From contig JAADGE010000070.1 of the NCBI GenBank assembly GCA_013152535.1, forward strand, positions 1 through 59,316: DNA of 59,316 nucleotides, given 5' to 3'. Numbering within the stretch: the stretch's first letter is position 1; each line of letters begins with the position of its first letter. This document shows, in pieces, positions 1 through 59,316 of this stretch. The position numbers and the translations under genes were made by a program. The DNA is from Chlorobiota bacterium (GTDB lineage Bacteria; Bacteroidota; Bacteroidia; Bacteroidales; JAADGE01). The notes below the pieces were generated by a model. It was not told the DNA's origin and made no database searches. It worked only from the letters and a program-made list of their open reading frames with translations.

Positions 1-107
1 GTAATATTGAGCCGGAAATTGACATTCCGATGATTTTAATGCGAACAGACACTGAAAATTCTCAAAAACATCTGTCAAAAATTTTTACTCAAAGAAAGTT
101 TTATTGA
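1..107 (+). CDS. C-terminal end of an unidentified protein (cut by window start)
   Basis: An open frame enters from the left edge (first full codon at 3) and stops with TGA at 105-107. The visible tail of 34 residues includes IDIPMILMRTD and ends in RKFY. I do not recognise the family. The stop lies one base before the ATG of the following pseudouridine synthase remnant, so the two were probably translationally coupled in one operon. Confidence 0.6.
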   Translation, partial: NIEPEIDIPMILMRTDTENSQKHLSKIFTQRKFY

Positions 108-108
108 A

Positions 109-794
109 ATGCCCGAAGTACTCTACGAAGACAATCACATTATTATAGTAAACAAAAAATGCGGAGATATTGTTCAAGGTGATAAAACCGGTGATAAAAC
201 ACTTGCCGATGAAGTAAAACAATACATAAAACAAAAATATAAAAATATAATAAACCCGGCGATGTTTTCCTCGGAATAACCCACCGACTCGACCGTCCGA
301 CAAGCGGTATTGTTATTTTTACACGCACGAGTAAAGCACTTACCCGACTTAATAAAATGTTCAGCGAACAAGAGGTTCATAAAACCTATTTTGCCGTTGT
401 AAATAACAAACCCCCTAAAATAAAAGATACGATTACACATTTTTTGGTCAGAAACAGGAAACAGAATAAATCGTATGCTTATGATAAGAAAGTGAAAAAC
501 TCAAAAGAAGCTTGCTTAACTTATGAACTTATCGGAAATTCGGATAAATTTTATCTTCTCAGAATTCAACTTCATACCGGCAGGCATCATCAAATACGTG
601 CACAACTTGCCAAGTTAAGTTGTTATATTAAAGGAGACTTAAAATACGGGTTTCCGCGCTCAAATCCCGACGGCGGAATTCATTTGCACGCATATTCGGT
701 TGAATTTATTCATCCCGTAAAAAAAGAGCCGATAAGCATTACGGCAAAACCGCCGAATGATATCCTTTGGGATTATTTTTACAAACTTATTTAA
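109..794 (+). pseudogene. RluA/RluD-family pseudouridine synthase, frameshifted
   Basis: Members of this family isomerise specific uridines in rRNA or tRNA to pseudouridine. The frame opening at ATG 109 encodes a plausible N-terminus (MPEVLYEDNHIIIVNKKCGD) and runs into a stop just after position 270. The rest of the protein continues in another frame, open from about 243, with the catalytic-loop motif HRLDRPTSG (the Asp is the nucleophile in this family), then LHTGRHHQIRAQL and the expected C-terminus, ending at 794. The switch falls in an A/T-rich stretch at about 240-255 and corresponds to one missing base. It is either a real inactivating mutation or an assembly error. The combined length of about 228 residues is normal for the short members of the family. 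Which uridine it targeted cannot be told. Confidence 0.85.
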
Positions 795-798
795 AAAT

Positions 799-833
799 AA
801 AAAAGTCGGAATAATTGAAACTCCGACTTTTTT
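799..833. terminator. Bidirectional terminator hairpin
   Basis: A 12-bp stem (AAAAAAGTCGGA paired with TCCGACTTTTTT) with an 11-nt loop lies between the convergent pseudouridine synthase remnant and the collagen-like lipoprotein gene. It ends in a T-run in both directions. A near-copy lies at 1615-1650. Confidence 0.85.
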
Positions 834-852
834 AAAATGAATTTTCTAAAAG

Positions 853-1434
853 TTAATACTTCAAACCGTAATAATCCATTACTTGATAGTAATTGTTAAC
901 ATCAACTCCGACTTTGTCAAGATTATACAAGATTTCTTGTTGCGGATTTGCTGATTTGCTTGTTGTACTTGCAGGAATTAGCACATATCTAAATTTTGAT
1001 CCGGTATTAGGCGTATAATTAACGCTAGTTGAAAAAAACCATTTTATACTTCCTACTAACAAATTATCATCAAAACTGATGAAATTTCCTGCTTGGTAAT
1101 ATGAATAAGGCACAGAATATATATTTGTTGTATCTCCGTACCAGTCCATATAAGATAAAATAACACCGGTACTTAAAAAGTCTTTTGTGATTGCTGCATC
1201 AGCATAGCTAAAATATCCATATGTGGCATTAGTAGCTGACCATGTAGGAGATATCCACGATGAAGCAATTACGTTTGCGTTTCCGTCTTGTCCGTTTGTT
1301 CCGTCCGTACCGTTAATACCGTCAGTTCCGTCTGCTCCTGCAGGACCTGCAGGTCCCGTTTCACCTTTACAAGATGCGAAAGCTGCAATAACAGCTATCA
1401 TAATTACGTACATTAATTTTTGTGTTGTTTTCAT
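853..1434 (-). CDS. Collagen-like-repeat lipoprotein
   Basis: A 193-residue exported lipoprotein. A hydrophobic signal peptide ends in a lipobox (AFASC, Cys22). It is followed by about nine Gly-X-Y triplets (GPAGPAGADGTDG and onward to about residue 50), a short collagen-like stalk. The remaining 140 residues form an aromatic-rich globular domain with no family I recognise, ending YYGLKY. Collagen-like triplets are common in bacterial surface proteins and can trimerise. This one is probably outer-membrane anchored with the C-terminal domain held away from the surface, which is inference. The gene ends on a shared bidirectional terminator, and its last codons plus terminator recur at 1610-1702. 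Confidence 0.85.
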   Translation of the reverse strand: MKTTQKLMYVIMIAVIAAFASCKGETGPAGPAGADGTDGINGTDGTNGQDGNANVIASSWISPTWSATNATYGYFSYADAAITKDFLSTGVILSYMDWYGDTTNIYSVPYSYYQAGNFISFDDNLLVGSIKWFFSTSVNYTPNTGSKFRYVLIPASTTSKSANPQQEILYNLDKVGVDVNNYYQVMDYYGLKY

Positions 1435-1609
1435 GTTGTTTTATTTTAATTAATAAATAAAAGATTTATTCAAACAAACGATTTAAATTTCATATTCAGT
1501 AATTATTTACTTAAAATGCAATATTTACTTGATGAAGTAACAATATAAGAGGATAAAACAACTATAAAATATTATAAATTAACAAAATAATTATTTCTGC
1601 AAAGATGTC

Positions 1610-1702
1610 AAAAAATAAAAAAGTCGGAATAATTAAAACTCCGACTTTTTAAAATGAATTTTCTAAAAGTTAATACTTCAAACCGTAATAATCCGTTACT
1701 TG
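1610..1702 (-). repeat. Second copy of the collagen-like gene 3' end plus terminator
   Basis: Positions 1610-1702 repeat 793-885 with only a few differences. The copy carries the terminator hairpin, the intergenic bases and the last codons of the gene. Read on the minus strand it encodes QVTDYYGLKY and stop, against QVMDYYGLKY in the intact gene. Upstream of those codons similarity ends abruptly. This is best read as the stump of a tandem paralogue whose body was deleted or replaced. Confidence 0.8.
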
Positions 1703-1905
1703 TAATGTATATGGTAGACTTTTTCGACAAGTTGTAAATATAGTTTTTAATTTAGAATTTTGCAAATGTTGAACCGAAACAGAAACGAGCTCTGCTGAGG
1801 AGCAACTCGTCAGGGATAGGTTCTTCCGATGAAGTATATACCGAGCAGTTTTTTTACTGTCCGGTATATTATCGAAATTAACTCCGCACGTTGCTTATTT
1901 AAACG
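1703..1905. other. Palindrome-rich noncoding stretch, possible insertion-sequence relic
   Basis: No credible ORF. The segment begins just after the truncated gene end and contains GGTAGACTTTTTCGACAAG (1712-1730), which resembles the terminal repeats of some IS4/IS1182-type elements as I remember them. It also holds a short ACGAG/CTCGT pairing near 1785-1810 and a hairpin at 1836-1869 (ATATACCG ... CGGTATAT with an inner CAGT/ACTG pairing and a T-rich loop). It may be an IS end left behind by the event that removed the tandem lipoprotein gene. The assignment is inference from pattern only. Confidence 0.3.
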
Positions 1906-1912
1906 TTTCCAG

Positions 1913-1955
1913 TGACTAGTCCTAAATAACCGTTACAGATTTTTAGGACTAGTCA
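1913..1955 (-). terminator. Hairpin 3' of the DUF4382-like gene
   Basis: A perfect 14-bp inverted repeat (TGACTAGTCCTAAA and its complement) encloses a 14-nt loop directly downstream of the minus-strand stop at 1968. No strong T-run follows, so it may act as an mRNA 3' stabiliser rather than a classical terminator. Confidence 0.5.
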
Positions 1956-1967
1956 TTATCTGAAAAT

Positions 1968-2627
1968 TTAATCGTCAAAATCCATTACATCATCAAAAAT
2001 ATCTTCAATAGTTTCAGCTAAATTTGAATTGGAATTATCATTAATTCTAATTACACCATCATCATCAACAGTTGCTGCGGAAAAATCAATACCGTTGAAC
2101 AAAGTCGGTAAATCCAGATATAAAGTAAATATTATATCAGAATTTGGATCAGCCGTTACACCTGACAGATTATCAACATCATAGTCTTCGTCCAAAATAG
2201 ATGAATATTCAAATGTATATGTTGTTCCGTCTTCTGTGTAAGTTCCGTTAATTTCTATTGAATTTCCGCTAGACAAGGTTCTGTCTACTTTAATTTCCAA
2301 TTCGTGATATGTTCCGGGAGTAACTTCCACGTAATTAATCAGGGGAGTTGAAGTGCCTGTCAATACATCAAATATGTAATTGCCTTCATATTCATAATCT
2401 TGATCATTACTGCCGGTTTCCATTTCAAAATCAATTTTGCTAATACCTATGACAACCTTGCTAAAAGCAAAACTACCAGTGTTTACAGATTTATTTAAGG
2501 TTTTGGCAGCATTTTTTTGTTTTACCGTGAATTTGGCTTTTGCATCATTGACAGTTGTTTCTTTTTTGCAACCGATATTGAATAATAAAAAAATTACTGT
2601 TGTTGATAATAGAATTGTTCGTTTCAT
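1968..2627 (-). CDS. Exported lipoprotein, DUF4382-like
   Basis: I chose ATG 2627 because the longer frame would begin with GTG and add 17 residues ahead of an otherwise ideal lipoprotein signal (MKRTILLSTTVIFLLFNIGC, lipobox Cys20). The protein is then about 219 residues, a beta-rich sequence with the SKVVIGISKIDFEM strand pattern and a strongly acidic C-terminus (DIFDDVMDFDD). This resembles DUF4382-type lipoproteins, which are beta-sandwich proteins of unknown function; the family call is moderate. It is transcribed divergently from the ECF sigma factor gene 162 bp away, so the two could share a control region. Confidence 0.65.
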   Translation of the reverse strand: MKRTILLSTTVIFLLFNIGCKKETTVNDAKAKFTVKQKNAAKTLNKSVNTGSFAFSKVVIGISKIDFEMETGSNDQDYEYEGNYIFDVLTGTSTPLINYVEVTPGTYHELEIKVDRTLSSGNSIEINGTYTEDGTTYTFEYSSILDEDYDVDNLSGVTADPNSDIIFTLYLDLPTLFNGIDFSAATVDDDGVIRINDNSNSNLAETIEDIFDDVMDFDD

Positions 2628-2788
2628 TTTTTCTTGGTTTAAGTTTATATATTTTTTAAACATTAAGGTTTTTATCACCTTTCACACATAAAACGACAAG
2701 TCATCGAAAACACCCTATATGTTTTTGAAAAAAACATCAAATTCCAATATAAAATATTTAAATTTGCATATGTAAGTCATTCAAAGAT

Positions 2789-3298
2789 ATGAAAAACGAT
2801 ATTTGTTTAAAAAAAGTATTTGAAACAATTTATGTCAAGTATATTGAAGACTTACTTCGTTTTTTGTATTTCAAAACCAAGAGCTTTGATGAAACCGAAG
2901 ATTTAGCACAAGAAAGTTTTATTAAACTATGGAACAACTGCAACAAAGTTACTAAAGATAAAGCCAAATACTATTTATTTACCGTTGCCAACCGTCTTTT
3001 TTTGGATGCCGTTAAACATAAAAAAGTTATCAAAAAGAATCAACAACAAAATAATTTACAAGACAAAAATTATGAGACACCGGAATTCTTAATGATTGAA
3101 GAAGAATTTTTTAAAAAAATTCAATCTGCTTTTAAGCAGATGACCGAAAAACAAAGAGAAGTATTTGAATTGAGCAGATTTGAAAAGAAAAAATATAGAG
3201 AAATAGCTGAAATCTTGAATATCTCAGTCAAAACCGTAGAACAAAGAATGAAAGGTGCCTTACAAACAGTAAGAAAATATATTAGTGACCAATATTAA
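2789..3298 (+). CDS. ECF RNA polymerase sigma factor (FecI-like)
   Basis: This 169-residue protein has the two-domain ECF layout. Region 2 lies around residues 20-85 (FLYFKTKSFDETEDLAQESF, KLWNN). Region 4 lies around 115-165 (MTEKQREVFELSRFEKKKYR, then a helix-turn-helix EIAEILNISVKTVEQR). It should direct RNA polymerase to a small regulon once its membrane-bound anti-sigma partner is signalled. The FecR-like gene follows 52 bp downstream and the TonB-dependent receptor 5 bp after that, which is the classic surface-signalling order, so the receptor operon is the likely target. Confidence 0.93.
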   Translation: MKNDICLKKVFETIYVKYIEDLLRFLYFKTKSFDETEDLAQESFIKLWNNCNKVTKDKAKYYLFTVANRLFLDAVKHKKVIKKNQQQNNLQDKNYETPEFLMIEEEFFKKIQSAFKQMTEKQREVFELSRFEKKKYREIAEILNISVKTVEQRMKGALQTVRKYISDQY

Positions 3299-3350
3299 TT
3301 TACAGGGTAAACAGAGCTTTAATCGTTATATAATAAATAAGTAAAAATAA

Positions 3351-4283
3351 ATGAAAACTATCTACAATGATAAAAACAAATTACTATCCGACTGGTTAGA
3401 AGGAATTATTTCTGACCAAATGCTTCAAAGCATTATGTCTGAGAAAGAATATCAACAATTTGTTAAAATCAGAAGTAGTTTTGAATTATTGCATCAAGCA
3501 GAAAACAAGAAAAAAGTTATTTGGAAAAGATTACAATCCAAAATAGAAGAACAACCCCGAAAAGCATTCAGTATTAGGACTAACAGATTTGCTAAAATTG
3601 CTTTTTCGGCGGCAGCAGCTATACTAATTTTCTTTTTTGGTATCAGATATTTTAATACTGAGAATTATACTGTTTATCAAACTGCTGATGCACAAAAACA
3701 ATTTTTTTTGTTGCCTGATAGTTCTCAGGTAGTTTTATACGGACAATCTGTTTTAAAATTTAATAAAAAGAAATGGAATGAAAAGCGTAATATATTGTTT
3801 GAGGGAAGTGCTTATTTTAAAGTTAAAAAGGGAAGTAAATTTCAAGTTATATCCAAACAGGGAACCGTTAGTGTGTTAGGAACCCAATTTGAAGTAAACG
3901 ATTTAAATAATTTATACCGAGTAATTTGTTTTGAAGGAAAGGTAAAAGTAGCAACTGTCAAGCAAAAATCTTTTGTTTTAACACCCGGAAACGGAATTGC
4001 CGTAAGCAATAATAAAATTCACAAAATTAAAACTCAACAGACAGAGCCATTAAAATTGAACAACCTGTACAGTTTTGAAAAACAACCAATCGGACTTATA
4101 TTAAGAAAAATGGAGAAAATATATAATGTAAAATTCAATACTCATAACATAGACACAACAACTATCATTACCGGCGGTATTCCAGCCGATAATCTCAATT
4201 ATAGTTTAAAATCAGTTTTAAATCCCTTAAATATTGATTATGAAATAAACGGAAACAATATTAAATTAACGGCAAAAAAATAA
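3351..4283 (+). CDS. FecR-family anti-sigma regulator
   Basis: A 310-residue single-pass inner-membrane protein. The N-terminal cytoplasmic part (about 1-80) contacts the sigma factor. A transmembrane segment lies near 83-102 (IAFSAAAAILIFFFGIRYF). The periplasmic FecR domain (about 108-215) carries LLPDSSQVVLYGQS and VKKGSKFQVISKQGTVSVLG. The last 75 residues match the DUF4974 module common in Bacteroidota FecR proteins. It normally holds the ECF factor inactive until the receptor's N-terminal signalling domain changes state. Tight linkage to both partners supports the role. Confidence 0.92.
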   Translation: MKTIYNDKNKLLSDWLEGIISDQMLQSIMSEKEYQQFVKIRSSFELLHQAENKKKVIWKRLQSKIEEQPRKAFSIRTNRFAKIAFSAAAAILIFFFGIRYFNTENYTVYQTADAQKQFFLLPDSSQVVLYGQSVLKFNKKKWNEKRNILFEGSAYFKVKKGSKFQVISKQGTVSVLGTQFEVNDLNNLYRVICFEGKVKVATVKQKSFVLTPGNGIAVSNNKIHKIKTQQTEPLKLNNLYSFEKQPIGLILRKMEKIYNVKFNTHNIDTTTIITGGIPADNLNYSLKSVLNPLNIDYEINGNNIKLTAKK

Positions 4284-4288
4284 GAGAA

Positions 4289-6544
4289 ATGCGTTATTGC
4301 TTAATTTTCACTTTATTATTTACGGTACAAACTATTTCAGCACAAGAACATCATTTTTATTTTAACAATATAACTTTACCAAAAGTTTTAAATAAATTGG
4401 AAAAAGAATTTGAAGTAAAATTTTCATACCCTAACGAAAAATTTGATAATATTAAAATAATTTTAGATATAAAAAACGATCAATTAGACTCTGTTTTACA
4501 AATAATTTCAGCTCACAGCAACATAGTTTTTCATAAAATATCCGATAAATTTTATTACCTTACGTTAGAACAAAGTGTTATGAATGTTACTCTAACTGGT
4601 GTAACAATTAATGCTTTTTTAATTAAAGGAATTAGTTTATTAGATAATGGTTCATTTAAAATAGACCTTAAAAATTTAGGATTAATTCCCGGCAATATAG
4701 ATGCGGATATTTTTCAAGGCATACAACAACTGCCGGGTGTATACAGCTTTGACGGAACTTCTGTCAACTTAAATGTTCACGGGGGAAAATCTGACTATAA
4801 TCAAATATTATGGAATGATATTCCCATTTACCACAGGGGACATTTATTCGGAATGATTTCGCCCTTTAATGCAAACCCAAGTCAAACCATTACATATTTT
4901 TATAAAAATATTCCTTTGCAATATAACAATTATACAAGTAGTGTTATTGCTATAAATACTACTGACAGCATTGCAGAAAAAATGAAGGTTAATTTTGGCA
5001 TTAACGGATTGGATGGTGATTTTGTAACTGAAATTCCTGTTATATCCGATAAACTTGGTATTATATTTTCGATGAGACATTCTTATGAAAACCTACTCAA
5101 AACTTTGACTTTTAAGAAATATCAAGAAAAAGCCTTTTATGGTTTACAAATAGATAAAGAAAACTATTCATACAGTGATTTAGGATTTACAGCCAACTAT
5201 TATCCAAATAAGAATAATCATCTTAAATTAAACATACTGGGTATTAATAACAATTTTGAAAATATTATAAAAATAGATGATTCGGAACACAAATATATTT
5301 CAAAGAATGACGAACAGGGATTTGGTATTAAATGGAAGAATACCAAAACTTTTTATAAAAGTTTTATATTTTCATATTCCGATTACACTTTAGATTATCA
5401 TCACAAAACCTACTACAATTCGACTTCCTATTATACAACATTTATAGACAAATTAAATGATATAACAAATTATAATATTCAATCGGATTTTATTATTCCT
5501 GCTAATAAACACCGGTTGAATTTCGGATTACAGTCCGTATTCAAACGACTTTTAATTGATTTTAAAGAATACAAGGATGTTTTCTATCACTTAGAGACAG
5601 AAGACAATACTGCATGGACACATCATCTGTATATAACCGATACTTATAAAAAATTAAAAAAGACCTTTAAAATAGGCGGTAAAATTTCTTATTATACAGG
5701 TTTTTCCAAAATATATTTTGACCCGTTAATATCGTTTCAATATAAATTCAACAAAAACTTTACTTTACAAATTAATTATGAACAGCAACGACAGGATATA
5801 TTTCAAATAAACGAAACTTTTAACAGTAACAATTATTTATACAAAGGACGATTGTGGCGAATAGCAAATGGTCAACCTTTTTATCCGATACTTCGCAAAC
5901 AAATCACGAACACATATATTTTTAAAAAACACAAATGGTTGATAAATACTGACTTATATTACAGTTATTATAAAAATTTATCCGGCTTATATTTAGGCTA
6001 TCTGTTTGAACAAGACAATCAATTTCAAACAGGAACCGGTAAAACTTTTGGTTTAGATTTTTTTATTAAAAGACGTGTAGGACACTTCAATATATGGTTA
6101 AAATATAATTTTACCCAATCATCTGAGAAATTTGACCGTATTAATAACGGACAATATTTCACATCGTCACAACAAGTAATGCATATTTTGAACAGTTCAA
6201 TTATTTATCATAATAATCATTTTCAGGCAGGATTATCGTGGTTATACCGTTCGGGTTCGCCATATACCCGCATTATTGACGGCTATTTGGATGAAGACCA
6301 TATAAACGAAGCCAAATTGCCGGATTTTCAAGAATTAAACTGTTCTGTTTCTTATAATTTCAAATTGATTCCTTCAAAAGATATACATTTAAAAGCGGGA
6401 ATTTCTTTACGCAATATCCTTAATAATCATATGCCAATTGGCGTAAGTATCAACGGAAAAAATACATTGTATGACGAACTAAGTCAAGATTTTATTTATT
6501 CTTTACCGTTTACACCGAATTTTATGTTACGATTATCTTTTTGA
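4289..6544 (+). CDS. TonB-dependent outer-membrane receptor with STN signalling domain
   Basis: A 751-residue protein with a cleavable signal peptide (to about residue 19, ISAQ). An STN-like domain follows (about 20-95, LPKVLNKLEKEFEVKFSY), then a plug (about 130-235; IQQLPGVYSF, NVHGGKSDYNQILWNDIPIY) and a beta-barrel ending in aromatic Phe (FMLRLSF). It should import a ligand across the outer membrane using TonB energy and signal through its STN domain to the neighbouring FecR. It lacks the carboxypeptidase-regulatory-like domain that commonly precedes the plug in this phylum, and no SusD gene follows. The substrate cannot be inferred. It starts 5 bp after the fecR stop. Confidence 0.88.
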   Translation: MRYCLIFTLLFTVQTISAQEHHFYFNNITLPKVLNKLEKEFEVKFSYPNEKFDNIKIILDIKNDQLDSVLQIISAHSNIVFHKISDKFYYLTLEQSVMNVTLTGVTINAFLIKGISLLDNGSFKIDLKNLGLIPGNIDADIFQGIQQLPGVYSFDGTSVNLNVHGGKSDYNQILWNDIPIYHRGHLFGMISPFNANPSQTITYFYKNIPLQYNNYTSSVIAINTTDSIAEKMKVNFGINGLDGDFVTEIPVISDKLGIIFSMRHSYENLLKTLTFKKYQEKAFYGLQIDKENYSYSDLGFTANYYPNKNNHLKLNILGINNNFENIIKIDDSEHKYISKNDEQGFGIKWKNTKTFYKSFIFSYSDYTLDYHHKTYYNSTSYYTTFIDKLNDITNYNIQSDFIIPANKHRLNFGLQSVFKRLLIDFKEYKDVFYHLETEDNTAWTHHLYITDTYKKLKKTFKIGGKISYYTGFSKIYFDPLISFQYKFNKNFTLQINYEQQRQDIFQINETFNSNNYLYKGRLWRIANGQPFYPILRKQITNTYIFKKHKWLINTDLYYSYYKNLSGLYLGYLFEQDNQFQTGTGKTFGLDFFIKRRVGHFNIWLKYNFTQSSEKFDRINNGQYFTSSQQVMHILNSSIIYHNNHFQAGLSWLYRSGSPYTRIIDGYLDEDHINEAKLPDFQELNCSVSYNFKLIPSKDIHLKAGISLRNILNNHMPIGVSINGKNTLYDELSQDFIYSLPFTPNFMLRLSF

Positions 6545-6698
6545 TAATAACAGAAAAAATGACAAAACCAAAACGACTTAATCGGAGGAAAAGAAATAAA
6601 GTTATAATTTTTAAAAAATAATTACTAACAGTACAAGGTCGGAATAAGCCGAAGAGACCTAAAAAAACGGAGTAGGCAAAATTTAAAACCCTTTAATT

Positions 6699-7154
6699 AT
6701 GAAAACTTTAAAAAAAACAACAATTATTAGATTTTTCTTTTTATTCAGTTTAATTGTATTATTTTCTTGTAATAAAGATAAATATGACGATTTTGAAAAC
6801 ACTGAGATAATTGAAAATACTTACACAGGAACTGTCGGAGATATTTCGGGAGACAGTGATCCTGATGCAAATTATGCAGGGACTAATGATTCCGGAACTT
6901 ATTCTTTTGCTTGGGTAAATTCAAGTAGCAAAGCAAAGGTTAAATTTGATATTACTTCTTCTTCCGCAGGTGACGTTCAACTTATATTAAATGACGCAAA
7001 AGGAAAAGAAGTCTTAAATAAAACTCTTACCGGTAGTTCTGATGTAGATTTTTATGATGGCTTATCAGAAGAAGGTGATGTGGGTACTTGGAGAGTTTCG
7101 TTTATATTTTCAAATTTTAATGGTGGCGGAAGTTTTGAAATAGATAATAATTAA
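6699..7154 (+). CDS. Small exported lipoprotein
   Basis: A 151-residue lipoprotein. The signal peptide ends in a lipobox (IVLFSC, Cys24). The mature part is a short acidic linker and a beta-rich domain of about 100 residues (KAKVKFDITSSSAGDVQLIL, then GTWRVSFIFSNFNGGGSFEI), which looks like an immunoglobulin-like or jelly-roll fold. I recognise no named family. It lies 154 bp downstream of the TonB-dependent receptor on the same strand and may be a surface accessory or a regulon member of the same ECF system; this rests on position only. Confidence 0.75.
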   Translation: MKTLKKTTIIRFFFLFSLIVLFSCNKDKYDDFENTEIIENTYTGTVGDISGDSDPDANYAGTNDSGTYSFAWVNSSSKAKVKFDITSSSAGDVQLILNDAKGKEVLNKTLTGSSDVDFYDGLSEEGDVGTWRVSFIFSNFNGGGSFEIDNN

Positions 7155-7191
7155 CAATAAAAGCCCATAACAAAGTGTAAAATGGATAAGG

Positions 7192-7251
7192 CAAAATCGC
7201 ATACTAAAAATAAGGAGAAGTAATAAATCTCATAAAAGTTATGCGGTTTTG
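7192..7251. other. Long-loop inverted repeat between lipoprotein gene and rimO
   Basis: CAAAATCGCATA (7192-7203) pairs with TATGCGGTTTTG (7240-7251) over 12 bp with one G-U, around a 36-nt loop. It may be a weak terminator or a leader structure ahead of rimO; no firm assignment. Confidence 0.3.
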
Positions 7252-7312
7252 TCATTATAATAATTTTCATTTTGTCTTTTGACTTTAATCTTTATACTTT
7301 TAACTTAGTTAT

Positions 7313-8602
7313 ATGGCAAAAATTAACATAATAACCCTCGGTTGCTCTAAAAATCTCGTTGACAGCGAAAATTTGGCAACCCAAATTAACGATAAAAATA
7401 TAGAATTTACCTTCGACGAATTTAATTTCGATGCGGATACCGTTGTTATTAATACATGCGGATTTATTGCCGATGCTAAAGAAGAATCAATCAATACAAT
7501 TTTAGAATTTGCTAAAGCTAAAACAGACGGTAAAATAGATAACTTGTATGTAATGGGCTGTTTATCCGAAAGATATAAAGATGAATTAAGTAATGATATT
7601 CCTGAAGTTGATCAATACTTCGGTGTAAATGACATGCAGCAAATCGCGGAACAATTAAAAATTGATTATAAAAAAGAACTTCTCGGAGAACGGGTAATTT
7701 CTACTCCGAGCCATTTTGCCTATCTGAAAATTTCCGAAGGCTGCGACCGCACTTGTGCTTTTTGTGCCATTCCGCTTATCAGAGGTAAACATAAATCCGT
7801 TCCGCAGGAAATATTGTTGAGTCAGGCAAAAAATCTTGCCGATAAAGGTGTTAAAGAACTTATTCTTATTGCACAGGATTTAACTTATTACGGGCTTGAT
7901 ATTTATAAAAAACAAATGCTGGCTGAGTTAGTTGAAAAATTATCCGATATTAAAGCTATTGAAATTATCCGCTTGCATTATGCCTATCCTGCATCTTTTC
8001 CCGATGATGTTTTGAAAGTTATGAAAGAAAAAGTGAATGTAGCAAAATATATTGACATTCCCTTTCAGCATATAAGCGATTCTGTATTAAAAAGAATGAA
8101 ACGAAGACATAACAGAACGCAAACAATTGATTTAATAAAGAAGTTGAGAGAAGAAATTCCTGAAATAGCAATACGAACGACTTTACTTGTAGGTTTCCCG
8201 GGTGAAACGGAAAAAGATTTTGAAGCTCTGAAAAAATTTGTTAAAAAAATGCGTTTCGACCGTTTGGGTGTTTTTACTTATTCGGAAGAGGAGCATACAT
8301 TCGGCGGCGATAATTACGAAGATGATGTGCCCGAAGATGTTAAACAAGCACGTACCGATGAAATTATGGAAATTCAGCAACAAATATCTTATGAAATAAA
8401 TCAAACAAAAGTCGGTAAAGTTTTTAAAGTTATTATTGATAAAGAAAATGAAAATTACTTCATAGGCAGAACTGAATTTGATTCCCCCGAAGTTGATAAT
8501 GAAGTACTTATAAATAAAAATAAAAAATTGAAAATAGGTGAAATTTATTCCGTTAAAATAATTTCTGCCGAAGAATTTGATTTGTACGGAGAACTTATTT
8601 AA
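7313..8602 (+). CDS. rimO: Ribosomal protein S12 methylthiotransferase RimO
   Basis: A radical-SAM enzyme that methylthiolates the conserved Asp of ribosomal protein S12. This 429-residue protein has the N-terminal MTTase domain with its three cluster cysteines (LGCSKN, INTCGF, MGCLSER). The radical-SAM motif follows (EGCDRTCAFCAIP, near residue 145) with the RGKHKS extension typical of RimO, and a C-terminal TRAM domain (about 370-429). MiaB, the tRNA-modifying relative, is encoded separately at 21643, so both paralogues are accounted for. The umuD remnant starts 10 bp downstream and may have been co-transcribed. Confidence 0.96.
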   Translation: MAKINIITLGCSKNLVDSENLATQINDKNIEFTFDEFNFDADTVVINTCGFIADAKEESINTILEFAKAKTDGKIDNLYVMGCLSERYKDELSNDIPEVDQYFGVNDMQQIAEQLKIDYKKELLGERVISTPSHFAYLKISEGCDRTCAFCAIPLIRGKHKSVPQEILLSQAKNLADKGVKELILIAQDLTYYGLDIYKKQMLAELVEKLSDIKAIEIIRLHYAYPASFPDDVLKVMKEKVNVAKYIDIPFQHISDSVLKRMKRRHNRTQTIDLIKKLREEIPEIAIRTTLLVGFPGETEKDFEALKKFVKKMRFDRLGVFTYSEEEHTFGGDNYEDDVPEDVKQARTDEIMEIQQQISYEINQTKVGKVFKVIIDKENENYFIGRTEFDSPEVDNEVLINKNKKLKIGEIYSVKIISAEEFDLYGELI

Positions 8603-8612
8603 TTTTGAAATA

Positions 8613-8779
8613 ATGAAACTTATACCGATAAAAGAAATCGATAACTTTCAATTTTTTACGACTGATATCAGTACAAAACAAGAAATTCCCTTTTTTGCAT
8701 CTTCGGTGTCTGCCGGCTTTCCTTTACCTGCTGATGATTATGTGGAATTATCTCTTGATTTGAATAAACATCTTATTAA
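8613..8779 (+). pseudogene. umuD: umuD, N-terminal fragment (interrupted by IS110 element)
   Basis: UmuD is a LexA-like protein that self-cleaves during the SOS response and then partners translesion DNA polymerase V. These 55 codons begin at ATG 8613 (MKLIPIKEID) and include the cleavage region SVSAGFPLPADDY (Ala34-Gly35) and the start of the core (LSLDLNKHLI). After TTATTAA at 8773-8779 the frame leaves UmuD and stops at 8822 inside the element. The C-terminal half resumes at 10473. Joining them with one repeat copy restores KHLIKHPSATF with no frame error, as in intact UmuD proteins. Confidence 0.92.
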
Positions 8780-8873
8780 CCTTCTATGTTGTATTCCAAA
8801 TATTTTCAATACTTTTTATTAACAATCAAACAATTAGCCTTAGCAACCTTTAATTTCGGGCAATACGGAGCTT

Positions 8874-8943
8874 GAAAGTTTTCTTTACTTGGCAAGATTT
8901 ACCGGGTTCGATACCCGGCAAATCTTTTTAAAAAGAAACTTTC
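8874..8943. other. Nested hairpins with a T-arm-like tip inside the IS element
   Basis: The inner stem is AAGATTT/AAATCTT continuing, past one A-C mismatch, into CCGGG/CCCGG around a 7-nt TTCGATA loop (8894-8926), followed by TTT and then A's. The outer stem GAAAGTTTTCTTT/AAAGAAACTTTC (8874-8886 with 8932-8943) has one bulge. The tip is indistinguishable from a tRNA T-arm, but no tRNA body surrounds it. It may terminate transcription entering the element or belong to its noncoding RNA. Confidence 0.55.
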
Positions 8944-9005
8944 GGTATAAAACTTCGCCGTCAGTTACTTCACTTGGCAAAACAATATTTGATCTATAAA
9001 AACAC

Positions 9006-9081
9006 CCTTCTATTAACGGACAATACTGAGATGCCGCATTTCTGTGTTCAATTTTTACAGGTAAGAGCTGTAGCCTGAGTT
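9006..9081 (-). ncRNA. Candidate bridge-RNA donor-binding loop of the IS110 element
   Basis: Downstream of the transposase stop, 9006-9013 reads CCTTCTAT, identical to the first 8 bases of the element (8780-8787). Positions 9074-9081 read CCTGAGTT, the exact reverse complement of its last 8 bases (10465-10472). Both words stop flush at the element borders. IS110 bridge RNAs carry two donor guides, one matching one strand and one the other, on opposite sides of an internal loop, so this pair fits. The RNA boundaries, its strand and the target guides were not resolved. Only the donor-guide interval is given; the full RNA would be longer. Confidence 0.45.
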
Positions 9082-9167
9082 AAACAGACACCGTAAAGGG
9101 CCGCAAGGTTAACATAACAGTCTCTTGAATACCTTGAGAGTTTTTAGTCTCAAATTTGTTTATTTTT

Positions 9168-10238
9168 TTACACAATCTCAGTGACATATTCTTGTTCATT
9201 TTTCAGTACATATCTTATTCTGTTTAATACTTTTTTTGCTATTCTTACAATTGCCTCATTGGGGCTCATATTTAATTCTGTATATTTTAATATAAGTGCC
9301 GGATCTTGTCTTATTGCAATCCAAGCTGCTTCGATTAACGATGTTCTCAATAATTTGTTTGAACGTCTTGTGATATTTCCGGTTCTTTCTTTTTCTCCCG
9401 ATGAATTGGTTGACGGTATTAATCCGACATAAGAACTTAGCTTATCTAAATTTTTAAAGCGTTTTATTGTTTCTAATTCGGACAAAAATATAAAGGCAAT
9501 TATTAACCCGATACCGGGAACACTTGTTAATAATTTTATTGTTTTTGAAAATCTTGAATCTTTACTTAATCTTCTTAATTCTTTATTTATTTTTAATTGT
9601 TTTGTTCGTAAATGCTCTGCGGTATCAATTGTTTCTCGTAATACTAATGAACCTTCGGGCGTATTTGTTTCAATTTGTTTTACCCACTTTATAAAATTTA
9701 ATGACCAATATTTCGATGCGGTATCTAATTCTTGCGGTATTTCTTTTCCGTAAAATTTTAACATAGACTTTATTCTGTTTTTATGCCTGCCTAATTCTTT
9801 TACAATGGTTTTTCGATAACGTACTAAACTTCTCAACTCTTCTGTTTCTGTACTTAAAATATGTATTCCCGTAAGTTCACCGTTTTTAAGCGATTTTGCC
9901 AATTTGCGGCTGTCTCGTTTATCTTCTTTTTGACGTTTATCTTTATCAGTTGTGGGAATATCTGCCGGGTTTACTATAATATTTTTTATTCCGCATTTAA
10001 CAAGTTCACGATGAACACTGAAACCGCAAAATCCGGCTTCATAAACAGATAAATAATTACCTTCGGGAAAATTATTCTCCAAATATTTTTTTAAATCTTT
10101 TGCTTTCGGATTTTGTGAAAATGTTCTATAAACAATATCTTCTGCCATTATTGTTATTACCCAATTTTTAAAATGTACATCTATTCCGATGTAAATGTTT
10201 TGTTTCTTAAAAGAAATTTTTTTAATTTTAGATTGCAT
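9168..10238 (-). CDS. IS110-family DEDD transposase (recombinase)
   Basis: A 356-residue recombinase. The N-terminal RuvC-like DEDD domain shows Asp20 (YIGIDVHFKNW), Glu67 (SVYEAGFCG), and Asp106 with Asp109 (EDKRDSRKLAKSL). A central coiled coil follows (about 145-230). The C-terminal transposase_20 domain has LLTSVPGIGLIIAF and YVGLIPSTNSSGEKERTGN; the Ser near 281 is the expected catalytic serine. All key residues are present and the frame is intact, so the element could be active. In this family the protein works with an element-encoded bridge RNA that pairs with donor and target DNA. Confidence 0.95.
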   Translation of the reverse strand: MQSKIKKISFKKQNIYIGIDVHFKNWVITIMAEDIVYRTFSQNPKAKDLKKYLENNFPEGNYLSVYEAGFCGFSVHRELVKCGIKNIIVNPADIPTTDKDKRQKEDKRDSRKLAKSLKNGELTGIHILSTETEELRSLVRYRKTIVKELGRHKNRIKSMLKFYGKEIPQELDTASKYWSLNFIKWVKQIETNTPEGSLVLRETIDTAEHLRTKQLKINKELRRLSKDSRFSKTIKLLTSVPGIGLIIAFIFLSELETIKRFKNLDKLSSYVGLIPSTNSSGEKERTGNITRRSNKLLRTSLIEAAWIAIRQDPALILKYTELNMSPNEAIVRIAKKVLNRIRYVLKNEQEYVTEIV

Positions 10239-10314
10239 AAACTTCGATTTTTATATTAGTTTTTGGAATTACTAAATTATAAAATTAGAAGTTTATGCTT
10301 TTACAAACATACAG

Positions 10315-10472
10315 CCTGAGTTCGATATAAGCTTTGCTCACAGTTTCAAGGAATTAGTTCACAGACGACTCATATTTATGAAGTACTATCGGGATAATAC
10401 GAATAAATATGAGGAAGTATGTGGGCTAATTAATGAAATTTACAAGTAAAAAAATCTTATATCGAACTCAGG
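10315..10472. repeat. 158-nt hairpin region flush with the transposase-side IS end
   Basis: CCTGAGTTCGATATAAG at 10315-10331 is the exact reverse complement of 10456-10472, and the outer arm ends at the last base of the element. Between the arms, AATTAGTTCACA pairs with TGTGGGCTAATT (two G-U), and CTCATATTTAT pairs perfectly with ATAAATATGAG around a loop of about 23 nt. The whole interval can fold as one interrupted hairpin just upstream of the transposase gene. It could be a transposon-end recognition structure or a part of the guide RNA. Confidence 0.7.
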
Positions 10473-10762
10473 TTATTAAACATCCGTCCGCAACATTTTA
10501 TGCACGAGTAAAAGGCGATTCTATGATTGGTGCCGGAATTAACGACGGTGATTTATTAGTTGTTGACCGTGCAACGGAAATTTACGATAATTGTATTGCT
10601 GTTTGTATTATTGACGGAGAATTTACCGTTAAACGCTTAAAAAAAACAGCCGGAAAAATTCTTCTTATTCCCGAAAACAAAGAATATAAACCTATTGAAA
10701 TTTCAGAATTTAATGATTTCGAAGTCTGGGGAATTGTTGCTTTTGTTATTCATAAACCTTGA
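10473..10762 (+). pseudogene. umuD: umuD, C-terminal fragment
   Basis: This is the S24 peptidase half of UmuD. It begins IKHPSATFYARVKGDSMIGA with the catalytic Ser, and includes DGDLLVVDR and the catalytic Lys in GEFTVKRLKK. It is complete to the normal C-terminus (VWGIVAFVIHKP). An in-frame ATG at 10433 inside the IS element precedes it, so a 109-residue chimeric protein (14 IS-encoded residues plus the UmuD catalytic core) could be made if a promoter exists in the element. No umuC follows, so the polymerase partner must lie elsewhere or be missing. Confidence 0.92.
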
Positions 10763-10909
10763 TTTACCAATTATTTCTATTATTTTATTTTCATTAATAT
10801 CAGACAAATAAAATCCTTTTACTTGTTTGTTCAGAATCTCTTTTGTGGAAAGTAAGTTTTTTTTTCATCTGTAAAATACAAACCTTTTGCAGAATCAAAA
10901 TTTAAAATA
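10763..10909. other. Short gap with possible minus-strand gene remnant
   Basis: No plus-strand gene is visible. On the minus strand two overlapping frames look protein-like: FDSAKGLYFTDEKK, followed after a run of nine A's (minus strand) in another frame by STKEILNKQVKGFYLSDINE. No start codon or recognisable family was found. It may be the frameshifted tail of a lost gene, or chance. Confidence 0.2.
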
Positions 10910-11845
10910 ATGGAAAAAAACACTCAAAATTATCAATCAAGGAAAACATTTACATTATACATAACTTTTGTGTTGGCTTTTATTCTGATATTCTTACTTT
11001 TTATAGGCAGAATATCGGCACAAAAAGTGTATAATGAATGTAAAGCTGAAAATGCAATCTATGAAAAGAAATTAGATACGCGTACCGGTAAAGTTGAAAC
11101 AATAAAAGTTGCGGCAGACAGACACGGAAATGCTGAAGGAAACCAATACGATTTAGCGGTTGACGGTGCTTTTCAGGGAGAAACAATTGTTGTCTTGCAT
11201 TTGTACACAGGTGAAGGATTTGATTTTTCGTTACCTAAAGCAGCTTTAAAAGAAAAAGGGTTTTCTGTTTATCGCTATATTGATAATCCGCCTTCTCCGG
11301 AAGAATTAGAAAAATCATTAAAAAAAGCTTGTCAGCTTTGGATTATTTCAAGTTCATATAAAAAATTAAATGAAGGACATTTAAAAGTTATTAAAAAATT
11401 CTTTGATAGCGGTAAAGGGATTTATATTTGGGGCGATAACGAGCCGTATTATGCTGATGCTAATTATGTTTCGGACTATTTAATCGGTGTCAAAATGTTC
11501 GGAAATTTGCCCGGCAATGTTGTGGTGGGTTTAAATAATAAAAATAAGCATATCGGTTTAACACCCGGGCATTTAATAACAACCGGTTTGGAATACGTTT
11601 ATGAAGGCGTAACAATTGCAACGATACAAGATAATCAACAACTTTTAGAACCGTTAATATACGGACATGAAAAGAATCTTGTTGCAGCAACATATGAACA
11701 AGACGGAAAACGATTGATTTTAGACGGCGGTTTTACAAGATTATATGTTTCATGGGACGCAGCAGGAACCGGAAGATATGTGAAAAATTCAGCTGCTTGG
11801 CTTGTTAATTATGAACGATTTGCAAAAAAAACAGAAGATATTTAA
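10910..11845 (+). CDS. Membrane-anchored protein with a GATase-like fold, function unknown
   Basis: A 311-residue protein. One N-terminal hydrophobic segment (about residues 14-37) acts as a signal anchor or signal peptide, and the rest is predicted outside the cytoplasm. The body alternates strands and helices (GETIVVLHLYTGEGFDFSLP, LWIISSSYKKL, KGIYIWGDNEPYYADANYV, RLILDGGFTRLYVSWDAAG). That pattern suggests a class I glutamine-amidotransferase-like or ThuA-like fold, although I see no clear Cys-His-Glu triad. The late Asp-Gly-Gly with Arg-Leu-Tyr looks conserved. It ends upstream of a terminator, and no functional partner is evident. Confidence 0.6.
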   Translation: MEKNTQNYQSRKTFTLYITFVLAFILIFLLFIGRISAQKVYNECKAENAIYEKKLDTRTGKVETIKVAADRHGNAEGNQYDLAVDGAFQGETIVVLHLYTGEGFDFSLPKAALKEKGFSVYRYIDNPPSPEELEKSLKKACQLWIISSSYKKLNEGHLKVIKKFFDSGKGIYIWGDNEPYYADANYVSDYLIGVKMFGNLPGNVVVGLNNKNKHIGLTPGHLITTGLEYVYEGVTIATIQDNQQLLEPLIYGHEKNLVAATYEQDGKRLILDGGFTRLYVSWDAAGTGRYVKNSAAWLVNYERFAKKTEDI

Positions 11846-11949
11846 TTTTTTTCTTTTTATTTTATGGAATAAATGAAGTCCCTGCATCTTAAGGGCAAAT
11901 GAGTTTTATTCATTAACCTAAACTTTAAAACTCAAAACTGCACAAAACG

Positions 11950-11978
11950 AAAAACTGTCTTAAAAGGACAGTTTTTTT
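11950..11978 (+). terminator. Rho-independent terminator
   Basis: AAAAACTGTC and GACAGTTTTT pair around a 7-nt loop and end in seven T's, about 105 bp after the stop at 11845. The rest of the 281-bp gap up to 12127 shows no gene. Confidence 0.8.
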
Positions 11979-12126
11979 CTTTTAACTCAGCAGCATATAA
12001 AAAAATCTTCAATCCGATTTATTTCCTTCTGCAAGTAAAATTAATATCCGATTTGTATTTATATATTATTTCTGTTTTCCGTTAAAAAGTTGTATATTCC
12101 GAGGATTATATTTTTAAAAATACAGA

Positions 12127-14361
12127 ATGATGAAATATGTTTATATAGGTACGTATCCGCCGCGTGAATGCGGTATCGGAACTTTTACGAAGAATCTGAG
12201 AACTTCTATGTTAAACAGTTCTTTAACAGATAATTCCGATAAAAATTTTATTGTGGCAATGAGTAATCATGAAGAACATATCTCTTATCCGAAAGAAGTA
12301 TTATTAACGATAAGACAAGATTATCAAAGAGATTATTTGGAAGCAGCAAAGTTTATTAATCTCAGTGGTGCCGATATTTGCGTTTTGGAACATGAATTCG
12401 GTATTTTCGGCGGACAAAACGGTGTCTATATTCTTCCTTTGTTGCACAAACTGAAAATTCCGATAATTGTAACTTTGCATACCATTATAAAAGAACCTTC
12501 TTATACCGAGAAAGCAATATTGCAGGAGATTTGTAAAATGGCAAACAAAGTTGTAGTGATGAGTTTTAAAGCAATTGATTTTTTGGTTAATATATACAAA
12601 GTTCCTAAAGGAAAAATAGAACGCATTGAGCATGGAGTTCCTGATATTCTTTTCAGTCAAAGTGTTTCTAAAAAAGAATTTAAATTGGATCAAAAGAAAG
12701 TTATTATGACTTTCGGATTTATCGGAAGAAATAAAGGGATTGAAACTATGTTGAAGGCTTTGCCCCGTATTGTTGAGAAATATCCGGACGTAGTCTATAT
12801 CATCTTAGGGAAAACGCATCCTAATGTGCTGAAATATTCAGGTGAAGAGTATCGAATTTACTTACTGAAATTGGTAAAAAAATTAAATATTGAAAACAAT
12901 GTTTTATTTCTCAATAAATTTATAAATCAGAATGAATTGTTTAAATATTTGTCTGCTTCCGATATTTATGTTACACCGTATGTTCATGAAACACAAATTA
13001 CAAGCGGAACATTGTCTTATGCGGTAGGAGTAGGTTCTGCAGTAATTTCCACTCCGTATTGGCATGCCGAAGAATTATTGGCAAACAACAGAGGCAAACT
13101 TTTTAATTTTAATGACTCCGATGCCTTATCTTCAATTATTATTAATCTTCTTGATCATCCGGAAGAATTAAAGGAATTACGGCACAACGCATTAGAATAC
13201 GGGAAAAAGATTACGTGGCCGAAAATAGGTAAAAAATATGTGGCATTAGCCGAAGAAATACTAAAAGATAAAAAAATTATTTTAGAGACAAAAGCAAGTA
13301 TTCTTGATCCTCTTATCTTACCGCCGTTTTCGCTGACTCATATTAAGAGATTGACCGATGATACCGGTATTATTCAACATGCAAAATTCGCAATCCCGAA
13401 TTTAAAGGACGGTTATTGTTTGGATGATAATGCAAGGGCTCTATTAATGACATTAATGGCTTATAAGCAAAAGAAAGATACTCAGGTACTTGAATTATGT
13501 ACGATTTATTTAAGTTTTATTCTTTATATGCAAAATAAAGACGGTACATTCAGAAATTTTATGAACTTCAGACGAGAATATCTTGATGAAACAGGTTCTG
13601 AAGATTCTTTCGGAAGAACAATTTGGGCTTTAGGTTATTTGTTAAACAATGCACCTAATGATGCTTCTTTTCAATGTGCAAAAGAGATTTTTCTTAATGC
13701 TTTGCCGAATTTTATTAAACTAAATTCTATCAGAAGTATTGCTTTTACTTTAATAGGAATAAGTCATTATTTAAAAAGAATGTCGTCTGACGAAAATCTT
13801 AGCCGGATATTAAAAATTTTAGCAAATAAGTTAGTTGTTCATTATGAAAAAAATAAAACGGATAAATGGAAATGGTTTGAGCCTTTATTGGCATATGATA
13901 ATGCCATTTTACCTCTCGGTTTATTTCATACTTATGAAATTTTGGGAGATCGAAAAATTAAAAAAATTGCATTTGAAAGTTTAAACTTTTTATCTGATAT
14001 CACACTTAATGAAGGATATTTGTCAATTATAGGTAATGAAAAGTGGTATAATAAGGATGGCGAACGTTCTGTGTATGCACAACAACCGGTAGATGCATCG
14101 GCAATGGTTTTGATGTTTCATCAAGCATATATGTTGACAAAGGATATAAAATATTTAGAGAAACTATACGCCTCTTTTATGTGGTTTTTAGGAGAAAATG
14201 ATTTAAGAATGAATTTGTATGATTTTGAAACCAACGGTTGTTGCGACGGATTAGAAAGAAACGGTGTTAACAGAAATCAGGGAGCAGAAAGTACTTTATC
14301 CTATCTTATATCGAATTTAACTGTATTACAGGCATTTGAAGATTTTCACGAAATAAAATGA
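12127..14361 (+). CDS. GT4 glycosyltransferase fused to an (alpha/alpha)6-barrel domain
   Basis: A 744-residue cytoplasmic protein. Residues 1-385 form a GT-B glycosyltransferase of family 4: Gly-rich N-terminal loop (RECGIGTFTKNL), FGFIGRNKGIETM near 195, and the acceptor/donor motif in HETQITSGTLSYAVGVGSAV. From about 400 to the end an all-helical domain (KDGYCLDDNARALLM, FGRTIWALGYLL, QQPVDASAMVLMFHQAY) resembles the six-hairpin toroids of glycoside-processing enzymes. The double ATG at 12127/12130 leaves the start uncertain by one codon. It sits 4 bp before a GH130 gene, so transfer and phosphorolysis or trimming of the same glycan are likely coupled. The sugar is unknown; mannose is the best guess from the GH130 partners. 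Confidence 0.82.
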   Translation: MMKYVYIGTYPPRECGIGTFTKNLRTSMLNSSLTDNSDKNFIVAMSNHEEHISYPKEVLLTIRQDYQRDYLEAAKFINLSGADICVLEHEFGIFGGQNGVYILPLLHKLKIPIIVTLHTIIKEPSYTEKAILQEICKMANKVVVMSFKAIDFLVNIYKVPKGKIERIEHGVPDILFSQSVSKKEFKLDQKKVIMTFGFIGRNKGIETMLKALPRIVEKYPDVVYIILGKTHPNVLKYSGEEYRIYLLKLVKKLNIENNVLFLNKFINQNELFKYLSASDIYVTPYVHETQITSGTLSYAVGVGSAVISTPYWHAEELLANNRGKLFNFNDSDALSSIIINLLDHPEELKELRHNALEYGKKITWPKIGKKYVALAEEILKDKKIILETKASILDPLILPPFSLTHIKRLTDDTGIIQHAKFAIPNLKDGYCLDDNARALLMTLMAYKQKKDTQVLELCTIYLSFILYMQNKDGTFRNFMNFRREYLDETGSEDSFGRTIWALGYLLNNAPNDASFQCAKEIFLNALPNFIKLNSIRSIAFTLIGISHYLKRMSSDENLSRILKILANKLVVHYEKNKTDKWKWFEPLLAYDNAILPLGLFHTYEILGDRKIKKIAFESLNFLSDITLNEGYLSIIGNEKWYNKDGERSVYAQQPVDASAMVLMFHQAYMLTKDIKYLEKLYASFMWFLGENDLRMNLYDFETNGCCDGLERNGVNRNQGAESTLSYLISNLTVLQAFEDFHEIK

Positions 14362-14365
14362 CGAT

Positions 14366-15292
14366 ATGTTAGTAAAAAGGTATAAAAACAATCCTGTCCT
14401 GACAAAAAATGATGTTCCGTATCCGGTTGCTACCGTCCATAATGCCGGCGTTATAAAACATAACGGGAAGTATGTGATGTTGTTTCGATCGCATAGACTG
14501 AACGGCAGAAGTATTATAGGATTAGCTGAAAGTGATGACGGTTATCATTTCAAAGTTGATAAAGAACCGTTTATGGTTCCGGCAACAAAAGGATTGTTTG
14601 CAGAATATGAAGAATACGGGGTTGAGGATCCTCGAATTATTCGTATTGACGGAGAATATCTTATTACTTACAGTGCTTATTCAAGGCACGGAGTGCGAAT
14701 AGGTTTGGCAAAAACAAAAGATTTTAAATATGCAGAAAGGTTTTCGTTAATTACGGAAGCAGATTATCGAAATGTTGTCATCTTTCCGGAGAAATTCAAC
14801 GGATTATATGCACGTTTAGATCGTCCGCATTCCGAAATATCACCTTGGTCAATATGGATTTCTTATTCTCCGGATTTAAAATTCTGGGGAGAGTCAAAAT
14901 TAATTATGAAACCGATGCAGTATCATTGGGATGAAATGAAAATCGGTCCCGGAGCACCGCCGATAAAAACTGATAAAGGATGGTTAAGTATTTACCACGG
15001 TGTGTTTCCTACAATGGACGGAAATGTTTATCGATTAGGTGTTGCTTTACATGATTTGAAAGATCCCTCAAAGATTATTGCTGTCGGTGATGAATGGATT
15101 CTGCAACCTGAAGAAATCTATGAAGTAACGGGTTATGTGCATAATGTGGTGTTCAGTTGTGCGGCTGTTCCGGAAGATGACGGCAGTATAAAAATTTATT
15201 GGGGAGGTGCCGATAAAGTGATGTGTGTCGGAACGGCAAATACCGAAGAATTAATTAATCATTGTTTAAAAAATTCCAGAGAGCCTTTGTAA
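14366..15292 (+). CDS. GH130 family enzyme (beta-mannoside phosphorylase-like)
   Basis: A 308-residue five-bladed-propeller enzyme without a signal peptide. GH130 enzymes phosphorolyse, and a few hydrolyse, beta-mannosides. Visible motifs: the blade-repeat start NAGVIKHNGKYVMLFRSH, the signature GVEDPR with the candidate general-acid Asp88, YRNVVIFPEK, RLDRP, and KIGPGAPPIKTDKGWLSIYH with His211. The Lys192, His211 and Arg set is compatible with phosphate binding and therefore with a phosphorylase rather than a hydrolase. It lies 4 bp after the GT4 fusion gene and 40 bp before a second GT4, in one operon. The exact linkage specificity is undetermined. Confidence 0.88.
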   Translation: MLVKRYKNNPVLTKNDVPYPVATVHNAGVIKHNGKYVMLFRSHRLNGRSIIGLAESDDGYHFKVDKEPFMVPATKGLFAEYEEYGVEDPRIIRIDGEYLITYSAYSRHGVRIGLAKTKDFKYAERFSLITEADYRNVVIFPEKFNGLYARLDRPHSEISPWSIWISYSPDLKFWGESKLIMKPMQYHWDEMKIGPGAPPIKTDKGWLSIYHGVFPTMDGNVYRLGVALHDLKDPSKIIAVGDEWILQPEEIYEVTGYVHNVVFSCAAVPEDDGSIKIYWGGADKVMCVGTANTEELINHCLKNSREPL

Positions 15293-15332
15293 TAAAAGGG
15301 CTGTCTGTTTCGAAATATATAAACTTATAACA

Positions 15333-16346
15333 ATGAAAGTTGCAATTTTATCATCAATTGCCTGGAGTACTCCGCCTAAAAAATACGGACCTTGGGAGCA
15401 GGTTGCATCTAATGTTGCCGAAGGCTTAGTTGAAAAGGGAGTTGATGTTACACTTTTTGCAACGAGAGATTCGTCAACAAAAGGAAAATTAGAATCTGTT
15501 TGCGAAAAACCATATGCCGAAAATCCTGATATGGACGTTAAGGTCTGGGAATGTTTGCATATCAGTAATTTAACGGAACAGGCTCATAAATTTGATATTA
15601 TTCATAATCATTTTGATTTTCTTCCGTTAAGCTACTCAAAATTAATTGACACGCCGATAATAACAACGATTCACGGATTTTCTTCACCGAAAATTATTCC
15701 TGTTTATAAAAAATATAATGATACAAGTTATTATGTATCAATCAGTAACTCAGACAGAAGCACAGAGCTGGATTATATTGCAACAGTTTATAACGGTATT
15801 AATACCGGTGATTTTACGTATAATTCTTCACCGAAAGATTATCTTTTGTATTTCGGAAGAATTCATCCCGATAAAGGAACTTACGAAGCAATACAAATTG
15901 CAAAGCAATCCGGAAAGAAACTTATTATTTCGGGATTAATACAAGATAAAAATTATTTTAATACGAAAGTAAAATCTTTCATTAATGATAAAGATATTAT
16001 TTATGTCGGAAATTCCGGACCTGCGAAGCGAAATAAATTATTAGGAGAAGCAGCAGCTTTGTTACACCCGATTTGTTTTGATGAACCTTTCGGTTTAAGT
16101 GTTGCCGAAGCAATGTTGTGCGGGACACCTGTAATAGCTTTTAACAGAGGATCTATGCCGGAATTGATAAAAGATAAAGAAACCGGATTTTTAGTTTCAT
16201 CAATTGATGAAGCAACAGAAAATATTAAAAATATTCCTTCAATAAGTCGAAAAAAATGTCGAACACTGGCATTATCAAAATTCACAAAAGAAAAAATGAC
16301 GAGCGATTATTTAAAACTCTATAAGAAAATATTAAACATTAAATAG
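15333..16346 (+). CDS. GT4-family glycosyltransferase
   Basis: This 337-residue GT-B enzyme has the N-terminal acceptor domain (WSTPPKKYGPWEQVASNVAE, HNHFDFLP, TIHGFSSPK) and a C-terminal donor domain. The latter has YFGRIHPDKGTYEA and the E-x7-E motif in FDEPFGLSVAEAMLCGTPVI, which positions the sugar nucleotide. It is cytoplasmic, with no membrane segments. Together with the preceding GT4 fusion and GH130 it forms a three-gene run on one strand and converges on a second GH130. It is probably a mannosyl- or glucosyltransferase of the same pathway; the donor is inferred from context only. Confidence 0.88.
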   Translation: MKVAILSSIAWSTPPKKYGPWEQVASNVAEGLVEKGVDVTLFATRDSSTKGKLESVCEKPYAENPDMDVKVWECLHISNLTEQAHKFDIIHNHFDFLPLSYSKLIDTPIITTIHGFSSPKIIPVYKKYNDTSYYVSISNSDRSTELDYIATVYNGINTGDFTYNSSPKDYLLYFGRIHPDKGTYEAIQIAKQSGKKLIISGLIQDKNYFNTKVKSFINDKDIIYVGNSGPAKRNKLLGEAAALLHPICFDEPFGLSVAEAMLCGTPVIAFNRGSMPELIKDKETGFLVSSIDEATENIKNIPSISRKKCRTLALSKFTKEKMTSDYLKLYKKILNIK

Positions 16347-16383
16347 TTTCTGCCGGTATCTTAATTTAGTTTTAATTTGTCGG

Positions 16384-17862
16384 TTATTTATGATTCGATT
16401 TTTTCAGCACATTAAGTAATTCTTTCAAATTTACGGTTGCGTAAGTCGAAGCCCAATCGGACATAGCATAAGGAATAACGACATCGCCGTTATGAAGAAT
16501 TGAACCGCACGAATAAACAACATTCGGCACATAGCCTTCGCGTTCTTCTTCATTCGGAATGATTAAAGGGCTTTTTAATCTGCCGATTTCTTTTTCCGGA
16601 TTATTTAAATCAAATAAAGATGCTGAAAGAACATATTCTCTCATCGGACCGACGGAATGCATAATCATAAGCCAGCCGTCTTTTGTTTCTATAGGAGAGC
16701 CGCAGTTTCCTATTTGCACAATTTCCCAAGGGAATTTTGGTTTTTGTATAAGTTTGGCTTCTCGCCAAATGGTAATATCATCTGAAAAAGCCAGATAATT
16801 ATTGACACCGTCGATACGACACAGCATAGCATATTGACCGTTAATTTTTCTCGGAAAAAGAGCCATTCCCTTGTTTTGTGCAATTTCTCCGTGAAGGGGT
16901 AACACTTTAAAATGATAAAAATCTTTGGTTTCAATTAATTTCGGCATAATTGCATTGCCGTCATAAGCAGTATAAGTTGCATAGTATGTAATTTCACCGT
17001 CATCATCGGTAAATTTTACAAAACGAGCATCTTCAATTCCCTTTTTTTCACTTTGAGCTATCGGAAAAATTACGCGTTCCGATAAAGCAGAATCCATAGA
17101 AAAATCAATTTCATAATGTGATGATGCCAACCACAACATTTGATTTAAAACCATTCCTTTTTTTAAAGATAAAGTATGTGTTCTTCTGATTTCTTCAATA
17201 CTTCTGATTAAGTCTCCGTATGTGAATTGATCACCTAATTGTTCTAAAACAAAATTCGGTGAAACTTTGTTGGCAAAAAACTGAAGATCGTCTAATTTCT
17301 TTATAAATTTTGTCTTGTTATAAACAAAACGTTTTATCAATTCTGCTTCAGCAAGCATGTTTCCGACCGGTTCCATGATTAATTTATTATCTTTAGTCAA
17401 AACTCCGCAACGAAATACCACAGATGAAATATGACCTTCTCCCGTACCTCTGAAACTTAAAATTACGCGTTTTTCTCCGGGTTCCAATTCCGTTTGATCG
17501 GGATGATCAACCATCGACGGGTTAAATAAAGCAGCTGATTCAATGGAAAATTCCATTGTGAAATAAGAGCCTATTAAGACTTTTTTATTGATATTAATAC
17601 TGTCAGCATCAATATCCAATTCATTAAAAAGATGTGTTAATTTGTTAAAATGATTTTCGAAAATTTTTGAAATATTTCGGTGCCTTTTTGAATAGCTTCT
17701 TAATATTTGGCTCAGAGAAATCGTTACGGCATCATCTTGCATAGACAAAACTTTTTGTATCATCTGCTTACTGCGGTCATCATTGGTGTACATAAAACGA
17801 GCAATAACTCTTGATGTATCCGGTTTAAATTTTAAATCCTTTCTGTTTACAGTTATATGCAT
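16384..17862 (-). CDS. Long GH130-type enzyme with N-terminal extension
   Basis: A 492-residue protein whose C-terminal 270 residues form a GH130-like propeller: GIEDARFVKF with Asp278, NKGMALFPRKINGQYAMLCR, VQIGNCGSPIETKDGWLMIM with His402, and GYVPNVVYSCGS. The first 240 residues are an extra domain, mostly helical, with no signal peptide. Two differences from the first GH130 are notable: the signature is EDAR instead of EDPR, and Gln383 replaces the Lys before the GNCGSP loop, so phosphate handling may differ. It converges on the GT4 gene with 37 bp between stops. Its role is probably in degradation or synthesis of the same glycan. Confidence 0.8.
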   Translation of the reverse strand: MHITVNRKDLKFKPDTSRVIARFMYTNDDRSKQMIQKVLSMQDDAVTISLSQILRSYSKRHRNISKIFENHFNKLTHLFNELDIDADSININKKVLIGSYFTMEFSIESAALFNPSMVDHPDQTELEPGEKRVILSFRGTGEGHISSVVFRCGVLTKDNKLIMEPVGNMLAEAELIKRFVYNKTKFIKKLDDLQFFANKVSPNFVLEQLGDQFTYGDLIRSIEEIRRTHTLSLKKGMVLNQMLWLASSHYEIDFSMDSALSERVIFPIAQSEKKGIEDARFVKFTDDDGEITYYATYTAYDGNAIMPKLIETKDFYHFKVLPLHGEIAQNKGMALFPRKINGQYAMLCRIDGVNNYLAFSDDITIWREAKLIQKPKFPWEIVQIGNCGSPIETKDGWLMIMHSVGPMREYVLSASLFDLNNPEKEIGRLKSPLIIPNEEEREGYVPNVVYSCGSILHNGDVVIPYAMSDWASTYATVNLKELLNVLKKSNHK

Positions 17863-18296
17863 AATATCCGATTTTTTATGTAAAAATAAAAAAAAGTCAG
17901 TAAAATAAGAATCTTAAATATTAAGAAATTTGTTTGTTGTATCTCAAGTACTGAAATTATTGTAAAAATACATTTATCCTGCTAATATAGAAAGAATAAT
18001 ATTTTTCCCAAAAACCGGAATATTTTTTTAAAAATTAATCATAATATTAAGTAAAAATTGTATTTTTGAATAATTAAATGATTTAAATAACCTTGTAAAA
18101 TTTAACAAATAACAATATTTAATTAGGTTTTTAACTAAAACTGATAATCTGTAATAAATGAAGTCATACAAAAAAGTTTTGCATTGTTTTGCGAAAACTT
18201 TGTACTCTTTGCATGAAATTAAACAGTTTCTTTATGCAAAGGATTTTTAGATTTGTAAGACATTATTTTTAATAGTAATTTCAATAAAGCTAATAA
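17863..18296. other. 434-bp divergent intergenic region
   Basis: No ORF with coding character. It must hold the promoters for the minus-strand GH130 gene and the plus-strand 7TM sensor kinase. The only clear structure is the inverted repeat at 18207-18241, annotated separately. Confidence 0.6.
18207..18241. promoter_or_regulatory. Inverted repeat upstream of the 7TM sensor kinase
   Basis: CTTTGCAT (18207-18214) and ATGCAAAG (18234-18241) are perfect complements. Pairing extends inward by AAA/TTT across one bulged G. It lies 56 bp before the kinase start and overlaps a TACTCTTTG that loosely resembles a Bacteroidota -7 box. It is an operator or leader-hairpin candidate. Confidence 0.35.
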
Positions 18297-20330
18297 ATGA
18301 CTTTATTTAATAAAGAAACAATTTTTGTGAAAAATAATACATTCTATATTCTGAGTGTTTTTGTATTGCTGAATTTCTTGTTTTCTTCCTGCAACAATGA
18401 AAAAAACGATGTTATAAGAAATGGGATTGCAGATATTAGTAATGTTAATTTCAGTAAAGGTGATATTGTTCAATTAAACGGGGATTGGGAGTTTTATTAC
18501 GGCAAATTACTTAATCCGTCAGATTTTTCCGATACGAGTAACTTGCCTGTAAAACAATATATTAACGTTCCTCAATCTTGGACAAAAGAATATTCGGAAC
18601 ATAAATATAAGAGGTTCGGCAGTGCAACATACAGATTAAAAATTAAAATAAATAACACACAAAATAAACAATCTCAAGTTATTTTTGTCGGGAAACGAAT
18701 TTTTTCGGCTTATAAAGTATGGTTGAACGGTAAATTAATCTCCAGAGCAGGAGAAACTTCTGAAAAAGGTGATGCTTACAAAGCTGATTTGAAATTATTA
18801 ATTTCTAACCCTGTTTATTTGCAAAAAGAAAATGAATTGATAATTCAGGTTTCAAATTTTACGGACAAACACGCAGGAATATTACGATCCATAAGTATAG
18901 AAGAAGCTCATTTTGTAACAAAATCATTATTATCGGAATTGATTTTAATAATATCAATATTAAGTATCATTTTTATTATTTCTGTTTATCATTTAATTTT
19001 ATTTTTATTCAGAAAGAATGATTATTCCAATTTAGTATTTTCATTTCTTGGTTTTGTTTTTATTATCACCGGATTAATGGGAAACGATACTATATTGAAA
19101 AATATATTAAGTCCGAGTTATTTAAGTATTACCAGATTTTTTCACTTGTCGATATCACTGTATCCGGTATTAATTACTTTGTTTTTTTATCTTCTGTATA
19201 AAAATAAAGCAGATAAAAAATTTTTGATATTTACTGTAATAATATCTTTTGTGTTATCAATTTTGAGTTTGTTTTTAAATGTTGCAATTGTCAGAGTATA
19301 TATTGAAGCGAAAATTATTTATCTTTTGGCTGTTTCTCTTTGGTTCATAGTTTATAGTTTGCCTAAATCAGTTGCAAATAAAAAACAAGGAGCAAGGTGG
19401 GCTTTCCTTGGTATGTTGGCAATTTTTTTAACGAATATTAATGATATTCTGTTTACTCTCGGCTATATCCAGACCGGATATTTGGCAATTTACGGTTTTT
19501 TTATTTTTATCATTTTTCAATCAATGATTATTTCAGAACGGTTTTCTTCTATTTTTAACAAAAATCTTAAACTGACTGAGGAATTAAAGGTGCAAAATGA
19601 GAATCTTTATGAGGCAAAGATAAAAGCGGAAAATGCCGATAGATTAAAATCAGCCTTTTTAGCTAATATGTCCCATGAAATAAGAACACCTATGAATGCT
19701 ATTTTAGGTTTTTCTAATTTGCTTAATGCAGAAAATATTAATAACGAAAAACGGAAAAGATTAGTGTCATATATCACGAACAGCGGAAATACACTTCTTC
19801 AACTGATAAATGATATTATTGATATTTCAAAAATTGAGGCTGAGCAGTTGGAAATTAATTTGTCTGAATTTAAATTAACCGATTTGTTTGATGAATTAAA
19901 ACTTATTTATTCAGAAAAAGAAAACTCTGATATCTCTGATATGGTGGAACTTAAATTTATACGAAAAGAGAATAAAAAGTTGACAATTCATACAGACAGT
20001 ATTCGCTTAAAACAAATATTAATTAATTTAATTGATAATGCACTGAAATTTACGGAAAAAGGTGTTGTTGAAGTGTCCTGTGAATTAACCGGAGATAACG
20101 ATATTTTGTTTTGTGTAAAAGACAGCGGTATTGGTTTAACCGAGGAACAAAAAGAAACAATTTTTACCAGATTTATAAAATTGGAAAATGAAGGAGAAAA
20201 AATATACAGAGGTGCCGGTCTCGGATTATCAATAAGTAAAAACATTGTTCGCTTATTGGGCGGTAAAATATGGGTTGACTCAGAAATAAATAAAGGAACT
20301 GCTTTTTATTTTACAATATCGGCGAAATAA
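18297..20330 (+). CDS. 7TMR-DISM-type membrane sensor histidine kinase
   Basis: A 677-residue kinase. An N-terminal signal ends in a lipobox-like FSSC (Cys32). A periplasmic jelly-roll of about 150 residues (LNGDWEFYYGKLL, FGSATYRLKIKIN, VWLNGKLISRAGE) resembles sugar-binding glycosidase modules (7TMR-DISMED2-like). Seven transmembrane helices (about 212-420) and a short coiled coil follow. The HisKA domain carries His460 (ANMSHEIRTPMNAILGF). The HATPase_c domain has NLIDNALKF (N box), DSGIGL, and GAGLGLSISK. It autophosphorylates and needs an external response regulator, none of which is adjacent. Carbohydrate or osmotic sensing is plausible from the ectodomain and the nearby glycan cluster, but unproven. 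Confidence 0.9.
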   Translation: MTLFNKETIFVKNNTFYILSVFVLLNFLFSSCNNEKNDVIRNGIADISNVNFSKGDIVQLNGDWEFYYGKLLNPSDFSDTSNLPVKQYINVPQSWTKEYSEHKYKRFGSATYRLKIKINNTQNKQSQVIFVGKRIFSAYKVWLNGKLISRAGETSEKGDAYKADLKLLISNPVYLQKENELIIQVSNFTDKHAGILRSISIEEAHFVTKSLLSELILIISILSIIFIISVYHLILFLFRKNDYSNLVFSFLGFVFIITGLMGNDTILKNILSPSYLSITRFFHLSISLYPVLITLFFYLLYKNKADKKFLIFTVIISFVLSILSLFLNVAIVRVYIEAKIIYLLAVSLWFIVYSLPKSVANKKQGARWAFLGMLAIFLTNINDILFTLGYIQTGYLAIYGFFIFIIFQSMIISERFSSIFNKNLKLTEELKVQNENLYEAKIKAENADRLKSAFLANMSHEIRTPMNAILGFSNLLNAENINNEKRKRLVSYITNSGNTLLQLINDIIDISKIEAEQLEINLSEFKLTDLFDELKLIYSEKENSDISDMVELKFIRKENKKLTIHTDSIRLKQILINLIDNALKFTEKGVVEVSCELTGDNDILFCVKDSGIGLTEEQKETIFTRFIKLENEGEKIYRGAGLGLSISKNIVRLLGGKIWVDSEINKGTAFYFTISAK

Positions 20331-20366
20331 AAAATACGAAACATACTGACATTTGTTTCGTATTTT
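20331..20366. terminator. Bidirectional terminator
   Basis: AAAATACGAAACA and TGTTTCGTATTTT form a 13-bp stem with a 10-nt loop between the convergent sensor kinase and FabH-like genes, with T/A tracts on both sides. Confidence 0.85.
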
Positions 20367-20386
20367 ATTAATTTCCGTAAAATTTC

Positions 20387-21466
20387 TTACAACTTATAAA
20401 CAATAGAATTTATATTCATTCCCGAACCGACGGAAGCAAACATAATTAAATCACCTTCTTTAATTTGATGTCTCGGATATATGTTTTTAAGAATGTCATC
20501 ATACAAAGTCGGTATTGTTGCTACCGAGCTGTTCCCCAGCTTGTTAATACTCATCGGCATAATATCTTCCGGTATTTCCTTGTGCATTCCGTAAAGTTTG
20601 TAAAAACGGTGAACCATGGCATCGTCCATTTTTTCGTTGGCTTGATGAATGATTATTTTTTTTAAATCTTTAATATCATATCCGGAACGATCCAATGATA
20701 GTTTCATTGCAAGCGGAACATTGATTAAAGAATATTCGTAAATTTTTCTGCCGAACATTTTAATATATCTGACATCTTGGTTAATATACGGATTGGTTGA
20801 TTTTCCCACATATAAATAAAATGCTTCTTTATAGGTATCCGTTCTTACAGAAAATGAGAGGAGTCCTTTCTTTTTATCGCTTTCTTGTGCTTCAATAACG
20901 GCTGCACCGGCTCCGTCTGCAAAAATCATAGAATCTCTGTCGTATTTGTCATTAACTCGTGAAAGAGTTTCTGCACCGATAACTAAAATACGTTTTGCCA
21001 TTCCTGAATTAATGTAAGAATGTGCTTGCAAAAATGCTTGTATCCATCCCGGGCATCCGAAAAGAATATCATAAGCAATGCAATCAGGATTTTTAATTTG
21101 TAAGAAATGTTTTACTCTTGAAGCCATATTAGGCAGAAGATCCGATTGAATATTTCCTTTGTGAACATCACCGAAATTATGTGCTAAAATGATATAATCT
21201 AATGTTTCAGGATCAATGCCGGAATCTTTAATGGCTTTTTCCGCTGCAAATCCTGCTAAATCAGAGGTATTCATATTATCATCCGCATATCTTCGCTCTT
21301 CTATTCCCGTAATTGCTTGAAATTTTTCAATAATTTCTTCTCCGGGTTCTTGAATAATTTTGTGATCTTCCGAAAAGAAATCCTGATTAAGAAATTCTTC
21401 ATTTTTTATAATTTTTTTAGGCGTGTAACTGCCGGTTCCGATAATTACAGTATTTAAAAATTTCAT
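20387..21466 (-). CDS. Beta-ketoacyl-ACP synthase III-like (FabH family) protein
   Basis: A 359-residue thiolase-fold condensing enzyme. The full catalytic triad is visible: Cys138 (DILFGCPGW), His274 (IIIHQANEKM) and Asn312 (KLGNSSVATIP), along with FADGAGAAV. FabH-type enzymes condense acyl-CoA with malonyl-ACP to start fatty acid synthesis, while relatives make other acyl products. The gene stands alone rather than beside plsX or rpmF, the usual neighbours of housekeeping fabH, so this may be a paralogue with a special acyl substrate. It is divergent from miaB with a 176-bp intergenic region. Confidence 0.87.
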   Translation of the reverse strand: MKFLNTVIIGTGSYTPKKIIKNEEFLNQDFFSEDHKIIQEPGEEIIEKFQAITGIEERRYADDNMNTSDLAGFAAEKAIKDSGIDPETLDYIILAHNFGDVHKGNIQSDLLPNMASRVKHFLQIKNPDCIAYDILFGCPGWIQAFLQAHSYINSGMAKRILVIGAETLSRVNDKYDRDSMIFADGAGAAVIEAQESDKKKGLLSFSVRTDTYKEAFYLYVGKSTNPYINQDVRYIKMFGRKIYEYSLINVPLAMKLSLDRSGYDIKDLKKIIIHQANEKMDDAMVHRFYKLYGMHKEIPEDIMPMSINKLGNSSVATIPTLYDDILKNIYPRHQIKEGDLIMFASVGSGMNINSIVYKL

Positions 21467-21642
21467 ATTACTTTTCGTTAATTAAAAAATCAGTCGGCAA
21501 ATCTGGGCTTTTATTTTATAAAAACCATAAAAAAAGTGGATTTTAACATTTATTTAGATTATAAATATTTCTTTTTAAAAATGATTATTTAACTTCAAGA
21601 ATGTTATTTTTGCGATTTTAAGGATAAAAAGATATTAAACTG

Positions 21643-23022
21643 ATGAACATAAAAAAATATAAAACTTCTGAGGAAAGAATTATTCAGTCCTCAGAAAATT
21701 CGGATGCTTTGAAATTATACATTGAAACATACGGTTGCCAAATGAATGTTTCCGACAGTGAGGTTGTGAACTCTATTATGCTTGATAACGGATTTGCTTT
21801 GACCGATAAAGTTGAGACTGCAGATGTTATTTTTATAAATACCTGTGCCGTAAGAGATAATGCCGAGCAACGAATTAGAAATCGATTACAGGCATTAAAT
21901 GCGTTAAAGAAAAAACGTAAAGGTTTAATAATAGGTGTTTTAGGTTGTATGGCTGAACGTTTGAAAGAACAATTAGTGCAAGAGGAAAAAATGGTTGATA
22001 TTGTTGCCGGTCCGGATTCATACCGAACTTTGCCGCAGCTTGTAAAGCAAGTTGAAACCGGACAAAAAGCCGTTAATGTGTTATTATCAAGAGAAGAAAC
22101 CTATGCAGAAATCAGTCCTGTAAGAAAAGATGCTAATAATGTTACTGCATTTGTATCAATAACAAGAGGTTGTGATAATATGTGTACTTATTGTGTGGTG
22201 CCTTTTACAAGAGGGCGTGAACGCAGTCGAAACCCTGAAAGTATTTTGAGAGAAGTAAAGGAAGTTATTTCGGAAGGTTATAAAGAAGTTACTTTACTCG
22301 GACAAAATGTTGATAAATATAATTGGAATAACGGCGAAGTTAATTTTGCACATTTACTGAAAATGACTGCTGAAATTAATCCTTCCGTAAGAGTACGTTT
22401 TTCAACTTCGTATCCTCAGGATTTTACCGATGAAGTTATTAAAATTATGGCTGCTTATAATAATATTTGCAAATACATTCATTTACCGGTGCAATCGGGT
22501 AGTAATTCGATGCTTGAGAAAATGAAAAGAGGATACACGCGTGAACTGTATTTGAACAGAATACAGGCAATCAGAAATTATATACCGGATTGTGCAATTT
22601 CTACCGATATGATTTCCGGTTTTTGCGGTGAAACTGAGCAAGATCACAAAGATACACTGGCGTTAATGGAAGAGGTCGGATATGATTTTGCTTATATGTT
22701 TAAATATTCCGAACGACCGAATACTTTTGCTGCCCGTAATTTTGAAGATGATATTGATGAGGAAACGAAGAAACGGCGATTAAATGAGATTATTACACTG
22801 CAACAAAAATTATCTTTGCGAAGTAATAAAAAAGATGTCGGCAAAGTTTTTGAAGTGCTTGTTGAAGGATTCTCAAAAAAATCCGAAGAACGATTATTCG
22901 GCAGAAATTCACAAAATAAAGTTATAGTTTTTGACAAAGAAGATGCAAAAACAGGAGATTATGTGAATGTTAAAGTCAATTCCTGTACATCTGCCACATT
23001 ATTGGGTGAAATTTTAAAATAA
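21643..23022 (+). CDS. miaB: tRNA-2-methylthio-N6-dimethylallyladenosine synthase MiaB
   Basis: A radical-SAM methylthiotransferase acting on i6A37 of tRNAs that read UNN codons. This 459-residue protein has ETYGCQMNVSDSE, INTCAVRDNAE and LGCMAERLKE for the auxiliary cluster. The radical-SAM motif is RGCDNMCTYCVVPFTRGRER, and a C-terminal TRAM domain begins near residue 390. The TRGRERSR sequence separates it from RimO, which uses a RGKHKS type. A TATTTTTG -7-like box lies at 21605-21612. Its normal neighbours in other genomes vary, and no operon is evident here. Confidence 0.96.
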   Translation: MNIKKYKTSEERIIQSSENSDALKLYIETYGCQMNVSDSEVVNSIMLDNGFALTDKVETADVIFINTCAVRDNAEQRIRNRLQALNALKKKRKGLIIGVLGCMAERLKEQLVQEEKMVDIVAGPDSYRTLPQLVKQVETGQKAVNVLLSREETYAEISPVRKDANNVTAFVSITRGCDNMCTYCVVPFTRGRERSRNPESILREVKEVISEGYKEVTLLGQNVDKYNWNNGEVNFAHLLKMTAEINPSVRVRFSTSYPQDFTDEVIKIMAAYNNICKYIHLPVQSGSNSMLEKMKRGYTRELYLNRIQAIRNYIPDCAISTDMISGFCGETEQDHKDTLALMEEVGYDFAYMFKYSERPNTFAARNFEDDIDEETKKRRLNEIITLQQKLSLRSNKKDVGKVFEVLVEGFSKKSEERLFGRNSQNKVIVFDKEDAKTGDYVNVKVNSCTSATLLGEILK

Positions 23023-23068
23023 TTTTATATATTTGTAATACATTTATTTAAACTATAACACCGTATCG

Positions 23069-24169
23069 ATGAAAAATCATTTATTTCTCAGTTTAACAAT
23101 ATTATTTTTTGTTCAATTTGGTTTTGCACAGACGCATCCTGATTTTACAATCATAAAACAAATTAAAACAACTCCGGTAAAAAATCAACAACTGACAGGA
23201 ACTTGCTGGTCATTTGCAACAACTTCCTATCTGGAAACCGAAGCATTGCGACTCGGAAAATCGGAATTAGACTTATCCCCGATGTATTTTGTTTATTATT
23301 CATATATTGACAAAGCATACGATTATGTACGTCATCATGGGAATTTTAATTTATCGGAGGGCGGACAAGCTCACGATGTTATGAATGTTATCAGAAAACA
23401 TGGATTAATGCCGGTTTCTGCTTATCCCGGGAAGAAATATGATTTACCTTATTATGATCATTCGGAATTAGATAAAGACCTGCATTCGGTGGTTAAAAAT
23501 GCGGTTGACGGAGCCAAAGAAATTCTTTCTCCTACTTGGTTTGTGTCTTTTAAAGGTATTCTTGATGCTTATATGGGTGTACCGCCTAAAGAATTTTCTT
23601 ATAAGGGGAAAACATATACACCGGTTTCTTTTAATAAAAAACTCGTCGGAATAAATCCGGATGATTATTTTGAATTTACATCTTACACGCACCATCCGTT
23701 TTATACACTTATAGATTTGGAATTACCGGATAACTGGTCGCATAACAGATATTATAATATTCCTTTGGAAGATTTAATGAAGATAATAAATAATGCTCTT
23801 GAAAACGGCTATTCTGTTGATTGGGACGGTGATGTCAGTGAAAAGAAATGGGATAATAAGAACGGAACTGCTAAATTGAGAGATATTGATATTACGAGAA
23901 TTAAAAAAAGCAATTTTCAGGCTTATCGTCAAAAAACTTTTGATAATTTTACAACAACCGATGATCATTTAATGCAGCTTGTCGGAACAGCAAAAAATAA
24001 AGACGGAGAGTTATACTATTTGATTAAAAATTCGTGGGGTAACGATTATAATAAATACGGCGGATATCTATATATGTCAAAAGATTATGTAAAAATTAAG
24101 ACCATTGCAATTTTGATTCATAAAGATGCAATTCCTAAAAATATCGCAAAAAAATGCGGGATAAAATAA
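23069..24169 (+). CDS. Secreted C1-family (bleomycin hydrolase-like) cysteine peptidase
   Basis: A 366-residue papain-clan peptidase with a signal peptide (to about residue 20, FGFA). Catalytic residues are visible: Gln40 and Cys46 (KNQQLTGTCWSFA), His300 (TTDDHLMQLVGTA) and Asn321 (LIKNSWGND). The large insertion between Cys and His and the DDHLMQLVG context are typical of PepC/bleomycin-hydrolase-type aminopeptidases, although those are usually cytoplasmic. Here the protein is exported, a form found in Bacteroidota. It probably trims peptides in the periplasm. It lies 46 bp after miaB but has its own TATATTTG box, so it may be separately expressed. Confidence 0.9.
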   Translation: MKNHLFLSLTILFFVQFGFAQTHPDFTIIKQIKTTPVKNQQLTGTCWSFATTSYLETEALRLGKSELDLSPMYFVYYSYIDKAYDYVRHHGNFNLSEGGQAHDVMNVIRKHGLMPVSAYPGKKYDLPYYDHSELDKDLHSVVKNAVDGAKEILSPTWFVSFKGILDAYMGVPPKEFSYKGKTYTPVSFNKKLVGINPDDYFEFTSYTHHPFYTLIDLELPDNWSHNRYYNIPLEDLMKIINNALENGYSVDWDGDVSEKKWDNKNGTAKLRDIDITRIKKSNFQAYRQKTFDNFTTTDDHLMQLVGTAKNKDGELYYLIKNSWGNDYNKYGGYLYMSKDYVKIKTIAILIHKDAIPKNIAKKCGIK

Positions 24170-24195
24170 TTATTTAATTCTTATAAAATATAATT

Positions 24196-24222
24196 AAGGG
24201 TTTCATATTTTGTGAAACCCTT
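24196..24222. terminator. Terminator hairpin
   Basis: AAGGGTTTCA and TGAAACCCTT pair perfectly around a 7-nt loop between the peptidase gene and the convergent small winged-helix ORF. It lacks a long T-run but is placed to serve both. Confidence 0.7.
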
Positions 24223-24236
24223 ACCGGTTTTAAGAA

Positions 24237-24416
24237 TTATTTTTTGATGTCATAAAAACACCTTTTCGGTGAATAGATTTTATCATCAGATTTTAATTCT
24301 TTTATCAGTTTACCGATTTCTTTTGAATCAATACCCGTTTTTTCGGCAATTTCTGCTGTTTTTAAGGGTTGTCCGCTCTCTTTAAAGGCATTTAAAATTT
24401 GTTCCTTTTTTTCCAT
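24237..24416 (-). CDS. Small winged-helix DNA-binding protein (59 aa)
   Basis: A complete small ORF on the minus strand: ATG at 24416, stop at 24237. The protein begins MEKKEQILNAFKESGQPLKT and continues AEIAEKTGIDSKEIGKLIKE, then a short beta-wing (DDKIYSPKRCFYDIKK). Helix, helix-turn-helix and wing follow the usual order, so it is a minimal winged-helix protein. Small proteins of this kind occur in bacteria and archaea without assigned targets. It fills the gap between the C1 peptidase and the propeller lipoprotein, and is divergent from the latter with 70 bp between starts, so it might control it. Confidence 0.75.
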   Translation of the reverse strand: MEKKEQILNAFKESGQPLKTAEIAEKTGIDSKEIGKLIKELKSDDKIYSPKRCFYDIKK

Positions 24417-24486
24417 ATTTCCTAATTTTAACAGTTAAAGATTTTTATTATTAAATTTTTCGTAAATTTACATAAAACAAATAATT

Positions 24487-25383
24487 ATGAAAAAAATAAA
24501 AATACCGGTAATATTAATTATTTCTGTAATACTCGGATTTTTCAATAATGCATGTTCCGAGCCGAAAACTAAAACTGTTTTAACATACACTAATACAGAG
24601 TATTCCGACACACTTAAATTTCTTTGGGAAACTTCTGCTGACTTAAAAACACCCGAATCCGTAAAATTTGATTCTGTTAATAATATCTTGTATATTTCAA
24701 ATATTAACGGTAACCCTGCGGCTAAGGACGGAAACGGGTTTATTTCAAAAGTTTCGCTTGACGGAAAAATTATTGAAAAAGAATGGGTGAAGGGTTTGAA
24801 TGCACCAAAAGGTATGGGAATTTATAAAGGAATTTTATTTGTAACCGATATTGACGAACTTGCAGAAATTTCGATTGCGGAAGGTAAAATTATAAAAACA
24901 TATAAAGTTGCAGATGCAAAGTTTTTGAATGATATTGATGTTGATGAAACGGGAAATGTTTATGTATCGGATACGGAAACCGGAAAAATTTGGGTCTTGA
25001 AAAACAAAACTTTTAATGTTTGGTTGCAGTCTCCTGAATTTGTCAGTCCTAACGGTTTATTTGTTTATAAACAGAATTTGCTTGTAGGAACAAAAAATAA
25101 AATATTGTCTGTTGACATAAAAACAAAAAATATTAAAACCTATATTGATCATACCGGCAGTATTGACGGTTTGGAGTCAATCGGAAACAACCAATTTATT
25201 TTCTCGGATTGGAGCGGTCATATATATATATCCAATTATGCAAGAGACATAAAATTAGTTTTGAATACAGCAAAAGATACTGTACAAGCAGCTGATATAG
25301 AATATTGTGCAGAAAAAGATATGATTTTAGTCCCGACTTTTTATCATAATACAGTATCAGCGTATAAATTAATTAAGAAGTAA
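24487..25383 (+). CDS. SMP-30/NHL-type beta-propeller lipoprotein
   Basis: A 298-residue lipoprotein. The signal peptide ends in a lipobox (FFNNAC, Cys23). The mature chain is a six-bladed propeller of the SMP-30/NHL type: TPESVKFDSVNNILYISNI, LNAPKGMGIYKGILFVTDI, DVDETGNVYVSDTETGKIWV, IDGLESIGNNQFIFSDWSGH. Relatives include gluconolactonases and many periplasmic sensors or binding proteins. The metal-site residues of true lactonases cannot be confirmed by eye, so no enzymatic activity is assigned. A strong terminator follows. Confidence 0.82.
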   Translation: MKKIKIPVILIISVILGFFNNACSEPKTKTVLTYTNTEYSDTLKFLWETSADLKTPESVKFDSVNNILYISNINGNPAAKDGNGFISKVSLDGKIIEKEWVKGLNAPKGMGIYKGILFVTDIDELAEISIAEGKIIKTYKVADAKFLNDIDVDETGNVYVSDTETGKIWVLKNKTFNVWLQSPEFVSPNGLFVYKQNLLVGTKNKILSVDIKTKNIKTYIDHTGSIDGLESIGNNQFIFSDWSGHIYISNYARDIKLVLNTAKDTVQAADIEYCAEKDMILVPTFYHNTVSAYKLIKK

Positions 25384-25423
25384 TTGTTGACATATTCTGT
25401 TTTGCTATAGTACCTGAAATTAA

Positions 25424-25454
25424 AAAACGGCAACTTTTTCGGTTGCCGTTTTTT
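25424..25454. terminator. Bidirectional terminator
   Basis: A stem built on AACGGCAAC/GTTGCCGTT with flanking A and T runs lies between the convergent propeller lipoprotein and DUF1573 genes. Confidence 0.88.
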
Positions 25455-25468
25455 AAAAAATAAAGTTA

Positions 25469-26632
25469 TTATTTTTTCCGGTTACTTTTGTTTAAATTAG
25501 TAGTTTTAGGATTTCCTTTTTCAGGAACCGTAACTTTACCTGTAAGTGTTAATATGATATTAGATTTGCTCGGTTTTCCGGCAACTTCGGGTATGTTGGT
25601 TGTAATTGTAATTGATTTATGTTGATTACCGCGTTTTCCTCTGGAATTAAAAATGGCTTTTATGCTTCCTTCTTCTCCCGGTTTTAATGTCTTGTTTCCG
25701 AGTTGCACTGCAGTACAACCGCAACTCGATTTTGTTTTTCTTATTATTAAATCATTTTTGCCGGTATTTTTAAATTTGAAAATATGTTCAATTACATCGC
25801 CTTGTTTAATAGTTCCGAAATTATAACTTTTATCTGATAATAAAGTAAAAACAGGCGGATTATCAATCATTTCCTGTGTAAAATGTTCTTTTATTACTGC
25901 ACTGATATTCAGTCGATTATTGTAATCTGTGCTGCCGTTAAAACTTAAATATATACGATCGTAAACATAGCCCCAATCATTCTTTTTCGAAGCATCATAA
26001 GTAACTTCAATTATGCCTTTTTCATTTGGCTTTAAAGTTTCGGGTGTACATTTAATTGTTAAATGACGAGGTGTAGTTCTGTTTTTGTTAAAAGAAATTG
26101 AAACAGGTTCGTTACTTGTGTTAATAATTTCAATTTTGTCAGTTTTTGTTTCGTTATTATAAATTTCAGGGAAGTGAATATTACGTTTTTTCATACGAAT
26201 AGGTCCCATTTGAAATCTGTATTCTTCAGCTAAAGGGGAAACTTTCGGAATAACTTCTCCGTTTATTTGTAAAACAACAGGGCTGTTTCCTGCATTTGAT
26301 TTTACGGTAACGGTTTTATGAAATTTACCCGGTCTGTGAATCGGGTTGTAAACTGTTTTTATGTATCCTGTACCGCCCGGAGAAACCGGTTCTTTGCTCC
26401 ACATAGGAGTTGTACAACCGCAGGATGAACTTACATTATTTATGACAATAGGTTCGGAACCCATATTGTTGAATTTGAATGTGAATTCTACTTTTCCGCC
26501 GGCTTCTTTAATGTTTCCGAAATTATGAACCGTTTTTTCAAAAATCATTTTTGGTGCTAAGGTTTGTGCAAATAATCCGGAAGTGGTAACTAAAACCGAA
26601 AGTATTGCTGTCAATAAACGTTTTGTTTTCAT
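25469..26632 (-). CDS. Exported protein with DUF1573 (Ig-like) repeats
   Basis: I chose ATG 26632, because the longer frame would start with TTG and add 14 residues before a clean signal peptide (MKTKRLLTAILSVLVTTSGLFAQ). The mature protein, about 365 residues, has a DUF1573 repeat near the N-terminus (HNFGNIKEAGGKVEFTFKF, NNVSSSCGCTTPMW), a middle Ig-like part, and a second DUF1573 repeat (YNFGTIKQGDVIEHIFKFKN, KTKSSCGCTAVQL). Each repeat carries the family's Cys-Gly-Cys-Thr. These ASPM-SPD-2-Hydin-like Ig domains are common in secreted Bacteroidota proteins; the role is unknown. Confidence 0.88.
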   Translation of the reverse strand: MKTKRLLTAILSVLVTTSGLFAQTLAPKMIFEKTVHNFGNIKEAGGKVEFTFKFNNMGSEPIVINNVSSSCGCTTPMWSKEPVSPGGTGYIKTVYNPIHRPGKFHKTVTVKSNAGNSPVVLQINGEVIPKVSPLAEEYRFQMGPIRMKKRNIHFPEIYNNETKTDKIEIINTSNEPVSISFNKNRTTPRHLTIKCTPETLKPNEKGIIEVTYDASKKNDWGYVYDRIYLSFNGSTDYNNRLNISAVIKEHFTQEMIDNPPVFTLLSDKSYNFGTIKQGDVIEHIFKFKNTGKNDLIIRKTKSSCGCTAVQLGNKTLKPGEEGSIKAIFNSRGKRGNQHKSITITTNIPEVAGKPSKSNIILTLTGKVTVPEKGNPKTTNLNKSNRKK

Positions 26633-26727
26633 AATATATGATTTAATGAATAATTTTTTGAATAACGGCAACAAAGGTATATTATTTTAAATTTCGATTG
26701 ATGTTTTTTTTAATGTTTTTATATTTT

Positions 26728-27732
26728 TTATAGTTTCCCTTTTAAAATAAGCCGTATTACAATCGGAATTCCGAGTATTGCAGTTACTGAATTAATAGGT
26801 AAAGTTCCTTGATAGCCGGGCAATTGTGCAATTATATCACTTATTAAAATTAGTATTGCACCTATAATTGCCGAAGCAGGAATTAAAATTTTGTGATCGG
26901 CTGTTTTAAAAATCATTCGACTGATATGCGGTACTATAATTCCGACAAAACCGATAGGCCCGCAAAAAGCGGTAACAGTTCCGGCTAAAATACTCGTGCT
27001 TGTAAAAATAATTATTCCTGTTAATTTAATATTTAAACCGGAAGTTTTTGCGTAATTTTCTCCGAGAAGAAGCACGTTTAATAAACGAAATGAAAAAAAA
27101 CTGATAAGTAAACCCGAGATTGTGAAAATTAATAATATTATTAATTGGTCGGAAGTAACACCGCTTAAACTTCCCATTGTCCAAACTACAAATGATTTAA
27201 GTTCGGCTTGAGGTCCGAAATATTGTAACAAAGTGATAATTGCACTGAATGCACTCCCGACTAAAATTCCTATTATTAGTATTGTCATTACGTCTTTTAC
27301 CCGCATTGATACGGCAAAAATGATTAGTAACACAAAAGCAGAACCCAAACCTGCAAAAATACTTGTAAGCCACGAAATATTTAATGAATGATGCAGAAAC
27401 AAGGGCAAAGGAGATAACATCAATAATGCAACACCCAAACTTGCTCCCGAACTTATTCCCAGCACATAAGGACCTGCCAAAGGATTTTTAAAGAATGTCT
27501 GCATTTGAAGTCCCGCAACTGATAATGCGGCACCTGCCGTGATTGCAGTCATTGTTTTCGGAATACGAAAGTCATTTAAAATGGTATTATATTCCTCATT
27601 TACAGATATTCCTTTCAGAAAGTTCAAAATTTCTCTGACAGGAATACTGACCGAACCGATTATTATGTCCGCAAAGGCAAACAGAACTAAAAGGATAACG
27701 GATGTTATCATTAATAAGGATGTTTTGTGCAT
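26728..27732 (-). CDS. FecCD/BtuC-type ABC transporter permease
   Basis: A 334-residue inner-membrane protein of about 10 helices in the FecCD family, which move ferric siderophores, heme or cobalamin across the inner membrane. Conserved stretches include LSVAGLQMQTFFKNPLAGPY, VLGISSGASLGVAL and FCGPIGFVGIIVPHISR. No substrate-binding protein or ATPase gene is adjacent, so partners must be encoded elsewhere. The gene starts 7 bp after the end of a small membrane-protein gene and 266 bp from the TPR gene, all on the same strand. Confidence 0.92.
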   Translation of the reverse strand: MHKTSLLMITSVILLVLFAFADIIIGSVSIPVREILNFLKGISVNEEYNTILNDFRIPKTMTAITAGAALSVAGLQMQTFFKNPLAGPYVLGISSGASLGVALLMLSPLPLFLHHSLNISWLTSIFAGLGSAFVLLIIFAVSMRVKDVMTILIIGILVGSAFSAIITLLQYFGPQAELKSFVVWTMGSLSGVTSDQLIILLIFTISGLLISFFSFRLLNVLLLGENYAKTSGLNIKLTGIIIFTSTSILAGTVTAFCGPIGFVGIIVPHISRMIFKTADHKILIPASAIIGAILILISDIIAQLPGYQGTLPINSVTAILGIPIVIRLILKGKL

Positions 27733-27738
27733 ACCTAA

Positions 27739-27960
27739 TTAAGGTTGAGGAATGAAAAGGTAACTTGAAAATAAATAATAGGTAACAATAAATACGAATG
27801 CTAAAAAGAACCAAAAACCTAATTTTACGGTATTTCCGTCATCTTTTTTATAATATTTATTACTTCGGCGCTCGTGTTTATTTCTTTTTTCATAACTTTT
27901 AATAAATTCTTCATCACTGAGCATATCGGTACTTTCTTCTGATAATTGTTGTTCTTGCAT
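27739..27960 (-). CDS. Small single-pass membrane protein
   Basis: A 73-residue protein with a charged N-terminal half (SDEEFIKSYEKRNKHERRSN) and one transmembrane helix (about 47-67, LGFWFFLAFVFIVTYYLFSS). No family is recognised. It sits between the TPR gene (38 bp away) and the FecCD permease gene (6 bp after its stop) on the same strand. The tight spacing and plausible membrane topology argue that it is real. Confidence 0.6.
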   Translation of the reverse strand: MQEQQLSEESTDMLSDEEFIKSYEKRNKHERRSNKYYKKDDGNTVKLGFWFFLAFVFIVTYYLFSSYLFIPQP

Positions 27961-27998
27961 TTTTTCTTTATTAATTTCTGATAAATGAATTTGTCGAA

Positions 27999-29105
27999 TT
28001 ATTGAAGTAATTTTATCTTTTCTTCTGCTTGTTTATAGTTTTTATTATCATTATCGGCAACAGATAAAAATTTTTGATAATACAAAACGGCATCTTTGAT
28101 ATTGGTCATATTTTCATATGATACCGCAATATAATACAACGCGTTATAATATTTCGGTTTTAGCTCATAGATTTTTTTATAATCTTCGACAGCTGATTCA
28201 TATTTTTTTAATGCAAAATATGAATCAGCTCTGTTCCATAAGGCATAGCTGTTTTTTGAATTGTATTTCAGAGCTGAGTTATAATTTTTAATTGCACTTA
28301 AATAATCTCCTTCGGTTTGAAATATGTATCCTCTGTTGTTGTATGCAAGCGAATAATTCGGATATAGTTTTAAAGTTTTGTTATACCAATATAATGCTGA
28401 GTCTCTATTTCCGAGTTTGTTATAAGCAAGTCCTAAGTTTAATAAGCTGTATTTGTCTTTCGGATTGATAGTTAAACTTTTCCGATAATAAGTAACGGCT
28501 TTATTGTAATCTTCAACATTGTCAGCCAAATAACCGGCTTCGTACCAATAATCAACAGATGTTGAATCGTATTCAAGTGCTGTTTCAGCAGATTGAAGAG
28601 CAACTTTGTATTTTCCTTGTGCAGAATAACATAAAGCCAAATAATAATATGCTTTTGATTCTTCAGGACTTAGTTCAGTACAAAAATATAAATCGTTTAT
28701 TGCATCCTGATACTTTTCGGAATAATAATTTGCTTCTCCTTTTACGAGTCGGGCTCCGGAATTTTTAAGATTCAAATCACAAGCTTGTTGAGAATAATGT
28801 ATTGCATCTTTATAATTTTGTTTTTGCAGATAAGTGTACCCGATATAATAATTTACTTCACTTGTATTTTCTTCGGAAAGTGCATCAAAAAAATCATCTA
28901 AAGCATCATCATAATTTTCAGAATTAAGATTTTTAATACCTTTATCCAAATAGCTTTCGTTTATTGAGGTGTTTTCAAGAAACGAAAATTTAAATATTTC
29001 CTTAAAATCAAACGGATCTTTATAACCGTTTTTTGTTCCTGTAACATAAAATGCAGTTATGTATGCCAGAAAGACAGTTAATAAAAAAAGCAGAAATTTT
29101 TTCAT
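27999..29105 (-). CDS. TPR-repeat protein, membrane-anchored
   Basis: A 368-residue protein with an N-terminal hydrophobic segment (MKKFLLFLLTVFLAYITAFY) that serves as signal peptide or anchor. It is followed by about eight tetratricopeptide repeats from residue 55 to the end, for example DDALDDFFDALSEENTSEVN, ALQSAETALEYDSTSVDYWY and AIKNYNSALKYNSKNSYALW. TPR solenoids scaffold protein complexes, so this is most likely a periplasmic assembly factor. The partner is not evident from the neighbours (small membrane protein and EamA transporter). Confidence 0.87.
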   Translation of the reverse strand: MKKFLLFLLTVFLAYITAFYVTGTKNGYKDPFDFKEIFKFSFLENTSINESYLDKGIKNLNSENYDDALDDFFDALSEENTSEVNYYIGYTYLQKQNYKDAIHYSQQACDLNLKNSGARLVKGEANYYSEKYQDAINDLYFCTELSPEESKAYYYLALCYSAQGKYKVALQSAETALEYDSTSVDYWYEAGYLADNVEDYNKAVTYYRKSLTINPKDKYSLLNLGLAYNKLGNRDSALYWYNKTLKLYPNYSLAYNNRGYIFQTEGDYLSAIKNYNSALKYNSKNSYALWNRADSYFALKKYESAVEDYKKIYELKPKYYNALYYIAVSYENMTNIKDAVLYYQKFLSVADNDNKNYKQAEEKIKLLQ

Positions 29106-29222
29106 CTTTGTTTTAGTTTATTGAAATCAGAAATCCAAAATTTGTAATTAATTCTTTTGAGTTTATATATTTAACTGAAATTAATTCAAATAAACTTATT
29201 GAAAACAAATTTATGAAAAATT

Positions 29223-30140
29223 TTACTTTTTAGTATCAGAAATTGAAGATTGTTTTTTTTTATTTGAATTGACAAGGTAAACGCCGAAAAAAATAATTCC
29301 CATAAAGGCAAATTGTAAAAGTGTTATTTTTTCACCGTCAAAAAGTCCCCAGAAAATTGCAAATATCGGGATAAGATACGTTATTAATGATGCAAAAACA
29401 ACATCAACATAATCCGTAAGATGATAAAAGAAAGTAACGGCAACAGCAGATCCTCCCAGTGCCAGAAGAATTATGTAAAATAAATTTTTTAATGCTTCAG
29501 GATCGGAAACAACTGTTGAAAAATCAGAAAATAATAAGTATCCTCCCGCAAAAGGACCGATAATTGCAAAAGAAAAAATTGTGATTGTAATACCGTCTAA
29601 ATCAGGTAATTTGTATTTTATTTCATTTAAACTGACAGCATAAAAAATAATAGCTAAAATAATATATAAAGAATACAAATTATTATTTCCGCTGAAATCT
29701 GAACCGTCGCCTAAAACTAAACCGACGGCACCTATAAGACCTATAATTGTTCCGAAAATTTTGTTTTTTTCTGTTTTTAACCCGTAAAAAAATGTGCCGA
29801 TAAGCAAAGCTGAAATCGGGAAAAGTGTATTCAGCATAGCAGCTAACGAGCTGCTGACTTGTGTTTGAGCTTTGGCAAATAAAAATGCAGGAAATAAATT
29901 GCCTAAAAACCCGACAATCAGTAATGATTTTATATCCTTCTTCTTAAATTTTTTCAGTCTTTTAAATAAAAACGGTAATAAAAACAGTGATGCAAAAAAA
30001 ATTCTTAAACTTCCTACCTGCATCGGACCGAATGTTTCCAATCCGCGTTTCATCAGGATAAAAGAAGCACCCCAAATAAATGCTAAAATCAGAAGCATTA
30101 ACCATTGATAAAGTCGTTTATTTAAATCAAAGAATTTCAT
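29223..30140 (-). CDS. EamA/DMT-family transporter
   Basis: I chose ATG 30140 (MKFFDLNKRLYQW), because the longer frame starts with TTG and lacks support. The protein of about 305 residues has ten membrane helices in two EamA repeats: IWGASFILMKRGLETFGPMQ in the first and ALGGSAVAVTFFYHLTDYVD in the second. This is the drug/metabolite transporter layout, exporting small metabolites or amino acids; the substrate cannot be predicted. A strong terminator (30161-30197) lies between its start and the end of the upstream EF-G gene, so it has its own promoter. Confidence 0.88.
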   Translation of the reverse strand: MKFFDLNKRLYQWLMLLILAFIWGASFILMKRGLETFGPMQVGSLRIFFASLFLLPFLFKRLKKFKKKDIKSLLIVGFLGNLFPAFLFAKAQTQVSSSLAAMLNTLFPISALLIGTFFYGLKTEKNKIFGTIIGLIGAVGLVLGDGSDFSGNNNLYSLYIILAIIFYAVSLNEIKYKLPDLDGITITIFSFAIIGPFAGGYLLFSDFSTVVSDPEALKNLFYIILLALGGSAVAVTFFYHLTDYVDVVFASLITYLIPIFAIFWGLFDGEKITLLQFAFMGIIFFGVYLVNSNKKKQSSISDTKK

Positions 30141-30160
30141 ATAAAGATTTGCGAAGTTAA

Positions 30161-30197
30161 AAAAAGACCTTAACAAATGTTTTGAAAAGGTCTTTTT
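30161..30197 (-). terminator. Terminator of the EF-G gene
   Basis: AAAAAGACCTT and AAGGTCTTTTT pair around a 15-nt loop just downstream of the minus-strand EF-G stop at 30202. An A-tract on the plus strand gives the T-run on the minus-strand transcript. Confidence 0.85.
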
Positions 30198-30201
30198 TTA
30201 G

Positions 30202-32274
30202 TTATTTATTTTGCTCTCTTTCTTCTTTCTTTTTCATATAGTCTTCCTGAACGGATTTAGGCAAGGCTTCGTATCGATAAAATTCCATTGAATAATTTGC
30301 ACGTCCGCTGGTTATGTTTCTTAAGGTTGTAGCATAGCTGAACATTTCCATTAACGGAACATAACCGCTGAGTTTTTGAGAACCTTTTCTGAAACGACGC
30401 ATAACATCAATTTTTCCTCTTCTTTTATTGATATCACCAACGACATTTCCGATATAATCATCAGGAGTTGTGATTTCAATTTTCATAATCGGTTCGAGCA
30501 GAATCGGTTTTGCTTTTGCAAATGCTTGTTTAAACAAAACCGATGCACAAGTTTGAAATGCTCTGTCCGATGAATCAACAGCATGGTGAGCCCCGTCAAG
30601 AAGAACGGCTTTAATATCTACAATCGGGAAGTTTGCAAGAATACCTCTTGACATAGTTTTTACCAAACCTTTACTGACCGAAGGAATAAATTCGCGCGGA
30701 ATAACCCCGCCTTTAATTTGATCTATAAATTCATATCCTTTACCGGTATTCGGTTCAAAACGAATAACAGCTTCTGCAAATTCGCCTTTTCCGCCGGATT
30801 GTTTTGAATGTCTGTATTTATATTCTATTTCTCTTGAAATGGTTTCTCTGAGAGCTACTGCGGGTTCACCGACTTCAACTTCAACTTTAAATTCATCTTT
30901 TAATCGGTCAACAATAATTTCCAAATGTAATTCGCCCATACCCGAGATAATGGTTTCGTCGGTTTCATCATCATATTTAGCATGAAATGAAGGATCTTCG
31001 TTTGAAAGTTTTGCTAATGCTTCGCCGAGTTTTTTACGGTCATTTTTATTTGCTGCATTAATTTTCAATTCGATAACCGAAGGCGGAATATGAATAGATT
31101 CGAGTAACAAAGGATTATCAACATCGCACAAAGTATCACCGGTTTTGGTTAATTTCATACCTATTAATGCTACAATTTCACCTGTACCTGCTGATGTTAT
31201 TTCTTCTCGATCTTTAGCACGAATTCTGTAGATTCTTCCTATACGTTCTTTTTTCCCTTTGGAAGTATTGAGGATAGGCATACCGCTTTTAATTTCTCCG
31301 GAGAAAATTCTGATAAAAGTTTGTTGTCCTACATAAGGATCATTAATAAGTTTAAAAGCTAATGCTGAAAACGGTTCATTATTTGAAGGATTTCTGGTAT
31401 GTGTTTTATCTTCATTATCAATATCAGTACCTACAACTGCACCTACATCAATAGGAGAGGGTAAATAGTCAATAACAGCATCTAATAATAATTCAACGCC
31501 TTTATTTTTATATGCCGAACCTGTAAAAACAGGAGTAATTAATAATTTAATTGCGGCATCCCTTGCAGCGTCTTTTAATAATTCATAAGGAATTTCTTTT
31601 TCTTCAAGATAGAGTTCCATTATTTCATCATTAAAATCGGCTAATCTTTCGACTAATTCTGTTCTGTATTTTTGAGCAGATGCTTTATATTCTGCAGGAA
31701 TATCTGTTTCAGTTCTTTCATTTTCTCCGAAAATATAGGCTTTATTTTTCAAGATGTCGATTAAACCTACAAAATCTTCTTCGGAGCCCATCGGGATTTG
31801 AAAAGGAATGGCATTAGCATCTAAATATTCATTCATTTGCGAAACAACTGCATGAAAATCGGCACCTGTTCTGTCCATTTTATTTACGAATGCAATTCTC
31901 GGAACACGGTATCTGTCAGCTTGATTCCAAACAGTTTCGCTTTGCGGTTCTACACCTGCAACGGCACAAAATAAAGCAACCATTCCGTCAATTACACGTA
32001 AAGAACGTTCAACTTCAATGGTAAAATCAACGTGACCGGGTGTGTCAATAATATTAATTTGAGAATCTTGCCAAGAACATGAAATTGCTGCAGAAGCAAT
32101 TGTAATTCCGCGTTCTTGTTCTTGTTTCATAAAGTCCATGGTGGCTTGTCCGTCGTGAACTTCTCCGACTTTTCTTGTTACACCCGTATAAAAAAGAATT
32201 CGTTCCGTTACGGTTGTTTTTCCGGCATCAATATGTGCTGCAATACCTATGTTTCTTAATTGTTGAAGTTTCAT
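30202..32274 (-). CDS. fusA: Translation elongation factor G (EF-G)
   Basis: A 690-residue GTPase that translocates mRNA and tRNA on the ribosome. The G motifs are intact: P-loop [14 protein letters not shown], switch [10 protein letters not shown] and NKMD. The domain II-V core follows, with [15 protein letters not shown] and [15 protein letters not shown]. No rpsL, rpsG or tuf gene flanks it, unlike the usual str operon, so it may be an additional EF-G paralogue. Some Bacteroidota carry a specialised second EF-G used under starvation; whether this is that form or the only copy cannot be told from the window. Confidence 0.93.
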
Positions 32275-32523
32275 TTTTGATTAAAAAATTGTTTTTATTG
32301 ATAATTGATAATTATGTTTTATAACACTGTGTTTTAAAAAGTCCGCAAAGGAAAGACTTTTTTTTAAATAATCGCCTAAATAGTATATGTTTTTTTGTTA
32401 AAATCTATTTTAAAAAACGTATAATTATGATTTGATGTAAAATAAACTTTATTAGTATGTATTAATTTGAAAGAGACGTTTTTTTTAGTAATTTTAGAAT
32501 TTGAATATACAGTAATAACCGGA

Positions 32524-34812
32524 ATGAAATTTTTTCAAAACAAATATCCTGATATTGAGTTTGTAAAGAACAGGTTTATTAATATTGCCTTGATAACAGG
32601 AATTGTTTTAGGGTTTCTTATCTTTTTTCCGACTGTTTTTACTGCGTATAAAAATAAAGTAATAACAATTAATAATATAAGCTATTTAAGTGTTTTGCTT
32701 ATATTCAGCTTGGTTTATATTTTCAGGAGAAAAATAAATTTAGCAACAAGAACTTTATTTATTGTTACAGGACTTTTGTTATTTATTATAATCAATACAG
32801 TAAGTTTCGGTATATTTTCCGATAATAAAATTTTTATTATCATTCTGCTGGTCATTGTTTTTTTTATTTTTTCCCCGAAAAGTGCAATTTGGTTATCAAT
32901 ACTTTTAACTGTATTATATGTTGTTTTAGCGTATTATACTATAAACGGTTTATTAAAACCAAAAATAGCTCCCGATATCAGAGCTGTTTCTGAAAATACT
33001 TGGATTATAAATTATTTGTTAACAGCTATAGTTACTTTATCCGTAATATTTTTATTAAGAGGATTCTATAATAAGTTTTTGCAGTTAATTAATAATCTTG
33101 AAGAAAAAAATATATTTATTAAAGAAAAGGAGAGTAATTATACCGAAGTTTTTAATGTTGTAACTGATGCTATTTTTATTCATGACATGAAAGGTTATAT
33201 TACTGATGTAAATGAGTCAATGGTAAAAATGTTTAAATATCCCAAATCTGAGCTGTTAAATATGGACAGCAGATTGTTAAATCAGAGTTATGCACCCTAC
33301 GATGCTGAACATTATACGAACTACGTTATGCAGCTTAATACAAAAGAGAAAATTGTATTTGAATGGCATCCTAAAGATAAATTCGGTAACTTGATATGGG
33401 TTGAAGTAACACTGGTAAAAACTATAATCGGAGGTAAAGCATCTGTTCTTACCATTATAAAGAATATTGACAAACAAAAAAAACTAAGTTTAGAATTAGA
33501 GAATTACAGAGATAAACTGGAGAAAAAAGTTAAACTCAGAACGGAAGAATTGCAGGCAATAAATGAAGAGTTACTTTCAAATAATGAAGAATTGAAAGTG
33601 ATGAATGATAATATTGAATATCAAAAAAACATTATTGAAGAAAAAGAAAGACGTTTGAATTCCATAATTAATAATCAAGGTGAGGGGTTCAGTATTAATG
33701 ATTCTAATGAATATTTTGTATCGGCAAATTACAAAGCACATGAAATATTTAATGTTCCGGAAGGAAAACTGATAGGGATGAATTTGAAGGATTTTTTTGA
33801 TGAAAATGAATGGACTAAAATTAAAGAACAATCGAAATTAAGGAAAAAAAATATAAGAAGCAGTTACGAAACAAAAATTACATTGAAAGACGGAACTGTG
33901 AAATATATAATTGTTACAGGAATACCTGATTTTAATGAAGACGGAAAAATTTCAGGAACTATTGCAAATTTCAGAGATATAACGGAACGAATAAAAAAAG
34001 AAAATAAGCTTAGAGAATTAAATGAAGAATTTGAAACGATTAACGAAGAATTAAATGAAGCAAATGAAGAGCTGACAGTCAAAAAAAACACTTTACAAGA
34101 TGCATTGGATGAATTAAAAAGAACTCAAAATCAATTATTACAGTCCGAAAAAATGGCATCTTTAGGTGTTTTGGCAGCCGGAGTTGCTCATGAAATAAAT
34201 AATCCGTTGAATTATATTTTGGGAGGAGTTACCGGATTAGAAAAAATACTGAAAGATCAAATTGAAAAAGCCGGTGCTGTTCCGGTAATGGATGCAATTA
34301 AGGAGGGCGTGGAAAGAGCCGGAAAAATAGTTGCGGGATTAAGTCATTTCAGCCGAAACAGTTCTTCCGGTACTGAAGATTGCGAAATTAATTCTATAAT
34401 TGATAATTGTATTACTATTTTGAATAATAAATTAAAAGACAAGATTGAAATAAAAAAAATGTATCAGGAACCACCCATACATATTAAATGTAATGAGGGA
34501 AAAATTCATCAGGTTTTTTTAAATATTTTATCAAATGCAGAACAATCAATTGAGAAAAAAGGAACTATTTTTATCAGAACTGAGACGAATTCAAGATTTG
34601 TTGTAATTTCGATTGAAGATACAGGAACAGGAATTCCCGAAGAGCATCTTTCTAAAATTACCGATCCTTTTTTTACAACTAAAGATCCAGGTGCAGGAAT
34701 CGGTCTCGGATTATCAATTGTTCACAGAATAATTGAAGAGCATAAAGGTACAATTGAATTTAAATCGACAACAGGAAAAGGAACCAAGACTGTAATTACG
34801 TTACCAAAATAA
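32524..34812 (+). CDS. Membrane PAS sensor histidine kinase
   Basis: I prefer ATG 32524 ([13 protein letters not shown]) over an in-frame TTG 57 bp upstream. The 762-residue protein has five or six N-terminal membrane helices (about 15-180). A first PAS/PAC domain follows (about 205-320), a coiled coil rich in NEELL repeats, a second PAS/PAC (about 375-490), another coil, and HisKA with His556 ([18 protein letters not shown]). The HATPase_c domain shows [16 protein letters not shown] and [12 protein letters not shown]. The response-regulator gene starts 7 bp after its stop, so the two form a two-component pair. The input signal is unknown; the PAS domains may sense a ligand or redox state. 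Confidence 0.9.
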
Positions 34813-34818
34813 TTTATA

Positions 34819-35211
34819 ATGAAAAAAAAGAGAACTATACTTTATGTGGATGATGAAGAAATTAATTTATTACTGTTTGAAATTAATTTCAAAGAAAAAT
34901 ATAATGTAATAGGAACAGATTCTCCTGCTAAGGGTTTGCTAATATTGAAAAGTAATCATGATATATCCGTTGTAATAAGTGATATGCGAATGCCGAATAT
35001 GAACGGTATTCAATTTATAAAAAAAGCTAAAAAGAAATTTCCGAAAATTTGTTATTTTATTTTAACCGGTTACGATATTACGGATGAAATTTCAGATGCT
35101 TTAGACAGTAAATTAATTGTTTTTTATTTCAAAAAGCCTTTTAATATGAAAGAAATTGATAATTCTATTGAGAAGGTTTTTTCAGATAACCATGAACTGT
35201 CTGATGTATAA
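34819..35211 (+). CDS. Single-domain response regulator (receiver only)
   Basis: A 130-residue CheY-like receiver. It has the acidic pocket YVDDEE (Asp11, Asp12), the phosphoacceptor Asp55 in VVISDMRMPNMNG, LTGYD for the switch Thr, and Lys in FKKPF. There is no output domain, so it must act by protein contact or pass phosphate on. It lies 7 bp after its partner kinase. The operon converges on a hybrid kinase 35 bp away, which is also a possible phosphorelay partner. Confidence 0.92.
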   Translation: MKKKRTILYVDDEEINLLLFEINFKEKYNVIGTDSPAKGLLILKSNHDISVVISDMRMPNMNGIQFIKKAKKKFPKICYFILTGYDITDEISDALDSKLIVFYFKKPFNMKEIDNSIEKVFSDNHELSDV

Positions 35212-35246
35212 CCTATTATGTTTTAAATTACAAAACTGTTATAATA

Positions 35247-38117
35247 TTAATAAGTTTTATATTTATTAATAATTTTACTGAAAATTTCCTTACTTATGGG
35301 TTTCGAAATAAAATCATCACAACCTGCTGAAAGTGCTTTGGCTTTTTCTTCAGGCGTAGAGTATGCCGTTTGAGCAATAATCGGCAAATTCGGTCGGAAT
35401 TTTTTTATTTGTTTTGTTGCTTCATATCCGTCAATATTAGGCATTTTTAAATCCATCAATACAAAATCAATATCTGCCCTTTCTTTACATAATTTAATGG
35501 CTTGCTCGCCGTCTGTTGCATGCAGGATGATTATATCTTTTTCGAAATATTCAAGTAATGTTTCAATGTAAATATAATTAACTTCTTCGTCTTCTGCAAC
35601 TAAAATTGTATTCGTTTTAATATTTTCCATATGTATGTTTTTGTTAATGGTTTTTTTTCCGGAGTTTGCCGGTTTGTACGGTATATTAATATAAAAAACA
35701 GAGCCTTTCCCTTTTTTAGATTCTAAGAAAATGGTTCCGCCGAGTAATTCGGTATTTTCTTTTGCAATCGATAAGCCTAATCCCAAACCGCCCAAATGTT
35801 CCGAAACGCCTTTATCTTCTTGAGAAAATCGTTCAAAAATACTTTTTTGTTTTTCAGGTTTTATACCAATTCCGGTATCTTTAACAAATATCTCAATGAA
35901 ATTATTTTTTAAACGGTATCCGAATTCGACAAAACCGGTATTTGTAAATTTAAGTGCATTTTCTAATAAATTACTCAAAATTTTGCTTAGTTTAGAACTG
36001 TCGGTAATAATTGTGCTTTCTTTATCGGGAAGTCCTTTTTTTAGATATAAAGGGATATTATTTTCTTTTGCTTTAATGTCAAAAATTGAAAAAAGTTCAA
36101 TAAATAAATCATTCAGGCAAATTTGTTTATTAACAGCTTTAACTTGTTTAGTTTCAAGTTTTGAAATTTCAAGTATGTCGTCAATAATTCGCATAAGTTG
36201 TTTTCCGCTGTTTTTAATAATTGTGATATAATTACTTTGTTTTTCCGGAGTTAAATCAGAATCTCCGAGAAGTTCTGAAAATCCGAGTATGCCGTTCATG
36301 GGTGTTCGAATTTCATGCGACATATTATTAATAAATTCTGTTTTTAAGCGATCGCTCTCCTCGGCTTTTTCTTTGGATCTTATAATCTCGGCTTCTGCTT
36401 TTTTTCGTTTGGTAATGTCTGCTACCATTGATAAAATATGCGGAACTCCCTTCAATTTAATAATTGTAGCATTGGTTAAAGTGTCAATGCCGCTTTTATT
36501 TTTATCGTAAAATTTTAATTCCAGATTTTCCGCCTGTCCCGTTTCTTTTAAAGTATTCAAAAATTTTGCTCTTGCTTCTGCCGAATAAAACCCGAGATCA
36601 ACTGTTTTTTTTCCTAATAATTCGTTTTTGGAATACTTGGAAATGTCGCAAAGTTTGTTGTTCACTTCAATCAGCTCTCCTGTTAAACTGCTTATGGAAA
36701 TAGGTTGAGGGGATAAATCAAATATACTTTTAAATTTAGCTTCATTTTCTTCAGCTTTTTCTTTGGCAGAAATTAATTCCTGTTCTGCCTTTGTTTGTTC
36801 GGTAATGTCTTTTGTAAGACCTACGGAATTTGTAACCGTTCCTTTATTATCCGTTATAACGGCAGCCGAAGCACGAACATATCTTATTTCCCCGTTCGGA
36901 CGAACAATTCTGAATTCGGCATATCTCGGACTCTTTGTTTGAATTGATTCGGCTAATATGGAAGCCGTTATTTCTTTATCCTCGGGATGAATACATTTTT
37001 TCCAATTTTCATAAGGCATCGGTACTTGCTTCGGAATTCCGTGAATTACAAACATTTCATCATTCCAAATAGCGGAATTTGTTTTTAAATCCCAATCAAA
37101 TGTTCCGATTTTTTCAATTTCTGTAATTAAATTAAGTTTTTTATTTTGTATTCTTAATTCCTCTTCAGTATTTTTAATATCTGAAATGTCAATAATTACG
37201 CCTCTGAAACCTGCCGGTTTATTATGACGAAAAATCGGACTGGAATAAATTAGAGCAGGAAATGTTGTTCCGTCTTTTCGTAAAGCTGTATATTCAAAAT
37301 TATTTATTTCTTCGCCCGTAAATACTTTTTGTATGTTTTTTCTTGCTTCTTCTACTTCTTCAGGAATCAGAGCCTGCTCAAAATTAATGCCCTTTTCAAA
37401 ATCTTCCTGAGTATAACGATAAAATTCAAAAGCTCTTTTATTTACATAGGTAAGTTTTCCGTTAATGTCACATTCGTAAATAACCTGCGGCAGCAGTTCG
37501 GTCATTTGACGAAATTTTATTTCACTTTCTTCTGCAGCTTCTTTTGCTTTAATCAAATTCTCGTTTTGCGATTTGTATTCTTCATTCAGCGTAGCATATT
37601 CTTCATTTTTTTCAATCAGTTCTTCATTTGTTGCGGCATATTCTTCATTTAAAGTTTCATATTCTTTGTTTTTTTTAACAATTTCATTCTCCGCTTGTTT
37701 ATGCTCGGTTATATCTAACACTGTAACAAACATATATGAATTATCTTTACAATAAAATGAGGAGGCATATACTTCAACATCTTTAACAGCACCCTTGGCT
37801 GTTTTATGCTTAAATTCAAAAAAGTTCGATTTCTTTCTCAGAGCTTTCTCCATCAACTTTTTTATTTCATCATCCGGAAGAGTATTTAAATCATTGATTG
37901 TTTTATTGAGCAAAACATCTTTTTGAAATCCGTAAAATTTAACAGCAGCAGCATTTGCATTCAAAATCTTTTTGGTCGTTACATCTATTTCAAGCATAAC
38001 GGCTTTATTGTTTTCAAAGAAATTTTCAAATTGAATATCGATGTTCTGAGCATCCAGTTTCTTATGAAGAATCTCATTTTCCTCTTGCAGTTCTCTGAGG
38101 GTGGGTTTATCTGCCAT
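35247..38117 (-). CDS. Cytoplasmic hybrid sensor kinase with four PAS domains and a receiver
   Basis: A 956-residue protein with no membrane segments. From the N-terminus: PAS 1 (about 25-140), a coiled coil with repeated EEYATLNEEY units (about 140-200), PAS 2 (about 205-315), PAS 3 (about 330-450), PAS 4 (about 460-580), HisKA with His601 (NNMSHEIRTPMNGILGF), HATPase_c (NLLENALKF, DTGIGI, GLGLGLSIAKE) and a C-terminal receiver with Asp889 (VLMDLKMPNIDG) and Lys939 (FISKPIS). It should sense soluble ligands, light or redox state and relay phosphate internally, then to another protein. It converges on the two-gene kinase/receiver operon. Confidence 0.92.
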   Translation of the reverse strand: MADKPTLRELQEENEILHKKLDAQNIDIQFENFFENNKAVMLEIDVTTKKILNANAAAVKFYGFQKDVLLNKTINDLNTLPDDEIKKLMEKALRKKSNFFEFKHKTAKGAVKDVEVYASSFYCKDNSYMFVTVLDITEHKQAENEIVKKNKEYETLNEEYAATNEELIEKNEEYATLNEEYKSQNENLIKAKEAAEESEIKFRQMTELLPQVIYECDINGKLTYVNKRAFEFYRYTQEDFEKGINFEQALIPEEVEEARKNIQKVFTGEEINNFEYTALRKDGTTFPALIYSSPIFRHNKPAGFRGVIIDISDIKNTEEELRIQNKKLNLITEIEKIGTFDWDLKTNSAIWNDEMFVIHGIPKQVPMPYENWKKCIHPEDKEITASILAESIQTKSPRYAEFRIVRPNGEIRYVRASAAVITDNKGTVTNSVGLTKDITEQTKAEQELISAKEKAEENEAKFKSIFDLSPQPISISSLTGELIEVNNKLCDISKYSKNELLGKKTVDLGFYSAEARAKFLNTLKETGQAENLELKFYDKNKSGIDTLTNATIIKLKGVPHILSMVADITKRKKAEAEIIRSKEKAEESDRLKTEFINNMSHEIRTPMNGILGFSELLGDSDLTPEKQSNYITIIKNSGKQLMRIIDDILEISKLETKQVKAVNKQICLNDLFIELFSIFDIKAKENNIPLYLKKGLPDKESTIITDSSKLSKILSNLLENALKFTNTGFVEFGYRLKNNFIEIFVKDTGIGIKPEKQKSIFERFSQEDKGVSEHLGGLGLGLSIAKENTELLGGTIFLESKKGKGSVFYINIPYKPANSGKKTINKNIHMENIKTNTILVAEDEEVNYIYIETLLEYFEKDIIILHATDGEQAIKLCKERADIDFVLMDLKMPNIDGYEATKQIKKFRPNLPIIAQTAYSTPEEKAKALSAGCDDFISKPISKEIFSKIINKYKTY

Positions 38118-38264
38118 TATTTTTATTGAAATTTAAATAATGTTATACTATTCAGGTAATTTATTGAATGGTAAATATACTATATATTTTTTATTTTTAC
38201 AAACCGTAAGAATATAAAACTAAGATTATGGATGAATTGAGTTGTGCAGATACAGTTACATTAA

Positions 38265-38292
38265 AAAAACTCCTTATTTAAAAGGAGTTTTT
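38265..38292 (-). terminator. Terminator downstream of tRNA-Leu
   Basis: AAAAACTCCTT and AAGGAGTTTTT pair perfectly around a 6-nt loop immediately 3' of the minus-strand tRNA, giving a T-tract on that transcript. Confidence 0.85.
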
Positions 38293-38293
38293 G

Positions 38294-38377
38294 TGCCCGG
38301 AACAGGAATCGAACCTGCATGTCCAAAAGGACACATGAACCTGAATCATGCGCGTCTGCCAATTTCGCCATCCGGGC
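38294..38377 (-). tRNA. tRNA-Leu (anticodon CAG)
   Basis: 84 nt on the minus strand. The acceptor stem is GCCCGGA/TCCGGGC with discriminator A. The anticodon arm is CATGA-TTCAGGT-TCATG with CAG at positions 34-36. A long variable arm is present (TGTCC/GGACA), as in leucine tRNAs, and the T-arm has the GGTTCGATTCC loop. CCA is not encoded. The gene is followed by its own terminator. Confidence 0.96.
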
Positions 38378-38411
38378 AAAGAATTAAAAGAATGCAAAAG
38401 TATAAAAAACT

Positions 38412-40610
38412 TTAATTCAGCAAATATTTTTTCCAAAAGTTGAGCATCATTGTATAAAGATGATACCTGGTATTGCCTCCGTATATGCTGTGGTTTCTGT
38501 TGATATAATAAAATTCATTAAATTGTTTATTTGCCTGCACCAATGCTTCGGAAAATTCAGCTGAATTTTGCCAATGAACATTATCATCACCTGTTCCGTG
38601 AATTAACAGAAAGTTACCTTTTAACTTGTCGGCAAAATTAATGGGTGAATTATCATCATACCCGCTCGGATTCTCCTGCGGTGTTCTCATAAAGCGTTCG
38701 GTGTAAATATTATCGTAATATCTCCAGTTTGTTACGGGTGCAACTGCAATGCCGGCTGAAAAATAATCTGCTCCTTTGGTCATGCAAAGTGAAGTCATAA
38801 AACCACCGTAACTCCAACCCCAAATTCCAATTTTATTCGGATTTACAAAGTTTTGCTTTTTTAGCCATTTTGCAGTTTCTATAAGATCAATAGTTTCATA
38901 TTTTCCGAGTTGTAAATACGTTTGTTTCTTAAATTCTTCGCCTCTTTCTCCGGTTCCTCGCGGGTCAACACAAACCATAATAATTTCGTTTTGGGCTAAT
39001 AAGTTATCCCATCCGAAACTCCATTTGTTAAGAACTTCTTGTGAACCGGGTCCGCTGTATTGTGTTATTATAACGGGATATTTTTTTGTGCTGTCAAAAT
39101 CAGGCGGTTTTATTATCCATGCATTAAGTATAATATTTTCCGTTGTTTTAAAGGTGAGAAATTTTTTGTTAACACCTCCGTATTCTTTAACTAATTTTTT
39201 TAATTTATTGTTGTCTGTTAACACTCTGATAAGTTTTCCTTTTGCATTATGTAAAGTAACGTAATTCGGTGTTTCTGAATTTGAAAAATAATTAATAAAA
39301 TAGTTGAAATTTTTACTGAATTCAGCATTGTTTGTTCCTTCTTGTTTTGATAATTTTTCTTTTTTTCCTTTAATGCTTACTCTGTAAACTGTTCTGTTTA
39401 AAGGAGATTCTTCCGATGACTGATAGTAAAACATTTTCCTGCGATTATCATATCCGTAATAATCAGTAATATCCCAATTACCGACAGTTAATTGTTTTAC
39501 TTGTTTTCCGGTTAAATCGTGAAGATATAAATGTCGGTATCCGTCTCGTTCGCTTGTCATAACAAAATGTTTGCCGTCATCAAGAAAACGCAGATTATCA
39601 AAATCGGCTTCATCAATATAATATTTATTTGTTTCGGTATAAATAATCTTTGACTTTCCGTTATTCGGATTTGTAAATAAAAGTTCAAATTTATTTTGTA
39701 ATCTGTTAAGTCTGAAAACCGCTAATTTATTTACATCTTTTGTCCATCGTATTCTCGGAATATAAATATCTGTATCCGTTCCTATATCAGCAGTAATAGT
39801 TTTTTTATTTTCAAGATTATAAATATGAACACTGACAACAGAATTATTTTCGCCTGCTTTCGGATATTTAAACGATCGACACTCCGGGTAAAGTTTATTT
39901 TTTATGAGTTCGGGATTTGACCCCGCAAACATTGTCATTCTGAACATTTTAACTTTTGATTCATCGAATTTAATATATGCGAGTTTCTTACCGTCGGGCG
40001 ACCATTCGTATGCTCTGTTAAATTCAAATTCTTCTTCGTAAACCCAATCCGGAATTCCGTTAATTATTTTATTATGTTCGCCGTCAAACGTAATTTGAAT
40101 TTCTTTTCCGGTGTCAAGATTTTTAATAAAGATATTATTTTTTCTGATAAAGGCTATTTTTTCGGAGTTGGGAGAAAAACTTGCAACTTGTTGTTTTCCG
40201 TTGTCAGAAACCGGAGTTATTTTTTTTGATTGAATATCATAAACAAAATATTCTGCTGTAAATGATCTTCTGTAGATTCGTTTGTAATTTGTTTGAAGTA
40301 ATATTTTTGTTTCATTTGCATTAAAATAATATTCTTCGGGATTAATTCCGGCATCAACTGCTTTGAACACAGTATCAGTTAATTTCCCTGTTTCATAACT
40401 GTATTTATAAATATCTCCCGAACGATTAAGAGTTGTATAATGAATTCCGTCATTCATAGAACGAACACCGTAAACGGAGTTTGCCCAAAAAGTCCAATTT
40501 TTCCATAAATCAGCAACCGTGATTTTCTTAAAAGAATTATTTTGAGCAAATATATTGCTTGTGAACAAGATACTTAACAGTATCAAATTAAATTTATTAT
40601 ATTTTTTCAT
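38412..40610 (-). CDS. Secreted S9B prolyl dipeptidyl peptidase (DPP-IV-like)
   Basis: A 732-residue exported serine peptidase that would remove X-Pro or X-Ala dipeptides from peptide N-termini. A signal peptide (to about residue 22, SNIFAQ) is followed by an eight-bladed propeller domain, which includes the EEEFEFNRAY Glu pair that binds the substrate N-terminus. The alpha/beta-hydrolase domain has Ser600 (WGWSYGGFM), Asp676 (HGTGDDNVHW) and His707 (NRNHSIYGG). All catalytic residues are present. It probably acts in the periplasm in peptide use; the window also holds a secreted C1 peptidase. Confidence 0.93.
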   Translation of the reverse strand: MKKYNKFNLILLSILFTSNIFAQNNSFKKITVADLWKNWTFWANSVYGVRSMNDGIHYTTLNRSGDIYKYSYETGKLTDTVFKAVDAGINPEEYYFNANETKILLQTNYKRIYRRSFTAEYFVYDIQSKKITPVSDNGKQQVASFSPNSEKIAFIRKNNIFIKNLDTGKEIQITFDGEHNKIINGIPDWVYEEEFEFNRAYEWSPDGKKLAYIKFDESKVKMFRMTMFAGSNPELIKNKLYPECRSFKYPKAGENNSVVSVHIYNLENKKTITADIGTDTDIYIPRIRWTKDVNKLAVFRLNRLQNKFELLFTNPNNGKSKIIYTETNKYYIDEADFDNLRFLDDGKHFVMTSERDGYRHLYLHDLTGKQVKQLTVGNWDITDYYGYDNRRKMFYYQSSEESPLNRTVYRVSIKGKKEKLSKQEGTNNAEFSKNFNYFINYFSNSETPNYVTLHNAKGKLIRVLTDNNKLKKLVKEYGGVNKKFLTFKTTENIILNAWIIKPPDFDSTKKYPVIITQYSGPGSQEVLNKWSFGWDNLLAQNEIIMVCVDPRGTGERGEEFKKQTYLQLGKYETIDLIETAKWLKKQNFVNPNKIGIWGWSYGGFMTSLCMTKGADYFSAGIAVAPVTNWRYYDNIYTERFMRTPQENPSGYDDNSPINFADKLKGNFLLIHGTGDDNVHWQNSAEFSEALVQANKQFNEFYYINRNHSIYGGNTRYHLYTMMLNFWKKYLLN

Positions 40611-40700
40611 ACCGGTATAAATTTTGATATTTTTTCAACAAATATAAAAATTTACCGTTTAAATCACATAAAAATATTATTTTTGGAAAAAATTTAAATT

Positions 40701-41273
40701 ATGAGAGATTTTGATTCTGCTTTTTTAAGCTCTTTATTATTATTATATGACAGTTTTGAAGATCATGGTATTTCCTTGGTATATGTCGGTAAATTTAATC
40801 ACACTATAACCAAAGTTTTTACTGCTTTAACAAGTGAAGATACCGAAAAATCAAAGGAATCGCGTTCAGTTCAAAGGACTTTACATCATTCTATGATTGA
40901 GATACTTCAAAATATGACCAAACATTCCGATAATATGTTTCATGAAATTAATTTCGGAAAAGGCTTGTTTATGTTAGGGAAAAAGAATGATGCTTATCAT
41001 ATAATTACTGCAAATGTTGTTAACAATGAACAGGAAGAAGAATTGCGAACTTCCATTGATGATTTAAATGCTTGTACTCCTGATGAATTAAAAGCAATGT
41101 ATAAAAAACAATTGCGAGAAGGTAAAATATCCGGAAAAGGCGGTGCAGGTTTGGGTTTAATTGATATAACCCGAAAAACAGGAAATCCTTTGGATTATAT
41201 GTTTTTCCCGGCAGATGAAAATAAAAAATATTTTGTTTTGAAAGTTAAAGTTGATTCGGAAACTTCCGAATAA
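40701..41273 (+). CDS. SiaB-like (DUF6272) HATPase-type protein kinase
   Basis: A 190-residue protein with an HHSMIEILQNMTKHSDN helix and a GKGGAGLGLIDITRKTG glycine loop, the N- and G-box equivalents of a minimal GHKL ATPase. It resembles the SiaB kinases, which phosphorylate the SiaC protein in a partner-switching pathway with a SiaA phosphatase, controlling aggregation in Pseudomonas. Neither partner gene is adjacent here. It starts upstream of murB with 8 bp between them, so they are probably co-transcribed. Confidence 0.8.
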   Translation: MRDFDSAFLSSLLLLYDSFEDHGISLVYVGKFNHTITKVFTALTSEDTEKSKESRSVQRTLHHSMIEILQNMTKHSDNMFHEINFGKGLFMLGKKNDAYHIITANVVNNEQEEELRTSIDDLNACTPDELKAMYKKQLREGKISGKGGAGLGLIDITRKTGNPLDYMFFPADENKKYFVLKVKVDSETSE

Positions 41274-41281
41274 TACTTTTA

Positions 41282-42292
41282 ATGATACAAACTCAGGTAA
41301 TACCTTTAAAAGAATACAATACGTTTCACATTGATGTAACTGCATTGTATTCTTTTTTTTGTGAAACGGAGCAAGATATTTTTGAAATATTGAATACTGA
41401 CATTGTTAAAGAAAAAAATATTTTGGTTTTGGGCGGATGCAGTAATATGCTTTTTACGCAAGATGTTGATGATGTCGTTATTTTTATGAGAAACAAAGGT
41501 ATTGAAATTATTTCCGAAACTGCCGAAAATGTGTTTGTAAAAGTTTCAGCAGGAGAAGTATGGGATGAGTTTGTTGAATATTGTGTCAGTAATAATTTCG
41601 GAGGAATTGAAAATCTTTCATTAATTCCCGGGACAACGGGAGCTTCACCTGTTCAAAATATAGGTGCATACGGTGTTGAGGTTAAAGATGTTATATTTGA
41701 AACCGAAGCGATTGAAATTTTGACAGGGAAGAAACGAATATTCAATAATAAAGAGTGTAATTTTGCATATCGGAACAGTATCTTTAAAGAAGAATTAAAG
41801 AATAAATACATTGTTTTAAATGTAACATTCAGGTTGTCAAAATTTCCTGTGCTCAAATTATCATACGGAAATTTGATTTCAGAAATAATACATGAAAACT
41901 CAACAATTAAAGATGTAAGAGATGCTGTTATTCGTATTCGAGAAAGTAAATTGCCCAATACTGATATTTTACCGAATGCCGGAAGTTTTTTTAAAAATCC
42001 GATAATTTCAAACGAACATTTTACAAAATTAATAAAACAATTTCCTCAGTTAGTTTCCTATCCTGCCGAAGACGGAAAGATAAAATTAGCTGCCGGACAA
42101 TTGATTGATTTATGCGGATGGAAAGGTAAAAAAGAAAACGGAGTAGGAGTGCATGATAAACAAGCACTTGTGATAATAAATTACGGCAATGCCGCCGGTA
42201 AAAGCATTCTGCAATTCTCCGAAAAAATTCAAAATTCAGTTTTTAAAAAATTCGGTGTAAATATTGACAGAGAAGTAAGAGTTTATCCTTAA
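41282..42292 (+). CDS. murB: UDP-N-acetylenolpyruvoylglucosamine reductase MurB
   Basis: The FAD- and NADPH-dependent enzyme completing UDP-MurNAc for peptidoglycan. This 336-residue type I MurB has an FAD-binding domain (LVLGGCSNMLFT, IENLSLIPGTTGASPVQNIG, GAYGVEV). The substrate domain has AYRNSIFKEE, the conserved NAGSFFKNP with the catalytic Ser, and the C-terminal AAGQLIDLCGWKGK and VGVHDKQALVI motifs. It lies 8 bp after the SiaB-like gene and 21 bp before a DciA-like gene, on the same strand. The length and all motifs are normal. Confidence 0.96.
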   Translation: MIQTQVIPLKEYNTFHIDVTALYSFFCETEQDIFEILNTDIVKEKNILVLGGCSNMLFTQDVDDVVIFMRNKGIEIISETAENVFVKVSAGEVWDEFVEYCVSNNFGGIENLSLIPGTTGASPVQNIGAYGVEVKDVIFETEAIEILTGKKRIFNNKECNFAYRNSIFKEELKNKYIVLNVTFRLSKFPVLKLSYGNLISEIIHENSTIKDVRDAVIRIRESKLPNTDILPNAGSFFKNPIISNEHFTKLIKQFPQLVSYPAEDGKIKLAAGQLIDLCGWKGKKENGVGVHDKQALVIINYGNAAGKSILQFSEKIQNSVFKKFGVNIDREVRVYP

Positions 42293-42313
42293 CTTTGCAG
42301 CAAAATATTTTTT

Positions 42314-42604
42314 ATGCGACGAACAAATACAGAACCTTTAAAAGATGTTATTAATCGGTTTCTTAAAATATACGGAGGAGACAGAAAAATAAAAGAAATT
42401 AAATTGCAACGTTCTTGGGGACAAATTACCGGAGTTAATGTTGAAAAACAAACGGAATTTGTAAAGGTTAATAAATCAACTTTTTATGTAAAATTGACAT
42501 CATCCGTTGTTAAATACGAATTATCAATGATGAAAAGTAAAATAATTCAGCGATTAAATGAGGAGGCCGGAGAAACTTTAATTGATGAAATAATATTTTT
42601 GTAA
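42314..42604 (+). CDS. DUF721/DciA-like protein
   Basis: A 96-residue protein of the DUF721 family (RSWGQITGVNVEKQTEFVKV, LTSSVVKYELSMMKSKIIQR). DciA, the best-studied member, helps load the replicative helicase in bacteria that lack DnaC. The short version here, with only the KH-like core, is common in Bacteroidota. It is encoded 21 bp after murB. The helicase-loading role is taken from the family and is not shown by context. Confidence 0.82.
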   Translation: MRRTNTEPLKDVINRFLKIYGGDRKIKEIKLQRSWGQITGVNVEKQTEFVKVNKSTFYVKLTSSVVKYELSMMKSKIIQRLNEEAGETLIDEIIFL

Positions 42605-42610
42605 TTATTC

Positions 42611-43459
42611 TTAAAAAAAGTCATCATCGTCATCATCAAAATCATCATCATCAAAATCTTCATCGAATTCTTCGTCATCAAAATTTAAAAAATTCAAATC
42701 AATATCATCACCGGGTAACAACATTTCTTCCTCAACTTTAGGATCGTGGTTTATTAATTTAATAATTTTCTCTTCAGAAAAAATTTCGGTGTTTGTAGCA
42801 ATAATTTCATCGGAAAGAAAATTCCCGAATGCTTGTGTTTCGGCTAAAATGCTTTTTAAAATTGCATCTAAACTTATTTGAAGAGGAACCAAACAAACAA
42901 TGCTTACGAAATAAGCGTTAAAAGTGATTTTTTCGGCAATGCTGTCATTTTTTGTTAAAGAAAATTCAATTTCTTTTATCAGTAAATCTTTTTGAAAATC
43001 GGTAAATTTTACTTTATTGTCGGATGACATAACGAAAAAATACCTTAGTTTATTACCGTATCCGCCCAAACCTGAAGAGATATAAATTTTTTCATCATTG
43101 CTCAATTCATGTTCCATATGTGCTCTGCTTTTTTGAAAAGCTAAAATTGTCCATTTTTTTAATTCATCCGAGCATTTCTCTTTAAAATTTTCAATAATTC
43201 TGTATGCTTTAACGTCACTTGACAAACTCAACTGAACCAAGGCATTTTTTTTATCATCAGTTACCTTGTCCGGATTATATAAAATTTCTTCTAAAAAATC
43301 TAAGGCTTTAATATCTTCATCTTTTTCAAAAAATTCCAGTGTTGCTTTTTCAAAACTTATCTGAACGGAAACATCAATGCCTTCTTCAAACACTAAAAAA
43401 TCATTAAATGATTTATGTAATTTTTTTTCTAAAAAATATTTTAAATTTTTATTTGTCAT
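42611..43459 (-). CDS. Protein of unknown function with an Asp-rich tail
   Basis: A 282-residue cytoplasmic protein. The helical body (KALDFLEEILYNPDKVTDDK, KKWTILAFQKSRAHMEHELS, GLGGYGNKLRYFFVMSSDNK) suggests an alpha-solenoid, but no family is recognised. The last 45 residues are extremely acidic, ending with alternating Phe-Asp stretches (FDEDFDDDDFDDDDDDFF). Such tails can mimic nucleic acid or bind basic proteins, and this one sits next to a DciA-like gene whose product binds DNA and helicase, but that link is positional only. Confidence 0.65.
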   Translation of the reverse strand: MTNKNLKYFLEKKLHKSFNDFLVFEEGIDVSVQISFEKATLEFFEKDEDIKALDFLEEILYNPDKVTDDKKNALVQLSLSSDVKAYRIIENFKEKCSDELKKWTILAFQKSRAHMEHELSNDEKIYISSGLGGYGNKLRYFFVMSSDNKVKFTDFQKDLLIKEIEFSLTKNDSIAEKITFNAYFVSIVCLVPLQISLDAILKSILAETQAFGNFLSDEIIATNTEIFSEEKIIKLINHDPKVEEEMLLPGDDIDLNFLNFDDEEFDEDFDDDDFDDDDDDFF

Positions 43460-43558
43460 TAATATATTATTTTCGACAAAATTAACACTTTAATTTTAAT
43501 ATAAACGAAAAATAATTACTTGTATTTTTTTAGAGCTGAAAATTACCTATATGTTGGT

Positions 43559-43590
43559 ATTGCCGGTCAAATTGCAAATAGTTATTTTTG
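43559..43590 (+). promoter_or_regulatory. Candidate Bacteroidota promoter for feoAB
   Basis: TATTTTTG at 43583-43590 fits the -7 consensus TAnnTTTG, and ATTG at 43559-43562, 20 bp upstream, is a near match to the -33 TTTG. The feoAB start codon is 25 bp downstream of the -7 box. No ferric-uptake box was recognised by eye. Confidence 0.45.
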
Positions 43591-43614
43591 CAGTATTAAA
43601 AATAATTTCAAGAG

Positions 43615-46095
43615 ATGAATTTATCCGAGCTGAAGAATAATGACAGAGGAGTAATAATAAAAGTGAAAGGACGAGGTGCTTTTCGTAAACGTATTACCGA
43701 AATGGGATTTGTTAAAGGTGAAACTGTTACGGTTATTAAAAATGCACCCTTAAAAGACCCTATTGAATACAGTATTATGGGATACCATATTTCACTTAGG
43801 AGAAGTGAAGCATCATTGGTTGAGATTGTTACGGAAGAAGAAGCAAAAAGTTTTATTACAAATGAATATAACGGAACCTTCGGAAATAATATTCTGAAAA
43901 GTTCCGCCAAGAAAAAAAGCCGACATATTAATATTGCTTTAGTCGGGAATCCGAATTGCGGGAAAACGACATTATTTAATACAATTACAGGCTCTGTCGA
44001 ACATGTCGGGAATTACGGCGGAGTAACTGTTGATGCTAAAAAAGCAAGCAGGCGATACCACGGTTATAAGTTTAATATTACCGATTTGCCCGGAACTTAT
44101 TCAATTACAATATACACACCTGAAGAACTTTACGTCAGGAAACATATTTTTGATGAAATCCCCGATATTGTTCTTAATGTTGTAGATTCTTCAAATTTAG
44201 AACGCAATTTATATCTCACAACTCGCTTGATTGATATGGACATCAAAATTGTGATTGCTCTGAATATGTATGATGAGTTAGAGAAAAGAGGTGATAAATT
44301 TGATTATAAAATGCTTGCAAAAATGATCGGAGTTCCGGTGGTTCCGACAGTTGCTTCTGCAGGAAAAGGAGTTACTGATTTGTTCGATGAACTGATAAAA
44401 GTTTATGAGGATGATGAACCTATTGTAAGACACGTACATATTAATTACGGAAAATCGCTTGAAAAAGCAATCCGGAATATTCAGGAAAAGATTTACATCA
44501 CTGAAAATGTAGAACTTACAAGTAAAGTTGCACCGCGTTTTGTAGCTTTAAGTCTTCTTGAAAAGGATAAAGAAATTGAAAAACGTATCAGAAAATTAAT
44601 AAACGGAAAGGAAATAATTAATACTACCGAAAATGCCGTTAAAAAATTAGAAACAAACTTAAAAGATGATACCGAAACCTTAATTACGGATGCACGATAC
44701 GGATTTATTCGCGGCGCATTAAAAGAAACCTATACAAAAAGTAAGAAAAACGGAAACGGCAGGACACAAAAAATTGATAAAATTTTGACACATAAATTCT
44801 GGGGTATTCCGATTTTTATCTTTTTTATGTGGCTGATGTTTCAATTAACTTTTTCACTCGGTCAATATCCTATGACTTGGATTGAAAACGGAGTTTCATT
44901 GTTGGCAAAAATGTTCCGAAATATTATGTCCGACGGAATGTTCAAAGATTTAATCGTTGACGGAATAATAGGCGGTGTAGGCGGAGTTATTGTCTTTTTG
45001 CCTAATATCCTTATCTTATTTTTCATAATTTCCTTAATGGAAGATACCGGTTATATGTCGCGTGCTGCATTTATTACGGATAAAATGATGCATAAAATAG
45101 GTTTACACGGAAAATCTTTTATTCCTTTGGTTATGGGTTTCGGATGTAATGTACCGGCTGTTATGGCTACTCGAACATTAGAGAACAGAAATGACAGATT
45201 GTTAACGATGCTGATAAATCCGTTTATGTCGTGCAGTGCACGATTGCCTGTTTATCTGATAATTATCGGAGCCGTGTTTCCTGAGAATGCAGGTTCGGTT
45301 TTATTTATGATTTATGCTACAGGAATTTTACTCTCAATTGCCGTAGCTAAGTTATTTAAGAAAGTTATTTTTAAATCGAAAGATGCACCTTTTGTAATGG
45401 AATTACCTCCTTACAGAAAACCTATTATGAAAATATCTTTAATTCATATGTGGCATAAAGGTTCGCAATATCTGCAAAAAATGGGCGGTGTTATTTTAAT
45501 TGCTTCAATTATTGTTTGGGCATTAGGTTATTTTCCTTTAACAAATTCAGAAACCGAAAAAGTCGATAAACAAATTACACAGTTAAAAAATAATACTGAG
45601 AATCAAAAAGATACAATTTTTAAAACGGAACTGCAAAAATTGGAATTGAAAAGACATTTGGTTCATCAGGAGCAGTCTTATATCGGAAAAATCGGTCATT
45701 TTATTGAACCGGTAATTCGTCCCTTAGGTTTTGACTGGAAAATGGGCGTAAGTATTACAGCAGGTGTTGCAGCAAAAGAAATTGTTGTAAGTACCATGGG
45801 AGTGCTTTACGGTGCCGAATTTGGTTCTGATGATTCATCTGATGCATTGATAAAAGCAATTAAAAAAGAACGTTATCCGACAGGTGTACATAAGGGCGAA
45901 ATTATTTTTACACCTTTGGTTTCAATTTCTTTTTTGATATTTATTTTAGTTTATTTTCCGTGTGTTGCAGTGGTGGCTGCTGTAAAGAAGGAATCGGGCA
46001 GTTGGAAATGGGCGGCATTTTTAGTTTTTTATACAACAAGTTTGGCTTGGCTTTTATCTTTTGCCGTTTATCAAATAGGAAGTTTATTTATATAA
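43615..46095 (+). CDS. feoB: FeoA-FeoB fusion ferrous iron transporter
   Basis: An 826-residue protein. Residues 1-75 are a FeoA (SH3-like) domain (RKRITEMGFVKGETVTVIKN). The FeoB G domain follows (P-loop GNPNCGKTT at 111-119, switch II DLPGTYS, ALNMYDE), then a helical linker, and a polytopic membrane core with Gate motifs (GFGCNVPAVMATRT, NPFMSCSARLPVYLI) and AAKEIVVSTMG. It takes up Fe(II) across the inner membrane using GTP. Fused FeoA-FeoB is typical of Bacteroidota. The Cys-rich partner gene follows 10 bp later. Confidence 0.95.
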   Translation: MNLSELKNNDRGVIIKVKGRGAFRKRITEMGFVKGETVTVIKNAPLKDPIEYSIMGYHISLRRSEASLVEIVTEEEAKSFITNEYNGTFGNNILKSSAKKKSRHINIALVGNPNCGKTTLFNTITGSVEHVGNYGGVTVDAKKASRRYHGYKFNITDLPGTYSITIYTPEELYVRKHIFDEIPDIVLNVVDSSNLERNLYLTTRLIDMDIKIVIALNMYDELEKRGDKFDYKMLAKMIGVPVVPTVASAGKGVTDLFDELIKVYEDDEPIVRHVHINYGKSLEKAIRNIQEKIYITENVELTSKVAPRFVALSLLEKDKEIEKRIRKLINGKEIINTTENAVKKLETNLKDDTETLITDARYGFIRGALKETYTKSKKNGNGRTQKIDKILTHKFWGIPIFIFFMWLMFQLTFSLGQYPMTWIENGVSLLAKMFRNIMSDGMFKDLIVDGIIGGVGGVIVFLPNILILFFIISLMEDTGYMSRAAFITDKMMHKIGLHGKSFIPLVMGFGCNVPAVMATRTLENRNDRLLTMLINPFMSCSARLPVYLIIIGAVFPENAGSVLFMIYATGILLSIAVAKLFKKVIFKSKDAPFVMELPPYRKPIMKISLIHMWHKGSQYLQKMGGVILIASIIVWALGYFPLTNSETEKVDKQITQLKNNTENQKDTIFKTELQKLELKRHLVHQEQSYIGKIGHFIEPVIRPLGFDWKMGVSITAGVAAKEIVVSTMGVLYGAEFGSDDSSDALIKAIKKERYPTGVHKGEIIFTPLVSISFLIFILVYFPCVAVVAAVKKESGSWKWAAFLVFYTTSLAWLLSFAVYQIGSLFI

Positions 46096-46105
46096 AATCA
46101 GAATT

Positions 46106-46306
46106 ATGATACAAGAAATTATTACATATACAATCATAGCAGCAGCGGTCGTTTATACTTTATACAGTTTTGTAAGAACATTAATTCCGTCAAAAAATAA
46201 TAACAGTCATTCAAGTTGCACCGGATGTTCCGGTTGTGCCGTTAAAACTTTAACTTCGAATAAAATTATTATTTCTGAATATAATGAGTTTAAAAAAAAG
46301 ATATAA
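46106..46306 (+). CDS. FeoB-associated Cys-rich membrane protein
   Basis: A 66-residue protein with one N-terminal transmembrane helix (IITYTIIAAAVVYTLYSFV) and a cysteine cluster CTGCSGC near residues 38-44. Proteins of this type follow feoB in many genomes and are thought to assist iron binding or FeoB assembly. The 10-bp spacing from feoB and the intact motif support the assignment. Confidence 0.87.
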   Translation: MIQEIITYTIIAAAVVYTLYSFVRTLIPSKNNNSHSSCTGCSGCAVKTLTSNKIIISEYNEFKKKI

Positions 46307-46602
46307 CTTTGAATCTACCCCGAAAGATAAAAAACTTATCTTCTTTAATATGCCGTATTTTTTAGCAATTTACCTGAATATAAGAAATTGTATGATAGTT
46401 AGTTGAAATTTTTTGATACTTCGATATTATTCCTTAGAGTAGTTTATTTTGTCAAAATATTAAGGATTAAATACGACTTATTTTGATTTGGTACAGTATA
46501 TTATTCCTAAAAAAATATGTGGATTATACTAAATAGGTTCTTATTTTTTATTTCTTTGTAGAAAAGTGAGTATAAATTTATGAATAATCACAAAAAAAGT
46601 CT
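46307..46602. other. Intergenic region of 296 bp
   Basis: No coding sequence is supported. A weak AT-rich hairpin (AAGATAA/TTATCTT at 46324-46342) could end the feo transcript. Otherwise I see nothing beyond AT-rich promoter-like sequence. Confidence 0.5.
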
Positions 46603-47409
46603 ATGAATAAAATTGTTGAAAAATACGCAGAATTACCAAAACCAATCAGACGACCCTTATGGAGATTGTGGCATAATATGATTTCTTCTTTTGATAAAGG
46701 ACAATCAGCTGTTTTTATGAATTACGGTTATGCAAGTGAAAACGGAGAATTTGAGAATCTTAAATTAAAACCGGAAGATGAAGCCGACAGATACAGCATA
46801 CAATTATATGATCATGTTGCCGGAAGTGATGAACTTAAAGATAAAGATGTTCTTGAAGTAGGATGCGGCAGAGGAGGAGGTGCATCATTTTTGGCAAGAT
46901 ATTATTTGCCGAAATCATACATTGGTCTTGATATTTCAAAAAGAACAACTCATTTTTGCAACAATTACTATAAAGCAAAAGGGCTGAAATTTATTAAAGG
47001 TCATGCGGAGCAACTTCCTTTTGAAGATTCCAGTATTGATACTGTTGTAAATGTTGAATCTGCTCGGGTTTACGGTAATATTCCGAAATTTTTTGAAGAA
47101 GTTTACAGAGTTTTGAAACCCGAAGGGAAATTCCATTTTGCTGATATGATTAAACCCAAAGATATTGATTTTATAAATGAACATTTGGCAAAAGCAGGAT
47201 TTAAGTTGTTTAAAAAGAAAAATATCAGAGAAAATGTTGTATTTGCATTAAAATTGGATACGAACTACAGAAAAGAGCGTATTCAAGAAGGTGTTCCCAA
47301 ATTCTTACATAAATCCTTTTATCAATTTGCCGGTGTTGAGGGCTCTGAAAGATATGATGCTTTTGATAAAAATCGTATTGATTACTGGAGTTATACGCTT
47401 ACTAAATAG
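46603..47409 (+). CDS. Class I SAM-dependent methyltransferase
   Basis: A 268-residue methyltransferase. Motif I is VLEVGCGRGGGASFLARYY, motif II GLDIS, and the post-motif region GHAEQLPFEDSSIDTVVNVE and RVLKPEGKFHFADM is intact. The N-terminal part (WRLWHNMISSFDKGQSAVFM) and the pattern around it resemble enzymes methylating phenolic or lipid acceptors, related to phthiotriol methyltransferases and UbiE/MenG-type proteins. The acceptor is unknown. It stands alone between feo and comEC. Confidence 0.88.
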   Translation: MNKIVEKYAELPKPIRRPLWRLWHNMISSFDKGQSAVFMNYGYASENGEFENLKLKPEDEADRYSIQLYDHVAGSDELKDKDVLEVGCGRGGGASFLARYYLPKSYIGLDISKRTTHFCNNYYKAKGLKFIKGHAEQLPFEDSSIDTVVNVESARVYGNIPKFFEEVYRVLKPEGKFHFADMIKPKDIDFINEHLAKAGFKLFKKKNIRENVVFALKLDTNYRKERIQEGVPKFLHKSFYQFAGVEGSERYDAFDKNRIDYWSYTLTK

Positions 47410-47448
47410 AAGATAATTTTACAATAAATTATGTGCATTTTTAATTGA

Positions 47449-49605
47449 TTATATATCAGTTGAAAATGCACCGTTTTCAGTTACCGAATAATAGTTTTGT
47501 TTTAATTTTTCACATTCTTCTTTTCGACGTTTTAATGTGTAAAAATCATTTGAAGAATCCAATATAAGCATTTTAAAATCAATATTTTCTTCTATCTTTC
47601 TGATACTGATATTTGTATTGCCGGACAGAATGACATAATCAATTTTAAACTTTTTATTAACATCGGGAATTTTATAAAATTTTTTATTTAACAGAAGAAA
47701 TGTTTTATTTCCGACAACTGTCAGAGCACCTTTTTTAATAAAAATATCAGATTTATATTCAGCAGTATCAACAGGAATAAACTTAAAACTTGTTTTGTTC
47801 AAAAACTGTCGATTAGGCTGAATTCCGTATATAATGCTTTTTGTTTTAAAAATACTTTTATCCGAAAGAAAATAGTTTTGTGTTCCTGTTATGTCAACAG
47901 CTGTTTGATTTTTAATGTTATAAATAATAAATTGATTGTGTCGGCTTATATTAATTTTTTGAAACGTTCCGAAACTTATCCAAATTATAAGAATTGACAA
48001 ACTTATTTGCAAAGCACGAGTTTTCTTCAACAGAATAAAAACAGTTGAGGAAATGATAAATAAGAATGCGAAAATTAAATCTTCGGTATGAAATGAAATA
48101 TTTTGTATTGTTGAATACGGGATTTTTTCGATAAATGAAACAGAAGTGTTTAAAATTTTCAGAACAAATTTTAATATTAGTGCAATAAAATCGGGAATAT
48201 AAGGTAACGATGAGGAAATCAGAAGAAAGAATGCTGCAATTAAAATAAGTGTTGCAGCCGGAATTACAATAATATTCGATAAGAAAAAAAGTGTCGGGAA
48301 AATATGAAAATAATACAAAGCAATCGGGAATGTAGTAATTTGTGCCGCAATTGAAACAGCTGTTAACGACCATAAATAATACAAAATTTTATTTTTAATG
48401 TTGAACAGAGCAACAATTTTAGGTTGAAAAAATATAATTCCCAAAACGGCGGTATAAGATAACTGAAAACCGACTTCCGTAATCTGATACGGATTGATAA
48501 TAAGCAATATAAATGCCGATGCCGAAACAGAATTGTATATATTAACGTGTCGGTTAATTGCCCTTCCGATAATGATAAACGAAAACATAACGGCTGCTCT
48601 TCTTATCGAAGGCGAAAGCCCTGACAGAATTGCAAAACTCCATATAATCAGAATAAGAATTACGGCTTTTATTTGCTTTCCGGCATTTTTATCTTTTATT
48701 TTAAATTTGTCAAGAAAGCCGAGCAAAAAGTTAAACAGCCAATAAATAATACCTACATGCAAACCCGAAACAGCAAGAATATGCATGGCTCCCGAAGCGA
48801 TGTATGATTGTCTTATTTCATCGTTAATTTCACTTCGGTCGCCGAGTGTTAATGCTTGCAAAACTGACAACTCATTTCCCGAAATGCCGAATTTTTCGTA
48901 AATTGTTTCCAGTTTATTCCTGAGCGAGTAAGCAAAATCAAAAATAAGATTTGCCCGGTGATGAGCCGTACATTTCCAGTCGCCGTTTTTCAGGAATATT
49001 TGCCCGTTAATTCCTTTTCGATGAAGGTATCTTTTGTAATTAAATTCATGCGGATTACCGGGATTTTTAATTTCTGAAATACGCCCTTTAAAAATAATTT
49101 TATCTCCGTATTTTAGTTTTTTTATACTGCTGTCTTTTGCAAAATAAACGATTAGATTTGAATTTTCAGAAATTACCGTATCATCTGTTCTGTATGTAAC
49201 AGATTGTAAGATACTTTTATAAGAGTTTTCTTTTTCTGTAAGCGGCTCTGAAATTACGGCTTCACCGGTAATAACTTTTTCGTAATTATTAATTTTTTCG
49301 GCTTCATTTTCTTTCAATAATATTGCTCCGCCTAAAATTAAAATAATTGTGATTAATAATCCCGGTATCCGTCTGTTTTTAAAATTTTTAACCTGATAAA
49401 TATAATTTACTGAAAAGAATAAGATAACAAGAACACTAATAAACAGAATTACATATAGTTTTAAGTCAATCGGTAAATTCAGAGCAAACAAAATTCCTGC
49501 AATCAGCGGAAAAATTAATCTGCTGAAAGGAAGTTGTTTTAAAAATTGAATAAAATTGAATTGCACGGCATTAAGGTAATGATTTTTTAAGAAAATTTCA
49601 AACAT
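47449..49605 (-). CDS. comEC: ComEC/Rec2-like DNA uptake channel
   Basis: ATG 49605 is the better start, since the frame also offers only a TTG two codons upstream. The protein of about 718 residues has N-terminal membrane helices, a periplasmic OB-like DUF4131 domain (ISEIKNPGNPHEFNYKRYLH), and the competence domain (LTLGDRSEINDEIRQSYIAS, GAMHILAVSGLHVGIIYWLF, GLSPSIRRAAVMFSFIII). The family moves single-stranded DNA through the inner membrane. The C-terminal portion is short and lacks a recognisable HxHxDH metallo-beta-lactamase motif, as in many Bacteroidota versions. Confidence 0.92.
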   Translation of the reverse strand: MFEIFLKNHYLNAVQFNFIQFLKQLPFSRLIFPLIAGILFALNLPIDLKLYVILFISVLVILFFSVNYIYQVKNFKNRRIPGLLITIILILGGAILLKENEAEKINNYEKVITGEAVISEPLTEKENSYKSILQSVTYRTDDTVISENSNLIVYFAKDSSIKKLKYGDKIIFKGRISEIKNPGNPHEFNYKRYLHRKGINGQIFLKNGDWKCTAHHRANLIFDFAYSLRNKLETIYEKFGISGNELSVLQALTLGDRSEINDEIRQSYIASGAMHILAVSGLHVGIIYWLFNFLLGFLDKFKIKDKNAGKQIKAVILILIIWSFAILSGLSPSIRRAAVMFSFIIIGRAINRHVNIYNSVSASAFILLIINPYQITEVGFQLSYTAVLGIIFFQPKIVALFNIKNKILYYLWSLTAVSIAAQITTFPIALYYFHIFPTLFFLSNIIVIPAATLILIAAFFLLISSSLPYIPDFIALILKFVLKILNTSVSFIEKIPYSTIQNISFHTEDLIFAFLFIISSTVFILLKKTRALQISLSILIIWISFGTFQKINISRHNQFIIYNIKNQTAVDITGTQNYFLSDKSIFKTKSIIYGIQPNRQFLNKTSFKFIPVDTAEYKSDIFIKKGALTVVGNKTFLLLNKKFYKIPDVNKKFKIDYVILSGNTNISIRKIEENIDFKMLILDSSNDFYTLKRRKEECEKLKQNYYSVTENGAFSTDI

Positions 49606-49664
49606 AATCAATATTATTTTTCCTTAAAATGAATATCTGTTATATTTGAAAAAAATATAAGAGT

Positions 49665-50159
49665 ATGGCTAAAAAATCAATAATTGATGAGGCAAAAGAG
49701 CTTTTTTCATCATGGAAATCTGAAATTGAAGAACGCGACGGCGATATTCTTGAACGAAAACGAAAACGCGACGAAGAAAACGAGCAACTTAATGAAGAAT
49801 TAAGAAAACGTTTTAGTGAAGTTTCAAAAGACGTTAACGAGAAAGGTAAAAAAGCAATAGCAATTTTTAATAAAGAATTTACAGAATTTTCGCAGGCAGT
49901 AAAAGAAGGTACAGCTGATTTATATCAAAAAGCTGAAATAGAAAAACACGCAGAACAATTAGTAAATTTTCTCAATAAAGTAAAATCAAAAGGTGCTGTA
50001 AAATTTAAGGAAACCGTTGATACCGTAAAATCAAAACTTTCGGAACAGGAAGAAGAGCTGATTTCGGAAGTTGAAAAAACAGACGAGCCCAAACAAAAAG
50101 AAGACATTGAAACACTGATTAAACAAGCACAAAAAGACTATGAAAAATCAAAAGAATAA
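49665..50159 (+). CDS. Charged coiled-coil protein of unknown function
   Basis: A 164-residue, almost wholly helical and highly charged soluble protein: KSEIEERDGDILERKRKRDE, LRKRFSEVSKDVNEKG, VKSKLSEQEEELISEVEKTD. It has no cysteines, signal peptide or membrane segment. No family is recognised; it resembles apolipoprotein-like or late-embryogenesis-like amphipathic proteins in composition only. It precedes pyruvate kinase by 54 bp on the same strand. The steady codon usage and a TATATTTG -7-like box ahead of it suggest it is genuine. Confidence 0.72.
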   Translation: MAKKSIIDEAKELFSSWKSEIEERDGDILERKRKRDEENEQLNEELRKRFSEVSKDVNEKGKKAIAIFNKEFTEFSQAVKEGTADLYQKAEIEKHAEQLVNFLNKVKSKGAVKFKETVDTVKSKLSEQEEELISEVEKTDEPKQKEDIETLIKQAQKDYEKSKE

Positions 50160-50213
50160 ATTTAACTTTCAATTTTTAACTTTACAAACTTTCAACTTAA
50201 TAACTAGCATAAA

Positions 50214-51644
50214 ATGATATTTGATCAATCAAAAACAAAAATAATTGCAACCCTCGGTCCGGCATCTTCAGATAAGAAAATTTTGAAAAAAATGTTTGAA
50301 GCCGGTTTGGATGTTTGCCGAATTAATTTTTCACACAGCAGCCATGAAGCGGCAGCCGAAATTATTACAACCATAAGAGAAATTAATGAAGAAACAGGTG
50401 CTGATGTGGCAATTATGGCTGATTTACAAGGACCTAAATTAAGAGTGGGTGAAATGAAAGACGGTCAGGTATTTCTGGAAAAAAACAGTATTTTGGAGTT
50501 TGTTAACGAAAAAGTTATCGGTGATGAAAAACGGGTATATATGAGTTATGATGAATTTGCTCAAGATGTTGAAAAAGGTGATGCCATTCTTATTGATGAC
50601 GGAAAAATTAAATTGGAAGTTGTTGAAACAAATAAAAAAAATTCTGTTAAAGCAAAAGTAATTTACAGCGGTATTTTGTCTTCAAAAAAAGGTGTTAATC
50701 TGCCTAATACAGAAATTTCGCTTCCGAGTTTAACCGAAAAAGATATTACCGATGCCGAATTTGCCTTAAGTCAAAACGTTGATTGGCTTGCTTTGTCTTT
50801 TGTGCGGCAAGTCAGTGATATCATTGAATTAAAGCAAATGATAAAACGAAAACGAAAAAGTACTTATGTCGTTTCTAAAATCGAAAAACCTCAAGCCATA
50901 AAAAATTTGGATACCATAATTGCCGAAACTGATGCAATTATGGTTGCCAGAGGCGATTTAGGCGTGGAAATGCCGTTTGATATCGTTCCTCTGCTTCAAA
51001 AAGAAATTGTTGAGAAATGTATTGATGCTTCAACACCGGTTATTGTTGCTACGCAAATGATGGAAAGTATGATTACCAATTTTCGTCCCACGCGTGCTGA
51101 GGCAAATGATGTCGCAAATGCCGTAATTGACGGTGTGGACACTGTAATGCTCAGCGGTGAAACCTCTGTCGGAAAATACCCGGTTGAAACTATTGAAAAT
51201 ATGCACAGAATTATTCAAAATACAGAAAAATACCGCTATAATTATAATCGCGGTTTACCGCCGAAACCGGATTCTTCAAGATTCCTGCGTGATAATGTAT
51301 GTTACAGTGCATCAATTATGGCTGAACGAGTGGGAGCAAAGGCAATTATTACCTTTACGGAAAAAGGAAGTACTGCTTCAACAATATCAGGTTACAGACC
51401 GAAAGCAGATATATTTGCTTTTACTCTGCATAAAGAATTGCTGAGTGCTTTATCATTACTTTGGGGTGTCAGAGCTGTATTGTTTGAAGAGGTTGATAAT
51501 GTTGATGATGCCATTGAGTTGTCAATCAGAATCTTGAAAGGAAAAGGATTGCTGAAATCCGGTGATTATGTTATTCATGTAGCAAGTACACCGATGCACA
51601 TTTCACACAAAACCAACATGTTGAAAGTTACTAAAGTTGTTTAA
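50214..51644 (+). CDS. pyk: Pyruvate kinase
   Basis: Converts phosphoenolpyruvate and ADP to pyruvate and ATP. This 476-residue protein has the A/B/C domain layout: TKIIATLGPASSD, the Pro-free entry CRINFSHSSHEAA, the catalytic Lys region VVSKIEKPQAI, ARGDLGVEMP, and the MMESMITNFRPTRAEANDVA loop with TxxA. The C-terminal allosteric domain is complete, and no extra swivelling domain is present. It lies between a coiled-coil gene and a GT87 gene with no obvious metabolic operon. Confidence 0.96.
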   Translation: MIFDQSKTKIIATLGPASSDKKILKKMFEAGLDVCRINFSHSSHEAAAEIITTIREINEETGADVAIMADLQGPKLRVGEMKDGQVFLEKNSILEFVNEKVIGDEKRVYMSYDEFAQDVEKGDAILIDDGKIKLEVVETNKKNSVKAKVIYSGILSSKKGVNLPNTEISLPSLTEKDITDAEFALSQNVDWLALSFVRQVSDIIELKQMIKRKRKSTYVVSKIEKPQAIKNLDTIIAETDAIMVARGDLGVEMPFDIVPLLQKEIVEKCIDASTPVIVATQMMESMITNFRPTRAEANDVANAVIDGVDTVMLSGETSVGKYPVETIENMHRIIQNTEKYRYNYNRGLPPKPDSSRFLRDNVCYSASIMAERVGAKAIITFTEKGSTASTISGYRPKADIFAFTLHKELLSALSLLWGVRAVLFEEVDNVDDAIELSIRILKGKGLLKSGDYVIHVASTPMHISHKTNMLKVTKVV

Positions 51645-51687
51645 ATTCCGTACATCGCTGTAAATAGATATTTTATTTATTATTATT

Positions 51688-52953
51688 GTGAATTTTGTCA
51701 AATTAAATATTAAAAATGTTATTTTCGGTTTGTTATTAACATTAGTATTGATATATGTTATTTTTAAAGCATATTCAATGGGTAACGATATAAACATCTA
51801 TTTAAAAGCATCTCACAAAATTCTTAATCATAAGAATCTATATCCGGATTATATTTACAGTCCGCTTTTTGCATTAATTCTTTCACCGTTGTCGTTTTTG
51901 AATAGTCATATTGCACGAATAATCTGGGCAATAATTAATTTTGTTGTAGTTTTAAGATTGTTGCATCTTTTAAATCGTGTAATTTATAAAGATTTATTAT
52001 TTAAAGAAGCAATTAAAACGAAAATATTCTTAGCTGTGATTTTTGTTTCGGCAGGGTTCTTAAATCATAATTTAATTTTGGGACAAATTACAATAATAAT
52101 ATTATGGCTGACAGCAGAAGGTTTATATCAAATTTTTAATACTAAAGAAATTAAAGGCTCTGCCTTAATTGCTCTCGGTATAAATATAAAAATTTTGCCT
52201 TTGTTAATTCTTTTTTATTTAGTCTTTAAAAAAAAATATAAATCAGTTTTGTTAATTCTTATTTTTGTATTTGTCAGTCTTTTTTTACCTGCGTTATTTG
52301 TTGGTTTTAACTATAATAATAATTTATTAATAAGTTGGGCAAACAGAATCAATCCGTCCGGCGAGAAGTATATTTTAGAAAATAATAGTGAGAGTAATTC
52401 CGCAGATGCAATTTTATCAGCATACCTGTACAAATTTAATTCTTCTGATGATACTCAATTGTATCATTTTAAACGTAAGATTACTTATGTATCCGGTAAT
52501 ACATTAATTGCTGTAATTCAAATAGTTAAATTGCTTTTAATCCTTTCAGTTTTATTGTTGATTTTTTATAAATACAAACGGCGGCGAAGTGCTGCTCTCT
52601 ATCTTTATTGGGAATTTGCTTGGCTAATGTTAATTTCACTTTTAATTTTTCCGCATCAAATGGCTTATGCATTACTATATCTTGTTCCTGCCGAAATTTA
52701 TATGCTTATTTTTATTTTCTCAGTATTACAACAGAAAAAGAAATTGAGTATTAAATACAAATTAATATTTTTTTCGGCATCTGTTTTAATGTTTGTGTCG
52801 GCAGTTTCCGGCAGAGATGTTATCGGCAGTAAGATTGTTGATATTTTCAACTTTTACCATATGCAGGGAATTGTAATTATTAGTTTTCTGCTGTTTTTAC
52901 TTTTAATAAAACCGGATGATGTGTTGAAATTTTATCCTCAGAAAACAGAATAA
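51688..52953 (+). CDS. GT87/DUF2029-family membrane mannosyltransferase-like protein
   Basis: A 421-residue polytopic protein of the GT87 (DUF2029) type, which uses polyprenyl-phosphate-mannose as donor in the characterised PimE branch. GTG 51688 is the likely start, because the next ATG would cut the first transmembrane helix (NVIFGLLLTLVLIYVIF). The conserved acidic loop after helix 1 (MGNDINIYLKASHKILNHKN) includes the Asp thought to be catalytic, followed by LYPDYIYSPLFALILSPLSF. About ten more helices follow. It ends 2 bp from the convergent AlkD-like gene. Confidence 0.83.
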   Translation: MNFVKLNIKNVIFGLLLTLVLIYVIFKAYSMGNDINIYLKASHKILNHKNLYPDYIYSPLFALILSPLSFLNSHIARIIWAIINFVVVLRLLHLLNRVIYKDLLFKEAIKTKIFLAVIFVSAGFLNHNLILGQITIIILWLTAEGLYQIFNTKEIKGSALIALGINIKILPLLILFYLVFKKKYKSVLLILIFVFVSLFLPALFVGFNYNNNLLISWANRINPSGEKYILENNSESNSADAILSAYLYKFNSSDDTQLYHFKRKITYVSGNTLIAVIQIVKLLLILSVLLLIFYKYKRRRSAALYLYWEFAWLMLISLLIFPHQMAYALLYLVPAEIYMLIFIFSVLQQKKKLSIKYKLIFFSASVLMFVSAVSGRDVIGSKIVDIFNFYHMQGIVIISFLLFLLLIKPDDVLKFYPQKTE

Positions 52954-52954
52954 A

Positions 52955-53626
52955 TCATTTCAAAATTATTCTTAATGCTTCTTTTTTGCTTAAAGGAGAA
53001 AGCTGCGTTTTTTCGGTAAAGTCAATAACCCAATCCGGATTTGTTTTTCCGTATTCTCTTAAAACCCAACCCATTGCTTTATTTATAAAAAATTCTTTCG
53101 AACCCGTAAGTTTGTTTATAACATGCGATAAAAGTTCGCTGTCGGTATTCTCTTTGTAGTGAAGTTGAAAAAGCAAACAAGATCTTTGCAGCCAAATATT
53201 TCCGGATGCAAGCCAACTTTCTGTTACTTTGTTTATTTCTGAATGAAATAATTTAAAATATTTGCCTGTTATTTTTGCGGCAATAAAATCAACCGTATCC
53301 CACCACGATTTGTTTGAAATCATAAACTCAAATAATGCAATATCTTTTTTCTCAAATTGTTTTTTGTATTTAAAGGTAAGCTCTTGTGCAAAATATTGAA
53401 ACTCTCTTTGCGGTTTTTTCCAAAGTGTTTTTACTGTTTTTTCAAGCCGATTTTTATCGGGCAAATATTCGTTTTGCAAAAACAGTTTTGAGATTTCTCT
53501 TCTCAAAGGCGTTTTTATTCCGAAAAACTCAAACTTGTTTTTCATATATGCCCTCTGTCCTGCAGCAATTTCAGGGACGGTATTTCGTATGAATTCAATT
53601 TCTATAGTTTTGATATAATTATTCAT
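52955..53626 (-). CDS. DNA alkylation repair protein (AlkD-like)
   Basis: ATG 53626 (MNNYIKTIEIEF) is preferred, because the longer frame opens with TTG. The protein of 223 residues is an ALK/HEAT-repeat solenoid of the AlkC/AlkD glycosylase group: SNKSWWDTVDFIAAKITGKY, SGNIWLQRSCLLFQLHYKEN, EFFINKAMGWVLREYGKTNP. The Trp-Trp-Asp and the Trp-x-x-Arg match residues lining the DNA-facing groove in AlkD. It should excise bulky or charged alkylated purines without base flipping. Confidence 0.88.
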   Translation of the reverse strand: MNNYIKTIEIEFIRNTVPEIAAGQRAYMKNKFEFFGIKTPLRREISKLFLQNEYLPDKNRLEKTVKTLWKKPQREFQYFAQELTFKYKKQFEKKDIALFEFMISNKSWWDTVDFIAAKITGKYFKLFHSEINKVTESWLASGNIWLQRSCLLFQLHYKENTDSELLSHVINKLTGSKEFFINKAMGWVLREYGKTNPDWVIDFTEKTQLSPLSKKEALRIILK

Positions 53627-53685
53627 TTTAAGTATAACAGACAAAATGGTTGTTATATTTTTTAACAAAATTGCAGTTTCAATTT

Positions 53686-55344
53686 TTATTTTTCAGTTTC
53701 TTTATTTTTATCAGATGATTTTTTTACATAATACACAGAAATTCCGATAGAAATTAAAGCCAAAACCAAAAAAGTTGCAATTCTGTATATAACATTAATA
53801 TTTACCAAGTCAACAAAAAACAAATATATTGAAGCAGTACCTATAGTACCGATTGCCATATACCGATATTTTACGTTTTTTAATATGATACTTAAAACAA
53901 AATATATAAGAGCAGCAATTGACCAAGAAATTGTAACATACCCTGTTAAGCCTTTGTATAAAGCATATAGAAAAGAAAAGAACAAAACAAACAAATAGAT
54001 ATTTCGAATAAATTGAGTTTCCAGAGTAAGTCTTTCTTTCTGCCAGTTAATAATACGAGCTGAAATCCCTGCTACTAAAGGGAATGAAAAATTAATGACA
54101 GAAATATGCTCATTGTATCCGAAATATGCAATACATAAAATAAGAAATAATATTGTGTTTAATACCACAATAATTTTTGATTTGAACCACAAAGACATTG
54201 ACAAAACAAGTAAACTTTGAATTGTAAGTGTAAGAAAAACCATCGGAATTTTAAAAATACCGTAAAAAGAAACACTCATAGCCACAAAACCGTATACAGC
54301 ATATAAAGCAGAAGAATAATGCCATTGCGAATATTTTTTCAGAATAATCGAATATAAAATACAAAAAACAGAAATTGAGGCAAATATTATTTGAAAATTA
54401 TCTTTAAAAAACAATAAGGACCATAAAATAATTAAAACTGAAAACCCCAAGCCGTTAAGAATAAGTGATGAGAGGATAACATTCTTTTTTAACAATTCTT
54501 TTTGTTTTGCAAAAAATACTAATGAAAAAATTCCGGCTGTTGCTGACAAATAAAATTCAGAAAACTGATTTTTAGTTACTCCTGCGGCCGGATGATTCAT
54601 TATCGGATTACCGACAGCCCACAGAATAAATCCGGAATAACTGAGAATTATTGAATAGATTAATATTTTTGTCCAACCGAAGCGAAATAAAAAATAGAGA
54701 CTGCCTATAGCCGTCAAAGTCAATAAAGGTAATATAATATGCGTTTTATTACTCAACACACCAATTATTATTATATAAAACAAACCTAACAATGCGTTTT
54801 CTTCAGATTCCTTTTTAACAGATTTATATATTTGATAAATAACAAATAATGACAATAAAAACAGACTAAAATATTTGTTTGTAATAAAGGGATTATTCGT
54901 AAAAAAATGTAATTCAACTGTTACATAGAATAAAAATAGTTTCGCAAATAATCTGAATATTTTAGACAAATAAATCAGACTTTTTTGAATCTTCTTGGCT
55001 AAAAATACCATTGTTAAAGCAAAAATATATCCTACACCTGCAGCTAATAATGATTGTCCTTTGGATTGTATAAACAAATGAAGAAAAATTCCTGCTAATA
55101 ATAATACAATATTGCCGAACCAAGCCAAACCATACATGCCGATATTAGCTTCAAGAGTAGATTTTTTTAAAGAATACGGTAAAGAAAAATCAACTTCTTC
55201 CGGACTCTTTGTTAGTGACTTTTCGGTTAAAAGCGGAGTTTTATTTTTCTCAAGTCTTTTTTCAATCGCTGAAATTCTATTCTCCAGAAAAGAAATTTTT
55301 TCAGTTAAGAGTAAGATTTCCGATTGATAATTTTTCTCAGACAT
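53686..55344 (-). CDS. DUF2339-like polytopic membrane protein
   Basis: A 552-residue protein. Residues 1-45 form a coiled coil (LLTEKISFLENRISAIEKRL), followed by a linker and at least fourteen hydrophobic helices to the end (IGMYGLAWFGNIVLLLAGIF, FSFLYALYKGLTGYVTISWS). The architecture, an N-terminal coil then many helices, matches DUF2339 membrane proteins, whose function is unknown. It runs toward the AlkD-like gene on the same strand, 60 bp away. Confidence 0.75.
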   Translation of the reverse strand: MSEKNYQSEILLLTEKISFLENRISAIEKRLEKNKTPLLTEKSLTKSPEEVDFSLPYSLKKSTLEANIGMYGLAWFGNIVLLLAGIFLHLFIQSKGQSLLAAGVGYIFALTMVFLAKKIQKSLIYLSKIFRLFAKLFLFYVTVELHFFTNNPFITNKYFSLFLLSLFVIYQIYKSVKKESEENALLGLFYIIIIGVLSNKTHIILPLLTLTAIGSLYFLFRFGWTKILIYSIILSYSGFILWAVGNPIMNHPAAGVTKNQFSEFYLSATAGIFSLVFFAKQKELLKKNVILSSLILNGLGFSVLIILWSLLFFKDNFQIIFASISVFCILYSIILKKYSQWHYSSALYAVYGFVAMSVSFYGIFKIPMVFLTLTIQSLLVLSMSLWFKSKIIVVLNTILFLILCIAYFGYNEHISVINFSFPLVAGISARIINWQKERLTLETQFIRNIYLFVLFFSFLYALYKGLTGYVTISWSIAALIYFVLSIILKNVKYRYMAIGTIGTASIYLFFVDLVNINVIYRIATFLVLALISIGISVYYVKKSSDKNKETEK

Positions 55345-55513
55345 AATTATAAATAAATGTTATACAACATTAATATACAACAACTCAAATGTATGAAAAA
55401 TAATAACAGAAAAAAATAATTATTGTCAGAAAAATTAAATATCTGTATATTCATTAAATGAGACATTCTAATTAATTGTTACTGAATAATAAGAAAAATA
55501 AATCCACTTCTCT

Positions 55514-55544
55514 TTTGTATAGTAATATTTAAATATTAACTTTG
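55514..55544 (+). promoter_or_regulatory. Bacteroidota-type promoter of the cytochrome operon
   Basis: TTTG (55514-55517), exactly 19 bp, then TAACTTTG (55537-55544): a full match to the phylum's -33/-7 consensus. It lies 65 bp ahead of the tetraheme cytochrome start. Confidence 0.75.
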
Positions 55545-55609
55545 TTAAAAAGTATGTTATAAAACATTGTTAGGAAACAATGCAATATTTATAAACAAAA
55601 TCTCATAAC

Positions 55610-56062
55610 ATGCCTCAACAGATAAAAAAATTATTAATTGTATTTACAATTATTTTCGGAATTTTTTTCATAATTAAATATGCGCTAAAACCAAAATCAT
55701 TTGGTGAATTTGGTCATTACAGAGGCCTTGCGATTATCGAAAATGAAAACAAACAAGTAAAATATGTCGGAACGGAAGCCTGTAATGACTGTCATGATGA
55801 TATTGTCAGTTATAAAAAAGAGGGTCCTCATGTAAATCTCCAATGTGAAGTTTGTCACGGTCCCGGTTATTTACACATTCAGGATCCTGAGACCAACAAG
55901 CTGATAATTCCCTCAAAAAGAGAAAAATGCGGAATTTGTCATCAAAAAAATGCTGCCAGATCGGAAAATAATATTACACAAGTAAATTTAAAAGAACATA
56001 ATGTAGAAAATAAATGTATTGATTGTCATAAAGCCCATAATCCTTATGAATTTAAAGACTGA
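55610..56062 (+). CDS. Membrane-anchored tetraheme c-type cytochrome
   Basis: A 150-residue protein with an N-terminal anchor or signal helix (LLIVFTIIFGIFFIIKY) and four c-type heme motifs: CNDCH (58-62), CEVCH (79-83), CGICH (107-111) and CIDCH (136-140). Several additional His residues can serve as distal ligands. It resembles NrfH/NapC-like and doublet-CxxCH cytochromes that pass electrons in the periplasm. It is the first gene of a three-gene operon, with its stop 16 bp inside the next gene, and probably accepts or donates electrons to the Fe-S subunit. Confidence 0.9.
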   Translation: MPQQIKKLLIVFTIIFGIFFIIKYALKPKSFGEFGHYRGLAIIENENKQVKYVGTEACNDCHDDIVSYKKEGPHVNLQCEVCHGPGYLHIQDPETNKLIIPSKREKCGICHQKNAARSENNITQVNLKEHNVENKCIDCHKAHNPYEFKD

Positions 56063-56813
56063 AAAATCAAGCAGAAGACAGTTCCTGAACACCGTTGCAT
56101 TATTAACGGGAGGACTTCTGGTATCATCCGTTACGAAACCTTTTAACGGTTTATTGGCAGCATCAAATAAACCCGAAGGCAATGAACCTTGGTACGGTAT
56201 CGGAATAGATATTGAAAAATGTATTGGCTGCGCAAGATGTGCCAATGCTTGTAAAGAAGAGAATGATGTGCCTCGGGAACCTTTTTATTTTCGTTCTTGG
56301 GTAGAACAATATACAATTAAAAACAACGGAGAGATAATTGTTGAATCCCCAAACGGCGGTATTGACGGGTTTTCACAAAGTGTTCCTGATGAGGATATTT
56401 TTAAATCTTTTTTTGTACCGAAAATGTGTAATCATTGTTCCAAATCACCCTGTGTTCAAGTTTGCCCTGTAGGTGCAACATTTGAGTCAAAAGAGGGAGT
56501 TGTTTTAGTTGACAGTAATTATTGTATCGGTTGCGGGTACTGTGTTCAGGCATGTCCGTACGGATGCAGGTACATTCATCCCGAAAAAAAGACAGCAGAT
56601 AAATGTTCTTTATGTTATCACAGAATTTCAAAAGGAATTGCTCCTGCTTGTATGGAAATATGCCCGAATGATGCACGAATATTCGGTAATCTGAGAGATA
56701 AAGAAGGGGAATTGGTAAAATTCCTGAAAGAACATACATGTCATGTATTAAAACCTGAAATGAATACAGGAAGTAAATTATTCTATAATGCACTTAATCA
56801 AGAGGTAAAATAA
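56046..56813 (+). CDS. Tat-exported 4Fe-4S electron-transfer subunit (NrfC/DmsB-like)
   Basis: I chose ATG 56046 since it starts just ahead of a twin-arginine signal (EKSSRRQFLNTVALLTGG) and overlaps the cytochrome stop by 17 bp. The 255-residue protein then has four cysteine clusters: CIGCARCANAC, CNHCSKSPCVQVCP, CIGCGYCVQACPYGC, and CSLCYHRISKGIAPACMEICP. This is the four-cluster ferredoxin pattern of NrfC, DmsB and PhsB-like subunits. It should wire the cytochrome to the NrfD quinone-reacting subunit in the periplasm. Confidence 0.93.
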   Translation: MNLKTEKSSRRQFLNTVALLTGGLLVSSVTKPFNGLLAASNKPEGNEPWYGIGIDIEKCIGCARCANACKEENDVPREPFYFRSWVEQYTIKNNGEIIVESPNGGIDGFSQSVPDEDIFKSFFVPKMCNHCSKSPCVQVCPVGATFESKEGVVLVDSNYCIGCGYCVQACPYGCRYIHPEKKTADKCSLCYHRISKGIAPACMEICPNDARIFGNLRDKEGELVKFLKEHTCHVLKPEMNTGSKLFYNALNQEVK

Positions 56814-58003
56814 TGGATCCGAGATATGAATCTTTATATGAAGCACTAAAAAATGTTCACGGTTATATATATCCGAATGAAATTAGTTTAACCTGGTCAA
56901 TTTTAATTGTAGAATACCCTTATATTACGGGTTTAGTTGCCGGAGCCTTTATTTTGGCCTCACTCAACCGGGTTTTTAAAATTAAAGCTTTAGAACCTAC
57001 TTATATTATTTCATTGCTAACCGCATTCGCTTTTCTGCTTGTTGCTACAATGCCCTTAATTAGTCACTTGGGTAAGCCGCTAAGATTCTGGGAAATAATG
57101 ATTACTCCGCACTCGACTTCAGCAATGGCAATATTCGGATTTGTATATTTATGGTATCTGATGATTGTTCTGTTGCTCGAAATTTGGTTTGACTACAGAT
57201 ATGATTTTGTTATCTGGTCAAGAGAGAAAAAAGGCGTGATGAAATACGTGTACAAAATTCTCACATTAGGAGCCATGGGAACATCGGAAAAAGATTTGAA
57301 ATGGGATAAAAAAATTGGTTATTTTATTACTGTTGTCGGAATTCCGTCAGCATTTCTTCTGCACGGTTATGTCGGTTTCATTTTCGGATCGGTAAAAGCA
57401 AATCCTTGGTGGTCCTCAGTTATGATGCCTGTTATTTTCTTATTTTCTGCTATGGTTTCAGGTATTGCCCTTGTACTTTTTGTATATATGGGAATAAATT
57501 TTATAAGAAAAAAAGTTCAAAATATGCCTACTCTTGATTCCATAGGCAAATATCTCTTTTATATATTAATTATTGATTTCACTCTTGAATCACTTGACCA
57601 AATACATCGAATATATGAAGCAAACGAATCATTTGAAATATTATCAATGCTTGTTTCGGGAAAATTATTTTTTACATTGGGCATAATGCAAATTACTGTA
57701 GGAACACTTATTCCGTTGTTAATTTTAGGATTTTTCCAATTCTTCAAACCGGCTGATAAAATAAGGAGAATTGCTTATTTCCTAATTTCAATTTTTGTTC
57801 TTACAGGTGTATTCTTTATGAGATGGAACGTCGTTATAGGCGGTCAGCTTTTCTCAAAAAGTTTACATGGTTTTACAACTTACAATCTCGGATTCGGAGG
57901 TCAGGAAGGATTTTTAATGGCTCTTTTTTGGATGATTATTCCGTTTGGAATATTAGCATTTTTACTTTGGCTTTTGCCGCCGTGGAAAAAAGCTGTACAT
58001 TAA
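56813..58003 (+). CDS. NrfD/PsrC-type membrane quinol-reacting subunit
   Basis: A 396-residue integral membrane protein of about ten helices (LVAGAFILASLNRVF, ISLLTAFAFLLVATMPLISH, LFVYMGINFI). Its ATG overlaps the preceding stop by one base (TAATG), so translation is coupled. NrfD/PsrC proteins bind menaquinone and, with a Fe-S subunit, exchange electrons with periplasmic partners. The order cytochrome, Fe-S, NrfD matches Qrc- or ACIII-like modules. No molybdopterin catalytic subunit is in the operon. Confidence 0.93.
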   Translation: MDPRYESLYEALKNVHGYIYPNEISLTWSILIVEYPYITGLVAGAFILASLNRVFKIKALEPTYIISLLTAFAFLLVATMPLISHLGKPLRFWEIMITPHSTSAMAIFGFVYLWYLMIVLLLEIWFDYRYDFVIWSREKKGVMKYVYKILTLGAMGTSEKDLKWDKKIGYFITVVGIPSAFLLHGYVGFIFGSVKANPWWSSVMMPVIFLFSAMVSGIALVLFVYMGINFIRKKVQNMPTLDSIGKYLFYILIIDFTLESLDQIHRIYEANESFEILSMLVSGKLFFTLGIMQITVGTLIPLLILGFFQFFKPADKIRRIAYFLISIFVLTGVFFMRWNVVIGGQLFSKSLHGFTTYNLGFGGQEGFLMALFWMIIPFGILAFLLWLLPPWKKAVH

Positions 58004-58178
58004 TAAAATATATTGACTTCAAATTTTCCGGAAGCATTATTTTACAGCAGTAATATTGATATTTGGTCATTAAGTCTCATAAATATTTTTTTAAAACAGA
58101 ATTAAATATTCATTTATTTGGAAACCTGATTATTTGTATATAAAATAATAGGTATTTAACTAACTTAATATTATAATA

Positions 58179-59316
58179 ATGAGGATACTTTTGACAGGAG
58201 CTAACGGATACATAGGAAAAAGGCTATTACCGAATCTTGTTCAAGAAGGTTATACAGTTATATGCTGCGTACGAGACAGAAACAGATTTAACCCTCCCGA
58301 ATCATTAATGCAAAACATAGAAGTTATAGAAATTGATTTTCTTTATAAAAATTCAATTACAAAAATTCCGCAAAATATTGACGGAGCCTATTATCTTATG
58401 CACTCAATGACTTCATCTTCAGTTTATGAAAAGAAAGAAATGATTTGTGCTTCAAATTTCAAAGAAGCCGTAAACAAAACCAAAATAAAACATGTAGTTT
58501 ATTTATCCGGAATAATAAATGAGACATCTCTCTCCAGGCATTTATTTTCACGAAAAGCAGTTGAAGATGAACTGGCAACAGGAAATTATAATTTTACAAC
58601 TTTAAGGGCAGGTATAATAATCGGTTCGGGCAGTGCATCTTTTGAAATTATCAGAGATTTGACCGAAAAAATTCCTTTATTACTGACTCCGATTTGGGTA
58701 AAAACAAAATGTCAACCCATAGGAGTGAGAGATGTGAAAAATATACTTACTAAAACAATGTTTAATGTCGCTGCTTATAATAAAAATTTTGATATCGGCG
58801 GTCCTGACATTCTTACGTACAAAGAAATGCTGCTCGGATATGCAAAAGTCAGAGGGCTTAAAAGGAAACTTTTAATTTTTCCTTTGATTACCCCTAAAAT
58901 TTCCTCATACTGGTTGTATTTTTTGACTTCAACTTCATATAAACTTGCAACTGCATTGGTACAAAGTATGAACGTAGAAGTTGTATGCCGGAATTGTGAT
59001 ATAAATAAAATTTTAAATATTACACCGGTCGGTTATGAACAAGCTTTAAAAAGGACCCTTTTACGAATAGAAGAACATCAAATTGTTTCGAGTTGGAAAG
59101 ACTCATTGGTAAGCGGGCGAATAAAAGTAAATTTGTCTGAATTTATGAACGTGCCTACTTTCGGATGCAATATCTATCATCTGGAAAAAAAAGCAGTTAA
59201 TCGTGAGAAATCCATTAATAAAATTTGGAGTATCGGAGGTAATACCGGGTGGTACAGGGCTGATTGGTTATGGGAAATAAGAGGTTTTCTCGATAAAGTC
59301 TTCGGAGGAGTCGGGT
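58179..59316 (+). CDS. SDR-family NAD(P)-binding protein with DUF2867 domain (cut by window end)
   Basis: The gene starts at ATG 58179 and runs off the right edge; 379 codons are visible. The N-terminal Rossmann domain has the atypical-SDR glycine motif (LLTGANGYIGKRLLPNLVQE), with LSGIINETSLSRHLFSRKAV and LRAGIIIGSGSASFEI. After about residue 300 the C-terminal part (KIWSIGGNTGWYRADWLWEI, RGFLDKVFGGVG) is the start of a DUF2867 domain. Such fusions are seen in many bacteria, and the substrate is unknown. It lies 176 bp after the NrfD gene and may be a separate transcript. Confidence 0.88.
   Translation, partial: MRILLTGANGYIGKRLLPNLVQEGYTVICCVRDRNRFNPPESLMQNIEVIEIDFLYKNSITKIPQNIDGAYYLMHSMTSSSVYEKKEMICASNFKEAVNKTKIKHVVYLSGIINETSLSRHLFSRKAVEDELATGNYNFTTLRAGIIIGSGSASFEIIRDLTEKIPLLLTPIWVKTKCQPIGVRDVKNILTKTMFNVAAYNKNFDIGGPDILTYKEMLLGYAKVRGLKRKLLIFPLITPKISSYWLYFLTSTSYKLATALVQSMNVEVVCRNCDINKILNITPVGYEQALKRTLLRIEEHQIVSSWKDSLVSGRIKVNLSEFMNVPTFGCNIYHLEKKAVNREKSINKIWSIGGNTGWYRADWLWEIRGFLDKVFGGVG

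What the first reader, a model, noticed from the sequence alone, without database searches (positions are those of the whole stretch)
8613..10762. umuD split cleanly by an IS110 element; one 7-bp repeat restores the gene
Removing 8780-10472 plus one TTATTAA rejoins KHLI to KHPSATF in frame and gives a UmuD of about 149 residues with its cleavage site and catalytic Ser and Lys intact. Both halves are otherwise undamaged, so the insertion is recent, and it fixes the element ends to the base. No umuC follows.
Basis: partly seen in the sequence, partly recalled or inferred. Interest (0 to 1): 0.7.

Follow-up and report, generated by a model that had tools for sequence, protein, structure and literature searches.

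The report
Two nested mobile elements split umuD
A DNA-damage-response gene (umuD) was broken by a tiny IS982-type element, and an IS110 element, probably steered by its own RNA, later landed inside that tiny element's end, so what looked like one insertion is two, of known kinds.

Summary
umuD is interrupted between two TTATTAA copies (8773-8779, 10473-10479), and joining the flanks over one copy gives an intact 149-aa UmuD. Three congeneric genomes (G006, G009, G013) have an uninterrupted umuD at the same place beside the same upstream gene.

First, a 160-bp non-coding element (MITE) with IS982-type inverted ends (ACCTGAGTTCGATATAAG...CTTATATCGAACTCAGGT) entered umuD and duplicated TATTA. 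The 7-bp repeat is that duplication plus one chance-matching base on each side. Second, an IS110-family element (IS1111 layout, 1535 bp core to core) entered the MITE's left inverted repeat at ACCT^GAG, leaving a CT core at 8781-8782 and 10316-10317. So the IS110 ends about 157 bp short of the right boundary given. Its downstream non-coding region carries AACTCAGG, identical to the inverted-repeat target; in five relatives (47-75% identical) the same position resembles their own insertion sites. This fits bridge/seekRNA targeting of another element's end, as known for IS4321/IS5075.

umuC lies elsewhere and is frameshifted. G003, with the most similar DNA here, has lost both genes differently. 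Solo IS110 right ends stay unexplained.

The parts
8613..8778 (+). umuD, 5' part (codons 1-55 and the first base of codon 56; includes one TSD copy)
   Evidence: weak match of the N half to NF007621 (26.7 bits)
8774..8778 (.). left copy of the 5-bp target duplication TATTA made by the IS982-type element
8779..8782 (.). outer end ACCT of the IS982-type MITE, cut off from the rest by the IS110 insertion; CT at 8781-8782 is one copy of the IS110 core
8783..10315 (-). IS110-family element body (IS1111 layout); with one CT core 1535 bp
   Evidence: ends agree with relatives L136, L120, L137, L123
8783..9167 (-). long non-coding region downstream of the transposase gene, candidate bridge/seekRNA region
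   Evidence: long unchanged blocks in C7 and L136, with a hairpin that by eye keeps pairing through changes
9074..9081 (-). candidate left target guide AACTCAGG (minus strand), identical to the MITE inverted-repeat target
9007..9013 (-). candidate left donor guide ATAGAAG (minus strand), identical to the element's own right end plus core
   Evidence: 7 of 7 elements at +60 to +66 from the target-guide anchor; a right end with the same 7 bases found in 6 of 7
9168..10238 (-). IS110-family DEDD transposase gene, 356 aa, open
10316..10317 (.). second copy of the IS110 core CT
10318..10473 (.). remainder of the IS982-type MITE (160 bp in all with 8779-8782), shorter than the ~262-279-bp longest copies of the family
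10474..10478 (.). right copy of the TATTA target duplication
10474..10762 (+). umuD, 3' part (includes the other TSD copy); a longer ORF from 10433 starts inside the MITE

Best explanation
Two successive insertions. (1) A short non-coding element (MITE) with IS982-type inverted repeats inserted in codons 54-56 of umuD and duplicated TATTA; this broke the gene. It was presumably moved in trans by an IS982 transposase, of which one copy with an open frame exists in the genome. (2) An IS110-family element of IS1111 layout then inserted in the MITE's left inverted repeat, 4 bp from its outer end, by recombination at a CT core (AG on the transposase strand). Its target was chosen by an RNA from the region downstream of the transposase gene, whose left guide AACTCAGG matches the inverted repeat. 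Shown from sequence: the boundaries, the TATTA and core duplications, the repeat family, the empty site in relatives, and the resemblance of the guide position to the target in six elements. Inferred: the order of the two events, that the RNA is made and used, and that IS982 transposase moved the MITE.
For: Empty site at the orthologous place in G006, G009, G013. Window 10315-10453 matches 8 other places of the genome at 86-95%. The IS982-type end occurs 37 times at up to 2 mismatches, the window's own two included, 0 for the reversed control. An IS982 copy with an open frame (C74; NF033520 275.8 bits, cut-off 130) has such ends and is flanked by TTATTAA twice; another IS982 start (C17:33160, cut by the contig end) has the same 16 bases. 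Of 12 two-ended copies not joined to IS110, 8 have flanking 5-mers alike in at least 4 of 5 places and 4 in all 5; re-pairing flanks at random reaches the total 10 times in 50000. Leaving out the IS110 body gives ACCTGAG...CTCAGGT between TATTA copies. The two IS110 left-end junctions found (C71, C81) read ACATACAG|CCTGAG in such a repeat. L136 (75% identical transposase) sits at GACTCAGG^TTATTAG. The 8 nt ending in the core agree with the guide position at 7, 7, 7, 7, 6 and 6 of 8 places in the six elements; without the AG, guide and own flank agree at 28 of 36, reached by 4 of 720 permutations, the fewest possible since two pairs of elements share a guide.
Against: The anchors that mark the guide position were picked by eye after I had seen the matches. 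One element at a time the support is weak: shuffled flanks reach the best score anywhere in the RNA in 238, 169, 107, 91, 1840 and 1930 of 2000 (window, L136, L120, L137, L123, L121). In the window RNA another place (+24) matches equally well; in L123 two others and in L121 four others do. No right target guide was identified. Four of the 12 IS982-type copies show no clear duplication. L136's target was not shown to be an inverted repeat: no partner end was found. The minimum-energy folds show no one common target loop.
Confidence: 0.9

Rival explanations
1. One reading: a single IS110 element of 1693 bp (8780-10472) inserted in umuD with a 7-bp target duplication.
For: The 7-bp direct repeat is exact and restores the gene.
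Against: 10318-10473 is part of a repeat family with its own matched ends and duplications, present without IS110 at many sites; relatives of the IS110 end at the CT/AG core; C74 shows the same TTATTAA pair around an IS982.
Confidence: 0.03
2. The IS110 was already inside this MITE elsewhere, and the 1.7-kb composite then moved into umuD as one unit by IS982-type transposition.
For: The TATTA duplication flanks the composite just as it would flank the MITE; 7 of 9 solo IS110 right ends also sit next to TAATA or TATTA.
Against: In the composite the left inverted repeat is reduced to 4 bp (ACCT), so a transposase that needs the repeat should not recognise it (inference).
Confidence: 0.06
3. The split is an assembly artefact.
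For: The genome is in 92 contigs and several contigs end in these repeats (C7, C11, C17, C38, C47).
Against: The contig runs through both junctions; the C81 junction and L136 reproduce the IS110 end; both duplications are exact.
Confidence: 0.01

Closest known systems
[quoted passage not shown]
   Same: DEDD element whose target is the inverted repeat at the end of another mobile element; IS1111-type elements have a long non-coding region downstream of the transposase gene
   Different: The victim here is an IS982-type MITE; the subterminal inverted repeats are short and imperfect. The precedent was seen only as a reference title, a mention of the IS4321 target, and a search listing.
Bridge RNA of IS621 / seekRNA of IS1111 elements (PMC11208160, PMC11187229; passages seen)
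   Same: Non-coding region with separate matches to the target and to the element's own end, and a short core at both ends
   Different: RNA not shown to be made; right guides not identified; core read as AG on the transposase strand
IS982 family and its non-autonomous derivatives (MITEs)
   Same: Same inverted repeat and duplicated AT-rich target as an IS982 copy in the same genome
   Different: The 160-bp MITE is too short to code a transposase; likeness of its interior to IS982 was not tested

Membership tests
IS110 family | DEDD (PF01548) and Transposase_20 (PF02371) domains | tested here: met
   58.8 and 80.9 bits, both over cut-off; NF033542 200.4 bits, cut-off 140
IS110 family | insertion at a specific site with a short core at both ends | tested here: met
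   CT at 8781-8782 and 10316-10317; as AG on the transposase strand at both ends of L136, L120, L137, L123
IS110 family | circular intermediate | not testable with these tools
   needs reads or PCR
IS1111 group | long non-coding region downstream of the transposase gene | tested here: met
   385 nt downstream (8783-9167) against 77 upstream (10239-10315), counted; criterion, with exceptions, from passages of PMC11187229
IS1111 group | subterminal inverted repeats of about 11-13 bp | tested here: inconclusive
   TATGTTTGTA / TATGTTGTA in the window, longer with a one-base gap in L123 and L120
IS1111 group | transposase grouping in a tree | not tested
   no tree was built
Bridge/seekRNA-guided element | RNA segment matching the target and changing with it | tested here: met
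   with the by-eye anchors and weak single-element controls told in the Against line
Bridge/seekRNA-guided element | right-hand guides | tested here: inconclusive
   looked for by eye; none convincing
Bridge/seekRNA-guided element | RNA made and bound by the transposase | not testable with these tools
   needs expression data
IS982-derived MITE | inverted repeats shared with an autonomous IS982 | tested here: met
   16 of 16 bases with the IS982 start at C17:33160; C74 IS982 ends 2 and 1 mismatches away
IS982-derived MITE | target duplication | tested here: met
   5 of 5 in the window; at least 4 of 5 in 8 of 12 other copies
IS982-derived MITE | moved by IS982 transposase | not testable with these tools
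   needs a transposition assay
UmuD | S24 peptidase domain and UmuD profile | tested here: met

The most novel reading that the evidence does not exclude
This IS110 lineage lives on IS982-type inverted repeats across the genome, and the 28-40-bp solo IS110 right ends, most of them next to an IS982-like TAATA/TATTA flank, come from an undescribed process that moves or leaves behind single IS110 ends.
Probability: 0.12. Interest if true: 0.5.

Novelty: new member of a known kind. Interest (0 to 1): 0.3.

Why it matters
It corrects the boundaries of an IS110-family element and shows that a clean direct repeat around a compound insert can belong to a different element than the one with the transposase gene. 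It also gives a small natural set (six elements) in which a downstream RNA guide position resembles the insertion site, including one that uses the end of another mobile element. For the host, it marks one of several separate lesions of UmuD and UmuC in this clade.

Tried and rejected
Rejected: a 7-bp target duplication by IS110. Rejected: that the absence of umuC next to umuD is part of the damage; in G006 and G009 umuC also lies apart. Not supported: that the solo right ends are internally shortened IS110 elements. The best match to the 18-base left end in the 1.0-1.8 kb downstream of ten of them (nine of this genome, one of G003) had at least 5 mismatches. Rfam search of 8500-10800 gave 3 matches, none at its family's gathering score. 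Single-sequence folds of the RNA gave no common target loop. Paper searches: IS982 with MITE and target site duplication, 0 papers; IS982 with IS110, terminal inverted repeat and 'inserted into', 3 papers, judged from the listing alone and not opened. In one search the permutation count (21 of 20000) took in C81, which is joined to IS110, and one chance pair in C74; those two of 14 rows were dropped and the count redone on 12 copies.

Full report
OBSERVATION. TTATTAA stands at 8773-8779 and 10473-10479. With the insert and one copy left out, umuD reads as 149 codons. The C-terminal half alone passes the UmuD model NF007621 (123.4 bits, cut-off 110) and has an S24 peptidase domain. It is the only S24 match found in the genome (1 match). 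Of 13 other genomes of the genus searched, 8 have a UmuD-like match. In G006, G009 and G013 it is intact (149 aa), 88-90% identical to the query from the C half, lies beside the same upstream gene, and runs without a gap across the joint, with two, one and one base differences in the 17 bases around it. In G002, G004 and G005 it is a diverged copy (54-56%); in G002 and G004, whose loci I read, a umuC-like gene sits beside it, and in G005 a umuC match lies close by on the same contig. In G003 a remnant without most of the 5' part remains, and in G010 the piece found is at a contig edge.

THE INSERT IS TWO ELEMENTS. A search of the genome with 8780-10480 showed that 10315-10453 recurs at 8 other places at 86-95% identity; one of them (C81) is joined to an IS110 left end, and C9 has a solo IS110 right end close by. 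The two-ended copies measure 51-279 bp, the longest 262-279. The end CCTGAGTTCGATATAA occurs 37 times with up to 2 mismatches (window's two included) and 0 times read backwards. A complete element with this kind of end lies at C74:15181-16221 and codes a 303-aa IS982 transposase. The genome-wide search for that model gave 4 matches: C74, two pieces of one broken-looking copy in C47, and a weak one in C45 below the cut-off. Flanks of 12 two-ended copies show a 5-bp duplication: at least 4 of 5 alike in 8 of 12, all 5 in 4 of 12, random re-pairing reaching the sum in 10 of 50000. The other four copies show no clear duplication.

BOUNDARIES. Leaving out 8783-10317 joins ACCT to GAGTTCGATATAAG and gives a 160-bp element, ACCTGAG...CTCAGGT, between two TATTA copies (8774-8778, 10474-10478). 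The 7-bp repeat is therefore TATTA plus, on each side, one base that umuD and the element's end happen to share. The C74 IS982 shows the identical TTATTAA pair with no IS110 inside it.

IS110 ENDS. A 75%-identical transposase in a Bacteroidales MAG (L136) lies between GACTCAGG and AGGTTATTAG with the same terminal sequences. L120, L137 and L123 (47-54% identical) end in the same way: AG, then five bases, then ATGTTTG on the left, and CAACATAGAAG on the right. L121 (52%) has the left end, but no right end was found; L122 has the left end and is cut by its contig. On the window's plus strand the core is CT at 8781-8782 and 10316-10317, and core to core the element is 1535 bp. A second left end in the genome (C81) is joined to the same position of another MITE copy. 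A further copy runs off the end of C7 (466 of 492 aligned columns identical).

GUIDE. The 385 nt downstream of the transposase gene hold long unchanged blocks in C7 and L136, and a hairpin that by eye keeps pairing through changes on both sides (not counted by a tool). Before an anchor that I picked by eye, the RNA strand reads AACTCAGG in the window, C7 and L136, ACCGATAG in L120 and L137, CTGAAAAG in L123 and TTATTTAG in L121. The insertion flanks read GAACTCAG, TGACTCAG, GCCGATAG, CCCGATAG, ATGGAAAG and CTAATTAG (window, L136, L120, L137, L123, L121). Matched pairs agree at 28 of 36 positions before AG; 4 of 720 permutations reach this, the minimum possible given shared guides. One by one the evidence is weaker: shuffled flanks reach the best score in 91-238 of 2000 for four elements and in 1840 and 1930 of 2000 for L123 and L121, and other places in the RNA tie with the guide position in the window, L123 and L121. 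A second motif, ATAGAAG, lies 60-66 nt further on in 7 of 7 elements and equals the element's own right end in the 6 where that end was found. This layout is what the seekRNA and bridge RNA papers describe for IS1111-type elements (passages of PMC11187229 and PMC11208160). The precedent for targeting another element's inverted repeat is IS4321/IS5075, seen as a reference title. L136's site was not shown to be part of an IS982-type repeat, so insertion into such repeats is shown for this genome only.

HOST GENE. The search for the Y-family domain IMS_C gave two matches: a DinB-like gene (C37) and a gene on C39 whose best model is UmuC (299.4 bits, under that model's cut-off of 431, as its start is out of frame). 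The C39 frame is shifted near its start relative to G003, G006 and G009; whether this is real or a sequencing error cannot be told here. In G003 umuC is in two pieces on two contigs, the first with an internal stop. In G006 umuC is open over 431 codons and in G009 over 425; one search lists one TAG in G009's larger 433-codon stretch. So UmuD and UmuC appear to be decaying in this genome and in G003, by different lesions. G003's umuD deletion spans the MITE site, so it cannot be told whether the MITE was once shared. dN/dS between the joined umuD and the three intact ones is 0.08-0.15, against 0.07-0.08 among the three (dS is high in most pairs), which fits a gene lost not long ago but dates nothing.

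VERDICT. A sound observation, a corrected interpretation, known kinds of elements. After the return for checking, the counts of empty-site differences, the guide ties, the C81 exception and the by-eye anchors were added; the odds of the main reading were left as they were, and the artefact rival was lowered from 0.02 to 0.01 so that the rivals add up.

Noticed in passing
L100-L108 (contigs C74, C24, C44, C66, C77, C78, C9, C15, C24 of the window's genome): Nine solo IS110 right ends of about 28-40 bp, 7 of 9 next to TAATA or TATTA, with no left end found downstream; 11 matches with the two IS110 copies, 0 for the reversed control. The C66 one appears beside similar flanking sequence in G003.
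   Followed up: partly
L104 around 1430-1540 (C77): One solo right end is part of a roughly 105-bp insertion absent from G003, fused to another ~65-bp repeat that also matches in C34, C53 and C78.
   Followed up: partly
L029, minus strand 1291-2600 (C39): umuC of this genome is frameshifted near its start; G003's umuC is split between two contigs.
   Followed up: partly
window 10433-10762: The 3' half of umuD is an ORF that starts inside the MITE and keeps most of the S24 domain (profile 20-115 of 116); whether it is expressed is unknown.
   Followed up: no
L116 / L012 around 70-170 (C81): A second IS110 left end in another MITE copy is itself cut by an IS982-type end, a third layer of nesting.
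   Followed up: partly
L137 ends of the element: The flanks of L137's IS110 read CCCGATAG and CTATCGGG, together a palindrome, suggesting another repeat-type target.
   Followed up: no
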